Shown piece after piece: positions 1-64,000 of a DNA stretch of 64,000 nt. The notes under the pieces were generated by a model that worked only from the letters and a program-made list of their open reading frames with translations, was not told the origin of the DNA and searched no databases. The stretch lies in assembly GCF_001269985.1 (NCBI RefSeq), contig NZ_BBZB01000001.1, positions 2,604,001 to 2,668,000 on the forward strand. The letters run 5' to 3'. The first letter of the stretch is position 1. Every line of letters starts with the position of its first letter. Made by a program: the position numbers and the translations under genes. This DNA comes from Pseudoalteromonas sp. '520P1 No. 423'. GTDB taxonomy: Bacteria > Pseudomonadota > Gammaproteobacteria > Enterobacterales > Alteromonadaceae.

Positions 1-1617
1 CTTCTTAGTTTAAGCCTACTAAGTACATTGGTACTGGCTGGCTGTGCAACTACAGCATTAAATAAAACCGATTTTGAATCAGCATATAACACAATTAATA
101 GCGAACAGCTAACAACGCATATTAAAGCTTTTGCATCCGATGAATTTGGTGGCCGAGGCCCTTCAACTGAAGGTGAAAAACTGACTTTAGCTTACCTAAC
201 TAAACATTTTAAAGAGTTAGGTTACCAACCAGGTAATGGTGACAGTTTTTTACAAAAAGTCCCTTTAGTATCTCTTGAAGCATCACCTGAAATGGGCTTA
301 ACGATTGGCGATAAAACATACCAATATAAAAAAGAAATGGTAATGGGTTCATCGCGTATCAGTGAATTTGAAGTAATTGAAAATTCAGAGCTTGTTTTTG
401 TAGGTTACGGCGTAAATGCACCAGAATATAACTGGAATGATTACAAAGATTTAGATGTTAAGGGTAAAACAGTCGTTATTCTCGTAAACGATCCTGGTTT
501 TGCAACAAAAGATCCTGAATTATTTACAGGCGATGCAATGACATATTATGGTCGTTGGACTTATAAATATGAAGAAGCTAGTCGTCAAGGTGCTGCAGGT
601 GCAATCATAGTGCATGAAACGGCTCCAGCATCATACCCTTGGTCTGTTGTTGAAAACTCTTGGACAGGCCCGCAATTCGGTTTCCAAAAAGAAAATAATA
701 ATATGGACCGTGTTGCAGTTGAAGGCTGGATCACAAACGATGTCGCGATTGAAATTTTCAAAAAAGCGGGTTTAGACTTCGGTAAACAAAAGCAACTTGC
801 AGCAAAATCTTCACATCATGCTGATTTAGGCGATTTAACAGCAAGTGTAAGCGTAAAAAATACAATTAAAAAGTCTATCTCTAATAACTTTATCGCTACT
901 TTGCCTGGTAGTGACAAAGCAGATGAGCATATTATCTATTCTGCACATTGGGATCACTTAGGTACAGATCCAACTAAAAAAGGCGATAAAATATATAACG
1001 GTGCTCATGATAATGCGACTGGTACAGCTGGCATGATTGAAGTAGCTGAAGCGTTTGCTTCATTACCTAAGAACCCTAAACGTTCTATCACATTTTTAGC
1101 TTTGACAGCTGAAGAACAAGGTTTATTAGGTTCTAAGTACTATGCTGCTAATCCTGTTATTTCTCCAAAAAGTACTGTCGCTAACATCAATATGGATAGT
1201 TTAAACCTTTTAGGAAGAGTAAAAGATGTCAGTGTTGTTGGTATCGGAAAATCTGAACTAGACGATATGCTTGCTGTTGCTGCAACAAAGCAAAACCGTA
1301 CAATAGGTGGTGATCCAAAACCATCTTCAGGTGGTTACTACCGCTCTGATCATTTTGCTTTTGCTAGCATGGGTGTACCGGCTATGTACGCTGGTGGCGG
1401 TACCTTACCAATTGATGATGCTACAGCGAAATACAGAAAACGTATGGGTCTAATATTGCGTGGTTGTTACCACCAAGCATGTGACCATTACAGAAAAGGC
1501 TGGGATTTATCAGGAGCAGTTCAAGATTTGAAATTGTTCTATCATGTAGGCTTTGATTTATCAGAACAAAAAGATTGGCCAAAATGGGATACTAAATCCG
1601 AATTCCAAAGAAAATAA
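1..1617 (+). CDS. M28 family zinc aminopeptidase, lipoprotein (5' partial)
   Basis: The reading frame is open from base 1, so the true start lies before the window. Codons 1-15 read as the hydrophobic end of a signal peptide closing in a lipobox (LVLAGC), so the mature protein should be lipid-anchored at its cysteine and exported. A PA-like insert (about codons 140-250, with GKTVVILVND and RQGAAGAIIV) is followed by the M28 peptidase domain. Counting codons from base 1, the two-zinc site can be read: H316 (AHWDHLG), D337 (HDNATG), E371/E372 (TAEEQG), D399 (NMDS) and H451 (SDHFAF). M28 enzymes of this architecture remove N-terminal residues from peptides, consistent with extracytoplasmic peptide scavenging; the exact specificity is unknown. 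The stop codon lies inside a 10-bp inverted repeat. Confidence 0.9.
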   Translation, partial: LLSLSLLSTLVLAGCATTALNKTDFESAYNTINSEQLTTHIKAFASDEFGGRGPSTEGEKLTLAYLTKHFKELGYQPGNGDSFLQKVPLVSLEASPEMGLTIGDKTYQYKKEMVMGSSRISEFEVIENSELVFVGYGVNAPEYNWNDYKDLDVKGKTVVILVNDPGFATKDPELFTGDAMTYYGRWTYKYEEASRQGAAGAIIVHETAPASYPWSVVENSWTGPQFGFQKENNNMDRVAVEGWITNDVAIEIFKKAGLDFGKQKQLAAKSSHHADLGDLTASVSVKNTIKKSISNNFIATLPGSDKADEHIIYSAHWDHLGTDPTKKGDKIYNGAHDNATGTAGMIEVAEAFASLPKNPKRSITFLALTAEEQGLLGSKYYAANPVISPKSTVANINMDSLNLLGRVKDVSVVGIGKSELDDMLAVAATKQNRTIGGDPKPSSGGYYRSDHFAFASMGVPAMYAGGGTLPIDDATAKYRKRMGLILRGCYHQACDHYRKGWDLSGAVQDLKLFYHVGFDLSEQKDWPKWDTKSEFQRK

Positions 1618-1642
1618 ATGCAAATGATATTGATTTGCATTT
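1616..1642. promoter_or_regulatory. Perfect 10-bp inverted repeat, Fur-box-like
   Basis: Arms AAATGCAAAT (1616-1625) and ATTTGCATTT (1633-1642) flank a 7-base centre. The 19-mer at 1620-1638 matches the classical Fur box GATAATGATAATCATTATC at 13 of 19 positions by my count. The site overlaps the peptidase stop codon and lies 45 bp before the metal-exporter start. It could be a Fur or Fur-family metal-responsive operator, or simply an AT-rich hairpin at the end of the peptidase gene. Confidence 0.45.
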
Positions 1643-1653
1643 AAATTAACTTT

Positions 1654-1686
1654 AAAGTACAACCTCCTATAATGAGGTTGTACTTT
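1654..1686 (+). terminator. Perfect 13-bp hairpin abutting the exporter start codon
   Basis: Arms 1654-1666 (AAAGTACAACCTC) and 1674-1686 (GAGGTTGTACTTT) are exactly complementary, with loop CTATAAT. T-rich sequence follows (ATGTTTTTT), so it looks like an intrinsic terminator for the peptidase gene. However, the downstream arm holds GAGG, the only good ribosome-binding site for the next gene, and the loop holds a perfect -10 hexamer TATAAT (1668-1673). The element may therefore be a terminator, a translational lid or a promoter. Confidence 0.6.
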
Positions 1687-2859
1687 ATGTTTTTTAATTC
1701 GACGTTATATTCAAACACCTATAATATTTCAAAAATATTATTTAACAAACGTGCTTTACTGCCTTTGGCATTGTTCGCATTTTTATTGACACCTGCTACA
1801 CAAGAAATCGTTTTACAATCGTTATCAGATGCTTTTTTACAAGTATCAATTTTTGTAGCAGGTACGCTATTTTTATATTATTACCTCGTAGATAAATTCC
1901 CTCAATTAGAACTTACCTATGTACGCAGACATGCGCCTAATTTAGAAGTACCTATTAGTGCAGTATTAGGTGCCTTGCCGGGTTGTGGTGGTGCTATTAT
2001 AGTTGTTACACAATTTACCAAACGACAAGCAAGCTTTGGCTCTGTAGTAGCTGTTTTAACCGCGACTATGGGTGATGCTGCATTTTTACTACTTGCGACT
2101 CGTCCATTTGATGGCATGATAGTATTATCCACCGGTTTAATCGTTGGTTCAATATCTGGCTATATTGTAAATAAAATTCACGAAGTAGATTACCTTGCAC
2201 CAGAGGCTGATTCTATACCAAAAAATCAACCAACAATTCAAGATACCCCGATAAAATATGCCGGTAGAGTATTTTGGCGCATCGTTTTCATACCAAGCTT
2301 GATAATTGCACTCATGCTTGCTTTTCAATTTGATTTTAGTGCTATGTCATACAAGTTAAATGAAGCAAATATTTTCTTTGGTGCTGTTTGTGCTTTAATT
2401 GTTGTTTCGCTTTGGGCATTTACTTCTAAAGGTGAGACTTATCAAGAGTTAACAGCTGAAGATGATTTACAAAATAAACCCTCTCGATTAAACCGAGTAA
2501 TGCAAGATACTCATTTTGTCACTGCTTGGGTGGTTGCTGCTTTTGTTTTGTACGAATTAACTAGGCTATTTTTAGGATTAGATTTAAAAGCTTGGTTTAT
2601 GAATTATGCAGTACTAGGACCATTAATCGGCTTGTTAATTGGATTGCTACCAGGTTGTGGTCCGCAAATAGTTGTAACAACGCTTTATATTCAAGGTGTG
2701 ATCCCATTTTCTGCTTTGATTGCCAACGCTATATCAAATGATGGTGATGCACTCTTCCCTGCTATCGCATTAGCGCCTAAGGCTGCATTTATGGCAACTA
2801 TATACTCTACAGTACCCGCCTTTATAGTTGGCTATAGTGTTTATTATTTTTTTGAGTAA
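1687..2859 (+). CDS. Putative heavy-metal/manganese exporter, ArsP_2-like membrane protein
   Basis: A polytopic inner-membrane protein with two copies of a signature, GALPGCGGAIIVVTQF and GLLPGCGPQIVVTTLY, each followed by a GDA motif (MGDAAFLLLA and NDGDALFPAI). This inverted-repeat arrangement is what I know from the putative 10-TM heavy-metal exporter family (ArsP_2, often annotated as a manganese transporter). The metal has not been shown here. An ATG at 1672 is in frame, but ATG 1687 is preferred: GAGG lies 9 bases before it, the 1672 ATG overlaps a -10-like TATAAT, and the first membrane helix (ALLPLALFAFLL) begins shortly after. A Fur-like dyad lies upstream and fur itself is in this window, compatible with metal-responsive control. 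Confidence 0.8.
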   Translation: MFFNSTLYSNTYNISKILFNKRALLPLALFAFLLTPATQEIVLQSLSDAFLQVSIFVAGTLFLYYYLVDKFPQLELTYVRRHAPNLEVPISAVLGALPGCGGAIIVVTQFTKRQASFGSVVAVLTATMGDAAFLLLATRPFDGMIVLSTGLIVGSISGYIVNKIHEVDYLAPEADSIPKNQPTIQDTPIKYAGRVFWRIVFIPSLIIALMLAFQFDFSAMSYKLNEANIFFGAVCALIVVSLWAFTSKGETYQELTAEDDLQNKPSRLNRVMQDTHFVTAWVVAAFVLYELTRLFLGLDLKAWFMNYAVLGPLIGLLIGLLPGCGPQIVVTTLYIQGVIPFSALIANAISNDGDALFPAIALAPKAAFMATIYSTVPAFIVGYSVYYFFE

Positions 2860-2916
2860 TCGAAATTCCTCTAACACCTTTTTTGACGCCAGTACGTAGT
2901 AATTATTAAGTATAAA

Positions 2917-2950
2917 AAAAACCTGTATAAATAATATTATACAGGTTTTT
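2917..2950. terminator. Bidirectional intrinsic terminator
   Basis: A 14-bp perfect stem (AAAAACCTGTATAA / TTATACAGGTTTTT) with a 6-base loop, A-rich on one side and T-rich on the other. It lies between the convergent exporter gene and the bkd operon and can serve both. Confidence 0.85.
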
Positions 2951-2995
2951 ATTTAAGTCATGCAGTGGCTCTAATAGAAACTCGCAGCAGATCTA

Positions 2996-4597
2996 TTAGC
3001 TCATCGCCATTATCATTCTAGAAGGATTCTCTAAGTAATCTTTCCATAAGTTATTAAAGCGAGCGATTGTGCCACCATCAATTACACGATGATCGCCAGA
3101 CCAACTTACTTGCATAATTGCACGTGAAACAACGTTGCCTTGGTCATCAAACCGTGGTAGGTGTTGTAACTTACCTAATGCAACGATAGCAACTTCTGGT
3201 TTATTAATAATAGGCGTCGCAATAGTACCGCCTATCGCGCCAATATTTGAAATCGTGATTGTGCCACCTTTTAAGTCTTCTGGTGATACACGCCCCGTTC
3301 TTGCAGAATCTGATAAACGTGTTACTTCATTTGCAATATCAACAATATTTTTAGTTTGACACTGTTTAATATTAGGCACCAGTAAACCAACTTTAGAATC
3401 AACTGCCATGCCAATATTATGGTCACCAAAATACTTAAGTTCTGTACAATCTTCATTTACTTTTGAATTAAGCACAGGGAACTCTTTGATCGCTAATGAT
3501 AATGCTTTAACAAAGAACGGCATCATAGTAACTTTAATACCCTGTTTTTTATATTCTTCTTTTATATCACCACGTAGAGAAATTAATTCAGTTAAATCAA
3601 TTTCATCACTATAAGTAAAATGCGGGATAGTTGTAACAGAATCTGTCATCAACTTAGCCATTACAGCTTTAATACCCTTAATAGGCTCAACATGATCCAC
3701 TGATGTATTATTACTTTGGACTTCCTGTACTTCAGTAATTACTGCTGGTTTAGATTCACTTTGAATAAAGCGCGTTAAATCTTCTTTGAAAATTCGACCA
3801 TTTTTTCCAGAGCCTGGTACACATTTAATATCTAAGTCCATTTCTCTAGCACGTCGTCTTACAGCAGGCGATGCAACAGCTTTTTCGTTAACAACAGTAT
3901 CATTCAATGGTTTATTAACTTTACTTGAATTTACAGAAGAAAGGCCTTTGCTTTGTTCTGTTTCTTCAAGCTCTAATGATTTAGATGCCGCAATCACTGT
4001 TGGTGCCGGAGATTCTGTTGACGCTGAATTACCTGCTAAACGCATTTGAAATAATGGGCTATGCACTTTTGCAACATCACCTTTTTGGTAATATATCTTA
4101 GCAACTTTACCTGAATATTTAGCTGGGATTTGTACGAGTGCTTTATCTGTCATTACATCACAAACAGCTTGGTCTTCTACTATTTCTTGACCTTCTTCAA
4201 CTAACCATTCGACAATTTCACACTCTACAATCCCTTCACCAATATCTGGTAATATGAAATCATCAAGATGTTCGCCAGTATCAGTTTGAGTCTCAGGCGC
4301 AACTTCTACTACTTCTAGTGTATGCGTAGCAGCTGAAGTTTCACCTGTAGCCACATCACCTTCAACATTCATAGAAAATAATGGAGCATGAACTTGAGCA
4401 ATATCACCTTTCGCATAATATAGTTTGCTGATCACGCCATTATGTACTGCTGGTATTTGTACCAGTGCTTTATCTGTCATTACATCGCAGATTGGTTGAT
4501 CTTCAGTTACAGTATCACCTTCTGCAACCAGCCATTCAACTACTTCACATTCAACAATGCCTTCACCGATGTCTGGTAATATAAAATCTTGTGACAT
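2996..4597 (-). CDS. bkdB: Branched-chain 2-oxoacid dehydrogenase E2 (dihydrolipoyl acyltransferase)
   Basis: This is the core acyltransferase of the complex that oxidatively decarboxylates the 2-oxoacids of Val, Leu and Ile. Two nearly identical lipoyl domains open the 533-residue protein (about 3-78 and 112-187), each with the motif DVMTDKALVQIPA; the lipoylated lysines are K43 and K152. A peripheral-subunit-binding domain follows (about 241-277, SPAVRRRAREMDLD and GKNGRIFKEDL), then the catalytic domain with H503 and D507 in SGDHRVIDGG. The LPDIGEGIVECEVVEW opening is typical of branched-chain rather than pyruvate E2. AGGTGA precedes the ATG. It is the last gene of the operon, 99 bp after bkdA2. 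No E3 gene is present nearby, so a shared Lpd is presumed. Confidence 0.93.
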   Translation of the reverse strand: MSQDFILPDIGEGIVECEVVEWLVAEGDTVTEDQPICDVMTDKALVQIPAVHNGVISKLYYAKGDIAQVHAPLFSMNVEGDVATGETSAATHTLEVVEVAPETQTDTGEHLDDFILPDIGEGIVECEIVEWLVEEGQEIVEDQAVCDVMTDKALVQIPAKYSGKVAKIYYQKGDVAKVHSPLFQMRLAGNSASTESPAPTVIAASKSLELEETEQSKGLSSVNSSKVNKPLNDTVVNEKAVASPAVRRRAREMDLDIKCVPGSGKNGRIFKEDLTRFIQSESKPAVITEVQEVQSNNTSVDHVEPIKGIKAVMAKLMTDSVTTIPHFTYSDEIDLTELISLRGDIKEEYKKQGIKVTMMPFFVKALSLAIKEFPVLNSKVNEDCTELKYFGDHNIGMAVDSKVGLLVPNIKQCQTKNIVDIANEVTRLSDSARTGRVSPEDLKGGTITISNIGAIGGTIATPIINKPEVAIVALGKLQHLPRFDDQGNVVSRAIMQVSWSGDHRVIDGGTIARFNNLWKDYLENPSRMIMAMS

Positions 4598-4696
4598 TAA
4601 AAATCACCTCTTGAAAATAATCTATTTAGCTTTAGGGTGTTTAGCAAGATCTTTATTTTTGTTAAAACTAATTTGCTAAACACTTACTTAAATCCG

Positions 4697-5674
4697 TTAA
4701 AATGACACTGATGCTTTAATTGCTTCAAATACTTTTAATGCATCTGGTATATATTCTTTTTCTAATGCTAGCGGGTATGGCGTATCTAACCCACAAACTC
4801 GCTTAATTGGAGACTCTAAATGTAAGAAACATTCTTCTGCAATGGTCGCTGCAACTTCACTGCCAAAACCATTGGTAATAGGCGCTTCATGGCTTACAAT
4901 TAAACGGCCTGTTTTTGTCACAGACTTAGCGATTGTTTCAACATCCCAAGGAATAATAGAGCGTAAATCAATTACTTCACAGCTGATCCCGATTTCTTCT
5001 GCTTTTTTAGCTGCATCTTCAATGATCTCCATCTGTGCACCCCAAGCTAATAAAGTGACATCAGCGCCCTCTTTAACAACTTGCGCTTTACCCAATGGAA
5101 TTATGTAATCATCTTCTGGCACTTCGCCAACTGAAGCACGATATAAACGTTTTGGTTCAAAAAATAATACTGGGTTTTGATCTTTAATTGCAGCTCTTAA
5201 TAAACCCTTAGCTTCATATGGGTTTCTTGGTACAACAATTTTTAAGCCTGGAGTATGTGCAAAGTAAGCTTCTGGTGATTGAGAATGATATAAGCCACCA
5301 GCAATACCGCCACCGTATGGTGTACGAATTGTTAAGTTTCCTACATCAAATTCATTGCCACTACGGTATCTAAATTTAGCTGATTCATTAACAATTTGAT
5401 CAAAAGCTGGGAATATGTAATCCGCAAATTGAATCTCTGCAATCGTTGGCGCACCAAAAGCCGCTAAACCATTAGCAAAACCTAAGATTCCTTGCTCTGT
5501 TAAAGGTGTATTAAATACTCTGTGTTTACCAAACTGTTCTTGTAAACCTGATGTTGCTCTAAAAACACCACCAAATACACCGACATCTTCACCAAATATA
5601 CATGCCATTGGGTGTTCATTCATTGAAATTTCTAAAGCGGAGTTAATCGCTTTTAACATATTAACTTTAGGCAT
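4697..5674 (-). CDS. bkdA2: Branched-chain 2-oxoacid dehydrogenase E1 beta subunit
   Basis: A 325-residue transketolase-type beta subunit that pairs with the E1 alpha product of the preceding gene to form the thiamine-diphosphate decarboxylase. Visible family features are the N-terminal [10 protein letters not shown] and [10 protein letters not shown] segments, the [29 protein letters not shown] region at about 120-145, and the C-terminal swivel domain ([11 protein letters not shown]). Its start overlaps the bkdA1 stop by one base (TAATG), so translational coupling is likely. Length is normal for the family. Confidence 0.93.
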
Positions 5675-6897
5675 TATTTCAATCTCCCTGCTGTTGTCGG
5701 ATATGCTTGTGGGTGCTTTTTAATATGTGCTTCTAATTCATCAAACTGTCTAGTTAGTGATGGAATTGGCGTATCGTAAACATCAGTGATTAAGTCAATT
5801 AATTCTGGTTTCGCTACTTTTTCAGCTACTTTTAGTGCTTCTAATATTTCTTCTCTTACTTGTTCATCGAGTTTATTTTCAGCATCTAGGTCTAACCACT
5901 GTTTTTTAAGTAACCAAGCCTCAAAACGCTTGATAGGACAAGTTTCACTATTATCAGCTTCTTCTTGTTTTGAACGGTATCCAGATGGATCATCTGATGT
6001 TGAATGCGCGCCAACACGGTAAGCAATAGATTCAATTAGAATAGGCTCTCCTGTCATAGTACATATTTCACGTGCTTTTTTAGTTGCTGCATATACAGCC
6101 AATGCATCTGTACCATCAACGCGTATTGTTTTTATGCCATAACCCACACCACGACTGGCAATACCGTCACCTGCAAATTGTTCCTCCGCAGGAGTAGATA
6201 TTGCATATCCGTTATTTCTAGCAAAGAATATAACCGGTGCTTTAAGTACCGCAGCCATGTTTAAACCTGCATGAAAATCACCTTCTGATGCAGCGCCTTC
6301 ACCAAAATAACACATTGTAATATTATCTATTTGGCTAGATAAAGTATTGGTATCTTTATCAACATGCTTAACTTTTTGGCCGTAAGCATAACCTGTTGCT
6401 TGCGGGATTTGTGTGGCAAGTGGTGATGAGATTGTCATGTAATTTAATGCTTTAGAACCGTAATGAATAGGCATTTGACGCCCTTTCGCTGGATCTAATT
6501 CATTAGAGAACATTTGATTCATAAATTGATCTAAAGTAAAACCTCTATAGCGTAATGCAGCTTGTTCACGATATTGTGCCATGATCATATCATTTATATC
6601 TAACGCAGCAGCACTTGCTGTGATAGCGGCTTCTTCACCAAGACATTGCATATAAAAACTAACGCGACCTTGTCGCTGAGCAGCTTGCATACGTTCATCC
6701 AATGCTCGAATAAATCGCATGGTGCGGTATATATGCAAGGCAGTGTCTTGAGCCATATCTGGTTCAACTGCATCTGGGTATATTTCACCATTTGCATCTA
6801 GTACTTTCAGTGTCGCTATATTAAGGGCGTGCCCATCAATAAATTCAAGATCATGCTTGATATTTTGCGATACGTTATTTGGATTACTCATAACCAT
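5674..6897 (-). CDS. bkdA1: Branched-chain 2-oxoacid dehydrogenase E1 alpha subunit
   Basis: A 407-residue E1 alpha subunit. The thiamine-diphosphate/Mg motif is seen as [15 protein letters not shown] followed by NN (about 199-229). The segment [15 protein letters not shown] is the phosphorylation-loop region of E1 alpha proteins, and GEEA at 87-90 is typical of BCKDH E1 alpha. It is the first gene of bkdA1-bkdA2-bkdB. Two in-frame starts (6897 and 6891) are possible and the ribosome-binding site does not clearly separate them. A perfect 18-bp palindrome 182 bp upstream suggests control by a LiuR-type regulator of branched-chain amino-acid catabolism. Confidence 0.93.
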
Positions 6898-7078
6898 TCA
6901 ACTCTTGTTGTTAAAGCCAGATTTGTGAACTGCTAGATTCGTTTTTATCATTACCAATTAATATTTAAGATTAATAATTCAAAACTTAAACTTTATTGGA
7001 ATTTTTAATTCAATAAGTTTTAAATACAGGCAAAGATTGTTCATCAAAAGGGCTTTGATTAAATTAAAGCTGTTTTAA

Positions 7079-7096
7079 CTTTACGTTAACGTAAAG
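7079..7096. promoter_or_regulatory. 18-bp perfect palindrome, candidate LiuR operator
   Basis: CTTTACGTT followed by AACGTAAAG is a perfect palindrome upstream of bkdA1. From memory, its core matches the motif described for LiuR, the MerR-family regulator of branched-chain amino-acid and fatty-acid catabolism in gammaproteobacteria. The location in front of a bkd operon fits this assignment. No liuR gene is in the window. Confidence 0.65.
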
Positions 7097-7167
7097 GGAT
7101 ATTCAACTAAGTTTAGATGAATATCCTAGATTTATAAGGTGGGATTAGAAAAAAGGTGGAAAGTTAT

Positions 7168-8202
7168 CTATACGATATTTTCAGATTTAAGCGGCACTAC
7201 AGTTAGCAACGCACGCTGTCCGAGTGCAACTTGTGCATTAGGGAATATAATTGATTCACCTTCTACTTCAGCCAAGTATTCTTGGTTGCCATCAGTTGCC
7301 ATTAAACTGCCTTTTGAAAAACCCGTAAAATTAACAACATCATCAGCAAAAGGAAAAGAAAAGGCTTCTTGTGTTCTATTTATAGCGCGATGCACTTCAA
7401 ATAATTCAAAATCATCGGCATGATATTCAGGGTATACAACTTCATCTTGTGTGATAAGTGACGTTAGTGTCGTTTTCACTTTTTCAAAGCTTGCCATATT
7501 ATTTTCACCAAACGGGCGCACTTGTCCTAGTTCAATCGTAAATGCATCAGCATCAAAACCATTTGATGAAAAGTAACTAAAAGTTGTTGCAGCAGATTTC
7601 ATCATCAATACGGTATTAACACCACAGGCTAATAAAAAACTTAATTGATGCTTTTTCCAAGGTTTACCATTTAAATATGGATATACTGCAAACTTTTCAT
7701 TTTTAGAACCTCTGATTGCTGTGTGCAAATCATAATGACATCTGTAACGTCCGGCTTCTTGAGACTCAAAAAATTGGCTTACGTATTGTTCTAATTTTTG
7801 TGCATGTTTACGCTCTTGATTAATTAAACCTTCACCTTTTGAGTGCTCACCACTAAATAGTCTATTTAAATTTTCTTCTACAAAACGTTTACCAATATTG
7901 ATTGAAGCTGGATTACCAAAAATAAATAACACTCTTTGTTTTAGTGAAATTTCTTGTTTAATTATTTTTTGAATAAGTTCATCGCATATTTCAATTGGTG
8001 CCGTTTCATTACCGTGTACGGCGCTTGATAATACGATATCTTTGTTTGTTGATGTGCTTGGTGTAAATTGAATTACACCCGTATTTAATACTTCAACTAA
8101 AGTACCATTTGATAATGAAAATGATGTTGGCTCTAACGTCCATTCATTTTCACGACTAATTGATAAGAAATCACCTGTTGTCTTTAGCGCTTCAATATAC
8201 AT
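7168..8202 (-). CDS. astE: Succinylglutamate desuccinylase
   Basis: A zinc hydrolase of the aspartoacylase/AstE family that performs the last step of the arginine succinyltransferase pathway, cleaving N-succinylglutamate to succinate and glutamate. Zinc ligands are read as H63 and E66 (SAVHGNE) and H160 ([10 protein letters not shown]); the catalytic glutamate is E224 ([11 protein letters not shown]). The 344-residue length matches the family. It stands alone here, without astC, astA, astD or astB, between the bkd operon and pgm. Its products feed the TCA cycle and the large glutamate dehydrogenase encoded at 24588-29423. Confidence 0.93.
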
Positions 8203-8252
8203 TAATTTAATAAACCCATAGTGTGTTGTTGATGTGTGTTGTCGAAAATAAA

Positions 8253-8276
8253 AAAAGGCGAATAAATTCGCCTTTT
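8253..8276 (-). terminator. Intrinsic terminator after pgm
   Basis: A 10-bp stem AAAAGGCGAA / TTCGCCTTTT with a 4-base loop. On the minus strand it is followed by a long T-tract, so it ends the seqA-pgm transcript before astE. Confidence 0.85.
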
Positions 8277-8291
8277 CTTTTATATTGATAG

Positions 8292-9932
8292 TTATTTAAT
8301 TACTGAATTAACTAAGCTTTTCGCTTCTGATTCTAACAAAGATAAATGCTGTTCACCTTTAAAAGATTCTAGATATATTTTATATATATCTTCAGTTCCT
8401 GATGGTCTTGCAGCAAACCAACCGTTTTCGGTAACAACCTTTAGACCACCAATTGCAGCCTTATTACCAGGAGCATGTGTTAATTTAGCTAATATTTTTT
8501 CGCCTGCAAGCTCTGTTGCACTAACATCAGATGCTTCAAGTTTTGATAACTTGGCTTTTTGTTCATTAGATGCCGGTGCATCAATGCGCTTATAAAGTGG
8601 AGAACCAAAATTGCTTTCTAGCTCTTTATATAATGTAGAGGGTGTCTTTGATGTCACAGCTAACATTTCGGCTGCTAATAACCCCATGATAAAACCATCT
8701 TTATCAGTACACCATACATTGCCATCAAAACGCAAGAATGCAGCCCCTGCACTTTCTTCGCCACCAAAAGCTAATTCGCCTTTGCTTAAGCCTTCTACAA
8801 ACCATTTAAAACCGACTGGCACTTCATAAACTTCTCGATTATTTTTTTGAGCTACTTTATCGATCATGCCGCTTGAAACTAATGTTTTACCAATTTTTAA
8901 ATCTTTGCGCCATTGTGGTCGGTTATTACATAGATAATCAATTGAAACAGCTAAGAAATGATTTGGATTCATTAGTCCATCAGGCGTAACAATTCCGTGT
9001 CTGTCATAATCAGGATCATTACCAATACTAATATCAAATTTATCCTTAAGAGAGACTAAGTTTGCCATGGCATAAGGAGATGAACAATCCATTCTAATTT
9101 TGCCATCTTTATCTAAAGGCATAAAACCAAACGCAGGATCTACTATATTATTTACCACTGTAATGTTTAAATTGTAATGTTTTGCAATGACAGGCCAGAA
9201 ATTAATACCAGAACCACCTAGTGGATCAACACCAATTTTAATACCTGATTTAGCAATTGCGTTAAAATCAATGATATTTGATAAGTCTTCCACATAAGGC
9301 GTGATCATATCAACGTATTTTGTAAAACCCGAGCGAGATGCTTTTACAAAAGGATATAATTCAACTTGTACTAAATCTTCAATTAATAATTGGTTTGCTC
9401 GGTTTTCAATCCAGTCAGTGACATCTTTATCTGCTGGTCCACCATTTGGTGGATTATATTTAAAACCACCATCCTGAGGTGGATTGTGTGAAGGTGTCAC
9501 GACAATACCATCAGATAATTCATGTGGATTTTTAGCATTATGGCACACGATTGCATGGCTGATCACAGGTGTTGGTGTAAAATCACCGTTTTCTTGTGTG
9601 ATCACTTGCACTTCATTGGCAACTAATACTTCAATTGCAGAATTAAATGCAGCTTCTGATAATGCATGTGTATCTTTACCAAGAAACAAAGGGCCAAATA
9701 TATTGTTATTTTTACGATAATCACAAATTGCTTGTGTAATAGCTAATATATGTGATTCATTAAATTGCGTATTATAAGAACAACCACGGTGCCCAGATGT
9801 ACCAAATGCAACTTTCTGCTCTGGAAATTGCTCGATATCAGGCTCATTTAAATAATAAGCCGACATTAATTTTGGAATATTTACTAAATCACTCTGAGAT
9901 GCGCGCTTACCTGCGTTGTCATGAATAGCCAT
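8292..9932 (-). CDS. pgm: Phosphoglucomutase (alpha-D-glucose phosphate specific)
   Basis: Interconverts glucose 1-phosphate and glucose 6-phosphate. The phosphorylated serine is S148 in VVTPSHNPP. The Mg-binding loop DPDYDRHG places aspartates at 306, 308 and 310; the C-terminal phosphate-binding loop is [12 protein letters not shown]. The length (546) equals that of E. coli Pgm. It follows seqA by 26 bp, as in E. coli, and a strong hairpin ends the transcript. The gene starts [11 protein letters not shown], the usual N-terminus of this subfamily. Confidence 0.96.
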
Positions 9933-9958
9933 TTAATTTCCTTTGTTAAATATATTAA

Positions 9959-10513
9959 TTACAAATAATCTCTAAGCGTTTCTGCTTGTGTTTCATTATA
10001 ATTGAGTGTTATTGCAACTTCATGAAGCATTGATTTTTTTCGTGTTGTATTTGAATTTGTCATAACCCAATATTCCGACTCAGGAATATTTTTTGGATTC
10101 ATGCTACTACCTGAATCTAAAAGTGCTTCTTTACTCATAGCAAAATAGATTCTGTGCTTGCCTTTGACATCTAAAACTTTTTCAAACCCTTCTTTATGTG
10201 TTCTGTGCAGCGCACTTAATATAAATAAGAACCGGCCTACAACACCTTTTTGCATTGCAAGCTCTTCTTTATTTAAAACATTAAATACGTCAGCAGGTAC
10301 TGTTTCTATTATTTCAGGTTCTATTTTGTCTTCTATTTTTGTTTTTACCTGCGTTTTAGCTTCTTCAATAGGAGTAATTGACTCCTTATTTGATGCTGAC
10401 ACTGGAGACAAGTTTAATAAACGACGTAAAATCTGAGTTGCGTTTTCACCAATGCTTTGTGTATTACTTGCTATGTAGTGATATAACTCGTCATCTATTT
10501 CTATTTTTTTCAT
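9959..10513 (-). CDS. seqA: Replication initiation negative modulator SeqA
   Basis: SeqA binds clusters of hemimethylated GATC sites and sequesters oriC after initiation. The N-terminal oligomerisation domain is clear (MKKIEIDDELYHYIASNT, followed by GENATQILRRLL). A low-complexity, acidic and lysine-rich linker (about 40-80) separates it from the C-terminal DNA-binding domain (about 85-184, with GRFLFILSALHR and NTTRKKSMLHEV). Length 184 is near the 181 of E. coli. It is the first gene of seqA-pgm and is divergent from ybfF. Its presence implies Dam methylation in this organism, although dam is not in the window. Confidence 0.95.
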   Translation of the reverse strand: MKKIEIDDELYHYIASNTQSIGENATQILRRLLNLSPVSASNKESITPIEEAKTQVKTKIEDKIEPEIIETVPADVFNVLNKEELAMQKGVVGRFLFILSALHRTHKEGFEKVLDVKGKHRIYFAMSKEALLDSGSSMNPKNIPESEYWVMTNSNTTRKKSMLHEVAITLNYNETQAETLRDYL

Positions 10514-10749
10514 GATTTTCCTGTCTTAAATGCTTTGTAATAGCGTCTCGAAAATATTATATCTTTTTTTATCGTCATACTCTACGGTTTCGATTTTCAA
10601 ATATCACTTTTAGTCGCAATATATTTTAAAAGTAATAAATTGAAATAGCTGATTTAAATTTAAGCCTATGTCACATTAACTTTATATGCGCCTTTAAATA
10701 GATATGATAAAATTAAAAAAAGTAAGATTAATGCCCTCTTAGGAATACA
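10514..10749. other. Divergent seqA / ybfF promoter region
   Basis: A 236-bp AT-rich spacer between divergent starts. It must hold both promoters, but I see no palindromic operator or hairpin in it that I would defend. Confidence 0.5.
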
Positions 10750-11508
10750 ATGCAATTACATTACAAACAAACTGGCCAAGGCCCTCATTTAATTTTAATT
10801 CATGGATTATTTGGCTCATTTGAAAATCTAAATGTGATAGCGCGACCTTTATCTGAAAATTTTACAGTCACAGCACTTGACTTAAGAAATCATGGTCGTT
10901 CAGAACATGATGAACTCATGTCTTACCCTGCAATGAGTCAAGATGTGTTAGCATTAATGATACAATTGAACATTGAAAAAGCTGTTTTTGTAGGTCACTC
11001 TATGGGCGGAAAAGTTGCGATGCAAGTTGCATTAAATACCCCTGAGAAAGTAGATAAACTTGTAGTATTAGATATTGCGCCGGTTACTTATGAGCCAAGA
11101 CATGATGACGTTTTTAAAGGTTTAAATGCAGTTAATGATGCACGTATAAGCTCAAGACAAGATGCAGATTCAGTTATGAGTGAATATATAGTCGAGCCTA
11201 GTGTAAGACAGTTTTTACTGAAAAGTTTAGTTAAAACGCAAAATAGATTTGACTGGAAGTTTAACCTGACAATTTTACAAAATAAGTATTGTGATATCCT
11301 TCAAGCACCATCAGGCACCGCCTTTACCGGCAAGACTTTATTTATAAAAGGCAGCAACTCAGAATATATTACTGAGAATATGAGAGATGTTTTTTTAAAA
11401 TTCTTCCCCAAATGTAAAGCAAAAGTGATACATGGAACGGGCCATTGGCTTCATGCTGAAAAGCCAACAGCTGTCAATAAATCTATTACAGATTTTATTT
11501 TAGACTAA
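10750..11508 (+). CDS. ybfF: Alpha/beta-hydrolase esterase YbfF
   Basis: A 252-residue serine esterase. The oxyanion region HGLFGS (19-24), the nucleophile elbow VGHSMGG with S84, and the catalytic H232 in GTGHWLHAEKP are visible. E. coli YbfF hydrolyses short acyl esters and has acyl-CoA/palmitoyl-CoA activity in vitro; the physiological substrate is not settled. The gene is divergent from seqA, exactly as in E. coli, which supports orthology. Confidence 0.9.
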   Translation: MQLHYKQTGQGPHLILIHGLFGSFENLNVIARPLSENFTVTALDLRNHGRSEHDELMSYPAMSQDVLALMIQLNIEKAVFVGHSMGGKVAMQVALNTPEKVDKLVVLDIAPVTYEPRHDDVFKGLNAVNDARISSRQDADSVMSEYIVEPSVRQFLLKSLVKTQNRFDWKFNLTILQNKYCDILQAPSGTAFTGKTLFIKGSNSEYITENMRDVFLKFFPKCKAKVIHGTGHWLHAEKPTAVNKSITDFILD

Positions 11509-11590
11509 TACGATTTTAGCTAATTAATTAGTGAATATCGTGATATAATATTGCCGTTTATTTCATAGGTCATCTTAAGTAGGTCGAAAA

Positions 11591-11812
11591 ATGGTCAGCA
11601 AATTAATCAATGAATTTGAAACCTTAGGGTTATATTTTGGCCTTGCAGCCCTATTGTTCTTTATAGGAATGGCAATACAAGATGTACTAAAAAAAGGACA
11701 AGTGCCTTTTTTTGGTCGCGCTGTAGTTTGGTTAGTATTATTTTTAGGGTGTTCAGGTTTTATTGCCAAAGGTGTGATCCAAGTCTTTTGGCAAGGTGCA
11801 GGTGTCAGTTAA
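11591..11812 (+). CDS. DUF2788 family small membrane protein
   Basis: A 73-residue protein with two hydrophobic segments (about 14-28 and 46-66), linked by a basic loop DVLKKGQVPFFGR. I recognise it as the DUF2788 family, whose function is unknown. AGG stands 9 bases before the ATG. The stop is one base upstream of the ybfE ATG, so the two are co-transcribed and probably translationally coupled. It sits inside an otherwise E. coli-like ybfF-ybfE-fldA-fur order; E. coli lacks it at this place. Confidence 0.8.
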   Translation: MVSKLINEFETLGLYFGLAALLFFIGMAIQDVLKKGQVPFFGRAVVWLVLFLGCSGFIAKGVIQVFWQGAGVS

Positions 11813-11813
11813 T

Positions 11814-12095
11814 ATGGCTAAAGCACAAACAGACAGAACGACGATAGACTTATTTGAAAATGAGAAGCGTCCGGGTCGACCTAAAACAAATCCACTATCA
11901 CGTGAATTACAGCTGAAAGTTAATAAAAGAAACCAGTTGAAACGAGATAAAGCGCGTGGATTAAAACGAGTAGAATTTAAAGTTTCTGCAGAACTTTACG
12001 AAGCACTAAACGATATGGCTGATGCTCAAAATATCAGTCGCAGCGCTTTAATTGAAATAATTCTGCAAGAAAAATTAGCATTTAGAATTGAATAA
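11814..12095 (+). CDS. ybfE: YbfE-like small DNA-binding (ribbon-helix-helix) protein
   Basis: A 93-residue basic protein. The start was set at ATG 11814 rather than GTG 11796 because MAKAQTDRTTIDLFENEKRP aligns with the E. coli YbfE N-terminus. Central basic region RKRNQLKRDKARGLKR-like; the C-terminal segment (EFKVSAELYEALNDMAD, then SRSALIEIIL) resembles a ribbon-helix-helix fold. In E. coli it is named LexA-regulated, but no CTGT-N8-ACAG box is visible upstream here, so SOS control is doubtful in this organism. It lies between the DUF2788 gene and fldA. Confidence 0.88.
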   Translation: MAKAQTDRTTIDLFENEKRPGRPKTNPLSRELQLKVNKRNQLKRDKARGLKRVEFKVSAELYEALNDMADAQNISRSALIEIILQEKLAFRIE

Positions 12096-12128
12096 TACGA
12101 AATTTGATAGATAGAAGGTTTTTTCATC

Positions 12129-12656
12129 ATGGCAAGTGTAGGCATATTTTTTGGTAGTGATACTGGTAATACAGAGCATGTTTCAAAGCTAATTCAAAAA
12201 GAACTTGGCAAAAAAATGATCGATGTTTTTGATATTGCAAAAAGCAGTAAAGAAGACATTGCTGAATTCGATTTAATATTGTTTGGTATTCCAACTTGGT
12301 ATTACGGTGAAGCACAATGTGATTGGGATGATTTTTTCCCTGAATTAGAAGAAATCGATTTCAATGAAAAGTTAGTTGCTATTTTTGGTTGTGGAGACCA
12401 AGAAGATTACGCAGAATACTTCCTAGATGCTATGGGCATGGTTAACGATATTGTAACTGAACGTGGTGCGATCGTTGTTGGTCACTGGTCTACAGAGGGT
12501 TATGATTTTGAAGCATCTAAAGGCATGGCTGATGATTCTCACTTTGTAGGTTTAGGTATTGACGAAGACCGTCAACCAGAATTGACAAATGATCGTGTTA
12601 AGCAATGGTGTGCACAAATCTTTGAAGAAATGTGTTTAGCAGAATTAACTGATTAG
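12129..12656 (+). CDS. fldA: Flavodoxin I
   Basis: A 175-residue long-chain flavodoxin, a low-potential FMN electron carrier for enzymes such as radical-SAM and methionine synthase reactivation systems. The FMN phosphate loop is GSDTGNTE (9-16), and the aromatic residues that sandwich the isoalloxazine are W57 (PTWYYGE) and Y94 (GCGDQEDYAEYF). It lies directly upstream of fur, as in E. coli. AGAAGG is present about 12 bases before the ATG. Confidence 0.95.
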   Translation: MASVGIFFGSDTGNTEHVSKLIQKELGKKMIDVFDIAKSSKEDIAEFDLILFGIPTWYYGEAQCDWDDFFPELEEIDFNEKLVAIFGCGDQEDYAEYFLDAMGMVNDIVTERGAIVVGHWSTEGYDFEASKGMADDSHFVGLGIDEDRQPELTNDRVKQWCAQIFEEMCLAELTD

Positions 12657-12762
12657 AAAACGGTATATTTCTTTTTATTTCAAGCTTTACTGTGTATATT
12701 AAGCTAAAATAAACAGTACCTGTAAACACAGTAAATAATAATGATATTTGAGAAAATAATTA

Positions 12763-13206
12763 ATGACTGATCATAATATAGAGTTAAAAAAAGCAGGTCT
12801 AAAAGTAACGCTACCAAGAATTAAAATCTTGGAAATTTTACAGCTGCCTGAAAATCAACATATCAGCGCTGAAGATGTTTATAAGATTCTTTTAGACAAA
12901 GACGAAGAAATTGGTTTAGCAACTGTATATCGAGTTTTAAACCAATTTGATGATGCTGGAATAGTATCTCGCCATCATTTTGAAGGCGGTAAATCTGTTT
13001 TTGAATTATCTGGTACAACGCATCATGACCACCTTGTGTGTTTGAAATGTGGTAAAGTAATTGAATTCCATGATGAAATAATTGAAACACGCCAAGTTGA
13101 CATCTCAAATGAAAATGGCATGCGCCTTACTAATCATTCTCTATATTTATATGGTGAATGTACTGATACTAAAGCATGTGCTGATTACGCAGACGCAAAT
13201 CATTAG
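12763..13206 (+). CDS. fur: Ferric uptake regulator Fur
   Basis: A 147-residue metal-dependent repressor. The N-terminal winged helix contains LKVTLPRIKILEIL and the recognition helix GLATVYRVLNQFDDAGI (51-67). The C-terminal metal-binding domain shows HHDHLVCLKCGKVIEF with C93 and C96, further ligands H88/H90, and C133 in GECTD. It follows fldA by 106 bp. That spacer contains the AT-rich start region and no convincing uof-like upstream ORF. A perfect-palindrome terminator closes the cluster. Confidence 0.96.
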   Translation: MTDHNIELKKAGLKVTLPRIKILEILQLPENQHISAEDVYKILLDKDEEIGLATVYRVLNQFDDAGIVSRHHFEGGKSVFELSGTTHHDHLVCLKCGKVIEFHDEIIETRQVDISNENGMRLTNHSLYLYGECTDTKACADYADANH

Positions 13207-13230
13207 ATTAGTTGTCAAAAAATAATAAAT

Positions 13231-13260
13231 AAAAAAGCCTATCATATGATAGGCTTTTTT
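13231..13260. terminator. Bidirectional terminator after fur
   Basis: A 30-bp perfect palindrome with arms AAAAAAGCCTATCAT and ATGATAGGCTTTTTT. It ends the fldA-fur transcript and may also act on glnS read-through from the other side. Confidence 0.88.
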
Positions 13261-13350
13261 ATTATTTTAATATGACTAATCCTGAAATGTATTTACGCAC
13301 TCAAGACTCAGGATGCAGCTAAATAATTTAACCACATCTATTAGACTTAG

Positions 13351-15003
13351 CTATTTCCCTTCAACCTTGCCCCAAGAATCTCTTAGACCAACAGTTTGAT
13401 TAAAAACTAATTCATCATTTTTATTATCGCGACAGAAGTAACCTGTTCTTTCAAACTGAAAGCCCTGCTCTTTTTCTGCATTTAATAAAGATGGTTCTAA
13501 CACTGCGTTATGGGCAATCGTTAAAGAATCTGGGTTAAGTTCACTATCTGCATCAGGATTTGCAACATTAAATAGTCGATCATATAGGCGAACTTCTGCT
13601 TTTATACCTTTACTTGCAGATACCCAATGAATTACGCCTTTAACTTTACGGCCATCAGAAGGATTTTTACCTAAAGTGTCTGGATCATAACTACAGTAAA
13701 CTGTTGTGATATTACCCTCAGAATCTTCATCAAAACGATTTGCTTTAATCACATATGCGTTACGAAGGCGTACTTCTTTATCTAATACTAAACGTTTGAA
13801 TTTTTTATTAGCTTCAATTCTAAAATCTTCACGTTCGATATAAAGTTCACGTGTGAATGGTAATACACGTTTGCCCATTTCTTCATTATTAGGATGATTT
13901 GGTGCGCTTAGTTCTTCAACAGCCGTTTCATCAAAATTCTCAATAACAACTTTTATTGGATCAAGTACAGCCATTGCTCGGGCCGCATTATCATTTAAGT
14001 CTTCACGAATACAGGCTTCTAACATACTCATTTCAACCGTATTTTGTTGTTTAGTAACACCGATACGGCTACTGAATTCTCTGATTGAAGCAGGCGTGTA
14101 ACCTCGACGACGTAATCCTGCAATAGTTGGCATACGCGGATCATCCCAACCTTCTACTAAATTATTTTCAACTAGCTCGTTTAGTTTACGTTTAGACATT
14201 AAAGTATATTCAAGATTTAAACGAGAAAATTCGATTTGCTGTGGCTTACATTCAATTGAAATGTTTTCTAGTACCCAGTCATATAAACGACGGTTATCTT
14301 GGAACTCTAACGTACATAAAGAATGCGTGATCCCTTCGATTGCATCAGAGATACAATGTGTAAAATCATACATAGGATAGATACACCATTTATCACCTGT
14401 TTGGTGATGGTGTACAAAACGAATACGATAAATAATTGGATCGCGAAGTACCATAAATGAACTTGCCATATCAATCTTGGCACGAAGAACACATTCACCT
14501 TCTTTGAATTCGCCATTTTTCATTTTAGCGAATAAAGCTAAGTTTTCTTCTACAGATGTATCACGATGAGGACTGTTCTTACCCGCTTCAGTTAAAGTAC
14601 CACGGTACTCTCTCGCTTGTTCTGGGCTTAAAAAACATACATACGCTAACCCTTTCTCGATTAGCTCGACAGCATAGCCATGAAGTTTATCAAAATAGTT
14701 TGATGAATAATTGATATCACCATGCCATTCAAAACCTAACCATTGCACGTCATCTTTAATCGCATTTACGTAATCAACATCTTCTTTTTCTGGATTAGTA
14801 TCATCAAAACGTAAATTACATAAGCCAGAATAATCTTTTGCGATGCCAAAATTCAAACAAATTGATTTAGCATGACCTATGTGTAAAAAACCATTTGGTT
14901 CTGGTGGAAAACGAGTATGGGTTGATGCGTGTTTCCCACTAGCAAGATCATTATCGATAATAGTACGAATAAAGTTGCTTGGGCGATTTTCAATCTCCGC
15001 CAT
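13351..15003 (-). CDS. glnS: Glutaminyl-tRNA synthetase
   Basis: A class I aminoacyl-tRNA synthetase that charges tRNA-Gln. The HIGH motif is HIGH at 41-44 ([15 protein letters not shown]) and the KMSKS counterpart is MSKRK at 269-273. The C-terminal beta-barrel anticodon-binding domains are complete (550 residues against 554 in E. coli). It is monocistronic as far as visible, with its start about 118 bp from the end of rmuC. Confidence 0.96.
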
Positions 15004-15121
15004 GGAATGTATATCCTCTAAATTATGGTCTGATTTGATGTAATTCTAATTAAAAACATTATTGCAAAAAACAGGTAAGATTGCAGTACTTTAATAATGC
15101 AATCAAACTATTTTATAGTGA

Positions 15122-16558
15122 CTATTGAAGCTTAGATGTAATTTCTGTTGGATCTGCAAAGCTGATTTCTGATTTTTCAATCATTTCTTTAGGTAATGAC
15201 TTTTTTACTTTAATATTTAATGACTTCATTTCTTCTGCTTTTTTAACCAGATTGCCTCGCCCTTCACTTAATTTTTTCATTGCATCATCATAGCTTGATT
15301 CTGCGCGTTCAAGATTAATTCCTACCTTTGTCATATCATCAACAAAACCAACCAATTTATCATAAATTGAGCCTGCCTTATCAGCAATGTCTTGTGCATT
15401 TCTATTTTGATATTCCATTCGCCACATATTATTGATTGTACGTAACGCGACAATGAGGTTATTTGGGCTTACCAACATAATATTCTTTTCAAGGGCAAAT
15501 TGTACTAAGCTAGGTTCATATTCTAATGCCGCATTAAAGGCAGGCTCTACCGGTATAAACATAAGCACATAGTCTAAACTGGTTATGCCATGAAGCATTT
15601 GATAATCTTTTGCGCTTAACTCTTTCACATGATTTTTAATTGCGTCGATATGCGATTTTAATGCAGCACTTTGTTCACCTTCCGTTTGTGCATTATGAAA
15701 GCGCTCATATGCCACTAATACCATTTTAGAATCAACTACAACATCTTTTCCTTGTGGTAAATGGATCACAACATCCGGTTTATAAGCTTTACCATCCTGA
15801 TTTTTTAAATGTAATTGTGTTTCATATTCATGACCTTCTCTGAGGCCTGAACTTTGCAAAACACGTTCAAGTACTACTTCACCCCAAGTACCTTGTTTTT
15901 TATTATCACCCTTAAGTGCTTTTGTGAGTGCATTTGCTTCAAGGCCCATTTGCACATTAAGTTCTTTTAAACCTAGTATTTCAGATTTTAATGCATGCCT
16001 TTCTTTTGCTTCAGTTGTATAAACATCATTAACTTGTTTACTAAAACTAGATAACTGCTCTTTCAAAGGCGTTAATAGTCCATCTAGACCTGTTTTATTT
16101 TGTTGGGTAAAACTCGCAGTTTTTTCACTAAAGATCTTATTTGCAATATTTTCAAATTGTTGTGTTAACCTAATTTCAGATTTTTCTAATAAATTTATTT
16201 TATCCGTATAGGATTTTACTTTTTCTTGATGTTGTGCAATACGCGATTTATGTTCATATAAATCATTTGATACCATTTCAAGTTTATTTTCTAAAACACG
16301 TACATTGCTATTTAAAGCTTCATTTTCATCAAATTTAGCCTCCAGTCTGGTTTTACTGACAAGGTACTGCTCTTTATACCGATTCAGATTATGTTCTAAT
16401 TGAACTTCGCTTTTCTCAAGTTCTTGTATCTTTTCACTGACACTAAGGTTTATGTCTTTTAGTTGTGCTATTTTTCTATAACATAATATCGCGACAGTAA
16501 ATGACAAGATAACTAGCAGGATTGCACCTATAACAAGTGCTTGTTCGTTTATGATCAA
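15122..16558 (-). CDS. rmuC: RmuC-family DNA recombination protein
   Basis: A 478-residue protein with an N-terminal membrane anchor (about 6-27, QALVIGAILLVILSFTVAIL), a long coiled coil (about 33-200) and a conserved C-terminal RmuC domain with nuclease-like fold (KQGTWGEVVLERVLQSSGL, then VVDSKMVLVAYERF and VLMFIPVEPAF). In E. coli RmuC suppresses inversions at short inverted repeats. It lies between glnS and an unassigned coiled-coil membrane protein on the same strand; that partner may share its transcript (60-bp gap). Confidence 0.92.
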   Translation of the reverse strand: MIINEQALVIGAILLVILSFTVAILCYRKIAQLKDINLSVSEKIQELEKSEVQLEHNLNRYKEQYLVSKTRLEAKFDENEALNSNVRVLENKLEMVSNDLYEHKSRIAQHQEKVKSYTDKINLLEKSEIRLTQQFENIANKIFSEKTASFTQQNKTGLDGLLTPLKEQLSSFSKQVNDVYTTEAKERHALKSEILGLKELNVQMGLEANALTKALKGDNKKQGTWGEVVLERVLQSSGLREGHEYETQLHLKNQDGKAYKPDVVIHLPQGKDVVVDSKMVLVAYERFHNAQTEGEQSAALKSHIDAIKNHVKELSAKDYQMLHGITSLDYVLMFIPVEPAFNAALEYEPSLVQFALEKNIMLVSPNNLIVALRTINNMWRMEYQNRNAQDIADKAGSIYDKLVGFVDDMTKVGINLERAESSYDDAMKKLSEGRGNLVKKAEEMKSLNIKVKKSLPKEMIEKSEISFADPTEITSKLQ

Positions 16559-16618
16559 CGGGAACTCTCAATTTTTTAATTAAACATATCTAACATTATC
16601 AAAATTTGATAATCCATA

Positions 16619-17326
16619 TTAAGGCTGTGTTGTAAGGATCTCTTTATTAGTTGTTTTTGTTTCAACAGCAGTACCTTGCGCACTCAATTGTTTGTATTGC
16701 TTTGATAACGTGCTCAGTTGTTGATTTAAATTTGAAATTTTATTTTCGCTATCTGCATTTTTCATTTCAAATTCTAATAAGGTTTCTTTAAACTCTTGTA
16801 TGCTTTTTGACTTAATAGCATTTTGTTTATTAAAGTTTGAGGTGAGTTGTGTTTGTTGCGTAAGTACTGAATTAACTAGTGCTTGTTGTTCTGTTTGTAA
16901 TTTGTTGTACTTATTAAACTCACCTTTTAATTCTCCAATTTCATTTTGATTTCTACGCCAAGCAGAAGCCCATAATTTATCCATTTGCTTCCATAATTCA
17001 GCTGTTTTATCGGATAAATCTTTTACTTTAACTTGCATAGCAACAGCTGAAGAGCCCATTTCTTCACCTGTTGCAGACAATTGATTTTCTAAACTGATAA
17101 TACGACTTTCACTCTCAATTAATAAATTATTTTGCTTATATAAAAACCAAGCACACACTGAAAACATACACAGTGTTAATATAACTGGAAATGCAGATGA
17201 CTTTGATGTTTTAGGATCTGAAACTACTGTTGTATTTGACGACTTATCTGTTATCTTTTTTGGCTTTATATCTTCTTGATCTAAAACAATTGCTGGAATA
17301 TGTTCATCTGATTGTTGATTTTGCAT
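16619..17326 (-). CDS. Single-pass membrane coiled-coil protein, unknown function
   Basis: I do not recognise a named family. The 235-residue protein has a polar, Lys/Ser-rich cytoplasmic N-terminus (1-44) and one membrane helix (about 45-63, AFPVILTLCMFSVCAWFLY). The remaining periplasmic part is almost all heptad-like coiled coil (about 70-225, e.g. RIISLENQLS and ISNLNQQLSTLSKQYKQL). A conserved-looking tryptophan-rich patch, ELWKQMDKLWASAWRRNQNE, interrupts the coil. It is flanked by rmuC and aceK on the same strand. Topology resembles envelope scaffolding proteins, but that is only inference. Confidence 0.75.
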   Translation of the reverse strand: MQNQQSDEHIPAIVLDQEDIKPKKITDKSSNTTVVSDPKTSKSSAFPVILTLCMFSVCAWFLYKQNNLLIESESRIISLENQLSATGEEMGSSAVAMQVKVKDLSDKTAELWKQMDKLWASAWRRNQNEIGELKGEFNKYNKLQTEQQALVNSVLTQQTQLTSNFNKQNAIKSKSIQEFKETLLEFEMKNADSENKISNLNQQLSTLSKQYKQLSAQGTAVETKTTNKEILTTQP

Positions 17327-17423
17327 TGTGATCCCTAAAGGTAGTAGCTACTTCTTTGATGATTAGATTTATTTTTATCTCATCAAGTTCAATCAGCAGT
17401 ATAAAGTGCTATAAAGCATAAAA

Positions 17424-19187
17424 CTATCTATTAGCGTTAAAACGCCATTTTTCTTTATATGGAAATACGTTTTCGATATCTCCTTGATTAATCTTGTGTT
17501 GTAATTTCTGCCAAAAATTAATGTGGTATAGGTCTTTATGATATTTTTCAAAATACCGCTTAGCGTTTAAGTTAGATGATAAAAAAACAGGAAACTGCTC
17601 TGGAAAGACATCATTAGGCCCAATATCAAACCAAGGCTCATTTGATAATTCATCATAAGCATTATCTGCTTCAGGTATAGTTTTAAAATCACACTCAATT
17701 AAAGGACAAATTTCATCATAATCGTAAAATACAACGCGACCCCAACGGGTTACACCAAAATTTTTCATTAACATATCACCAGGGAAAATATTGGCCGCAG
17801 CTAATTGTTTAATTGCCTGTCCATATTCCATCATGACTTGTTCAAGTTGATTATCACTTGCATTTTTAATATACAAATTAAGCGGTATCATTTTTCTTTC
17901 AACGTAAACATGTTTTAGAATGAGGGCATTGCCGTTTATTATCAAACTGTCATTTGCATGTGCTTTTAACTCCATTAATACATCATCACTAAATCGAGAT
18001 AAGTCAAAAGCCAGATATCGAAACTCTTGGGTATCAACTAAACGCCCTATTCTGTCAGCATTTTTAACAAAGTTATATTTTTCCATTACCCCGTTTCGTG
18101 TAATGTCTTTTGGAGGAGTAAATTTATCCTTTATAATTTTATACACATATTTAGAATTTACTGTAGTAAAAACCAACATCACCATGCCTTTAATACCTGG
18201 TGCGCTGATATATTTTTCATTTATAGACATTTCCATTGTTGAGTCAACTTTATATCTGAAAAACTCTGTTTTTGCATGTTTAATGAAACCAATTGCATTA
18301 AACAATTCAAACCTTTGCTTATTTGGTAATAAATCGCACAAATAATCTACGTATCGTACAGGCTGATCTGTATCTACCATAAAGTATGCCCGTGCAAACC
18401 CAAACAACATACTGAGTTGGCCTTCACCTATAATAAAAGCATCTATGTAAAGGCCAGCTTGATCATCATTCAAAATAGGTAAGGCAAAAGGCACACTGCG
18501 TTTATCATCATCATCAATCAACCTTCCAATGATGTAACATGCTTTATTTCTAAAAAATAGTGACTTACCAAATTCGACATGGCAATTTTCGATACTTAAT
18601 AAGTCACCATCAAATTTTTTTAACACTGTATTGATATAACCGATGTCTCTGACGATGTTTTCAAATGGCGTTCTAAACTTAAAATAATCTAATAATTGCT
18701 CAAATGCATTTACAACACCCGTACAGCTATCTAATTGACATAATATATCATTGGTAGGTCTTTTTAAGGGTTGAAATTGTGGCTGTAAAATAAATAAATG
18801 CACTTCTCTTTTATTTTGATCTCCTTTTATATTACCAAACACAGAATTAAAGAATGTTTGTGCAATAAGCGCATTTTCATAATTGATAATCAATAATGCA
18901 AAGTGCTTCTTTGCACTTTTCCAAACAAAATTATCTACATATTCGTTAAAAGCAATCTGCTTAATAGCCTTTGCTGTTTCATCCGCTTTACTCTCATATA
19001 CTTTAAGCCGCAACTTCATGGCTTGTTGAACTTCATGCCAAGCCGCTCTTTCAAATCGTGACTGAGCAGCTAAAGTAATATTTAAAAAATCTGCAAACAT
19101 AGATTCAAATCCACCTACAATTGCTCTGGCTATTTTGATTGCGATTACGTCATTCATTGTTTTCGCACTATATTTATTATCTAGCAT
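17424..19187 (-). CDS. aceK: Isocitrate dehydrogenase kinase/phosphatase
   Basis: A bifunctional enzyme that inactivates NADP-isocitrate dehydrogenase by phosphorylating its active-site serine, and reverses it, directing isocitrate toward the glyoxylate shunt. The ATP-binding loop APGIKGMVML begins at residue 329, and the catalytic/metal segment (GVTRWGRVVFYDYDEICPL) is present. Length 587 against 578 in E. coli. Unlike E. coli it is not in an aceBAK operon. It is divergent from a LysR-type regulator and about 1.7 kb from icd, its substrate gene. The substrate serine is conserved there (S115). Confidence 0.95.
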   Translation of the reverse strand: MLDNKYSAKTMNDVIAIKIARAIVGGFESMFADFLNITLAAQSRFERAAWHEVQQAMKLRLKVYESKADETAKAIKQIAFNEYVDNFVWKSAKKHFALLIINYENALIAQTFFNSVFGNIKGDQNKREVHLFILQPQFQPLKRPTNDILCQLDSCTGVVNAFEQLLDYFKFRTPFENIVRDIGYINTVLKKFDGDLLSIENCHVEFGKSLFFRNKACYIIGRLIDDDDKRSVPFALPILNDDQAGLYIDAFIIGEGQLSMLFGFARAYFMVDTDQPVRYVDYLCDLLPNKQRFELFNAIGFIKHAKTEFFRYKVDSTMEMSINEKYISAPGIKGMVMLVFTTVNSKYVYKIIKDKFTPPKDITRNGVMEKYNFVKNADRIGRLVDTQEFRYLAFDLSRFSDDVLMELKAHANDSLIINGNALILKHVYVERKMIPLNLYIKNASDNQLEQVMMEYGQAIKQLAAANIFPGDMLMKNFGVTRWGRVVFYDYDEICPLIECDFKTIPEADNAYDELSNEPWFDIGPNDVFPEQFPVFLSSNLNAKRYFEKYHKDLYHINFWQKLQHKINQGDIENVFPYKEKWRFNANR

Positions 19188-19292
19188 TATAATCCTGACC
19201 TATATCGACTATTTTCACATAACCATTTACTCACCTTAACAATCAAGCTTTAATTGAAATAATTTATAAATTGAATAAGTAAAATAGATTTT

Positions 19293-20240
19293 ATGAATAT
19301 CAGAAATATAGACCTTAATTTATTAGTTTATTTAAATGTATTGATTGAGGAAAGGAGTGTTTCAAAGGCTGCAAATAAAGTCGCTTTAACGCAACCAGCG
19401 ATGAGCAATGCTTTAAGTCGTTTACGGCTATTATTTGATGATCCATTACTCGTTAGAACAGCTCAAGGCATGACTCCTACAGAAAAGGCTATTAAATTAA
19501 AACCTGAGATCGTTATCTTTTTATCTATGGCTGAACAGATCACACAGCCCGATAAAGACTTTTCGCCAGAGCACAGCCAAATTACATTTAGGATCATGAC
19601 AAATGATTACATTGAAGCAACTTTACTTGTTCCTTTCATCACATCTTTATTAAAAAAAGCACCACAAATCAATTTTGATATCCTAACTCCCGGTGATATC
19701 GACTTACAAGATATGGAAAAAGGTTTAATTGATCTTGCAATCAATCGCTTTACTTTTTTACCTAAATCATTTCATCAGACTCGCGTTTGGAGGGATAACT
19801 TTTGCTGCTTAACCAATAAAGACAGTATGTATAATAATAAAACTGATTTTGATACTTACCTTGACAGTGAGCATATTTGGATCAATCGCTCAGGATGGGG
19901 AGCAGAGAGTGCTGTCACCAATAAATCAGGCTCTCATAAACTAGGCTGGGTGGATGAGGCATTATGGCAGTTTGATAAAACAAGAAATATCAGAGTATTT
20001 ACACGTCATTATATGATAACGCCATTATTATTAGCACAATCAGATCTCATAGCAACAATCCCAAGAAGACAAGCAATGCTATATAAAGATAATATAAATT
20101 TAGTATCACTCAAAGTCCCCTTTCAAATTGTGCCAATTGAAATAAAAATGATTTGGAGCCCTTTATTACACCATTCTAAAGCCCATCAGTGGCTTAGAAG
20201 ATCGTTAGCAGAATTCTCTAAAACTATCAAAGATAGATAA
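19293..20240 (+). CDS. LysR-family transcriptional regulator
   Basis: A 315-residue regulator. The N-terminal winged helix-turn-helix is typical (about 7-66, including SVSKAANKVALTQPAMSNAL and DDPLLVRTAQGMTPTEKA). The C-terminal effector-binding domain (about 90-305) is complete. The effector cannot be read from the sequence. Divergence from aceK across a 105-bp spacer makes aceK the most likely target, since LysR regulators commonly control the divergent neighbour. The possibility that it also acts on icd is inference. Confidence 0.9.
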   Translation: MNIRNIDLNLLVYLNVLIEERSVSKAANKVALTQPAMSNALSRLRLLFDDPLLVRTAQGMTPTEKAIKLKPEIVIFLSMAEQITQPDKDFSPEHSQITFRIMTNDYIEATLLVPFITSLLKKAPQINFDILTPGDIDLQDMEKGLIDLAINRFTFLPKSFHQTRVWRDNFCCLTNKDSMYNNKTDFDTYLDSEHIWINRSGWGAESAVTNKSGSHKLGWVDEALWQFDKTRNIRVFTRHYMITPLLLAQSDLIATIPRRQAMLYKDNINLVSLKVPFQIVPIEIKMIWSPLLHHSKAHQWLRRSLAEFSKTIKDR

Positions 20241-20407
20241 AAATTGAACCTTTATTGATTTAATCAATTTCAAACATTGAAAACAACCATTTCATTTATG
20301 TAACTAATCACGCTAATTTGAAAGTGAGCGTTGAGGAGTTGTTTTATAAATATTTATTTATTAAAACCGAAATCAATAAAATACATAATGCAATGAGAGA
20401 AATGATT

Positions 20408-20851
20408 ATGAAACCACAAATTAATGCAGATCAAGGTTATAAACTAAGAGCAAAAGTTTACGTTGACAGCCCATTACGCCATTTTATTGAAGATGAATTA
20501 CTTCCTAAATCGTCTATTAGTAATGAAACATTTTATGACACGCTGTCAATTTTAGTGATTGAATTTGGCGCAAATTGCCGCAAACTTGATACTGAAGACT
20601 TACAAATACACACTTTTAAATACAATGATAAACCAATCGAAACTATCATTTTAGATGAACATTGCTGTGAAGTTCCTCAAGTGATTGTAACAACACTTAT
20701 TTTAATGTTGACAAACGAGACTTCTTTTGTTGGACCGCATTGTGAATGTCACGAAAAGCTCATAGAGCGCATAAATGTGCTATTACCAACATTAGGTAAT
20801 AACATTAGATTAATAAATCAATCTGATTTACCGCACGCCCAGGTTGCTTAA
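20408..20851 (+). CDS. Hypothetical protein between lysR and icd
   Basis: The frame is open from a TTG at 20318, but ATG 20408 is preferred because GAGAGA stands 7 bases before it; the protein is then 147 residues. It is soluble and has no signal peptide. A cluster of cysteine and histidine residues toward the C-terminus (DEHCCEVPQV and GPHCECHEKLIERI) could bind a metal. I recognise no family. It lies convergent to icd and downstream of the LysR gene. Could be a lineage-specific protein; confidence that it is expressed is moderate. Confidence 0.6.
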   Translation: MKPQINADQGYKLRAKVYVDSPLRHFIEDELLPKSSISNETFYDTLSILVIEFGANCRKLDTEDLQIHTFKYNDKPIETIILDEHCCEVPQVIVTTLILMLTNETSFVGPHCECHEKLIERINVLLPTLGNNIRLINQSDLPHAQVA

Positions 20852-20864
20852 ATTGATTGTTATC

Positions 20865-20893
20865 ATCCATACCTCAAAATATGGGGTATGGAT
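20865..20893. terminator. Hairpin between convergent genes
   Basis: An 11-bp stem with one G-U pair (ATCCATACCTC / GGGGTATGGAT) and a 7-base loop. No good T-tract follows on either strand, so terminator function is tentative. Confidence 0.5.
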
Positions 20894-20904
20894 TAGCTTC
20901 TTAT

Positions 20905-22161
20905 TTACATATTTTCTATTACTAACTCACCAAATCGAGAACAACTGACCTCTGTCGCACCTTTTATTTTTGAAGCAAAATCGTAAGTGACATGTTTAGA
21001 TTTTATCGCCCCTTCTAACCCCTTTGAAATCAATCTTTCTGCTTCAATCCACCCAATATGTCTAAGCATCATTTGAGCACATAATATTATTGAACTTGGG
21101 TTTACCTTATCCATAGCTGCGAGTCTCGATGCTGTACCATGAGTAGGTTCAAAAAATGCGACTTCATCATTTAAATTAGCGGCAGGTGCAATACCAACAC
21201 CGCCAACTTGTGCTGCTAAGGCATCAGATAGAAAGTCCCCATTTTGATTCATTGTTGCTATAACATCATACTCTTCGGGGCAAAGTATAATTTGTTGAAG
21301 CATACTATCAGCAATGACATCTTTTATAGTTAATGTATTATTCGTTTTTGGATTTTTAATCTGCATCCATCGACCATTATCATGTTTTGTTGCAAAAAAT
21401 TCCTCTTTGGCAACTTGGTAACCCCATTGCTTGAATGCGCCTTCGGTAAATTTCATAACATTACCTTTATGAACTAGCGTGACTGACTCTCTATCATTCT
21501 TTAAAGCAAATTCAATCGCTTTTCTAATTAATCTTTTAGACCCTTGTTCCGATATATGTTTAATTCCAATTCCACAATTGTCAGTGAAACGAATGCGACT
21601 AACGCCCATTTCTGATTGTAAAAACTCTAGTACTCTATCTGAATCATTAGAGCCTGCTTTAAATTCAATTCCTGAATATATGTCTTCGCTATTATCTCTA
21701 AATACAACCATATTTGTTTTATGGGGTTCTTTAAGCGGAGATGGCACACCTGAAAACCATTGGATAGGTCGCATATTGACATAAAGATCCATTTCTTGTC
21801 TTAAAGCAACATTTAATGATCTAAACCCGCCCCCGATAGGTGTTGTTAATGGTCCCTTTATTGCGACGGCAAACTCTCTAATAGCCTCAAGCGTTTCTTG
21901 TGGAAACCAATCTCCATCATACATCTGTGCCGCTTTTTCACCATTAAATACTTCCATCCATTTAATTTGGCGTTTACCTAGATATGCTTTTTTAACACAT
22001 GCGTTAACAACAGCTAGCATCACGGGTGTAATATCGACACCAACCCCATCCCCTTCAATAAATGAAATGATAGGATTATTGGGTACATTTAGAGTTCCAT
22101 CTTCTTCTACAATAATTTTTGACCCATCTTGAGGTATACAAATATGCTGATATTCAACCAT
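20905..22161 (-). CDS. icd: Isocitrate dehydrogenase (dimeric, NADP-type family)
   Basis: Oxidises isocitrate to 2-oxoglutarate. At 418 residues it aligns along its length with E. coli Icd (416). The AceK-regulated serine is conserved as S115 ([14 protein letters not shown]. coli S113) with R121 and the ENSEDIY-like [11 protein letters not shown] segment. The cofactor site deviates: E. coli K344-Y345 are R346-L347 here ([14 protein letters not shown]) and R395 is S397 (TYDFAS), while V351 and Y391 are kept as V353 and Y393. NADP preference is therefore uncertain. It is transcribed alone, toward the unknown gene at 20408-20851. Confidence 0.93.
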
Positions 22162-22425
22162 TTACTAAATTACTCTAAAGTTACAAATTAATGTGTGATT
22201 AAAAATAATACGCTATGTTCAATTAAAAAACATCAGACTTTATATAAATTAAAGTTACAACTCAAAAAACAATCAATATTATTATAAAATTTGAACAATT
22301 AATAATTTAAAACAGTTAATGAGTAACTATTTGTTGAATCTTATTTACATAACACTACACTGAATATGAGTTTTATGAACAAAACAGTTCTAAGAGTAAA
22401 ATTTTTAATTTTATAAGGGTAAGAA
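22162..22425. other. Divergent icd / DUF3718 intergenic region
   Basis: A 264-bp very AT-rich spacer with starts on both sides. AAGGGT precedes the DUF3718 ATG. I see no clear operator or conserved element. Confidence 0.4.
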
Positions 22426-22773
22426 ATGAAAAAAACTTTAATCATAGCTAGCTTAGTTACAGTTGCAGCATTAAATGTACCAACAGCAAGTGCAGATGAT
22501 ATTTCAATGCGAGTATGTGAATATGTATCTGTTAATGACAAAACACGCTTGCGTTCTTTTTTAAAAAATAAGAAATTAAAAGTAAGAACTATTTTTGATA
22601 AAGTTATGTGTAATGGTAAAAACTTACTGATCTTTGCGTCAGAGCATAAATCATTAGATACAGGTGAGTTTTTAATTGGTAAATTACCAAAGAAAACTGT
22701 TAAAGCAAACTTAGCTGAAATTACAAAATTATCAGCTCATTTAGCTGAAGATGCGAAAGAAAGAATAGAATAG
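22426..22773 (+). CDS. DUF3718 family secreted protein
   Basis: A 115-residue protein with a clean signal peptide (MKKTLIIASLVTVAALNVPTASA, cleavage before DD at about 24). The mature part carries CEYVSVNDKTRLRSFL and VMCNGKNLLIFA, followed by DTGEFLIGKLP. This is the pattern I know from DUF3718, a family of unknown function in marine gammaproteobacteria. Two cysteines may form a disulfide in the periplasm. AAGGGT is well placed before the start. It is convergent with zapC. Confidence 0.8.
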   Translation: MKKTLIIASLVTVAALNVPTASADDISMRVCEYVSVNDKTRLRSFLKNKKLKVRTIFDKVMCNGKNLLIFASEHKSLDTGEFLIGKLPKKTVKANLAEITKLSAHLAEDAKERIE

Positions 22774-22774
22774 T

Positions 22775-22806
22775 AGCTAAACAAAGGAAAGGACTCCTTG
22801 TTTAAT
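22775..22806. terminator. Imperfect hairpin between DUF3718 gene and zapC
   Basis: TAAACAAAGGA and TCCTTGTTTA can pair with a single bulged A, followed by TAATTTT on the plus strand. Placement between convergent stops fits a shared terminator. Confidence 0.4.
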
Positions 22807-22807
22807 T

Positions 22808-23338
22808 TTACGCACGTTTTTGTAGCTCAGACTTAATAATAAGTGGATAAATCCTATCATTTAAAACTTTTATAACTTCAAATTGTTTTAATTCAAAATT
22901 ATCATCTAATGAATAACACTTTTCTAAACAAATGCATACGGAGCCTTCATTTGTATGATCAACTATCAAAAATTGCCCCATCTGCTTTTTAGATTTTAAT
23001 TGAATAATCGCATCTACACTTGGTTCATTCCCTTGATATAATTCAAAAAACCAACTTTTAGTTAGCATAGGTTTTAAATAATGTTTAACAGCAGTAGCGT
23101 TTAATGCCATTTGGCAAATTTGCGCTTCATTCCAAATACTAAAGCTATCGAGGTAAGAAGATACTTGTTCATAAAAATTAGCATCAGTTAAACTAAAAGC
23201 AGGGTTATCTAAAACATCATTTGTTAGGTTTCGAATTTTATAAGGGGTGCAAAAAATCATCTCATTGCCCATATCGAGCAAAAGCGTATTTGATTTAGCA
23301 CAAGCAATCCAATTCCATTTTCGCGAAGCTTGTAACAT
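22808..23338 (-). CDS. zapC: Cell division protein ZapC
   Basis: A 176-residue cytoplasmic protein. ZapC promotes lateral association of FtsZ protofilaments. It aligns with E. coli ZapC in the opening W-x-W segment (KWNWIACAKSNTLLLDMGNEMIF), in NALVA-like LNATAVKHYLKP with KSWFF, and in the C-terminal KVLNDRIYPLI. It lies directly downstream of pyrD on the same strand, as in E. coli, which strengthens the call. The 131-bp spacer has no clear terminator. Confidence 0.85.
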   Translation of the reverse strand: MLQASRKWNWIACAKSNTLLLDMGNEMIFCTPYKIRNLTNDVLDNPAFSLTDANFYEQVSSYLDSFSIWNEAQICQMALNATAVKHYLKPMLTKSWFFELYQGNEPSVDAIIQLKSKKQMGQFLIVDHTNEGSVCICLEKCYSLDDNFELKQFEVIKVLNDRIYPLIIKSELQKRA

Positions 23339-23469
23339 TAAAAAATCCCCTAAACCTAATGATTCCGAGGATTATAGATAAATTCAACTCATATTTGAAT
23401 TTTTTTTAATATTATTTTTGAACGGATCATTATTTTTAATTTCCGATCCTTATATAGGAATAATGATCC

Positions 23470-24480
23470 CTAAAGTCCAGTTAAGATCTTGTTAACTAAC
23501 GGTGGGCCTTGGTATATAAATCCAGTGTAAACTTGTAATAAATCAGCACCCGCTTGCAGTTTTTCTTTTGCGGATTCAGCACTATCTATTCCGCCAACAC
23601 CTATAATAGGTAACTTTCCATCGGTTAAACGCTTTAGTTCACTGACAACATGTGTCGATTTTTCTCTCACTGGTTGACCTGATAAACCACCAGCTTCATC
23701 ACAGTATTGCTGACCTTGAACTAAAGAACGATCTAAAGTGGTATTTGTTGCGATCACACCATCTATTTTATTACTTAATAAAGATCCCGCTACTTGTTCA
23801 ACTTGTACCTGATCTAAATCTGGTGCAATTTTAACAAGCATAGGTACGTGTTTGCCATGCTTTGATTCTAAATCTAGTTGTTCATTTTTTAAACTTGATA
23901 ATAAGTCATCAAGTGCGGCACCATATTGTAAATCTCTAAGACCAGGTGTATTTGGTGAAGAAATATTTACTGTGATATATGAAGCACTTGTAAATACTTT
24001 TCTCATACAATGTATGTAATCGTCTTTACCTTGCTCATTTGGTGTATCTTTATTTTTACCAATATTAATACCTAAAATACCATCATATTTTGAGGCTTTA
24101 ACATTTGTTAGTAAATTCTCGACACCTTTATTATTGAAACCCATGCGATTGATAATAGCATTTGATTCTGGGAGTCTGAATATTCTTGGCTTGTCGTTTC
24201 CTGCTTGTGGCCTTGGTGTGACAGTTCCTACTTCTACAAAACCAAATCCCATTTGAGAAAATGCATCAATACACTCAGCATTTTTATCGAGGCCTGCCGC
24301 TAAACCCAATAGGTTTTTAAACTCAAGACCCAAAAATTCAACTGGTTTATCTTCTATTGTTTGAGCCCACATAGTATTGAACGGGGTATGAGCAAAACGT
24401 CTTAAATTATTTAATGCAAAATTATGCGCCCATTCTGCATCTTGTGTAAACATAAAACGGCGTGCTAAATCATAAAACAT
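23470..24480 (-). CDS. pyrD: Dihydroorotate dehydrogenase (quinone), class 2
   Basis: A membrane-associated FMN enzyme of pyrimidine synthesis that oxidises dihydroorotate with quinone as acceptor. The N-terminal amphipathic helix region ([11 protein letters not shown]), [11 protein letters not shown] (59-69), and the catalytic serine S175 in [14 protein letters not shown] define class 2. FMN-phosphate segments [19 protein letters not shown] and [11 protein letters not shown] are intact. Length 336 equals E. coli PyrD. Confidence 0.96.
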
Positions 24481-24494
24481 ATATTACTCCTAAA

Positions 24495-24535
24495 AAAATA
24501 CCCCAGTGGTCATGCTGACCAAACTGGGGTATTTT
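24495..24535 (-). terminator. Nested-hairpin terminator between gdhB and pyrD
   Basis: The outer 13-bp stem (AAAATACCCCAGT / ACTGGGGTATTTT) encloses an inner 5-bp stem (GGTCA / TGACC, loop TGC), giving almost continuous pairing with one AA bulge. A T-tract follows on the minus strand. It ends the gdhB transcript. Confidence 0.85.
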
Positions 24536-24556
24536 ATAACAAATAATCTATAAACA

Positions 24557-24575
24557 CATGCTCATTATGAGCATG
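24557..24575. repeat. 9-bp inverted repeat at the gdhB 3' end
   Basis: CATGCTCAT and ATGAGCATG are separated by one T, 13 bp after the gdhB stop codon. It may form a cruciform or first hairpin of a two-part terminator with the element at 24495-24535; function unproven. Confidence 0.5.
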
Positions 24576-24587
24576 AGACTATATTAT

Positions 24588-27500
24588 TTATTTTGAAGTA
24601 TCACATGTATGACTTAATAGCATCAGTTCTCTTAATGCAACAGAGAATTTTGCAAAATCATGACTTTGTGAAGTTTTAAATTCAGCTAGCATATGTAACC
24701 AACGCTCTAAAATTACTTCATGATCTTCCATCCATGTATCAACAATTGCATCAACATTACATTCTGTATCTGGACAGCTATTTAATACAACTGCAGAGAT
24801 TGAACGTTGCTGCCAATCAAGCTCTTCTCTAAATGATGCACGAGCAAGTGCTTGCCAATGGTTAGCAACTGGTTGGTTAGTGATTTGATCTAAGAACCAA
24901 TGAAGACCCATTCTTGCGCCAAGTTTAAAGTATGTATTTGCTACAATTTCCATTTCACGTTGTGCGTGATCTGCAACTTGTGCTAAATCCATTACAGAGA
25001 ATAAACTTGATAATTGTGCAATACGAGTAGCTAGTTTTGCATCTATACCTTCAGCTTCAAGTGATTGTGCTTCAAGTATTAATGTCTTAGCTTCTTCTTC
25101 ATTCATGTACGTTGTTAAGTTTTCACTTAAGTCAGCAAATGGAGGTGCAAAGAACGCAATAGTTTGCTCAATGTTTAATGCTTTATTGCGATGACGTAAG
25201 AACCAACGCGTAGCACGACGAATTGTGCGGCGTAATTGGTATAACATCTCTGTTTGAACAGTTGCTGGTACTTTATTATCTAATTGTTCAATCTGAGACC
25301 AAGTCTCTGACATTTTAAATACTTCAGCAGCCATTGAATAACATAATGCGACTTCAGCAACTTGTGCACCTGTCTCTTCCATCATACGCGCTACAAAATT
25401 AAAGCCCATATCATTGATGATGTTATTTGCTAATTTAGTGGCGATGATTTCAGCTCTTAGCGGATGATTATCCATTGCATCATTAAATCTTTCTCTTAAT
25501 GGTACTGGGAATGCATTAACTAATAGTTGACGGTAGTAAGGATTATCAGTTAACTCTGGCGTTACTAATGACTCTTTTAATACCATTTTTGCATATGAAA
25601 CTAATACTGATAGTTCAGGTCTTGTTAGGCCTTGACCAGCAGCAAGTCTTTCAGCTAATTCTTCATCACTTGGTAAAAATTCGATTTCACGATCTAACTT
25701 ACCTTCTTTTTCAAGCTCATGAATAAAGCGGATCTGCTCTTTAAGAGTAGAAGTACCTTTTAATTGAGTTACTGAGATTGTATGCGTTTGACGGTAACAA
25801 TCATTTAATACATCAACTGACACTTCGTCAGTCATAGAGTAAAGTAATTCATCACGTTGCTTTTTAGTTAAGTCGCCTTCAGCAACTAAGCTATTAAGTA
25901 AAATTTTGATATTTACTTCAGTATCAGAACACGCAACACCGCCTACATTATCAATAAAGTCGGTATTAATACGGCCGCCTTTTTCAGAAAACTCAATTCT
26001 ACCAAGTTGTGTACAACCTAAATTACCACCTTCACCAAATATTTTAGCGTTTAATTCTGAACCATTGATACGTAAAGCATCATTTGCACGATCGCCTACA
26101 TCTGCATCAGTTTCACTTGCAGCTTTAACGTAGGTACCGATACCACCATTCCAAATTAAATCAACAGGCATTTTAAGCACAGCACGAATTAATTCATTTG
26201 GTGTCATGCTTGCTTTTTTAGTGCCAAGGATTTTTTTGATTTCTGGTGTAAGAGAAATTGATTTTGCAGCACGAGAGAAAATGCCACCACCCTGAGAGAT
26301 TAATGACTTATCATAATCTTCCCAACTAGAACGTGGCAATTCAAACAAGCGTGCTCTTTCAGGGTAAGTTTTAGCTGAATCAGGTGTTGGATCAATGAAG
26401 ATATGCATGTGGTTAAATGCAACTTGTAAACGGATATGCTTAGATAAAAGCATGCCATTACCAAATACATCACCCGCCATGTCACCAACTGCAACACACG
26501 TAAAGTCGGTAGATTGACAATCAATGCCTGCTTCACGGAAGTGACGTTTAACAGATTCCCATGCACCCTTTGCTGTTATACCCATTTTCTTATGGTCATA
26601 ACCTACTGAGCCACCTGATGCAAACGCATCACCTAACCAGAAGCCATATTCTTCAGAAATACCATTTGAGATATCAGAGAATGTTGCTGTGCCTTTATCT
26701 GCTGCAACAACAAGATAAGCATCATCAGCATCATGACGAACAACATTTTGTGGTGGTACTACTTCACCAGAGACAATGTTATCTGTAATGTCTAGTAAGC
26801 CGCGGATAAAGATACGGTAACACTCTTGGCCTTCTGCAAAAAATTCATCTCTACCACTTGGTAGTTGTTTACAAACAAAACCACCTTTTGAACCTACAGG
26901 TACAATTACAGTATTTTTAACTTGTTGTGCTTTAACTAACCCAAGTACTTCAGTTCTGAAATCTTCACGACGGTCAGACCAACGTAGTCCACCACGTGCG
27001 ACTTTACCAAAACGAAGGTGAACACCTTCTACTCTTGGTGAGTAAACAAAAATCTCAAATGCAGGCCTCGGTAACGGCATATCAGGAATAAGCGTTGGCT
27101 GAACTTTAAATGAAATAGATGATTTATGTTTATTTTCAGCTGTAAACTGGAAGTAGTTTGTTCGTAATGTTGCATTTATCATATCTAAGTAGATACGGAT
27201 AATACGGTCATCATCAAGGTTAGCTACATTATCTAAATCGGCATGAATTTGAGCAACTAGTTTATCAAACGATTTAGTTGTATATTTTGCTTTAGGATTG
27301 AATTTTTTATCAAATAAAGCAACTAGCTGTTGCGCTAACTCAGGGTAACGTTCAAAAGTGCTTTCAATGTAACTTTGCGAGAAAGTAACACCAATTTGAC
27401 GGATATATTTAGCATAAGCACGTAAGATAGACGCTTCACGGCCACCAAGACCCGCTGACAGTATCAATCTGTTAAAACCATCATTTTCTAGTCGATTATA

Positions 27501-29423
27501 CCATACATCAGTTAACGCATTTTGGAATCTTTCTGAGCTGGCACTAAAATCACCTTCAGCTGTATTACCTAGCAGCATAGTGAAGTCCATGATCCAATTA
27601 ACTTGGCCATCAGATGTTTTAACTGAATAAGGTGTTTCACCTATTACGCGTAAACCAAAGTTTTCAAGCATTGGCATAATTGCCGATAAATGAATTGGCT
27701 CATCTTTGTGATATAGGCTTAAGCTTACTTCATTTTTAGCTGCTTCTTGAGGACGATAAAATAACATCTCAAGTTGGTTTTCATCAGTTAACAATTCAAG
27801 TTTTTCAATATCAACTACTGCAGCACTCGGTAAAACTTGATCTTTATATGCACGAGCAAATGCATGGCTATATTTACGATTTAAATCATTTCCAGTAGCT
27901 TCACCAGCGCATTCTAGTAAAACAGACTGCAGCTTATCTTCCCATGTACGAGCCGCTTCAATTAGATTTCTTTCTATATCTTTCACATTAAATTCAATAT
28001 TGTTGTCGGCTACACGCACAGTATAGTGTGTTCTAGCCAGGATAGATTCTGAGAAGAAAGTTGTAAATTCAACTTTATCTTGTGAGCCAAACTCTTTCGC
28101 AAGAATTTGCTGCGTTTCACGACGAAGTGCCGTGTTATAACGTTCACGTGGTACATATACCATACAAGAGAAAAAACGACCGTATATATCTTTACGAACA
28201 AAAGAGCGACACATATCACGCTCTTGCATTTGTAGTACGCCCATTGCAACTTCAAGTAATTCGTTATCTTGTGCTTGTAACAATTCATCACGTGGATACG
28301 TTTCTAATACATTTAGCACTGCTTTATAAGCATGAGTGCCTTGTGCAAAATCACATTTACCCATGATCCTAGCTATTTTACTACTTAAAACAGGAATATC
28401 AGATGCACTGTTATTGTAGAAATTAGAAGAAAACAAACCAATAAACCTGTCTTCACCAATTACCTTTCTATCTTTATCAAAACGTTTAATACCAATGTAA
28501 TCGATATACGCTGGACGGTGGACGCGAGAAACAGAATTCGTTTTTGTTAAAATCAATAAATGTTCATTTTGTGCTTCTTTTCTCGCGATTTCAGGTAAGT
28601 CAGAAAGAAGTCTAATTTTCTCTTCTTCTGAATTTTTCATCATACCTAAACTAGAGCCTTGAACACCTCTTAATTCATAGTCACCTTTCACAGCAGTTAA
28701 TTCATACTGACGGTAACCCATAAGTGTAAAATTATCAGTACCTAACCAATCTAAAAACTCAACTGTTTCTTGGATCTCTGATTTATTTTTTACGCCTTCG
28801 CGACTAGGTAGTGATTTTGTGATTTCTTGAAGCTTATCTTTTATTGGTAACCAATCTTGTACTGAAACTGAAACATCACTTAAAACAGAAATAAGCTCTA
28901 ATTTTAAAGATTCGATTACTTTAACGTCTGTTTGGCGATCAATTTCAATAAAGAAAACTGTTTTAGTAGAAGAAGATGCTTGTTCACCCTTTAAATTAGA
29001 AAGTGCCGATATTTTATTATCATCATTTCTTTGAATTTTAAGCGGGGAATGTAATAAAAGGTGAGATGCGATATTTTCGCGAGTAAGTGCCATACGAACA
29101 GAGTCAACCAAGAAAGGCATATCTTTAACAATTATTTCTACAATTGTGTGAGAGGATTGCCAACCATGTTTCGCAAGTTCAGGATTTACAACTCTAACCA
29201 TTATGTCATCTGACATATGACTTTCAAGTGAATTCCATAAACTCAGTGCAGCACCATATAAATCACTGTCGTTACGATTAGCCAAATCCTCTTTAGACAT
29301 ATTGCTGTACAAGGTTTTGGCAAATTTTTCTACGAGCGACACATTATCTGCATGTACTTTCTGATGTATTAACTTACAAACATTATCCAACAGAACTGAA
29401 GTGTGACCATCGTTTTGTGTCAT
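24588..29423 (-). CDS. gdhB: NAD-specific glutamate dehydrogenase, 180-kDa class
   Basis: A 1611-residue catabolic enzyme deaminating glutamate to 2-oxoglutarate and ammonia. The length and the central catalytic block (about 790-1230) identify the L_180 class. GKVARGGLRWSDRREDF begins near residue 806 and the catalytic-type lysine segment VPVGSKGGFV places K846. The nucleotide-binding region includes AVGDMAGDVFGNGML and IFGEGGNLGCTQLGR. The long N-terminal part (1-700) contains ACT-like regulatory modules known in this class, and the C-terminal 350 residues are helical. It is monocistronic and would feed nitrogen-rich carbon into the TCA cycle. Confidence 0.95.
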   Translation of the reverse strand: MTQNDGHTSVLLDNVCKLIHQKVHADNVSLVEKFAKTLYSNMSKEDLANRNDSDLYGAALSLWNSLESHMSDDIMVRVVNPELAKHGWQSSHTIVEIIVKDMPFLVDSVRMALTRENIASHLLLHSPLKIQRNDDNKISALSNLKGEQASSSTKTVFFIEIDRQTDVKVIESLKLELISVLSDVSVSVQDWLPIKDKLQEITKSLPSREGVKNKSEIQETVEFLDWLGTDNFTLMGYRQYELTAVKGDYELRGVQGSSLGMMKNSEEEKIRLLSDLPEIARKEAQNEHLLILTKTNSVSRVHRPAYIDYIGIKRFDKDRKVIGEDRFIGLFSSNFYNNSASDIPVLSSKIARIMGKCDFAQGTHAYKAVLNVLETYPRDELLQAQDNELLEVAMGVLQMQERDMCRSFVRKDIYGRFFSCMVYVPRERYNTALRRETQQILAKEFGSQDKVEFTTFFSESILARTHYTVRVADNNIEFNVKDIERNLIEAARTWEDKLQSVLLECAGEATGNDLNRKYSHAFARAYKDQVLPSAAVVDIEKLELLTDENQLEMLFYRPQEAAKNEVSLSLYHKDEPIHLSAIMPMLENFGLRVIGETPYSVKTSDGQVNWIMDFTMLLGNTAEGDFSASSERFQNALTDVWYNRLENDGFNRLILSAGLGGREASILRAYAKYIRQIGVTFSQSYIESTFERYPELAQQLVALFDKKFNPKAKYTTKSFDKLVAQIHADLDNVANLDDDRIIRIYLDMINATLRTNYFQFTAENKHKSSISFKVQPTLIPDMPLPRPAFEIFVYSPRVEGVHLRFGKVARGGLRWSDRREDFRTEVLGLVKAQQVKNTVIVPVGSKGGFVCKQLPSGRDEFFAEGQECYRIFIRGLLDITDNIVSGEVVPPQNVVRHDADDAYLVVAADKGTATFSDISNGISEEYGFWLGDAFASGGSVGYDHKKMGITAKGAWESVKRHFREAGIDCQSTDFTCVAVGDMAGDVFGNGMLLSKHIRLQVAFNHMHIFIDPTPDSAKTYPERARLFELPRSSWEDYDKSLISQGGGIFSRAAKSISLTPEIKKILGTKKASMTPNELIRAVLKMPVDLIWNGGIGTYVKAASETDADVGDRANDALRINGSELNAKIFGEGGNLGCTQLGRIEFSEKGGRINTDFIDNVGGVACSDTEVNIKILLNSLVAEGDLTKKQRDELLYSMTDEVSVDVLNDCYRQTHTISVTQLKGTSTLKEQIRFIHELEKEGKLDREIEFLPSDEELAERLAAGQGLTRPELSVLVSYAKMVLKESLVTPELTDNPYYRQLLVNAFPVPLRERFNDAMDNHPLRAEIIATKLANNIINDMGFNFVARMMEETGAQVAEVALCYSMAAEVFKMSETWSQIEQLDNKVPATVQTEMLYQLRRTIRRATRWFLRHRNKALNIEQTIAFFAPPFADLSENLTTYMNEEEAKTLILEAQSLEAEGIDAKLATRIAQLSSLFSVMDLAQVADHAQREMEIVANTYFKLGARMGLHWFLDQITNQPVANHWQALARASFREELDWQQRSISAVVLNSCPDTECNVDAIVDTWMEDHEVILERWLHMLAEFKTSQSHDFAKFSVALRELMLLSHTCDTSK

Positions 29424-29651
29424 TGTGTGTTCCTTAATCTATTACTACTTTGAACGAGTAGTTATTACACAGCTTTTTATTAGCGTGGAGTCGAGGTGAA
29501 TTCTAACTCTTTTAGCTAGTAAATGAACCGTTTTTTTATGCCAATGCAGTATAAATTTCAACCGGTTGGACATCTATTCACAAAATATAGATATAAATGG
29601 CCATTTATGGCCATTTTTAAGAACAATTATTCACAATTATTTTAACTTTTT
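29424..29651. other. gdhB upstream region with a repeated ATGGCCAT element
   Basis: A 228-bp spacer holding the gdhB promoter and the end of the RND gene. AAATGGCCAT (29595-29604) and ATGGCCATTT (29607-29616) form an inverted repeat with a 2-base centre followed by T5 on the plus strand. It is weak as a terminator for the minus-strand RND gene; otherwise I see nothing. Confidence 0.35.
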
Positions 29652-31973
29652 TTATTTATTTCCTTTTTGAGGCCAAAGGATTGTACCGATAGCGGGGAGT
29701 AATAAAACTGCACCAAGCATATTTACTAAAAACATGAAGGTTAATAATATGCCCATGTCTACTTGGAATTTAAGATCTGAAAATACCCAAGTACTGACCC
29801 CTAGTGCCAAAGTGATCCCAGTGAATAAAACAGCACTACCTCGTTCAATTAAAGCATTACGATATGCTTGTGATAACTGTATGCCCTCTTTAAGCTGTGA
29901 ACTCATTGAGGATAGTATATAAATACCATAATCGACACCTATACCGACACCTAACGCAATGACAGGTAATGTAGATACCGTTAAACCAATTTCAAGAGAA
30001 ACCATTAACGCTTGTGCCATGGTTGATACTATGTATAAAGGTAAAACAACAGCAATTGTCGCCCTAACCGAACGAAAACTAATAAGACATAATAATGTTA
30101 CTGCGCCATACACATAAAGCATCATAGGTAATTGCGCTTCATCAACAGTTTGATTTGTTGCAGCCATGACACCCACAGGACCCGTAGCTAAACGAAACTT
30201 CAGCTCATCTGTTTGTTCGGCTTGAGCAAACATTTCAACAGCTGCAATTACTCGTTCTATTGTTTTTGCTTTATGATCTTCCATAAATACTATGATTGGC
30301 ATCACACTACAATTACCATTTAACAAGCCTGTACTAGTTTCTACTCGTGCCGTTGCTTGAACTAAACTTGAAGTATTACGTGGAATAGTTTGCCATTTTA
30401 AATTACCTTCGTTGTATCCCGCATTAACAGCTTGAGACACTGAAGTTAAAGAAATAACCGATTGCACACCTGCAACATTTTCTACGTTCCATTGAAATCT
30501 ATCTATGCGAGACATCACATCATGGAAAGTACATGCTTCTGCTGGACCTTCTACAATTATTTTTAGAATATCAACAGAAATACTATATTTATCGGTAATC
30601 AAGAATGTATCTTGGTTATAGGTTGCATCACCATGTAAAGAAGGTGCCCCCGGATGCAAATCACCTATTTGCATTTGTTGCGATTGCCAAAAGCTCAATC
30701 CAAATAATATAGCTACTACAAACATAATTTTTTTAGCTATTTTAGGATCTGTCGCACTGACTAACATATCGATTAACCTTTCAAATACCCGTGGTGAACT
30801 TTCTTGTTTATGATGGTTTTTAGTAGGGATACTGCCTAAGTATGAAGCTACGATTGGTAATAGAATCAAATTTGTGAAAATGATAACAGCCACACCTAAA
30901 CTCGCTGTAATAGCCAATTCACGAATAATACCAATATCAATTGAAAGTAATGTTAAAAAGCCTACAGTATCAGATAATAATGCAATGCCACCTGGGATCA
31001 ATAAGCTTCTAAAACATGTTTCAGCTGCCATTTTACAACTGAGTCCTTCTGAAGTTTTTTTACCAATTGCATTGACCATTTGAATGCCATGGCTTACACC
31101 TATTGCAAATACCAGAAAAGGGATCAATATCGACATGGGATCTAAGCCGAAACCTAGCTGCGATAACAAACCTAGTTGCCATACAACCGCAATTAAAGAA
31201 CATATAATAGGCAGTAAAGTCAGCTTAAGGCTTTTACAAAATAGCCAGACCATAATGAATGTAAAAATAATGGCTATTAAGAAAAATAATACAACCCCTT
31301 TTGCACCATCTGCAATATCTCCCGCCATTTTTGCAAATCCAATAATATGGATTGATACATTGTCAGTGGTAAAAGGCTTTCTAACTTCTGATTCTAATTT
31401 TGAAGCAAATGCTAATGTATCCAATTTATCATGTGTTGTCGGATCAATTTCCATCAATTGAGCTGATACCATAGCACATGAATAATCGTTAGCTATTTGA
31501 CGGCCGATAATATTTGCTTTTTCTATGTTTTCTTTTACTTTATTAAGCCCTCTTTCATCTGGCTTAAAATCGGCAGGTATAATTGGACCGCCCGCAAAAC
31601 CGTCTTCTACTACTTCAACAAAACGTGCACTAGGCGAAAAGATTGATTGTACTAATGAACGATTTACACCAGGTATAAAATAAAGTTGATCATGAACCGA
31701 CTTTAATTGTGTAAAAAACTCTTCATTAAAAATATCACCACTTTCATCACACACTGATATTAAAATACTATTTGCGCCACCAAATTGTTTTTCATGTTTT
31801 AAGTACAACTTCATGTAATCATGATTTAGTGGAATGTTTTTATTAAATGAAGCGTCTAATTTAATATTTGTTGCGCTAAGTGCTAAAAATACCGTTGTTA
31901 CAAAAAATGCGATAATAACCGCAAGACGATGCCTAAAAATAATTAATTCAAATTGCGTTAATATATTGCTCAT
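29652..31973 (-). CDS. RND superfamily (MMPL-type) transporter
   Basis: A 773-residue inner-membrane protein with the hydrophobic RND layout: one helix (about 13-32), a large periplasmic loop (about 35-230), then a helix block with the SSD-like core (about 230-385). A second loop (about 430-625) and second block (about 630-765, with ALGVGIGVDYGIYILSSM) follow. It lacks the length and adaptor partner of HAE-type drug pumps and resembles MMPL lipid/hydrophobic-molecule exporters. Its start is 4 bases after the stop of the YCF48 gene, so the two are coupled. It is the last gene of the DUF1302-DUF1329-YCF48-RND cluster; substrate unknown. Confidence 0.88.
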   Translation of the reverse strand: MSNILTQFELIIFRHRLAVIIAFFVTTVFLALSATNIKLDASFNKNIPLNHDYMKLYLKHEKQFGGANSILISVCDESGDIFNEEFFTQLKSVHDQLYFIPGVNRSLVQSIFSPSARFVEVVEDGFAGGPIIPADFKPDERGLNKVKENIEKANIIGRQIANDYSCAMVSAQLMEIDPTTHDKLDTLAFASKLESEVRKPFTTDNVSIHIIGFAKMAGDIADGAKGVVLFFLIAIIFTFIMVWLFCKSLKLTLLPIICSLIAVVWQLGLLSQLGFGLDPMSILIPFLVFAIGVSHGIQMVNAIGKKTSEGLSCKMAAETCFRSLLIPGGIALLSDTVGFLTLLSIDIGIIRELAITASLGVAVIIFTNLILLPIVASYLGSIPTKNHHKQESSPRVFERLIDMLVSATDPKIAKKIMFVVAILFGLSFWQSQQMQIGDLHPGAPSLHGDATYNQDTFLITDKYSISVDILKIIVEGPAEACTFHDVMSRIDRFQWNVENVAGVQSVISLTSVSQAVNAGYNEGNLKWQTIPRNTSSLVQATARVETSTGLLNGNCSVMPIIVFMEDHKAKTIERVIAAVEMFAQAEQTDELKFRLATGPVGVMAATNQTVDEAQLPMMLYVYGAVTLLCLISFRSVRATIAVVLPLYIVSTMAQALMVSLEIGLTVSTLPVIALGVGIGVDYGIYILSSMSSQLKEGIQLSQAYRNALIERGSAVLFTGITLALGVSTWVFSDLKFQVDMGILLTFMFLVNMLGAVLLLPAIGTILWPQKGNK

Positions 31974-31977
31974 TGTT

Positions 31978-33000
31978 CTAATTTAACTCCTGACTTTTAA
32001 TACCCACTTCTGAAGCAAATATTAATTTATTATTGCTGATCACCGACGCTAAATTAGCCTTCCCATCAGATTGTTGTTGTTTTGTGACTTCTCCTGACTT
32101 GTAAGTAAGCACAACACCGTTATTAGCAGATAAAATAGCACCACTTGGTGTTTTCAAAATATGGTTGATCGTCGCTTGAGTATCTGTGTTTAATTTATGC
32201 CATTGTTTGCCATTATTATTTGAAGTAAACGCGTTACCTCTTAAACCTGCAATGAGCCAAGTACCATCATTTAATACTGCTATATCAAAGAAAGAACCAA
32301 GGTAAAATTCGTCTAACCTTTGAAAGGTTTTTCCATTATCATTACTGGTTGCCAGAAAACCTTGTTCACCGACCATAATGATTTGATTTTGTGAAAAATG
32401 AATTTGATTAAAATGCGGTAAAATTGATTGGGTTTCAATTTCATAACCTTCCGGATCTTCCAATTTTAGCTCAGCTAAGTAATCAGCATCCTCTTCAAAC
32501 AATAAACTGCTTAAGAATACGCTATTCCATGTTTTACCACCATCTTGTGTACGGTAAAATAAACCGTATGCCCCGATTGCAACCCCATTTAATGTGTCAG
32601 TAAACGAAATATCTAAAAAAGGTTTATCGAGTTCTGGTTGGTAGTTTTGTATTTTCCAATTTTTACCACCGTCTTTAGTATTTATAATGGTAGCGTCATG
32701 CCCTACTGCCCATCCTATATTTTCATTTATAAAAAAAACACTGGTTAATAATATTTGCATTGGCACATTTGATTGTTGCCATTGAATGCCATCTTGACTG
32801 TATAAAATAATCCCTCTTTTTCCTACAGCAACCTGATATTGGCCATTATCAACAATATCGGTTAGTAATGCTTTTTGTGCTTTTTTTGCCATAACAGCTG
32901 GCTTGAGTGATTTTAAAGCATGTGTATTCATCTCAGCTTTGAGCTTATTCGTAAATAAAACAATGCACGTAAATAGCAAGCAATTAATAAAAAATTTCAT
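31978..33000 (-). CDS. YCF48-like beta-propeller periplasmic protein
   Basis: A 340-residue exported protein. The signal peptide is residues 1-22 (ends KLKA). The mature part is built of repeated blades with the motif W-x-V/A-G followed by DxGxTW-type turns: GWAVGHDATIINTKDGGKNW, TQDGGKTW, SNDNGKTF and SNNNGKQW. This is the YCF48/BNR-type propeller related to the photosystem II assembly factor fold; no photosynthesis is implied. It is tightly coupled to the RND gene and separated from the upstream DUF1329 gene by a terminator-like hairpin. A role in assembling or gating the transporter is inference. Confidence 0.85.
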   Translation of the reverse strand: MKFFINCLLFTCIVLFTNKLKAEMNTHALKSLKPAVMAKKAQKALLTDIVDNGQYQVAVGKRGIILYSQDGIQWQQSNVPMQILLTSVFFINENIGWAVGHDATIINTKDGGKNWKIQNYQPELDKPFLDISFTDTLNGVAIGAYGLFYRTQDGGKTWNSVFLSSLLFEEDADYLAELKLEDPEGYEIETQSILPHFNQIHFSQNQIIMVGEQGFLATSNDNGKTFQRLDEFYLGSFFDIAVLNDGTWLIAGLRGNAFTSNNNGKQWHKLNTDTQATINHILKTPSGAILSANNGVVLTYKSGEVTKQQQSDGKANLASVISNNKLIFASEVGIKSQELN

Positions 33001-33029
33001 GAGAGACTTCGTTAATTAGTTAGTTAAAA

Positions 33030-33048
33030 AAGGCCCGTTAAGGGCCTT
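33030..33048 (-). terminator. Hairpin inside the envelope cluster
   Basis: AAGGCCC and GGGCCTT with a 5-base loop, followed on the minus strand by TTTT. It lies between the DUF1329 stop and the YCF48 start, so it may attenuate transcription and make the outer-membrane/periplasmic pair more abundant than the YCF48-RND pair. Confidence 0.7.
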
Positions 33049-33060
33049 GTAAATATGTGT

Positions 33061-34428
33061 TTATCTACGTCCATCGCGCTTTAGCGCATTTGAGGTAAAT
33101 TCTACATTTTTGAATGGTTTCGAGAAATCATACATTTTCTCTTCGTTATCTAAGCCAATCGCTAGATAACGACGTGAGTTTAAGTCATGATAAACATCTA
33201 AAGTACTCCAATGTGTTTTAACATCGTAATAGTTCAAACCATGGGCCATTGCAACACGATATAGTTGATCACGATTATCGTAAATATCGGCTACATGGAT
33301 CTGCCAACTATCTTCATCGATATAGAAAACACGCTTTTTATAAATATGACGTGTACCTTCTTTTAGATTCGCTTCAACTACCCAAACACGGTGCTTTTCA
33401 TAGCGAACATGATCAGGGTTAATATGACCCGCCTTTAAAATATCATCATACTTTAAGCTATCGCTGTGTAGCTTGTAGCTATTGTATGGTATGTAAAGCT
33501 CAGTTTTCCCTTTTAATTCCCAAGTATAACGATTCGGAGAACCGTTAAACATATCGAAATCATCAGTTGTACGTAAACTATCAGACGCTGTACCTGGTGC
33601 ATCATATGCAACATTAGGTGCGCGACGAACACGGCGTTGACCTGTGTTATAAGTCCATGCTTGGCGTGGTGTTAATATTTGATCCATCGTTTCATGAACT
33701 AATAACGCTGTACCTGCTAAACGAGCTGGCTGAGTTACTTTTTGTTTGAACTTAAACAAGATATTTGATTCTTGTAAAGATTCAGGCGTTGCGTCTTTTT
33801 CTGAATATTTAACTAATAATTTTTCATCAAAGCCAACAACATTAAATGCTCCACCTGCCGTTGGTGCCGCTTGTCCACCAAAACGTGAAATTGATAAACC
33901 ACGATATCTCAAAATATGGTTCCAAATAACTTCCAATCCAGTTTCTGGCACAGGAAATGGAATGCCTATTGCTGTATTTTTGATGCCATTACCATCTTTA
34001 ATTAATTCAGCAGATGAAGCGTACTTTTTAGTCGCATCATAAATAAAATCGGGATATGAAGCACTTCTACGTGTCGGGTAGATATTCATTTTAAAAGTAT
34101 CAGGATAAGTATCAAATAATGCAACTTGACCTGATGATAAGCTAGCTTTGTATTTATCTAGGTTACTTTTGTCAATGGTATATTTTACTGCATCAGCAGC
34201 AAACGGGTCTGGATGATGCATTCCAGGTGTATATCCTGCAGGAACTGATGTGATACCACCATCCCAAGCTGGAATAGAACCATCTGCATTACCTGCTTTT
34301 TCTGCTCCAATTGGAGTCAACTCAGCACCTAACTTAGCAACATTTTCTGCTGAAGTCTTAGCTAAAGTACTGCCTGTAGCAAATACACCACAAAGGGCAA
34401 CTGCTATTAGGGTAGGCTTTTTAATCAT
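33061..34428 (-). CDS. DUF1329 family periplasmic protein
   Basis: The start at 34428 (MIKKPTLIAVALCGVF) is preferred over 34458: AGGG stands 8 bases before it, it opens a signal peptide (cleavage after A23, STLA), and it removes an overlap with the upstream gene. The 455-residue protein carries family landmarks IPAWDGGI near the N-terminus, YRGLSISRFGG, NTGQRRVRRAPNVAYD and NRYTWELKGKTELYIPYNSYKL. DUF1329 members are predicted LolB/LppX-like periplasmic proteins that accompany DUF1302 outer-membrane proteins. No enzymatic motif is visible. Confidence 0.9.
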   Translation of the reverse strand: MIKKPTLIAVALCGVFATGSTLAKTSAENVAKLGAELTPIGAEKAGNADGSIPAWDGGITSVPAGYTPGMHHPDPFAADAVKYTIDKSNLDKYKASLSSGQVALFDTYPDTFKMNIYPTRRSASYPDFIYDATKKYASSAELIKDGNGIKNTAIGIPFPVPETGLEVIWNHILRYRGLSISRFGGQAAPTAGGAFNVVGFDEKLLVKYSEKDATPESLQESNILFKFKQKVTQPARLAGTALLVHETMDQILTPRQAWTYNTGQRRVRRAPNVAYDAPGTASDSLRTTDDFDMFNGSPNRYTWELKGKTELYIPYNSYKLHSDSLKYDDILKAGHINPDHVRYEKHRVWVVEANLKEGTRHIYKKRVFYIDEDSWQIHVADIYDNRDQLYRVAMAHGLNYYDVKTHWSTLDVYHDLNSRRYLAIGLDNEEKMYDFSKPFKNVEFTSNALKRDGRR

Positions 34429-34438
34429 AATTTTACCC

Positions 34439-36520
34439 TTAAATCGAGTATTTAACATTTAGAGAAACATAATCACGGTCAGAGAAGTTGTTCGTTTGAC
34501 CGCCACCCCAAAACTTGTTGTAGCTCATATCAAGTGACCATGCATTTTGATAGTTAAAGTTAAGGTTTAATCCTAACGATTTTCTATCTTCAATGAATAA
34601 GTACATAGGGTCTGGTGTGATACCATTTACATCATGTGAAAAGACCATACGAGGTGAAACATTTACACCAGAGAATAGGTTATTGTATTCACCTTTAGCA
34701 ACTAATCGATAACCCCAGGCAGAAGCTGACGGGAATGGATTAGTTTCGGGACCATTAGAGAGTGCCTGATGAAGTAAGGTGTAATCTTTGCCTTCTACGC
34801 CATACATTTTACCTGTACGACCAGTACCAGAAACATTGAGTCTTAGTTCATTAGGATCTGGCATGTCATTAATCGTTACACCACCTACTTCACCTAATAA
34901 TACCCAGCTATCAGCACCTAAAGAAGGACCAAATAAGTGAGTTGCAGTAAACTGAAGTTGCATTGTATCGCTGGTAACATAACCTTGAACACCTTCACCT
35001 GGCGCTAATGTTTCTAACTGAGATATTTCTGCAAAATCAGGGCGAATACCCGCAACTGCAAGTTGCTCTGGCATAACTGAATATAACAACTCTACATCAT
35101 CAATTTGCAGTGGCTCGTCTTCACGGTAAGTAAACTCACCTGCAAAAGATGTTTCACCTAATACGGTATTAAAACTCAACCCGTATAGTTTGATATCTTC
35201 TGGATAGACTAATGCACCACTACTGAAAGCATCTAAATCTGTTACATTATCTTCAGTTATTTCATGTTTCGCTATATATGCTAAATCATCTGCGATACTC
35301 GCAGCAGTAAAATCTGATGCTACGGCTGAAATTAATGGGCGACGACTATGATAGTTGACATGATAAAAACTAAATTCGGTTTCATTTAACTCAGGTACAT
35401 ACCAAGAAAACTTCATGCCGTATTGGCCTGAGTCTTTTGGTTTAGTCATACCATTAGCGCCTTTACCTTTTAATGCGACTTTTGTAGGGTAAGCTAAATA
35501 CATGTTTGCTAACATTGCAGATGCTTCAGCACTTAATGGGTCGATACCTTGTGCTTGAAGCGCTGAACCCCAATCACTGTATAAGTTATTAAGGCTTGAA
35601 GTAACATGTGCTAAATCCATATCTGGATTAGATGTAAAGCCTAATTGAACATTATTTTGATAGCCATTTTCAGAAGCGAAATCATTGGTAGAAAAATACG
35701 TACCAGCGACAGGTAAACGTGTTTCTTGCCATTCATATTGATAGAAAGCTTCAAAAGAGATATTTTCTGTAATACCAAGCGATGCCCAAAGCATACCAAC
35801 AGGAATAAATGCTTCTTTTAAGTCCGCACCAGGCGCTTTTAATCGGTCAATATCAACTGGATTAACGTTAATACCGTGAGATATTAATGTGCTTTCACCC
35901 CAGTTAACTACTTGCTGACCTAAACGAATTGAAAGTGGATTATTACCATCATTTAAATCAAAATCGGCATATACAAATGCATCTAATAATCTAAAATCTC
36001 TACATACTTGCTCTTTTGAATCTTCATCAGCACAAGGGTCAACTTGATTGCCTGAAGTAGGATTACGATAAGCACGGTTCTCATCCATTAGTTCAAAATC
36101 ATAAAAGTACATGAAGCGTGTAAATAAGCCAAAGTTACCTTTACGAATACCTAGCTCGTGAGTACCTTTAATCAGCTTAGAAAAAGTATCTCCTGAGTCA
36201 AAATTAAGGTTACCGGCATCACCATTATTAGAGTATGTGCCAGGGCGAGCCCAAACATCACTCGATGAATAGATAGGATTAAGTGCAGCGTTATAACCAG
36301 TCCAGTTAAAACTTGGGTGATTACTTTTACCAATTTGGTTTTCGAAATCTCGGTCTTCTATACGCCAGCTGCTGCCAGCTGAAAATGTTGAATCAAAATT
36401 CACCTCAAATCCACCCAATTCAAAATTCTTGGCTGAAACTTGTTGGCTACTTAGAGCAATAAACGCACAGGTAATTCCGAGCGCTAATTTCTTTTTGACA
36501 AAAAGAGGTCTTTTTATCAT
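34439..36520 (-). CDS. DUF1302 family outer-membrane protein
   Basis: A 693-residue exported protein with signal peptide 1-30 (ends QQVSA). The mature N-terminus FELGGFEVNFDSTFSAGSSW and the following alternation of polar and aromatic residues indicate a beta-barrel; the C-terminus ends in a strand with terminal I (DYVSLNVKYSI), as expected for BAM substrates. Other family marks are RLGQQVVNWGESTLISHGIN and AFIPVGMLWASLGI. AGAGGG lies 8 bases before the ATG. First gene of the four-gene cluster; it probably moves or senses a hydrophobic compound. Confidence 0.9.
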   Translation of the reverse strand: MIKRPLFVKKKLALGITCAFIALSSQQVSAKNFELGGFEVNFDSTFSAGSSWRIEDRDFENQIGKSNHPSFNWTGYNAALNPIYSSSDVWARPGTYSNNGDAGNLNFDSGDTFSKLIKGTHELGIRKGNFGLFTRFMYFYDFELMDENRAYRNPTSGNQVDPCADEDSKEQVCRDFRLLDAFVYADFDLNDGNNPLSIRLGQQVVNWGESTLISHGINVNPVDIDRLKAPGADLKEAFIPVGMLWASLGITENISFEAFYQYEWQETRLPVAGTYFSTNDFASENGYQNNVQLGFTSNPDMDLAHVTSSLNNLYSDWGSALQAQGIDPLSAEASAMLANMYLAYPTKVALKGKGANGMTKPKDSGQYGMKFSWYVPELNETEFSFYHVNYHSRRPLISAVASDFTAASIADDLAYIAKHEITEDNVTDLDAFSSGALVYPEDIKLYGLSFNTVLGETSFAGEFTYREDEPLQIDDVELLYSVMPEQLAVAGIRPDFAEISQLETLAPGEGVQGYVTSDTMQLQFTATHLFGPSLGADSWVLLGEVGGVTINDMPDPNELRLNVSGTGRTGKMYGVEGKDYTLLHQALSNGPETNPFPSASAWGYRLVAKGEYNNLFSGVNVSPRMVFSHDVNGITPDPMYLFIEDRKSLGLNLNFNYQNAWSLDMSYNKFWGGGQTNNFSDRDYVSLNVKYSI

Positions 36521-36660
36521 GTTGTCTTCCCTCTGTGGCGGGTCACTTTGTGATCAAGTTATTGTTTTTAGTATACTAGTTCTGAATCAAAGCATTACAG
36601 CAAATTACATTTGATGCAAGCAACCAATGAAAATTAACATAAGATAACACTCTTATTCAT

Positions 36661-36678
36661 TGGTAAGACATCTTACCA
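36661..36678. promoter_or_regulatory. Palindrome upstream of the DUF1302 cluster
   Basis: TGGTAAGA (36661-36668) and TCTTACCA (36671-36678) flank CA, 141 bp before the DUF1302 start. The TGGT/ACCA ends recall GntR/FadR-type half-sites, but the spacing does not match a motif I can name. Candidate operator of the envelope cluster. Confidence 0.4.
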
Positions 36679-36744
36679 GTAAAATTACACACTTTTAAAG
36701 CAATTACGTTAAAAAATTAACAAAAAATCAACGAGTATAGCGCT

Positions 36745-36763
36745 ACCCCGCTAAAAACGGGGG
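36745..36763 (-). terminator. Short GC hairpin after the DUF2835 gene
   Basis: CCCCG and CGGGG separated by 7 bases, 11 bp downstream of the DUF2835 stop on the minus strand. The T-tract is poor, so termination is tentative. Confidence 0.35.
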
Positions 36764-36773
36764 AATTGTAATT

Positions 36774-36995
36774 TTATATGATCTTTTCTAAAGAAATAAA
36801 TTGATTAGAATCTGATAATTTTAGTTTGAATTTTTGCTTAATACCTACAGGAGTTATAAAGGACCGAAACCTTAGCGCTGGAATTCGGATTGATTTTCCT
36901 GAGTGAGAAGTGACCTGAATTGATTTAATATGACCAGAATAGATTTGCTCACATTGCTCATAACTTAAATCTAAATTAAATAAAAATTGCTTCAT
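36774..36995 (-). CDS. DUF2835 family small protein
   Basis: A 73-residue protein. FNLDLSYEQCEQIYSGHIKSIQVTSHSG, then SIRIPALRFRSFITPVGIKQKF and the end FISLEKI, match the pattern of DUF2835, a small family of unknown function in gammaproteobacteria. It is downstream of pepN on the same strand but separated from it by a strong terminator, so it may have its own promoter in the spacer or depend on read-through. Confidence 0.82.
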   Translation of the reverse strand: MKQFLFNLDLSYEQCEQIYSGHIKSIQVTSHSGKSIRIPALRFRSFITPVGIKQKFKLKLSDSNQFISLEKII

Positions 36996-37025
36996 TACTT
37001 TTGTTATATAATTTCATTAAAAATA

Positions 37026-37055
37026 ATCAGCGTTATTATTGTTAATAACGCTGAT
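37026..37055 (-). terminator. Intrinsic terminator after pepN
   Basis: A perfect 12-bp stem ATCAGCGTTATT / AATAACGCTGAT with a 6-base loop, followed on the minus strand by TATTTTT. It sits 16 bp after the pepN stop codon. Confidence 0.85.
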
Positions 37056-37070
37056 CCGATATCGTGATTG

Positions 37071-39704
37071 CTATTTTAATGCTTTAGAAACTTTTTCATA
37101 GAGATCAGGACTTAAATTTTCTATATTTTCGAGTCTTTTCAACTGTTGCTTCATCAGTTTTTGTCTATTAACGTCAAACTTTTTCCAAGACATTAATGGC
37201 GTGATCATTCTCGATGCATTTTGTGGGTTTATATCATTTAACTTAATTAGTAAATCAGTTAATAATTTATAACCTGAACCATCCACATTATGAAAATGTT
37301 TCAGATTAAAATGTGTAAAATTACCGATCAATGCGCGTACACGATTGGGATTAGCGTAATCAAAATGATCATGCTGATATAAAGCTTCAAGATGTGAGTT
37401 AATATCGGCGCGATCTTGCATTGCCTTAAGCGCGAACCATTTATCCATCACCAGTGGATCTTTAGACCATTTAGACTCAAACAAGTCTAAGATTTCCGAA
37501 GATATACTATGATTTGCATTAACTACCGCACTTAAAACCGCTAGCGCATCAGTCATATTATCGAGTGAAAATTGTTTTCTCAAAATCGCGACTAAATCAA
37601 TATGGTTTTGTTTTGCTAAATAATGTAAACATGCATTTTTCAACGCGCGTTTTCCAACTGCATTTACCGAAAGATCTGTACAGTCAGACTCACTATCAAT
37701 ACTAAGTGCAGTAAAACGTATCATAAGTGATTCTGATAATGTATCTGCAATTTGTTGCTCAAAATTACTGCTTACTGCAATTAGTTCATCAACAGGAATT
37801 TCTTGGTAATCTGAACTTAATGTATCAAAACTTGGTAACTTTAATAATTGCGCAGCAAGCTCAAGATCAATTGTTTTATCTTCAATGATATCTTTCACTA
37901 ATGCAATAACACTAGCTTGTAATGTCATATCGTTATTAGTAACTGCTCTATTAATATTATTAGTAAATAATATTTGTTGTGCATCCCAACGAGAAAAGTC
38001 TGAACTTGCATGACGTACGATATGACATAACTGCTCATCAGAATAATTAAAATAAAGCTGACAAGGTGCTGAAAAATCTTCAAGTAAAATTGCAGTTGGT
38101 TTTTCTTTTATAGCATCAAAAATAAATGTATGACTTTCTTGTGTGATATTTAATACTTTATTAAGTATTTCACCTTTATAAGTTAAAGGTAGCTTTTCAC
38201 CTGAGCCGCCTAATAATTCGATTGCAAATGGAATATGCAAATTTTGTTTTGTTGTCTGATCTGCCGTTGGTGTATGTATTTGTTTTATCTTTAGCTTATA
38301 CTGTGACTTTTCAGCACAGTATGATTCCTGTACAACAAGTTTAGGTGTGCCTGATTGACTGTACCAATTTTTGAATTGTGTTAAGTCAATATTGGACGCT
38401 GACATCATAGCATTGACAAAGTCGTCACAGGTAACCGCTTGTCCATCATGACGTTCAAAATAAAGATCCATGCCTTTTCTGAAGTTTTCTTTACCTAATA
38501 AAGTATGCATCATGCGAATAACTTCCGCACCTTTATTATACACTGTAACTGTGTAAAAATTATTCATCTCAATCACTTTCTCAGGGCGAATAGGATGTGC
38601 CATTGGTCCTGCATCTTCTGAAAACTGATGAGTTCGCATTGCTTTAACGGCTGCAATTCTATTAATTGCACGAGAGCCAAGATCAGAACTAAACTCTTGA
38701 TCCCTAAAAACAGTTAAACCCTCTTTTAAAGAAAGCTGAAACCAATCTCGACAAGTAACACGATTGCCAGTCCAGTTATGAAAATATTCATGACCTATAA
38801 TAGATTCGATCATATGATAATCACTATCTGTCGCAGTTTGTTGATTGGCTAATACACATTTACTATTAAATACGTTCAAGCCTTTATTTTCCATTGCGCC
38901 CATATTGAAAAAGTCTACAGCAACTATCATGTAGATATCTAAATCATATTCTAAACCAAATGTATCTTCATCCCACTTCATTGACTTTTTAAGTGATTCT
39001 ATTGCATGAGGAGCTTTACTTAAGTTGCCTTTATCAACAAATAGCGCAAGCTCTACATCTCTACCTGACAGGGTTTTATATGAATCACGTAAAACATCAA
39101 AATCTCCAGCAACGAGTGCAAAAAGATAACAAGGTTTTTTGAAAGGGTCTTGCCAAATAGCATAATGACGGTCTTCACCGATTTCACCTTGCTCTATTCT
39201 ATTACCATTTGATAATAAATGAGGATATTTTTTATCTGCAATAATTTTGACGGTAAATGTTGCCAATACATCAGGTCTATCTTGGTAATACGTTATTTTA
39301 CGAAAACCCTCAGCTTCACACTGCGTGCAATAAGCACCGCCAGACAGATATAACCCTTCTAAAGAAGAGTTAGTTCCTGGAGATATTTTTGTAATAATCA
39401 GCAGTTCAAACTCGTCTTTTTCACTACTGATAATTAGCTGCTTTTTTAATAACTGGTAGTCATCATATTTTTGTCCATCAACTTCAACAGATAACAGTTC
39501 AAGATCGACGCCATCTAAGACTAAATCTCCAAGTATCGGATTATTATTGTCACAGGAGTTGCGTTTAACTTTTGAAGTAGCACGGACTTGAGTTTGAGTA
39601 TCATCAAGATCAAACTCTAAATAAATATCAGTGATTGAAAATGCAGGTTTGGCATAATCTTTTAAAAACTTAGCCGTAGGTGTTTGTATATTTGATAAGT
39701 TCAT
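37071..39704 (-). CDS. pepN: Aminopeptidase N
   Basis: An M1 zinc aminopeptidase of 877 residues that removes N-terminal residues in cytoplasmic peptide turnover. The GAMEN exopeptidase motif is at 269-273. The zinc site HEYFH spans 305-309 (H305, E306, H309) and the third ligand is E328 (LKEGLTVFRDQEF). Domain order and length match E. coli PepN (870). It is monocistronic, ended by a strong hairpin. Confidence 0.96.
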   Translation of the reverse strand: MNLSNIQTPTAKFLKDYAKPAFSITDIYLEFDLDDTQTQVRATSKVKRNSCDNNNPILGDLVLDGVDLELLSVEVDGQKYDDYQLLKKQLIISSEKDEFELLIITKISPGTNSSLEGLYLSGGAYCTQCEAEGFRKITYYQDRPDVLATFTVKIIADKKYPHLLSNGNRIEQGEIGEDRHYAIWQDPFKKPCYLFALVAGDFDVLRDSYKTLSGRDVELALFVDKGNLSKAPHAIESLKKSMKWDEDTFGLEYDLDIYMIVAVDFFNMGAMENKGLNVFNSKCVLANQQTATDSDYHMIESIIGHEYFHNWTGNRVTCRDWFQLSLKEGLTVFRDQEFSSDLGSRAINRIAAVKAMRTHQFSEDAGPMAHPIRPEKVIEMNNFYTVTVYNKGAEVIRMMHTLLGKENFRKGMDLYFERHDGQAVTCDDFVNAMMSASNIDLTQFKNWYSQSGTPKLVVQESYCAEKSQYKLKIKQIHTPTADQTTKQNLHIPFAIELLGGSGEKLPLTYKGEILNKVLNITQESHTFIFDAIKEKPTAILLEDFSAPCQLYFNYSDEQLCHIVRHASSDFSRWDAQQILFTNNINRAVTNNDMTLQASVIALVKDIIEDKTIDLELAAQLLKLPSFDTLSSDYQEIPVDELIAVSSNFEQQIADTLSESLMIRFTALSIDSESDCTDLSVNAVGKRALKNACLHYLAKQNHIDLVAILRKQFSLDNMTDALAVLSAVVNANHSISSEILDLFESKWSKDPLVMDKWFALKAMQDRADINSHLEALYQHDHFDYANPNRVRALIGNFTHFNLKHFHNVDGSGYKLLTDLLIKLNDINPQNASRMITPLMSWKKFDVNRQKLMKQQLKRLENIENLSPDLYEKVSKALK

Positions 39705-39728
39705 GATGTATCCGCAATGATATAAAAT

Positions 39729-39754
39729 AAAATAGCTCCTAATGGAGCTATTTT
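39729..39754. terminator. Intrinsic terminator after nhaC
   Basis: An 11-bp stem AAAATAGCTCC / GGAGCTATTTT with a TAAT loop, between the nhaC stop and the pepN start. A/T tracts flank both sides. Confidence 0.85.
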
Positions 39755-39825
39755 TGAAAATATAGTTTAAATATTTTTATAATATTAAGCAGTTTGTTGT
39801 TCTTGTAAATGTTTAGGCTCTAATT

Positions 39826-41247
39826 TTAGGTTTTAATGCCTAAATAAGCATAAATAATAGAAAGTACTGGGTTGATAAGATTAAAGAAAGCATAAAATGC
39901 ATAATCTAATGGATTTACTAATAACACTGAATGCATATATGCACCACAGGTATTCCATGGTATCAATGGACTTGTTATCGTTCCGCCATCTTCTAAAGTA
40001 CGAGACAAGTTAACAGGTGCTAAACCACGCTTTTGATACTCTTCTTTAAACATACGACCTGGCATAACAATCGCCATATATTGGTCCGCCGCAATCATAT
40101 TTGTACCGATACATGTCGCGACTGTTGAAGCGATTAAAGAACCTGTGCTTTTAGCTATTTTTAAAATACTGCGTACAAAAACCTCTAATAAACCTACTTT
40201 TTCCATCACAGCACCAAACATAAGCGCCATCATGATAAGCCATGTTGTATTTAACATACTGGACATTCCACCACCGCTCAGTAGCTTATCCATTTTTTCA
40301 TCACCTGTTAAAACGCTAAAACCATCAAAGAAAGCGCTCCAAACAATTTTAATAGTACCTATTATAGCATTTTTATCCGCAGCCAACTGAGATGTGATTA
40401 AGTCTTGTTGAAATATAAGCGCCCATACAGCACCTAATAGGGCACCAATTGCAACTGCAGGAAAAGCAGGCATCTTCTTTAAAGCTAACGTCAATAAAAC
40501 AACTAAAGGGACTAACATAATCAAACTAATATCAAAGTTAGATTGTAAAATGTCATTTATTTGATCTATTCGTGCACTATCAGTAACATTTCCGGCATTA
40601 AAACCTAAAAATGTAAATATTATAAGCGCTATGATAAAGCTAGGTACTGTAGTCCACATCATATGATGTATATGAGAAAATAAATCAGAACCTGCAACAG
40701 CAGGTGCTAAATTAGTTGTTTCTGACAATGGGGATAGTTTATCTCCGAAATAAGCGCCTGAAATAACAGCACCCGCAGTAATTGCTTCATTAAGTCCTAA
40801 ACCCGCAGCTACCCCTAATAATGCAACACCAATGGTTGCAGCTGTTGTCCAAGAACTACCAATACTCATTGCAACTATGCCACATAGAATACAACTTGCA
40901 GCATAGAACCAACTAGGATTAATTAATTGAAGACCATAATAAATTAATGTTGGAACAGTGCCAGACAATAACCAAGTTCCAATTAAGGCTCCGACCATAA
41001 ATAATATTAAGATAGCGCCTAGCGACAATGTAATACCCTTAATCATCGCACTTTCTAAATCAGCCCATTTGTATCCATTTTTAAGTCCAATGAGTATCGC
41101 AATACCTGAAGAAAATAATAATGCAATTTGGTTGGGGCCATAAGATGAGTTATCCCCAAAAAGATAAACTGACGAACCGAGTAATGTGATTAAAATTAAA
41201 ATTGGTAGTAACGCATCAAAAAAATGTGCTTGCTTGATTTGCTTCAC
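39826..41247 (-). CDS. nhaC: Na+/H+ antiporter NhaC family
   Basis: A 473-residue polytopic inner-membrane antiporter. Family segments include GTWLLSGTVPTLIYYGL, CGIVAMSIGSSWTTAATIGVALLG and GAVISGAYFGDKLSPLSETTNLA, the last being highly conserved in NhaC proteins. The C-terminal part carries NMIAADQYMAIVMPGRMF and TSPLIPWNTCGAYM. It exports sodium in exchange for protons, fitting a marine lifestyle. Substrate could instead be a coupled organic anion (malate/lactate) as in some NhaC homologues. A 301-bp upstream region should hold its promoter. Confidence 0.9.
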   Translation of the reverse strand: MKQIKQAHFFDALLPILILITLLGSSVYLFGDNSSYGPNQIALLFSSGIAILIGLKNGYKWADLESAMIKGITLSLGAILILFMVGALIGTWLLSGTVPTLIYYGLQLINPSWFYAASCILCGIVAMSIGSSWTTAATIGVALLGVAAGLGLNEAITAGAVISGAYFGDKLSPLSETTNLAPAVAGSDLFSHIHHMMWTTVPSFIIALIIFTFLGFNAGNVTDSARIDQINDILQSNFDISLIMLVPLVVLLTLALKKMPAFPAVAIGALLGAVWALIFQQDLITSQLAADKNAIIGTIKIVWSAFFDGFSVLTGDEKMDKLLSGGGMSSMLNTTWLIMMALMFGAVMEKVGLLEVFVRSILKIAKSTGSLIASTVATCIGTNMIAADQYMAIVMPGRMFKEEYQKRGLAPVNLSRTLEDGGTITSPLIPWNTCGAYMHSVLLVNPLDYAFYAFFNLINPVLSIIYAYLGIKT

Positions 41248-41506
41248 GTGTATTCCTCTAACTGTAATTATCGGTAATATTTAGATATAAAATTGATATC
41301 AAATATCACGCTTTATTTTTTATCGCGTCTATTTGTTAACGCTGTATCGAGTATATCAAACCTTAACTCAAAATATTGTGCATAAATATAACATTGTATT
41401 AAACATCATTTGTTATAATTTTTATTGTTAAATATCAGTGCAGTAGTTTTATAAATTAGAATTTAATATCATTTCCTTTGAATATAAAAGTACATATTTT
41501 GCATAT
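41248..41506. other. nhaC upstream intergenic region
   Basis: About 260 bp of very AT-rich DNA between the nhaC start and the prc terminator. It must contain the nhaC promoter; no palindrome, hairpin or small ORF with a ribosome-binding site stands out. Confidence 0.4.
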
Positions 41507-41532
41507 AAAAAAAGCGCCGTAGCGCTTTTTTT
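41507..41532. terminator. Intrinsic terminator after prc
   Basis: An 11-bp stem AAAAAAAGCGC / GCGCTTTTTTT with a CGTA loop, 16 bp downstream of the prc stop codon. Confidence 0.88.
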
Positions 41533-41548
41533 GTAACAAGTTTAAAAG

Positions 41549-43573
41549 TTATTTTTTTACATAACGACCAAACTTAATAAAATCAGAAGTAATTAATGCA
41601 GTTTCTTCTAAGAATGGGTCCATATCAGTCAACTCATCAGGTAAGTCTTCTAATGATGTCACTTGTTTTTTATTTAAACGCATTAATCTTTTGTTAACAC
41701 GAGCAAGAGTAAGTTTTTCATTTTTATCTCTTTGCTCAATACGAGTCTTTTCAACTAAAGAAATCGTTTTACGATCATTTTCTTTTTTATAACGCGCGAT
41801 ATCTTCAAACACATAATTAAATTCAGGTTCTGAGATGATACGGTCATCATGTTGTTTTTGTAAAAACTTAATAGCCGGTTTTAGATCAGCCATAGAAATA
41901 TATTTTGCATTTCTAATGCTATCCCATGGTAAAGCATTATCTTCTTGCGATTCACCCCATTCAGCTGGGTCTATCGCTGAAGGAAATGAAATATCAGGAA
42001 TAACACCTTTATGTTGGGTACTACCACCATTTATTCGATAAAACTTTGCAATCGTATACTGGATACTACCTAAGCTGTTCTCATATAAATCGTAATTTCT
42101 GCCTAAACCTCTATGCTGCTGAACTGTGCCCTTACCAAAGGTTTGTTCACCAATAACAACTGCGCGACCATAGTCTTGCATTGCCGCAGCAAATATCTCA
42201 GAAGCTGAAGCACTATATCTATCAACTAATATTGTTAAAGGGCCATCATAATAAGTGACACCATCAACATCTTTTTGTTGTTCAACACGACCATTTAAAT
42301 TATGGATTTGAACTACTGGGCCTTGTTCAAAAAACAAACCCGACAATTGTGTTGCTTCATATAATGAACCGCCACCGTTTTGTCTTAAATCGATAATAAT
42401 CCCATCGACATTTTGCTCTTTTAATTTTGCTAACTCTTTTTTAACATCACCAGATAAATTGTTGTAAAAACCAGGAATATCAATAACGCCAATTTTTGTA
42501 TCTAAGTCTGAATAACTCGGTTTAAATACTTCAGATTTAGCAGCGCGATCTTCTAAACGAATTTTATCACGAGTAATATCTACAATTGATGGCTTGCCAT
42601 GCGTATCAGCACCTTTTAAGTACTGCAAGCGAACAAGAGTACCTTTAGGCCCTTTAATTAACTCTACAACATCATCTAAACGCCAACCGATCACATCAAC
42701 AAAATCTTCTTTTCCTTGAGCAACACCAATAATGCGATCATTTGACTTTATTTTTTCAGATTTATCAGCAGGGCCTCCAGGCACGAGAGAGCGAATAACA
42801 GTGTAATCTTCGTCATAGCCAAGTACTGCACCAATACCTTCAAGCTCTAGATCCATGTCCATTTTAAACTGTTCGGCACGGCGAGGTGATAAATATGAGG
42901 TATGGGCTTCAATGCTTCGCGCAAATGCATTCATTGCGATTTGAAAGGCATCTTCACTATTTGTTTGAACTAACCTTTTTAAAGTGTAGCTATAACGTTT
43001 AGTCAGTATTTCTTTAATGTCAGGCCATTCTTTACCTGTCATTTTAAGGCGTAAAGCATCATATTTAACTCTTTGACGCCATATTTCATCGAGTTCAGCC
43101 TGAGTAGTGGCCCATTTTGCCTCTTCTCGGTCGAACTTATATTCATCTTCGTTCTCAAATTTCATTTCTTTATCTAATAAAGAAATAGAATATTGATAAC
43201 TATCAAAACGGCGTTTCATGCTGACATTGAAAATGTCAAAGGCAAAATCAAGTTTACCTGTACTTAACGCGTTATCGACTAGAAATCGATATTGTTCAAA
43301 ACTATCAATATCCGATTTCAAAAAAATACGTTTACCGAAATCTAGCGACTCTAAATAACGGTCAAATATTTTTGTAGAAAGCTCATCATTTAAATCAATG
43401 AGCTTGTAATGGGCGCGAGTAAAGAAATTAGTCACCCTTTTGCTAGCGGTACTATGTTGGGATTCTTGTTTTAAAACAGGCAAATCTTCTAGTGTTATCG
43501 TTTCTACTTTAGCGAACGCATTTGCTGCAATAAATGCAGCTGCAAGAGGAATGAGATTAAAACATTTACTCAT
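41549..43573 (-). CDS. prc: Carboxy-terminal (tail-specific) protease
   Basis: A periplasmic S41A protease of 674 residues with an N-terminal signal peptide (about 1-21, AANAFA), an N-terminal helical domain, a PDZ domain (about 240-325, including GIGAVLGYDEDYTVIRSLVPGGPA) and the catalytic domain. The Ser-Lys dyad aligns with E. coli S430/K455 as S456 (YSASASEIF) and K481 (FGKGTVQ), with D467 between. It degrades proteins with nonpolar C-termini and processes cell-wall enzymes. proQ lies 11 bases upstream, as in E. coli. Confidence 0.95.
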   Translation of the reverse strand: MSKCFNLIPLAAAFIAANAFAKVETITLEDLPVLKQESQHSTASKRVTNFFTRAHYKLIDLNDELSTKIFDRYLESLDFGKRIFLKSDIDSFEQYRFLVDNALSTGKLDFAFDIFNVSMKRRFDSYQYSISLLDKEMKFENEDEYKFDREEAKWATTQAELDEIWRQRVKYDALRLKMTGKEWPDIKEILTKRYSYTLKRLVQTNSEDAFQIAMNAFARSIEAHTSYLSPRRAEQFKMDMDLELEGIGAVLGYDEDYTVIRSLVPGGPADKSEKIKSNDRIIGVAQGKEDFVDVIGWRLDDVVELIKGPKGTLVRLQYLKGADTHGKPSIVDITRDKIRLEDRAAKSEVFKPSYSDLDTKIGVIDIPGFYNNLSGDVKKELAKLKEQNVDGIIIDLRQNGGGSLYEATQLSGLFFEQGPVVQIHNLNGRVEQQKDVDGVTYYDGPLTILVDRYSASASEIFAAAMQDYGRAVVIGEQTFGKGTVQQHRGLGRNYDLYENSLGSIQYTIAKFYRINGGSTQHKGVIPDISFPSAIDPAEWGESQEDNALPWDSIRNAKYISMADLKPAIKFLQKQHDDRIISEPEFNYVFEDIARYKKENDRKTISLVEKTRIEQRDKNEKLTLARVNKRLMRLNKKQVTSLEDLPDELTDMDPFLEETALITSDFIKFGRYVKK

Positions 43574-43584
43574 AGACCATCTCC

Positions 43585-44313
43585 TTAGATTGTGTATAGA
43601 CTTTCAGCCTTAGTCTTAACTAGCATTCCAGTAACAATTACAACATGAATATCATCTTTATTGATTTCAGTGATTGTTCCGTTCACTAATGTCTGGCCTA
43701 GCTTTACTTTAACTTTAGCATTTAATTTAATTTGTTCCGCAGTTAATGCAACTATTTTACCAGAACGACGAGGCGCATTTTCATTCTTAGGCTTAGCAAT
43801 TACTGGTTTAGTTCCTTTATCAGCAGATTTATTTCTAGAACCTGGCTTAAAGGACTTTTTAGCAGCATCTGTACGTGGACGTTGTTGCTTTTTACGTTTA
43901 GCAAACTTTGCACGGCTTTCTTCTAATGCTTTAGCGGCATGATCAATATGTTCTTGTTCAACTTTCTCACAATCGTTTCCATCAAGATCGATTCTGAATT
44001 CAACTTTGCTCACAGCTTCAAGGTAGCGCCAATGCGACGTATATTTACGCAATGCTTGACGAATTTGTGTCTTGCTTACGTTATCATTACCTTCAATTCT
44101 TTGAGCTATATCTTTGAAGATACCTACTTTAAGCGGTTTTATACCATCTTTTTCTTTAAAACAAACAGAAAACTCTTTGTATAAAAAGGCAAGAACAGCA
44201 TTGATATCTTTTAACTTATCAGGGTTTTCTTGCACAACTTCAGTTTTAGTTTGTTCAATATCAGTTACTTCTTGTTTGATATCTGTAATTTCTTGATTGC
44301 CAGTGGTACTCAT
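43585..44313 (-). CDS. proQ: RNA chaperone ProQ
   Basis: A 242-residue FinO/ProQ-fold RNA-binding protein. The N-terminal FinO domain (about 33-145) shows FKEKDGIKPLKVGIFKDI, TQIRQALRKYTSHWRYL and AVSKVEFRIDLDGN. A basic, low-complexity linker (about 146-195) leads to a Tudor-like C-terminal domain (about 196-242). The first 30 residues are an unusual Thr/Glu/Ile-rich extension. It is co-transcribed with prc and lies 12 bases after a small acidic-protein gene. Confidence 0.93.
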   Translation of the reverse strand: MSTTGNQEITDIKQEVTDIEQTKTEVVQENPDKLKDINAVLAFLYKEFSVCFKEKDGIKPLKVGIFKDIAQRIEGNDNVSKTQIRQALRKYTSHWRYLEAVSKVEFRIDLDGNDCEKVEQEHIDHAAKALEESRAKFAKRKKQQRPRTDAAKKSFKPGSRNKSADKGTKPVIAKPKNENAPRRSGKIVALTAEQIKLNAKVKVKLGQTLVNGTITEINKDDIHVVIVTGMLVKTKAESLYTI

Positions 44314-44325
44314 TTCTAAACCTTT

Positions 44326-44607
44326 TTATTCCATCTGCTCATCTAACGATGTCAGGACATGTTGATTAACCCAGTCGACCAACTCTTCGAAGTCAGTTTC
44401 TATAATAGCTGTATCGCCACGAAGATGTTGCCAAATACTATTAATTATACTATCTATTTTGTCACATGATAAGTCATCAGGAAGTTGAGCCCAAGCGATG
44501 TGGATCAACTCATTGAGATTTTCTGCAACTAATTCTTCATTTCCTTCCCAATCACCGACATCACAATCAGAAACGAGGAAATCTTGAACATTCATTAAAT
44601 CTTTCAT
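44326..44607 (-). CDS. Small acidic protein between msrC and proQ, unknown
   Basis: A 93-residue, strongly acidic, soluble protein with no signal peptide or cysteine pair (EGNEELVAENLNELIHIAWAQ and IETDFEELVDWVNQHV). I recognise no family. Its ATG overlaps the msrC stop (TAATG), and it ends 12 bases before proQ, so it is translated as part of an msrC-X-proQ-prc operon. Conservation of this position would suggest a link to ProQ, for example as an acidic partner, but that is speculation. Confidence 0.75.
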   Translation of the reverse strand: MKDLMNVQDFLVSDCDVGDWEGNEELVAENLNELIHIAWAQLPDDLSCDKIDSIINSIWQHLRGDTAIIETDFEELVDWVNQHVLTSLDEQME

Positions 44608-45065
44608 TACACTTGAGTCTCAAATTGACGTATTAGTGTTTCTAAGCCAGCTTTGTCTTCTTCATCAAAACGTGAAAGCGATGGACTATCAATATCTAAA
44701 ACAGCATATATTTTACCATCTTTAATGATAGGAACAACTATTTCTGAGTTAGATTCAGCATCACAAGCGATATGTCCAGCAAAGGCATGAACATCAGCAA
44801 CTAATTGCGTTTCTTTTAAAGATGCCGCAGTGCCACATACCCCTTTACCGACAGGAATACGTATGCAAGCTGGATTACCTTGAAAAGGTCCTAAAACTAA
44901 CTGTTCTGGATTATCAATAAGATAAAAACCAGCCCAGTTAATATCTTCTAAAGACATGAATAGCAACGCACTTAAATTTGCCATATTCGCTATAACGTTT
45001 GGCTCACCTTCAGTAAGTGATTTTGCTTGTTCAGCTAAAGTCTGATAGAAAGCTTGTTTACTCAT
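44607..45065 (-). CDS. msrC: Free methionine-(R)-sulfoxide reductase
   Basis: A 152-residue GAF-domain enzyme that reduces free Met-R-sulfoxide. The three catalytic/resolving cysteines align with E. coli C84, C94 and C118 as C67 (GNPACIRI), C77 (GKGVCGTAA) and C101 (GHIACDAES). NWAGFYL and VLDIDSPSLSRFDEEDK are family landmarks. It heads the operon running through proQ and prc, an order also seen in E. coli. Confidence 0.93.
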   Translation of the reverse strand: MSKQAFYQTLAEQAKSLTEGEPNVIANMANLSALLFMSLEDINWAGFYLIDNPEQLVLGPFQGNPACIRIPVGKGVCGTAASLKETQLVADVHAFAGHIACDAESNSEIVVPIIKDGKIYAVLDIDSPSLSRFDEEDKAGLETLIRQFETQV

Positions 45066-45225
45066 TTTTATAAACTAATTACTATTTAAAACACAATAAT
45101 AAACAAAGGTACTCTTTGTAGGCTTTAAATGAAACCTTTATCCATCAAAAAATCCACTTAAAGTGTAAAAAACAAAAATCTTGTTTAGATTATAAACAGA
45201 GTTGATGGTGTATTTAAAAAAATGC

Positions 45226-45648
45226 TTATTTTGTGAACCGACGAAGACTATTTAAAAAAATACCTGCTGCAGTTAATGACATTAAGGTATTAACAAAAAA
45301 TATCATTGAACTAGTTGCACTAAAGATAAATGAAAACAGTGCACCACCAAGTAAAGCAATTGTTAAAATAGCCCAATAAGTTATTTTATTTAATTTGAAT
45401 AAAAATAAGTACCCTGGTACTACAAAACATCCCATAGTTAAGCCAACAATATGTGCATTTGATATCGCTGTCATAATGATATTAAAGAATATTTGACTAG
45501 TCCCATTTTCTAATGTGAGTACATAATACAAACCAATTAATATGCCAATCAATAAAGGAGAGAGCAGAGAATATATCACACTTTTAATAAGTACTGCGTT
45601 TTCAACTTTATGCTGGCCTTTAGTCTTATTTATACCTGCAGAATTCAT
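45226..45648 (-). CDS. Four-helix membrane protein, unknown
   Basis: A 140-residue protein with a short polar N-terminus and about four hydrophobic segments (near 22-45, 55-83, 90-106 and 108-132). It contains no recognisable motif. It is transcribed away from the secreted-protein gene at 45803 and stands alone. Could be a species-restricted membrane protein. Confidence 0.6.
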   Translation of the reverse strand: MNSAGINKTKGQHKVENAVLIKSVIYSLLSPLLIGILIGLYYVLTLENGTSQIFFNIIMTAISNAHIVGLTMGCFVVPGYLFLFKLNKITYWAILTIALLGGALFSFIFSATSSMIFFVNTLMSLTAAGIFLNSLRRFTK

Positions 45649-45802
45649 AGTTAACCTGTTTTATAATTATTAAACCTAAGTGTTGATCATTTAATTAAGT
45701 AAGCTAAATAAGACAAAAGTCTATAATCGCAGCTTAAATATATAAAGCCGCATATAAAATAAGCGCTATAATTTTAATAACAACATTAACAATGGCTAAG
45801 TT

Positions 45803-46555
45803 ATGAAATCTAACATTGTGATTAGTTTATTATTAATTGCCATATCTTTCCAGACATCCGCCCAAGACTTACTGGTAGCAAAGACATGCCCTGTTGTTTA
45901 CAACAATACAAACATTGGTATCTTAGCATTCTCAATGCCTTGGTATCATAATGGTGGTAGCCAGGCGTCTTACATAGCAAAAGACAATGCCACAGGAATT
46001 GGTATAGAAATTCATTTTCTAACTAATAAAAATGGATTTTCTCATACTAAACATCAAAAAATATGTGATCAGTTTCGTATCATGCAATTTAGAAATACAA
46101 ATGCAAAACTCCCTCGTGGTGAAGATAAAGTTCAGCTAGATATCCCAGCGACACACCCTGAACCTTTTTATGATGCTCCACCACTTGAATTTGGTCATGG
46201 TATGCATCAAACACCAATTGATCATCATGATAAACCTTGGAAAAATATAATAATGCGTGCATCAACAGTTGCTATATATGATACGCCTTTTGTCTCAGAT
46301 AGTTATGGCATAGAAGGTAAAGACATTATAGTGAAATTTGAAACCTGTGTCGTATGTCGCTATTTTAAAAAGGCAGATCACATACTTTCATGCGGTTCAT
46401 GGGGGTTTAATCGAGAGTATATGGGTGGAATGACAGCATGGTCAGAACCTGAAGCTGATCCAATAAAATGCTCTGATGGACCGAATAAAGAGCACCTAGA
46501 AGTGCTCAATAATTCAAACTTGGTATCCTACAAACAAGGTATTGATTGGCAATAA
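45803..46555 (+). CDS. Secreted cysteine-containing protein, unknown
   Basis: A 250-residue protein with signal peptide 1-20 (cleavage after FQTSA, before QDLL). The mature part has several cysteines, including C29 and a CVVC pair, compatible with disulfides. It is rich in His, Trp and Pro (FGHGMHQTPIDHHDKPWKN). I recognise no family. Its stop is 6 bases from the convergent stop of the HNH-like gene. Likely periplasmic or secreted. Confidence 0.7.
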   Translation: MKSNIVISLLLIAISFQTSAQDLLVAKTCPVVYNNTNIGILAFSMPWYHNGGSQASYIAKDNATGIGIEIHFLTNKNGFSHTKHQKICDQFRIMQFRNTNAKLPRGEDKVQLDIPATHPEPFYDAPPLEFGHGMHQTPIDHHDKPWKNIIMRASTVAIYDTPFVSDSYGIEGKDIIVKFETCVVCRYFKKADHILSCGSWGFNREYMGGMTAWSEPEADPIKCSDGPNKEHLEVLNNSNLVSYKQGIDWQ

Positions 46556-46561
46556 AACGAT

Positions 46562-47344
46562 TTATGACGCCACCCTTTCTGTATATAACTTGTTTAAAGC
46601 GAGCTCAATTGAAAGGTTATCATCTTGTTTCATATAATAAGTCACTGTTCTCATGACAAAATCGACATTTTGCTTATGTTCTTTGGAAAAAGTTTTACAT
46701 AATGCTTTTAGTTTTTTATCAAACAAACTTTTATCAATTTTTGCATGATATGTCTGTATTGCAGTTTCGAAACTATTTTCATTTTCAGAATATAAGTCTT
46801 TTAGTTTTGCTTTAGGAACACGGTATTGTGTACTAGCAAACTCGAGCGCATCTCTAAAGTCAGTGAATTCATTATCAAAAACAGTGATCATAGTAACGGG
46901 AATATTAGCAATTTTTAATTTCTCACCATCAACTTCAAATTCAAATCCTTGATATTGGCTGCGTATTGAAGACTCTTTACCTAAGCCAATACCCGCTTGC
47001 ACACATTTTTGAAGTTGATAATCAAGCTCTTGTGCTTCATCTTCATTCCACATTTGATAAACGTGAATGGCTTTTTTATATTTTTTTGCTATTTTTCTTT
47101 TTGCAATATCTGCACGTTCACCAACTAGAGCTGATTTTTCTTGTTTTAGTGCACTGCAACATTCTTTACAGGCAGGTACTTGATAAAAATCAGCTTCAGA
47201 GCGTGTATGAATATAAAACTCAGCATATTTTTTTGGCGGGGCATAATCAAATTCTGTTGCGATACAACCACAATAAAAGCATGTATTAAAATCGCTTCCA
47301 TGTACAGCAATCATTTTCTGATAAGGCTCTTGTTTATCACTCAA
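46562..47344 (-). CDS. HNH-like zinc protein, unknown
   Basis: A 260-residue cytoplasmic protein. The N-terminal 70 residues look like a zinc-ribbon/HNH module: C22-x-x-C25 (FYCGC), then EFDYAPPKKY where HNH nucleases usually have a D-H pair, then C59-x-x-C62 (PACKEC). The catalytic histidine seems replaced by tyrosine, so nuclease activity is doubtful. The rest is charged and helical without a recognised motif. Neighbours give no functional hint; it opens a stretch with gene relics. Confidence 0.65.
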   Translation of the reverse strand: MSDKQEPYQKMIAVHGSDFNTCFYCGCIATEFDYAPPKKYAEFYIHTRSEADFYQVPACKECCSALKQEKSALVGERADIAKRKIAKKYKKAIHVYQMWNEDEAQELDYQLQKCVQAGIGLGKESSIRSQYQGFEFEVDGEKLKIANIPVTMITVFDNEFTDFRDALEFASTQYRVPKAKLKDLYSENENSFETAIQTYHAKIDKSLFDKKLKALCKTFSKEHKQNVDFVMRTVTYYMKQDDNLSIELALNKLYTERVAS

Positions 47345-47412
47345 ATTAGTATTCCACTACGTAAATAAAGTTTTGCTATGATTATGCTTCAATCACAGCA
47401 TAAATACATAAT

Positions 47413-47824
47413 TTATTTTTTTAAAATTATATAGGTGCCTTTTGAATCTTTATCCTTTAAATTACTTTTTATTACAGCCCACAAAACGGTTAAAGCTTCA
47501 AAATATTTAGCAATATCAAAAGCTGACTTATTTTGTTTTCTAGCCCCTTTAAGCATTTTATCTTCACCCGAATCAGCATCAGATACTAAATGGCCTACAT
47601 CTGTGATATTCATTACATGCTTAACATCATAATGATTAAACTCCAATGTCCTTCTAAATATATCTGTGAAGATATAAGTTCTTAAGTTACCAATATGTGC
47701 ATAATCATAAACTGTTGCTCCACATGCATATAAACCTACCCTATTATTTTTTAATAGGTTCAAAATTTCGAACTTTTCTTTCAAATGTATCAAATAGTGC
47801 AAGTTCTCTTATTGTTTGATGCAT
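47413..47824 (-). pseudogene. cysS: Truncated, frameshifted cysteinyl-tRNA synthetase
   Basis: Only the N-terminal catalytic part is present. [22 protein letters not shown] (read in two parts: the zinc/HIGH region) followed by [20 protein letters not shown] is unmistakably cysteinyl-tRNA synthetase. Homology stops about 110 residues in (FDIAKYFE), where a short unrelated tail ends at a stop; an intact enzyme has about 460 residues. The natural start, ATG at 47824 ([12 protein letters not shown]), is out of frame with the rest: the A6 run at 47747-47752 carries a one-base shift joining FEPIKK to NNRVG. Both defects indicate a dead copy; a functional cysS is expected elsewhere. Confidence 0.82.
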
Positions 47825-47858
47825 AAATTTCTCTTTAATTATTTTATTCGGTCACAAA

Positions 47859-47888
47859 AAAAGGCCATTGATTTTTCAACGGCCTTTT
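47859..47888 (-). terminator. Orphan minus-strand terminator
   Basis: AAAAGGCC / GGCCTTTT plus an inner TTG/CAA pair around one mismatch, with a T7 tract on the minus strand. No intact minus-strand gene ends just upstream of it, so it may be the remnant of a lost gene or serve read-through from the suc operon. Confidence 0.65.
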
Positions 47889-48059
47889 AAAAATTAATTT
47901 TAACGTTAGATACTAAAAAATGGCAGCAGTAAATTACAACAGCAACAAGTTTGAAGGTTTGTATTAGATTGATGATTAGTATATAAGTACATATTTCGAT
48001 ATTAACATAAAAATATAAGATCCAATAACTGAAAGCATTGCATTTAGATAATGATATAG

Positions 48060-48395
48060 ATTGAATTTAAGACAGTGATAAACTGCTTTACCGATTTAAT
48101 GTTTTTAATCACTTCTCAAATAGCGCAAAAACTCTGTAATACCACAGCAAATGTAAGAGAGTTAGCTTTTATGGATGTATCTGGTCGAATTACAAATACT
48201 TTACTGCTACTTCTCAAAGAACCAGACGCATTGACTCACCCTGAAGGTATGCAGATAAAAATAACAAGACAAGAAATAGCACATTTAGCTGGATGCACTC
48301 GTGAAGTTGCTCGTCGAGTTTTAAAAAATTTAGAGAAACAAGGGTTAATTGAAGCCAAAGGTAAGACTATTGTCGTTCGTAATAGCCAGTATTAA
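48060..48395 (+). pseudogene. crp: Truncated crp-like regulator (C-terminal DNA-binding half)
   Basis: The reading frame encodes the C-terminal part of a CRP protein: FMDVSGRITNTLLLLLKEPDA, then THPEGMQIKITRQEIAHLAGCTREVARRVLKNLEKQGLI and GKTIVV, close to E. coli CRP from its long helix to the end. The whole cyclic-nucleotide-binding barrel is missing, and a stop lies in frame just before 48060, so only about 110 residues remain. A GTG at 48075 or ATG at 48099 could start a free helix-turn-helix domain, but no good ribosome-binding site is seen. Most simply a relic of a second crp copy. Confidence 0.75.
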
Positions 48396-48420
48396 TTAAC
48401 CAAAAATTTTAAATTAAGAT

Positions 48421-48580
48421 ATTAAAAAGGTTACCTAAATGACCTTATTATTAAAATAAAGTATGTGGTTAAACTACCAACCAATTTTTTATGTAAGACC
48501 TTTATCGCTTTCTTTGGGTAAGAGCTGCTAGTAGCTTACAGTTTTAACACTACTAGATTCTTTTTAACTAAAATTTAGGC
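48421..48580 (-). repeat. Decayed tandem copy C of the sucD 3' end plus terminator
   Basis: This is the oldest-looking copy of a unit that also contains the real sucD tail. It keeps CTACCAACCA at 48474, ACAGTTTTAACAC at 48538 and a degraded hairpin near 48424-48450. On the minus strand VKTV is still readable before stops. It is about 160 bp in period with the next copy. Confidence 0.8.
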
Positions 48581-48741
48581 ATTAAAAAGGCCACTTAAGT
48601 GACCTTTTTATTAGATTAAACTAAGTAGGTGAGCTACCAACCAGTTTTTTCTGTAAGTGCTTTACTGCTTTCTTTGTGTAAGAGCAGCTAGTGAGCGAAC
48701 AGTTTTAACACTAGTAGATTCTTATGAACTAAAATTTAGGC
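48581..48741 (-). repeat. Tandem copy B of the sucD 3' end plus terminator
   Basis: A better preserved copy. It has a hairpin (48584-48609) and CTACCAACCAG at 48634, which on the minus strand encodes the sucD end TGW in another frame. VKTVRSLA is readable before a frameshift and stop. It shares a segment of about 13 bp (CTTTCTTTGTGTAAGAG-like) with copy C that the true sucD lacks. Confidence 0.85.
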
Positions 48742-48895
48742 ATTAAAAAAGGCCACAAATGAATAGTGACCTTTTTATTAGATTAAACTGAGTAGGTAGA
48801 CTACCAACCAGTTTTTTCTGTAAGTGCTTTACCGATCTCAGCAAGTGAGCGTACAGTTTTAACACCAGCAGCTTCTAGCGCAGCAAATTTCTCAT
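48742..48895 (-). repeat. Parental unit A: sucD 3' end plus terminator
   Basis: The functional unit from which copies B and C derive, comprising the terminator hairpin and about the last 31 codons of sucD. Identity with copy B is obvious over ACCAACCAGTTTTTTCTGTA and over the ACAGTTTTAACAC segment. Confidence 0.85.
48746..48776 (-). terminator. Terminator of sucCD
   Basis: AAAAAGG-C-CAC pairs with GTG-A-CCTTTTT with one mismatch, followed by T-rich sequence on both strands. A second, longer-stemmed version is present in repeat copy B (48584-48609), so the operon has a duplicated terminator. Confidence 0.7.
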
Positions 48896-49673
48896 CTGCA
48901 GTACCTTTACCGCCTGCGATGATTGCACCAGCGTGACCCATGCGCTTACCTTCTGGAGCAGTTACACCAGCAATGTAAGATACAACAGGTTTAGTCACGT
49001 TAGCTTTAATGTACTCAGCAGCTTCTTCTTCTGCTGTTCCACCGATTTCACCAATCATTACGATTGCTTCAGTTTGTGGATCTTTTTCGAACATTTCTAA
49101 AACGTCGATAAAGTTAGTACCTGGAATTGGATCACCACCAATACCAACACACGTAGACTGACCAAAACCAGCATCAGTAGTTTGCTTAACTGCTTCATAA
49201 GTTAAAGTACCAGAACGTGATACGATACCTACTTTACCAGGCTTATGGATATGACCAGGCATGATACCAATCTTAGTCTCGCCAGGAGTGATAACACCTG
49301 GACAGTTAGGACCGATCATACGAACACCAGAATTATCAAGCTTAACTTTTACGTCAACCATATCTAGTGTAGGGATACCTTCAGTGATACAAACAATTAG
49401 CTCGATGCCAGCATCGATAGCTTCTAAGATTGCATCTTTACAGAAAGGAGCTGGAACATAGATTACAGATGCAGTTGCACCTGTCGTTTCTACAGCATCA
49501 CGAACTGTATTGAATACTGGAAGGCCAAGGTGAGTTTGTCCACCTTTACCAGGAGAAACACCACCAACCATTTGTGTACCGTACTCAAGCGCTTGCTCTG
49601 AGTGGAAAGTACCTTGGCCGCCAGTGAAACCTTGACAGATTACTTTTGTATCTTTATTAATTAATACAGACAT
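48801..49673 (-). CDS. sucD: Succinyl-CoA synthetase alpha subunit
   Basis: The 290-residue subunit that carries the phosphohistidine during substrate-level phosphorylation. The CoA/Rossmann N-terminus contains [14 protein letters not shown]; the active H247 is in [33 protein letters not shown] segments are intact. Its ATG overlaps the sucC stop by one base. Its last 31 codons plus terminator have been tandemly duplicated downstream. Confidence 0.96.
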
Positions 49674-50839
49674 TATTTGCCCTCCGCAGCAGCAACAACT
49701 TTTTCAGCAGCATCAGTTAAAGATGCAGCAGCAATGATGTCAACATCAGAGTTTGCTAATACTTCACGACCAGCTTCAGCGTTAGTACCTTCTAAACGTA
49801 CAACTACAGGTACATTTACACCAACTTCTTTAACTGCGCCAATGATACCTTCAGCGATCATGTCACAACGAACGATACCACCAAAGATGTTTACTAGAAC
49901 AGCTTTAACGTTTTCGTCAGAAAGAATGATTTTAAATGCTTCAGCAACACGTTCTTTAGTTGCGCCGCCACCAACATCTAGGAAGTTAGCTGGCTTGCCG
50001 CCGTGCAGATTTACGATGTCCATAGTACCCATCGCTAGGCCTGCACCGTTAACCATACAACCAACATTACCATCTAGAGCAACATAGTTTAGTTCCCACT
50101 GTGCAGCTTGTGCTTCACGCTCATCTTCTTGAGACGGATCGTGGAACGCACGGATTTTAGGCTGACGGTATAAAGCGTTACCATCGATACCAATTTTACC
50201 ATCTAAACAGTGAAGGTTACCTTCGTCAGTAATAACTAACGGGTTGATTTCTAATAATGCGAAATCAAAATCTTCAAACATTTTAGCAAGACCCATAAAG
50301 ATCTTAACAAATTGCTTCATTTGAGTTGGGTTTAAATCTAATTTAAAACCTAATTCACGTGCTTGGTAAGGTTGAGCGCCAACAAGTGGATCAATCTCAG
50401 CTTGGTGAATTAACTCAGGAGTCTCTTCAGCAATCTTCTCAATGTCAACACCGCCTTCGGTAGATGCCATGAAAACGATTTTTTGTGAAGCACGGTCAAC
50501 AACAGCGCCAAGATATAACTCGTTAGCGATGTCTGTACAGCTTTCAACTAAAATTTTAGCTACTGGCTGACCATTTTCATCAGTTTGGTAAGTTACTAAG
50601 TTTTTACCTAACCAATGTTGTGCGAAATCTTTAATTTCTTCTTTAGTTTTAACTAGCTTAACACCGCCAGCTTTACCACGGCCACCCGCGTGTACCTGAG
50701 TTTTAACAACCCACATATCACCGCCGATTTTATCAGCCGCTTCAGCAGCTTCTTGAGGAGTATCACAAGCGAAACCCTCAGATACTGGTAAACCATATTC
50801 GGCAAAAAGTTGTTTTGCCTGGTACTCATGCAAATTCAT
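49673..50839 (-). CDS. sucC: Succinyl-CoA synthetase beta subunit
   Basis: The 388-residue ATP-grasp subunit (same length as E. coli SucC) that binds the nucleotide and, with SucD, converts succinyl-CoA to succinate. It begins [19 protein letters not shown] and carries [24 protein letters not shown] and [13 protein letters not shown]. It is co-transcribed with sucD. A terminator lies between sucB and this gene, so it probably has its own promoter in the 240-bp spacer. Confidence 0.96.
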
Positions 50840-51036
50840 GATGCTTTATCCAATTTTTTAGTGCTAATCAAGCTGAATTTTTATTCAGCTTCCCAAATTG
50901 CGCGGTTAGTATAGATCCCCGCACGATACAAAGAAATACCCTGTATCAAGAATTGCCAATAAAATTACAATAGAATTGATATTTATTCGCAGTTGCTAAT
51001 TTTTAATCTAAATGTAAGTTAAAAATTAACCAAAAA
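50840..51036. other. sucC upstream region
   Basis: About 200 bp between the sucC start and the sucB terminator. Because transcription from sucAB is expected to stop, a sucCD promoter is inferred here; I cannot pick one -10/-35 pair with confidence. Confidence 0.4.
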
Positions 51037-51060
51037 AAAGCTGCGACCTAAGTTGCAGCT
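51037..51060 (-). terminator. Terminator between sucB and sucC
   Basis: AAGCTGCGAC pairs with GTTGCAGCTT (one G-U) around a CTAA loop, with a T8 tract on the minus strand. It lies 20 bp after the sucB stop codon. Confidence 0.85.
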
Positions 51061-51079
51061 TAAATATTAATCTAGTTTA

Positions 51080-52555
51080 TTAAACATCTAGTAAAAGACG
51101 AGTTGGATCTTCTAGCAATTCTTTAATCGCTACTAAGAAACCAACAGACTCTTTACCATCAATTAATCTATGATCGTAAGATAATGCTAAGTACATCATA
51201 GGTAAGATTTCAACTTTACCGTTCACTGCCATAGGACGGTCTTGGATTTTATGCATTCCAAGGATCGCAGCTTGTGGTAAGTTTAAGATAGGCGTTGAAA
51301 GTAATGAACCAAATACACCGCCATTCGTAATAGTGAAGTTACCACCAGTCATATCATCGATAGTTAATTTACCATCACGACCTTTTAGTGCTAATTCACG
51401 AATATTCTTTTCAATTTCTGCACAAGACATTTTATCACAATCACGTAATACAGGTGTAACTAGACCACGTGGTGTAGATACAGCTATGCTCATATCGAAG
51501 AAGTTATGGTATACGATATCATCGCCATCAATTGATGCATTTACTGCAGGGAAACGCTTAAGCGCTTCAGTAACAGCTTTAACATAAAAAGACATGAAAC
51601 CTAAACGGATATCATGACGCTTTTCGAATGCATCTTTATACTGCTTACGAAGGTCCATGATAGGCTTCATATTAACTTCATTAAATGTTGTTAACATTGC
51701 AGTTGAGTTTTTAGCTTCAAGTAAACGTGTCGCGATTGTTTTACGTAAACGTGTCATAGGAACACGTTTTTGCGTACGCTCGCCAACTGGTGCTAGTGCG
51801 GCAGCTACTGGTGCTGATTTTGCAGCTGGAGCTGGTGCTTTTAAGAAGTTATCAACGTCTTCTTTAGTTACACGGCCATTTTTACCAGTACCATTAATTT
51901 TTGAAGCATCAAGGCCTTTTTCAGCGATTAAACGACGTACCGACGGTGTTAATACATCAGAATTTTCGTCTGAAGCAGCTGCGCTAGCAGGTGCTGCTGA
52001 CGCTGCAGCAGGCGCTGCACCAGCAATGATCTTACCGATTAACTGTTCGCCAAGAACGGTATCGCCTTCAGCGTAAATGAGCTCGCCCATTACACCATCT
52101 TCAGGTGCTACAACTTCAAGAACAACTTTATCAGTTTCAATATCAACTAGATTTTGATCACGTGATACAGCTTCACCTGGCTGAACATGCCAAGTAGCGA
52201 TTGTTGCATCTGCAACTGATTCTGGAAGTACTGGAACGTTAATATCCACTGGGTTACCTTCTGATGCTGGCGCTGCAGTAGCAGGCGCTTGAGTATTTTC
52301 TGGAGTTGCCACAGCGCCTGCTGCACCAACTAATGCGATAAGTTGCTCACCTAATACGGTAGCACCTTCTTCTTGGCTAATTTCAGTTATAACACCATCA
52401 TCTGGTGAAACAACTTCAAGCACAACTTTATCTGTTTCGATATCTACTAAGTTCTGATCGCGGCAAACAGTATCACCAACTTTTACATGCCAAGTTGCGA
52501 TTGTTGCATCTGCTACAGATTCAGGAAGAACTGGAACCTTAATTTCGGTTGTCAT
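51080..52555 (-). CDS. sucB: 2-oxoglutarate dehydrogenase E2, dihydrolipoyl succinyltransferase
   Basis: E2 core of the 2-oxoglutarate dehydrogenase complex. At 491 residues it is longer than E. coli SucB (405) because it has two lipoyl domains instead of one (about 3-76 and 104-177), with lysines K43 and K143 in identical [12 protein letters not shown] motifs. Ala/Pro-rich linkers follow each. The E1/E3-binding domain is at about 203-240 ([14 protein letters not shown] and [11 protein letters not shown]), and the catalytic domain has H462 and D466 ([10 protein letters not shown]). It lies 10 bases after sucA. Confidence 0.95.
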
Positions 52556-52565
52556 CTCTTGTCCT

Positions 52566-55379
52566 TTATTTATTAATTGTTAGAGCGTCAGCAACTAAAG
52601 TTGCTTGTTCAATGTCATGTAAAGATTTAGAACCACATGCTGGTGCTGCAGAAGCTGGACGACCAGCATATTCTAAATACGTATTTGCTGGAATTGCTTG
52701 TCTGAAATGATGTTGTGAACAATACCAAGCACCTTGGTTTTGTGGTTCTTCTTGACACCAAACAAAATCTTTTACATGACTATAACGTTGTACGATTGCT
52801 TCCATTTCCGCATGAGGGAATGGGTATAGCTGCTCCATACGAACAATTGCAATATTGTTTAGCTCTTTTGCACGACGTTCTTGTAATAATTCGTAGTAAA
52901 CTTTACCACTACAAAATATAACACGTTCAATATTTTCAGGCTTAATATCATCAATTTCATCAATTACGTTATGGAATACACCTTCAGACAATTCTTCTAA
53001 AGAAGAAACTGCAAGAGGGTGACGTAAAAGTGATTTAGGTGTCATAACGATAAGAGGACGACGAAGCGGTCTTACAGTTTGACGACGTAGCATTGCATAA
53101 ACTTGCGCAGGTGTTGATGGTACAACCACTTGCATATTATGATCAGCACATAACTGTAAGAAACGTTCAAGACGCGCAGATGAATGCTCTGGACCTTGAC
53201 CTTCATAACCATGTGGAAGCATACAAGTTAAACCACATAAACGGCCCCACTTTTGCTCACCCGAGCTTAAAAATTGATCAAAAACAACTTGTGCACCATT
53301 TGCAAAGTCACCAAACTGCGCTTCCCACATAACTAATGTCGTAGGCTCAGCAGTAGCATAACCGTATTCAAAAGCAAGAACCGCAACTTCAGATAAAACT
53401 GAATCGTATACTTCGAATTTACCTTGTCCTTCACGAACATTTTCAAGTGGTAAATACGTAGATGCATCAGCTTGGTTATGAACAACAGCATGACGGTGGA
53501 AGAATGTACCACGACCAGAATCTTGGCCTGTCATACGAATGTCAGTGCCTTCATCAACAATTGACGCGTATGCTAAGTTCTCTGCCATGCCCCAATCTAA
53601 TAGTTTTTCACCAGTAGCCATCAATTTACGGTCAGCGTATATTTTAGCGACGCGTGATTGTGCTTTGTGCCCTTCAGGATATGTAGCCAGACTTGAAGTA
53701 AGTGCTTTTAGTTTATCAACTGGTAAACTTGCATCATATTCAACATCCCAATCATGACCAACAAAACTACTCCAATCTGATGAATGTGATGTTTCAGGAA
53801 GTTTTTCTTCAACAACACATTTTCCCGCATCTAAACTATTGCGGTAATCATTGGCAATTTTCTTTGATTCTTCAAGAGAAATAACATTTTCAGAATTAAG
53901 TTGTTCTGCATAAATTTGACGCGGAACAGGATGTTTTTTAATTTTTTGATACATAATAGGCTGAGTTGCATTTGGCTCATCAGCTTCATTATGGCCATGA
54001 CGACGGTAACAAACTAAGTCAATTACGATGTCACGTTTAAATTTATTTCTGTAATCTAAAGCGATTTGCGTTACTAAAGTAACAGCTTCTGGATCATCAG
54101 AATTAACATGGAAGATTGGTGCTTGTACCATTTTAGCAATATCTGTACAGTATTCTGTAGAACGTACGTCTTCTTGCTTAGAAGTAGTGAAACCTACTTG
54201 GTTATTTACCACGATACGAATTGTACCACCTACGCTAAATGCGCGAGTCTGAGATAAATTGAAAGTTTCTTGAACTACACCTTGGCCTGCGATTGCAGAA
54301 TCACCATGTAATGTAATTGGTAATGCTTTAGAGCCATCTTTACAACCTAAACGGTCAAGACGAGCACGAACAGAACCCATTACTACAGGATTTACGATTT
54401 CTAAGTGAGATGGGTTAAATGATAACGCCATATGTACGTTGCCACCTTTGGTAGCAAAATCACATGAGTAACCCATATGGTATTTAACGTCACCAGAACC
54501 TGAATTTACTTGTGCTTTACCGGCAAATTCATCAAATAAATCTGATGGATTTTTACCTAAAACGTTAAGAAGTACATTAAGTCGACCACGGTGAGCCATA
54601 CCTATAACAACTTCTTTTTGACCGCTTTCGCCAGCACGGTGAACAAGTTCTTTTAACATTGGGACTAAAGAATCACCACCTTCAAGTGAGAAACGTTTAG
54701 CACCTGGGAACTTCGCACCTAAATATTTTTCAAGACCATCAGCTGCAGTTAATCCTTGAAGGATACGTAGCTTATTTTCTTTAGTAAAGTTGGGTGTAGA
54801 CTGGACCGACTCAAAACGCTGTTGTAACCAACGCTTTTCTTCTGTCGAAGTGATGTGCATATATTCAACACCAATAGAACCACAGTAAGTAGTTTTTAGT
54901 GCTTTATATAGCTCACCTAAAGGCATGGTATCTTTGCCGATGGCAAAAGAACCTACATTAAATTCGCGGTCAAGGTCTGATTCTGATAGGTCGTGATGAG
55001 AAAGTTCTAACTCACGAATTTTATCTCGTTTCCACAGGTTTAGTGGATCAAGATTGGCACTTTGATGGCCTCTGAATCGGAATGCATTAATCAGTTGAAG
55101 TACTTTAACTTGCTTCGCATCACCTGCTCCACCTGTCGCAACAACAACTTCTTTATGCTTGTTTTTTGCAAGCGTTTCAAATTGTGTTCTGATATCTGAG
55201 TGTTTAGTCTCAACATCAACACCATCTACTTTTGGTAAATGGTCGAACACTTCACGCCATTCATTTGGCACCGAAGTCGCATCATCTAAATACGCTTCAT
55301 ATAAGTCTTCTACATAAGCAACGTTGCCGCCATTCATGTGAGACGAATCTAACCATGCCTTCATTACACCTTCGTGCAT
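52566..55379 (-). CDS. sucA: 2-oxoglutarate dehydrogenase E1 component
   Basis: A 937-residue thiamine-diphosphate enzyme that decarboxylates 2-oxoglutarate. It aligns from the E2-binding N-terminus ([22 protein letters not shown]) through [17 protein letters not shown] and [20 protein letters not shown] to the C-terminal [17 protein letters not shown]. Length matches E. coli (933). The start at 55379 lies 95 bp after sdhB, across a hairpin, so partial co-transcription with sdhCDAB is likely. Confidence 0.96.
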
Positions 55380-55421
55380 TTATAAGCCCTTTTCTTCTAG
55401 CGCAGAAATAGTTAAACACAA

Positions 55422-55452
55422 AGATAGCCATAAGATTGATATATGGCTATCT
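55422..55452 (-). terminator. Hairpin between sdhB and sucA
   Basis: A 10-bp perfect stem AGATAGCCAT / ATGGCTATCT with an 11-base loop; the T-tract on the minus strand is short. Probably a partial terminator or processing site separating the sdh and suc mRNAs. Confidence 0.55.
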
Positions 55453-55474
55453 AAATATTGTTAAATCTGGTTAC

Positions 55475-56191
55475 TTAGATAGAACGGTTAAGTAACATAG
55501 ATTTGATATTACCAATAGCCTTTGTTGGATTAAGGCCTTTTGGACAAACACTGACACAATTCATGATCCCGTGACAACGGAAAACACTGAATGCATCATC
55601 AAGATCTGAAAGACGTTCTTCAGTTGCTGTATCGCGAGAATCCACAAGGAAACGATACGCATGAAGAAGACCTGCAGGTCCGATAAACTTATCTGGGTTC
55701 CACCAAAATGATGGACAAGACGTTGAACAACATGCACATAAGATACATTCGTACAAACCATCTAGCTTGTCACGTTCTTCAATAGATTGAAGACGCTCTC
55801 TTGCTGGCGGGTTCTTTTCATCATTGATCAAATAAGGTTTTACTTTTTCGTACTGTGTATAGAATTGAGTCATATCAATTACTAAATCACGTACTACAGG
55901 TAAGCCTGGTAATGGACGGATCACAATCGCTTTATTGCCTCTTTTTAGAGTCGATAAAGGTGTGATACATGCTAAACCATTTTTACCGTTCATGTTAAGA
56001 CCATCAGAACCACATACACCTTCACGACATGAACGTCTAAAAGATAAAGTTGGATCTTGTTCTTTTAACTGGATTAATGCATCCAGTACCATGATATCGC
56101 TACCATCTTGAAGTTCAAGAAAGTATTCCTGCATACGTGGCGCTGTATCTACATCAGGATTATAACGATAGATCGAAAATGCTAATTTCAT
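55475..56191 (-). CDS. sdhB: Succinate dehydrogenase iron-sulfur subunit
   Basis: The start at 56191 (MKLAFSIYRYNPDVD) is chosen over 56236 because it aligns with E. coli SdhB and has GGAG upstream; this gives 238 residues. The 2Fe-2S ligands are C55 and C60 (SCREGVCGSDG, with D63) and C75. The 4Fe-4S and 3Fe-4S clusters are bound by CILCACCSTSCP and CHGIMNCVSVCPKG. It passes electrons from the SdhA flavin to the quinone site formed with SdhC/SdhD. Confidence 0.95.
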   Translation of the reverse strand: MKLAFSIYRYNPDVDTAPRMQEYFLELQDGSDIMVLDALIQLKEQDPTLSFRRSCREGVCGSDGLNMNGKNGLACITPLSTLKRGNKAIVIRPLPGLPVVRDLVIDMTQFYTQYEKVKPYLINDEKNPPARERLQSIEERDKLDGLYECILCACCSTSCPSFWWNPDKFIGPAGLLHAYRFLVDSRDTATEERLSDLDDAFSVFRCHGIMNCVSVCPKGLNPTKAIGNIKSMLLNRSI

Positions 56192-56201
56192 CGAACAGCT
56201 C

Positions 56202-57971
56202 CTAGTAAGTACGTGCTTTCGGTGGGAAAGCTTCACGGTGTAAAGGTGTCATATTAACATTTCGCGTTGACATTTCTTCTGTATCTGGACTGTAAATTGT
56301 GTGGCATAACCAGTTTTTATCATCGCGCTCAGTAAAATCTTGACGGGCATGCGCACCACGAGATTCTGTACGGAAGTTTGCAGCTTTAGCTGTACAAAAT
56401 GCAGTTTCCATTAGGTTGTCTAATTCAAGACACTCAATACGTTGCGTGTTAAATTCTGTAGACTTGTCGTCAAGACGTGCATGTTGTAAACGTTCACGAA
56501 TTTCAGTTAGCTCTTTCATACCTTGTGCCATAGCATCACCTTCACGGAATACCGAGAAGTTTAATTGCATACATTGCTGAAGGTCTTTTTTGATTTGAAC
56601 TGGATCTTCACCTTGACCAGATTTAGAAGACTCCCAACGGTTAAAGCGTGTTAATGCTGCTTCAACGTCTGAATCTGCATGATCAGATACTTGAGTATCA
56701 TTTAGGTATTCACCTAAGAAGTTACCTGCAGCACGGCCAAATACAACTAAATCAAGTAATGAGTTACCACCTAAGCGGTTTGCACCATGTACAGATACAC
56801 ATGCAATTTCACCAACAGCAAATAAACCGTCAACGATTTTCTCATTACTATTATTATCTACAGAGACAACCTGGCCATTTACATTACATGGAATACCGCC
56901 CATTAAGTAATGACATGTTGGTATTACTGGAATTGGTTCTTTAACTGGATCAACGTGTGCAAATGTACGAGATAAGTCACATACACCTGGTAGACGTTTT
57001 TCTAGTGTTTCTTTACCTAGATGATCAAGTTTAAGTTTAATATGTGGACCCCAAGGACCATCACAACCACGACCTTCACGGATCTCAGTCATCATTGAAC
57101 GTGCAACAACATCACGGCCAGCAAGATCTTTTGCATTAGGAGCATAACGCTCCATAAAGCGTTCGCCATCTTTATTTAAAAGATAACCACCTTCACCACG
57201 ACAACCTTCAGTAACAAGTGTTCCAGCACCCGCGATACCAGTTGGGTGAAACTGCCACATTTCCATATCTTGCATTTGAATGCCAGCACGAAGTGACATC
57301 CCAACACCGTCACCAGTATTAATGTGTGCATTAGTCGTAGAAGCAAATATTCGGCCTGCACCACCTGTTGCAAGAACAGTTGCGCGAGACTTGAAGAATA
57401 CAACTTCTCCAGATTCAATATCAATTGCAGTACAACCTACAACAGCACCCTCTTGATTCTTAACTAAATCAAGTGCATACCATTCAGAGAATACGTTTGT
57501 TTTATTTTTTACATTTTGTTGGTACAAACAATGAAGTAAAGCATGACCAGTACGGTCAGCTGCGGCTGCTGTACGAGCCGCTTGTTCGCCACCAAAGTTT
57601 CTTGATTGACCACCGAATGGACGTTGATAGATAGTACCATTTTCAAAACGAGAAAAAGGTAGACCCATCTTATCTAATTCGATAATTGCTTCTGGACCAG
57701 TTTTACACATATATTCGATAGCGTCTTGGTCACCGATATAATCTGAACCTTTAACTGTATCATACATATGCTGTTCCCAATGATCTTCATGGCTGTTACC
57801 TAAAGCAACAGTGATACCACCTTGAGCTGAAACTGTATGAGAACGTGTAGGGAAAACTTTAGAAATCAATGCACAACTTTTACCTGATTCTGTGATTGCA
57901 AGCGCTGCGCGCATACCCGCACCACCAGCACCAATTACAACCGAGTCAAATTCACGAACAGAATATTTCAC
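56202..57971 (-). CDS. sdhA: Succinate dehydrogenase flavoprotein subunit
   Basis: A 589-residue FAD enzyme oxidising succinate to fumarate. The dinucleotide-binding [11 protein letters not shown] is at 14-24 and the histidine that covalently binds FAD is H45 ([10 protein letters not shown]). [21 protein letters not shown] and the C-terminal RGAHARQDF are conserved. Length is equal to that of E. coli SdhA (588). It starts directly after sdhD with no gap. Confidence 0.97.
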
Positions 57972-58319
57972 TTACACACCCCACAATACAAATAAACCAA
58001 CTGCAACATACACAAAAGACATCATATTTAAAACGAAACCTAATAATGAACGTAATTTTGCACATTTAACGTAATCAGTAAGCACTTGCCATAAACCAAT
58101 TTGTGTATGGATCATCATGCTAACTAAAGCTGCAAGTGTAAAAACTTTTACCGCTAAGTTTGAAAATAATCCCTGCCAAGCCTCAAATGTGACTTGCGGA
58201 GTTGTTAAGAAATAGCCAATAATGAATAACGAATAAGCCGTTAAGATTAATGCCGTTGCACGTAAAGATACATAATCTTGTACGCCATTACGTTTTAGAG
58301 ATGCTTGATTTACAACCAT
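57972..58319 (-). CDS. sdhD: Succinate dehydrogenase membrane anchor SdhD
   Basis: The start at 58319 (MVVNQASLKRNGVQDY) is chosen because it aligns with the E. coli N-terminus (MVSNASALGRNGVHDF) and GGGG stands 7 bases before it; the protein is 115 residues. Three membrane helices can be seen, with the haem-ligand region SMMIHTQIGLWQVLTDYVK. The end VLWGV is conserved. It overlaps the sdhC end by 10 bases. Confidence 0.92.
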   Translation of the reverse strand: MVVNQASLKRNGVQDYVSLRATALILTAYSLFIIGYFLTTPQVTFEAWQGLFSNLAVKVFTLAALVSMMIHTQIGLWQVLTDYVKCAKLRSLLGFVLNMMSFVYVAVGLFVLWGV

Positions 58320-58687
58320 ATCCATACCCCTGCCATTGCTGCTGCTACAACCCAAAATAAAATTGAGATTGTTGCGCTACTATTGCCTGATTCAAGTTCT
58401 TCCCAGTATCCCATATCCATAATGATATGACGGATACCACCAATGATGTGATATGCCAACACTGTGACAGTACCCCACGCAATGAATTTGGCAACGACCC
58501 CACTAAATAGGCTCTTGACGAATTCAAAACCTTCTGGTGATGAAAGAGACTCTGACCAAGCCCAAATTACAAATGTTAAAGCAAAAAACAATGCTACACC
58601 TGTGATACGGTGTAAGATTGACGCTATAGCAGTTGCTGGCATAGAAATAGTCGATAGATCGAGATTTACAGGTCTTTGTTTTTTCAC
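58310..58687 (-). CDS. sdhC: Succinate dehydrogenase cytochrome b556 subunit SdhC
   Basis: The open frame extends to an ATG at 58792, but the conserved protein begins at GTG 58687 (VKKQRPVNLDLSTISMPATA), which matches E. coli SdhC KKQRPVNLDL and gives 125 residues. The haem/quinone signature ASILHRITGV (with SLSSPEGFE after helix I) and the histidine segment AYHIIGGIRHIIMDMGY are present. No strong ribosome-binding site precedes the GTG, so the exact start stays open. First gene of sdhCDAB, divergent from gltA. Confidence 0.9.
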   Translation of the reverse strand: MKKQRPVNLDLSTISMPATAIASILHRITGVALFFALTFVIWAWSESLSSPEGFEFVKSLFSGVVAKFIAWGTVTVLAYHIIGGIRHIIMDMGYWEELESGNSSATISILFWVVAAAMAGVWIWL

Positions 58688-59104
58688 AGTTACTTGCCCA
58701 TCTGGCCCATTTAGGACCCAACTATTGTTTTTATACACCCATCTAATTTTATTTGATTTAATAAATTTAAATGGAACTATCAAAATAAACAAACCTATTA
58801 TGATGACGAGCCAAAATAGGTACTACACGTTTACTTCAGACGCAGTAGGTTTAATTCATTTGAATAAACCTTACATAGTATATATTCCCCCTGAAGATTT
58901 TACAATTTTTGTTTAATTAGAATGCCTTGCAAATTGGCCGTTAGTATACTATTTAATCTTTTCAGAATAGATATCATATTTTTTTGCATTAATTTTCATT
59001 AATATTGACTTTTATCCCCATTTATACGTTAAAATGAAACTAATTTGCTTAACAATAGACTTAAAATCATAACAATTGATTTGTTATAACAGGAGATGAT
59101 TTAG
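58688..59104. other. Divergent sdhC / gltA regulatory region
   Basis: About 400 bp with promoters for both operons. GGTTT/AAACC with inner ATTCA/TGAAT arms form a bulged hairpin at 58848-58870. The gltA side carries a promoter-like pair and a strong GGAG ribosome-binding site. I see no clear ArcA, Fur or CRP site. Confidence 0.5.
59005..59035 (+). promoter_or_regulatory. Candidate gltA promoter
   Basis: TTGACT (59005-59010) as -35 and TTAAAA/TAAAAT (59029-59035) as -10, spacing 18-19. It lies about 70 bp before the gltA ATG, which is preceded by ACAGGAGATG. Confidence 0.5.
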
Positions 59105-60391
59105 ATGGCAGACAAAAAAGCAGTACTTCATATCGATGGCCAAGAACCAATTGATTTACCAATTTATTCAGGCACAGCTGGTCAAGATGTAATCGACGTA
59201 CGCTCATTAGGTGCTCACAACCATTTCACATATGACCCAGGCTTCATGTCTACAGGTTCTTGTGAATCAGCTATCACTTTCATCGACGGCGCTAAAGGTG
59301 TGCTATTACACCGTGGTTACCCAATTGATCAACTTGCTGAACAATCAAACTACCTAGAACTTTGTTACTTGCTTTTAGAAGGCGAGTTACCAAGCAAAGA
59401 GCAAATGGATAGCTTTGAAAACGAAATCACAACAAATACAATGATGCACGAAAAAATCGGTGCATTTTTCCAAGGTTTCCGCGTAGATGCTCATCCAATG
59501 GCTATGCTATGTGGTGTTGTTGGTGCTTTATCTTCATTTTATCATGATGATTTAGACATTACTGATCCAGAGCAACGTAAACGTAGTGCTGTAAAGTTAG
59601 TTGCTAAATTACCAACTATTTCAGCAATGGCATACAAGTACACAATTGGCCAACCATTTGTTTACCCTAAAAATGATTTAAGCTACGCAGAAAACTTCTT
59701 ACATATGATGTTCTCTGTACCTGCTGAAGAATACAAAGTAAGCCCAGTTCTTGCAAAAGCAATGGACCGAATCTTCATGCTTCATGCTGATCACGAACAA
59801 AATGCATCAACTTCTACAGTACGTATCGCTGGTTCTTCTGGTGCTAACCCTTATGCATGTATTGCTGCTGGTGTTGCTTCACTTTGGGGTCCAGCTCATG
59901 GTGGTGCAAATGAAGCATGTTTAACGATGCTTGAAGAAATTGGTACAGCTGATCGCATAGAAGAATATGTTGCTAAAGCGAAAGATAAAAATGACCCTTT
60001 CCGCCTAATGGGCTTTGGTCATCGTGTTTACAAAAACTTCGATCCACGTGCAACAGTAATGCGTCAAACATGTCATGAAGTTTTAAAAGAGCTAAATATC
60101 CAAGATCCTTTACTAGAAGTAGCAATGGGCCTAGAGAAAATTGCTTTAGAAGACCCTTACTTCATTGAAAAGAAACTTTACCCTAACGTAGATTTCTACT
60201 CAGGTATCATCTTAAAAGCAATCGGTATCCCAACAAGCATGTTCACTGTTATCTTTGCGATGGCACGTACTGTTGGTTGGATTTCACATTGGGATGAGAT
60301 GTTATCTCAACCAGGTCAAAAAATTGGTCGTCCACGTCAAATGTATACTGGTTATACTAAACGTGACTATACTGATGCTGCTAATAGATAA
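59105..60391 (+). CDS. gltA: Citrate synthase (type II)
   Basis: Condenses acetyl-CoA with oxaloacetate. The 428-residue protein aligns with E. coli GltA with an offset of one: catalytic residues are H265 ([10 protein letters not shown]), H306 (FGHRVYK) and D363 (YPNVDFYSG). The N-terminal NADH-responsive domain of the hexameric type II enzymes is present ([20 protein letters not shown]). Divergent from sdhCDAB as in E. coli. Confidence 0.97.
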
Positions 60392-60406
60392 TTATTAGTT
60401 AAAATT

Positions 60407-60435
60407 ATTAAGGTATATCCAAGATGTACCTTAAT
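60407..60435 (+). terminator. Weak hairpin after gltA
   Basis: ATTAAGGTA and TACCTTAAT with an 11-base loop, followed by TTATTG. AT-rich, so only a tentative terminator. Confidence 0.5.
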
Positions 60436-60527
60436 TTATTGTTCCACTCAAAACCAGTAATGCACCTCGCTTTTTTTTTACAAATCGTTTAAAATGCCGC
60501 CCTCCTTTTGCAGTTTGATTTTATAAA

Positions 60528-61745
60528 ATGTTTGATATAGATAATATAAGAAATGAATTTCCTATCTTAAAACAAATAGTTAATGAAAAACCTCTTATAT
60601 ATTTTGATTCTGGTGCAACCAGTCAAAAACCCCAAGTTGTTATAGATTCTCTTAAACATTTTTATACTAATTCTAATTCTAATGTGCATAGAGGCATTCA
60701 CACCTTGGGCGATCGTGCGACAATAGCCTATGAAAATTCACGTAATAAGCTAGCCAATTTTATTAATGCGCAAGCTAAAGAGATTGTATGGACTAAAGGC
60801 GCAACAGAGTCTCTAAATTTATTAGCTCATGGTTTATCAAACATCTTAAAACCAGGTGATGTTATCTTGATCAGTGCGTTAGAACATCATGCTAATATTG
60901 TTCCCTGGCAACAATTATGTGCCAATACAGGCGCTATTTTAAAGGTTATTCCCCTTGATGAGTCATCTCAAGCTATAGAGCTAAACACAGCTCAGCAACT
61001 TATTGACCTTCATAAACCAAAAATATTGAGCATTTCTCATGCTTCAAATGCGCTAGGTAATATTCAGCCTATTACAGATATAATTAAGTATTCTAAAAAA
61101 TACAAAACAGTGACGGTTATTGATGGTGCGCAAGCTTTTATGCATCTCAGGCCAGATATGATAACACTCGACTGTGACTTTTATGTTTTTTCAGCCCATA
61201 AAGCCCTTGGACCGACAGGTTTAGGTGGTTTATATGGTAAATATGAACAGCTAAACGCGTTACCCGTGTATCAAACTGGCGGGGAAATGATTAAATCTGT
61301 CAGTTTTGAAGAAACAGTTTTTGCTCAAGCTCCAGGAAAATTTGAAGCAGGAACACCAAATATTTCAGGTGTTATTGCATTTGGTTGTGCCATAGATTAT
61401 ATGAACAAAATAGATTTTAATGAACAAAAAACATACGAAAATGAGCTTTTCGTATATTTACAGCAACAACTTGAAAATATTTCAGGTATAGAGTTATATG
61501 GTGATCTAGTACAAAATATCGGCACAATTAGTTTTAATTACAAAAATGAGCACCCATTTGACATTGCAACTTTGTTAGATCAATACGGTATTGCAGTTAG
61601 AGTTGGTAGTCATTGCACACAACCTTTAATGAAGAGCTTAAATATAGATGGCACAGTGCGTATTAGTCTCGCTTTTTACAATACGAAAAACGAAATACAA
61701 CAATTTATAACTCATCTAAAACAATGTCTTTCTTTATTAGATTAA
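60528..61745 (+). CDS. csdA: Cysteine desulfurase (CsdA/SufS type)
   Basis: A group II PLP enzyme of 405 residues that takes sulfur from cysteine as a persulfide. The PLP lysine is K225 (FSAHKALGPTGLGGLYG), with H120-H121 stacking (LEHHANIVPW), and the active cysteine is C363 in VGSHCTQPLM. The HCxQPL pattern is closer to CsdA than to SufS (HCAMPL), and no sufABCD genes are nearby, so csdA is preferred. The partner SufE-like gene follows after 15 bases. Confidence 0.85.
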   Translation: MFDIDNIRNEFPILKQIVNEKPLIYFDSGATSQKPQVVIDSLKHFYTNSNSNVHRGIHTLGDRATIAYENSRNKLANFINAQAKEIVWTKGATESLNLLAHGLSNILKPGDVILISALEHHANIVPWQQLCANTGAILKVIPLDESSQAIELNTAQQLIDLHKPKILSISHASNALGNIQPITDIIKYSKKYKTVTVIDGAQAFMHLRPDMITLDCDFYVFSAHKALGPTGLGGLYGKYEQLNALPVYQTGGEMIKSVSFEETVFAQAPGKFEAGTPNISGVIAFGCAIDYMNKIDFNEQKTYENELFVYLQQQLENISGIELYGDLVQNIGTISFNYKNEHPFDIATLLDQYGIAVRVGSHCTQPLMKSLNIDGTVRISLAFYNTKNEIQQFITHLKQCLSLLD

Positions 61746-61760
61746 CAGGCCTCCAAGAAA

Positions 61761-62177
61761 ATGAATGAATCCTATATACAGTTTAAAAACAAAATAATAC
61801 AAGCAGGTTCTTGGCAAGAAAAATACCGTGAAATAATGCTATTAGGTAAAAAATTACCTGCGTTGCCATCAGAACTAAAAGTAGACAGTGCATTAGTTAA
61901 TGGCTGTGAGAGTAATGTCTGGCTATATATGGATTTTAATAACGAAGAAAACAAATTATTAATTATCGCAGACTCTGATACTAGAATTGTAAAAGGGCTT
62001 GTTAGCATTATTTTATATTTATATTTAGATTTAACGCCCATTGAAATTATATCAATTGATGCAAATAAAGAGTTCGAAGACATGTCTCTTTTAAAACATT
62101 TAAGCCCTTCGAGAGGCAATGGTATTAAAGCCATTTTAAATGCGATTCAAAGCCAAGCTCGCTTAATGAGTAAATAA
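61761..62177 (+). CDS. csdE: SufE-family sulfur acceptor
   Basis: A 138-residue SufE/CsdE protein that accepts persulfide sulfur from the desulfurase and passes it on to Fe-S assembly or tRNA/cofactor sulfuration. The acceptor cysteine is C49 in LVNGCESNVWLY. The N-terminal SWQEKYREIMLLGKKLP and the C-terminal LSPSRGNGIKAIL are typical. It is in one operon with the desulfurase gene, named csdE by that pairing. Confidence 0.88.
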   Translation: MNESYIQFKNKIIQAGSWQEKYREIMLLGKKLPALPSELKVDSALVNGCESNVWLYMDFNNEENKLLIIADSDTRIVKGLVSIILYLYLDLTPIEIISIDANKEFEDMSLLKHLSPSRGNGIKAILNAIQSQARLMSK

Positions 62178-62277
62178 AATCATTTATACATAATTTGAAA
62201 CAGTTTTACCTAAATCTGAATGTACAAATCAGTTACAATTGTAAAATATGTTTCAATTATGCAGTTTATACAACCTC

Positions 62278-64000
62278 ATGAATTTAAAAGTCCCATTTAA
62301 ACTAAAATCAAGTTTAATTAGTCTCTTAATGTTACCTTCTTTGCATTCTGTTGCAAATGAATCAAATGTATTAGTTAATTCATCTTCTTACCCTTCTTCA
62401 TTTTTCATGCAATATCACCCTCAAAATGCCTACGATATGATAGATAGGTTACCTGGGTTTTCGTTCGACGGAGGCTCCAATGATCGTGGCTTTGGTGGTA
62501 ACGCAGGCAATGTTTTAATTGATGGGTCACGACCTACATCTAAATCTGGCGGCCTAAGAGGTGCTCTGATCCGTATTCCCGTAGAGCAAGTAGAAAAAAT
62601 CGAAATAATCCGTGGCGGTAAAGGCTCCAGTGAAGTAGCAGGCCAATCGATCATAGCCAATATAATAAGAAAAAAAGATATTACTTCAGGGACTTGGGCT
62701 TTAAAAGCAAGAAGGGCAGCCGATGGAGACTTAAGACCTAATATAGAAGCCGCTATTACAACACAAATAGGCCAATGGGATACCGCTTTCGATACTGATA
62801 TCGGTGGCTGGGTGGGTTATAGAGATGCAGTCATTGAAGATAAAGAACTCGATGATCATGTAAATAAAACTGCGGATGAAATTTTAGATGAAAAAAACAA
62901 TTGGGTTTATATAAATGGTCAAGGTGCTAAAGAATACATCACCGGTAAACTCACATTAAATGGACGTATTGGTGGTGAAAAGTGGCAAGGTGATATTACA
63001 AGAAATATCATTCACAGCGATTCATTAACACACGAACCTGATGAATTTTGGCTATTAAACGAAAATAATACAAATAAAGAATTTGAACTGGGTATAGATT
63101 GGTTAGGTAATGATGATGATTGGAAATGGCATATTTTAGGATTAGCCGTAGTAAAACATCAAAATTATGAGAATGCTTTTAACCAAAAAAACTTTGCTCA
63201 AAATGAAAACTACAATAGTCAATTTAAACAAGACAGAATAAAAACTGAATATATTTTTAGAAATACATATGGAAAAATAGGAACTGATAGATTTAAACCT
63301 GAGTATGGTTTTGAAATTGCCAATAACAAACTAGATACCGAACTTGAATATTCTGAAAATAATCAGCCGCAAAATCTCGAGTCAGCAAACGTAGTTGTTG
63401 AAGAGTTTAGAGGCGAAGCATTTGTTACTTTTGTATATTCAGCAACAGAGGATTTATCAATCGAGGGTGGCTTAACGGGTGAAATTTCACAAATTGAAGT
63501 ATCCGGTGATGCAACCAATGATCAAACTTTTAAATTTTTAAAACCAAGACTTGCTGCAAATTATAGCTTTAATGCTGATTTGCAACTAAATATTCAAGCT
63601 CAACACAACGTGGGCCAGCTTAATTTTAATGATTTTGCCGCAAGCACTGATACGACTGATGATAGAAATACAGCCGGAAATCCAAATCTCGCTCCAAACC
63701 AGTATACCGAATTAAGTACAAAACTTGATTGGGGTTTTAGTGAAAAAGGCAGTTTATCCATAAACCTATTTTATGAATGGCATACAGATATATTAGAATA
63801 CATTATATTACCCTCTGATAACGGTAATATAAGCCATGGTTTAGGAAATGCAGGTGATGCCACTTTTTGGGGTTTTGAAACAGATCTTAATTTACCTTTA
63901 GATAGTTTCATCCCTAACGGTTTACTTGAAATTTCATATGAGTATAACCGATCTGAATACTTTGATTCTATTATCAATCAAGATCGTATTATTAATGATT
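62278..64000 (+). CDS. TonB-dependent receptor (3' partial)
   Basis: The frame is open to the end of the window (574 codons visible). The start at 62278 (MNLKVPFKLKSSLISLLML) gives a signal peptide ending about HSVA; an in-frame ATG at 62248 is possible. The plug domain is readable: NAYDMIDRLPGFSFDG, NVLIDGSRPTSKSGGL and VEQVEKIEIIRGG, then the barrel begins with repeated strands and aromatic-rich loops. No classical TonB box is visible after the signal peptide. It follows csdE by 100 bp without clear terminator. Ligand unknown. Confidence 0.88.
   Translation, partial: MNLKVPFKLKSSLISLLMLPSLHSVANESNVLVNSSSYPSSFFMQYHPQNAYDMIDRLPGFSFDGGSNDRGFGGNAGNVLIDGSRPTSKSGGLRGALIRIPVEQVEKIEIIRGGKGSSEVAGQSIIANIIRKKDITSGTWALKARRAADGDLRPNIEAAITTQIGQWDTAFDTDIGGWVGYRDAVIEDKELDDHVNKTADEILDEKNNWVYINGQGAKEYITGKLTLNGRIGGEKWQGDITRNIIHSDSLTHEPDEFWLLNENNTNKEFELGIDWLGNDDDWKWHILGLAVVKHQNYENAFNQKNFAQNENYNSQFKQDRIKTEYIFRNTYGKIGTDRFKPEYGFEIANNKLDTELEYSENNQPQNLESANVVVEEFRGEAFVTFVYSATEDLSIEGGLTGEISQIEVSGDATNDQTFKFLKPRLAANYSFNADLQLNIQAQHNVGQLNFNDFAASTDTTDDRNTAGNPNLAPNQYTELSTKLDWGFSEKGSLSINLFYEWHTDILEYIILPSDNGNISHGLGNAGDATFWGFETDLNLPLDSFIPNGLLEISYEYNRSEYFDSIINQDRIIND

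Follow-up and report, generated by a model that had tools for sequence, protein, structure and literature searches.

Origin of a tandem triplication of the sucD gene end and terminator in a Pseudoalteromonas genome

How did the end of sucD, together with its terminator, come to stand three times in succession behind a single intact gene, and do the additional copies have a role? The question is raised by a stretch of 64,000 nt from Pseudoalteromonas sp. '520P1 No. 423', referred to here as the window, which occupies positions 2604001-2668000 on a contig of 4.07 Mb; the genome comprises two contigs and 5.39 Mb. The minus strand of the window encodes sucABCD, with the end of sucD at 48801.

The repeat array and its locus

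The original prediction, made from the sequence alone, was that the sucD tail and its terminator occur in tandem triplicate, and this was borne out by TRF, by MAFFT alignment, and by comparison with shuffled sequence. TRF reported an array at 48421-48834 with a period of 160, 2.5 copies, 84% matches, and a score of 558. There are three head-to-tail units of 153, 161, and about 160 bp (A, B, and C; Table 1), each carrying the ∼30 last codons of sucD and a terminator; unit borders were counted from AAATTT, the motif at the start of every unit. When aligned with MAFFT on the sucD strand, A and B were identical at 121 of 148 aligned bases (82%), B and C at 134 of 160 (84%), and A and C at 105 of 147 (71%). 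Local alignment scores were 156 for A/B, 157 for B/C, and 72 for A/C, while 1000 dinucleotide shuffles of each gave means of 17.4-18.2 and maxima of 30-33, so the identity between units is far better than that of shuffled sequence. The anchor strings listed in the prediction were found at their positions in all units, the one at 48742 reading ATTAAAAAAG. These results confirm a tandem duplication with adjacent head-to-tail copies above chance. The array does not look like an assembly artifact, since the copies differ by 16-29%.

Table 1. Features of the sucD array and its surroundings, in window coordinates
Feature	Position	Strand	Evidence
sucD, succinate--CoA ligase subunit alpha, intact, 290 aa	48801..49673	-	NCBIfam NF004230, 492.7 bits, cut-off 336
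Unit A, live sucD tail, 3' UTR, and terminator, 153 bp	48738..48890	-	alignment
Unit B, middle copy, 161 bp, probably mosaic, junction near 48667	48577..48737	-	alignment
Unit C, most decayed, about 160 bp, beside crp remnant	about 48417..48576	-	alignment
13-bp insertion of B, frame-breaking, common to C	48673..48685	-	alignment
13-bp insertion of C, one base different from that of B	48513..48525	-	alignment
Terminator hairpin of A	48745..48776	-	folding, -13.0 kcal/mol
Terminator hairpin of B, intact	48584..48609	-	folding, -14.3 kcal/mol
Terminator remnant of C, decayed	48424..48449	-	folding, -3.6 kcal/mol
crp remnant, C-terminal helix-turn-helix part only, convergent to sucD	48075..48395	+	Pfam PF13545, 49.1 bits
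Leader ORF, four consecutive Cys codons	47906-47992	-	
Terminator after leader ORF, strong	47856-47888	-	-17.7 kcal/mol
Remnant of second, divergent cysS, N-terminal	47413..47802 (to 47824)	-	Pfam PF01406; residues 21-111 of 470
Conserved ORF, 260 aa, CxxC-like pairs	46562-47344	-	

Unit B encodes VKTVRSLA and then loses its frame through the 13-bp insertion, as had been predicted, and alignment also agreed with the claim that the insertion is present in B and C and not in A. Additional changes in unit C include a stop within the part corresponding to KALTEKTGW. By eye, candidate sources of the insertion are GCACTTACAGAAA of the sucD tail itself (11/13) and a 12-base stretch of the crp gene of a relative, G033, both of which it resembles.

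Next to the array itself, we considered sucD loci in other genomes. sucD was present in all 99 genus genomes searched. From 110 loci, 30 from the genus (one being the window's own) and 80 named, L066 was left out, and in the remaining 109 each locus's own sucD tail was searched against its downstream sequence. Besides the window's own locus, a repeat was matched in L040, and none was found in the other 107 of 108 loci, four of which have short downstream sequence (L006, 594 nt; L041, 390 nt; L077, 147 nt; L103, 72 nt) and two of which, L011 and L035, probably come from a single genome. The match in L040, a Thalassotalea, is an unrelated 155-bp palindrome-rich intergenic repeat with two copies after sucD. 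When the 1401 bases that follow sucD were used as the query of a DNA search, with only a few candidates scored per genome, 20 of 108 genus genomes were matched. Besides the window's own genome, long stretches were matched only in G003 and G033, and the remaining matches were short tail or terminator pieces. Over 873 bases, sucD of the window differs from that of G033 at 52 positions and from that of G003 at 73. The comparison with the sucD 3' region of relatives, suggested along with the prediction, showed a single tail in G003 and in G033. The array is absent from the close relatives checked and was found only in the window's genome.

The genes beyond the array are broken. The match between the crp remnant and its G033 homolog contains two stops, while crp of G033 is intact (210 aa; NCBIfam CRP NF008732, 312.9 bits vs. 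a cut-off of 266). The order in G033 is one sucD tail, the intact convergent crp, a protease-like ORF, and a second cysS, with sucD and crp converging on a single symmetrical terminator. G003 has no crp left, and its sucD terminator is directly followed by the cysS leader. The remnants of crp and the second cysS in the window and the loss of crp from G003 place the array within a gene-losing region.

Several observations on these neighbors were made in passing. CRP seems rare in the genus at E <= 1e-20, as the G033 protein matched 2 of 108 genus genomes, namely the window's remnant and G033 itself. Three of the 108 genus genomes carry the second, divergent cysS, which is intact in G033 (L145, 2187-3599, minus strand), in pieces at contig ends in G003, and a remnant in the window. 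A match at 35-39% was present in all 108 genus genomes; it presumably represents the ordinary CysS and, in the case of G033, may also be the second one itself. Beside the second cysS, the conserved 260-aa ORF is found again in G033 (L145, 1390-2175, minus strand), and that copy had no NCBIfam match. The leader ORF ahead of the cysS remnant reads MYLYTNHQSNTNLQTCCCCNLLLPFFSI, and the leaders of G003 (CCCC) and G033 (CCC) before the same cysS have other sequences. From its sequence, a cysteine leader before cysS suggests ribosome-mediated attenuation that depends on the supply of cysteine-tRNA. For Rhodobacterales, a cysS leader working on this principle, uORFC-8-2, has been published (PMC8632094); our literature search found no paper on a gammaproteobacterial cysS leader of this kind.

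Origin of the units and the composition of unit B

The penultimate Gly codon is GGT in A, B, and C and GGC in the six relatives compared, and this common derived base indicates that all three units derive from the lineage's own sucD. Import of the copies from another species is not favored, since the GGT base of A, B, and C is absent from the six relatives. Units B and C start with GCCTAAATTTTAG, which resembles the sequence after the terminator in G033, TGTCTAAATTTAT, suggesting that the duplicated unit began in sucD and extended beyond the terminator. The AAATTT common to the units is a plausible duplication junction; against a 6-bp junction, the motif is that of the present-day sequence, and sucD of G033 reads AAGTTT at that place.

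The array very probably arose by illegitimate tandem duplication, one later exchange, and neutral decay. The segment from AAATTT in the last ∼35 sucD codons to AAATTT past the terminator would have been duplicated head to tail by illegitimate recombination of the microhomology or slippage type, harmlessly, because the upstream copy retained the whole sucD gene. Point changes would then have arisen in the downstream copy, which would also have gained the 13-bp insertion. Later, the two copies would have recombined unequally to give a third unit, B, that resembles C in its 5' part and A in its 3' part. Finally, the additional units would have decayed, presumably without selection, along with the adjoining crp and second cysS.

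The exchange was examined with sites polarized on G033 and G003, after removal of columns that contain gaps or in which these two relatives have different bases. In addition to the insertion, B and C have six derived bases in common (columns 4, 7, 10, 52, 54, and 90), of which five lie in the 5' part, and A and B have two (columns 106 and 149), both in the 3' part. Private derived bases number 14 in C, 3 in B, and 2 in A. Sites derived in C are also derived in B at 5/8 in the 5' part and at 1/12 in the 3' part, a contrast with a Fisher p of 0.018 for a split picked after viewing the data. A permutation test of the mosaic pattern gave p 0.03 on an earlier, slightly misregistered alignment, and an unpolarized max-chi test gave p 0.056; when B/C and A/B sites were split by half, the difference was not significant (p 0.107). 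Against a mosaic, the sites are few, and column 90, common to B and C, falls within the A-like part. From the pattern of these sites, B as the product of an exchange between A and C is favored but not proven. A mosaic B would explain why this unit is half young and half old, and with it the graded decay that was originally seen in the three units. C is indeed the most decayed copy, by its private derived bases and by its hairpin, but the pattern as a whole is better explained by a mosaic B, on modest statistics.

A rather unlikely alternative is that duplication simply happened twice in a row, first of A to A+X and then of X to B+C, without any exchange, and that C decayed faster than B. The six derived bases and the insertion common to B and C fit this course of events, and the insertion likewise agrees with the earlier proposal that B or C was copied from the other. 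That proposal leaves the 3' part of B unexplained, given the two derived bases that A and B have and C lacks. In addition, 11 of the 12 C-derived changes of the 3' part are missing from B, and the B-only changes are few compared to those of C. An older array may also have been lost in G033 and G003.

Terminators and possible roles of the extra units

Up to three terminators in series had been predicted. By folding, only two are good, those of A and B, and that of C is nearly dead. The stable hairpin and T-run are kept in A and B and not in C. For comparison, the sucD terminators of relatives folded at -13.1 (G003) and -11.8 kcal/mol (G033), and in the alignment the hairpin loop of A is 5 nt longer than those of B, C, G033, and G003. 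The good terminator of B is probably due to its 3' part having been derived from A more recently. A simple consensus terminator scan left A, B, and C all uncalled, and its two matches fall within sucD; reading the scan's rule, we attribute the misses to T-runs that pair within the stem or to a long loop.

Promoter-like sites were at chance level (6 found vs. a mean of 6.2) and, therefore, terminator B, if active, could act only on read-through from A. It may serve as a passive back-up to A. There is no evidence of function, transcription, or a role for units B and C. Terminator stacking between sucD and the convergent crp, selected and kept against read-through, is improbable as the reason for the array. 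The hairpin of B equals or betters that of A, and the convergence of sucD and crp on one terminator in G033 would suit this explanation. However, the hairpin of C is dead, crp is itself a remnant in the window, so that little remains to insulate, and one terminator suffices in relatives.

Other gene-tail arrays and comparison with known systems

Similar arrays were found elsewhere on the chromosome by a tail-echo test, in which the last 150 bases of an ORF recur within 800 bases downstream (mechanical ORFs of at least 100 aa, 2.4 Mb). Tail echoes were detected for 12 of 1866 ORFs and head echoes, from the same test on gene starts, for 8 of 1866. When a tRNA repeat, two echoes forming a reciprocal 24-nt match, and two at >500 nt are discounted, 7 close echoes remain of the 12; they include purU (three tails), a formyltransferase gene (three), tadA (two), and sucD. 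TRF over 2.4 Mb with a period of at least 50 gave 36 arrays, 20 outside ORFs, 8 inside, 5 across a stop, and 3 across a start. Besides the sucD array, the 5 across a stop include the triplicated tails of purU and the formyltransferase gene. Neither the echoes (12 vs. 8) nor the arrays (5 vs. 3) showed a significant bias toward gene ends, the numbers being too few. In other species, no tail echoes were seen among 426 ORFs at the 80 named loci, a control too small for a rate difference.

The purU array lies at about 5940-6300 of L234 on the minus strand with a 116-bp period, and that of the formyltransferase-domain gene at about 4760-5160 of L238 on the plus strand with a 125-bp period; each has three tail copies. 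purU matches in other genus genomes have about one unit each. The sequence after the last purU or formyltransferase copy differs from that between copies, so the origin of these two may not be plain duplication.

With gene-tail arrays elsewhere on the chromosome, the sucD array appears as a routine outcome. It is doubtful, and we give the idea little weight, that gene 3' ends serve in this lineage as hot spots for tandem triplication of 115-160 bp units via a process tied to termination, with the sucD array as the oldest one visible.

Insertion of integrative elements typically leaves duplicated gene tails, and broken genes adjoin the array. A scar of elements that targeted the sucD 3' end and brought their own tail copy is nevertheless highly improbable and was rejected, because the units abut without cargo or integrase in between and G033 has the adjacent crp and cysS intact beside a single sucD tail. 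It is hardly credible that the units are extra copies of an sRNA processed from the sucD 3' end, like SdhX of enteric bacteria: SdhX does arise from the sucD 3' UTR and end at the sucD terminator (PMC6393394), but its core seed, CGACAU, is missing from A, B, and C as read off the sequence, the stretch from stop codon to terminator is variable among relatives, no Rfam match was obtained at gathering score, and, as noted above, promoter-like sites are at chance.

The sucD array is a real mutational scar, ordinary in kind. It illustrates that a central operon can acquire extra terminators and gene-end debris without cost, since the gene stays whole when its tail duplicates, and that such debris is overlooked by annotation. 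A single locus does not decide whether duplication is frequent at gene ends or duplicates survive there. A title-level literature search, which does not prove absence, recognized no report of tandem gene-tail arrays.

Among known systems, SdhX (RybD) resembles the array in coming from the end of the same gene, sucD, with a terminator at the 3' end; the array differs in lacking the core seed and in showing no sign of a conserved 3' UTR. The purU, formyltransferase, and tadA arrays are like that of sucD in that the tail and adjoining sequence are repeated once or twice just downstream. Their copies are 90-96% identical, which suggests that they are younger, and the purU copies, unlike those of sucD, have a terminator only after the last copy. 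The closest likeness in kind is to small bacterial tandem duplications formed by slippage or microhomology and expanded by unequal exchange. These have the same head-to-tail units and decaying copies, a shared junction such as AAATTT plausibly is, and a mosaic unit such as B probably is; like the sucD array, they are private to one lineage. The sucD array differs from them in that its unit covers a gene end and terminator, so that the gene is intact, and in that its copies are unusually diverged for an array that is still recognizable.
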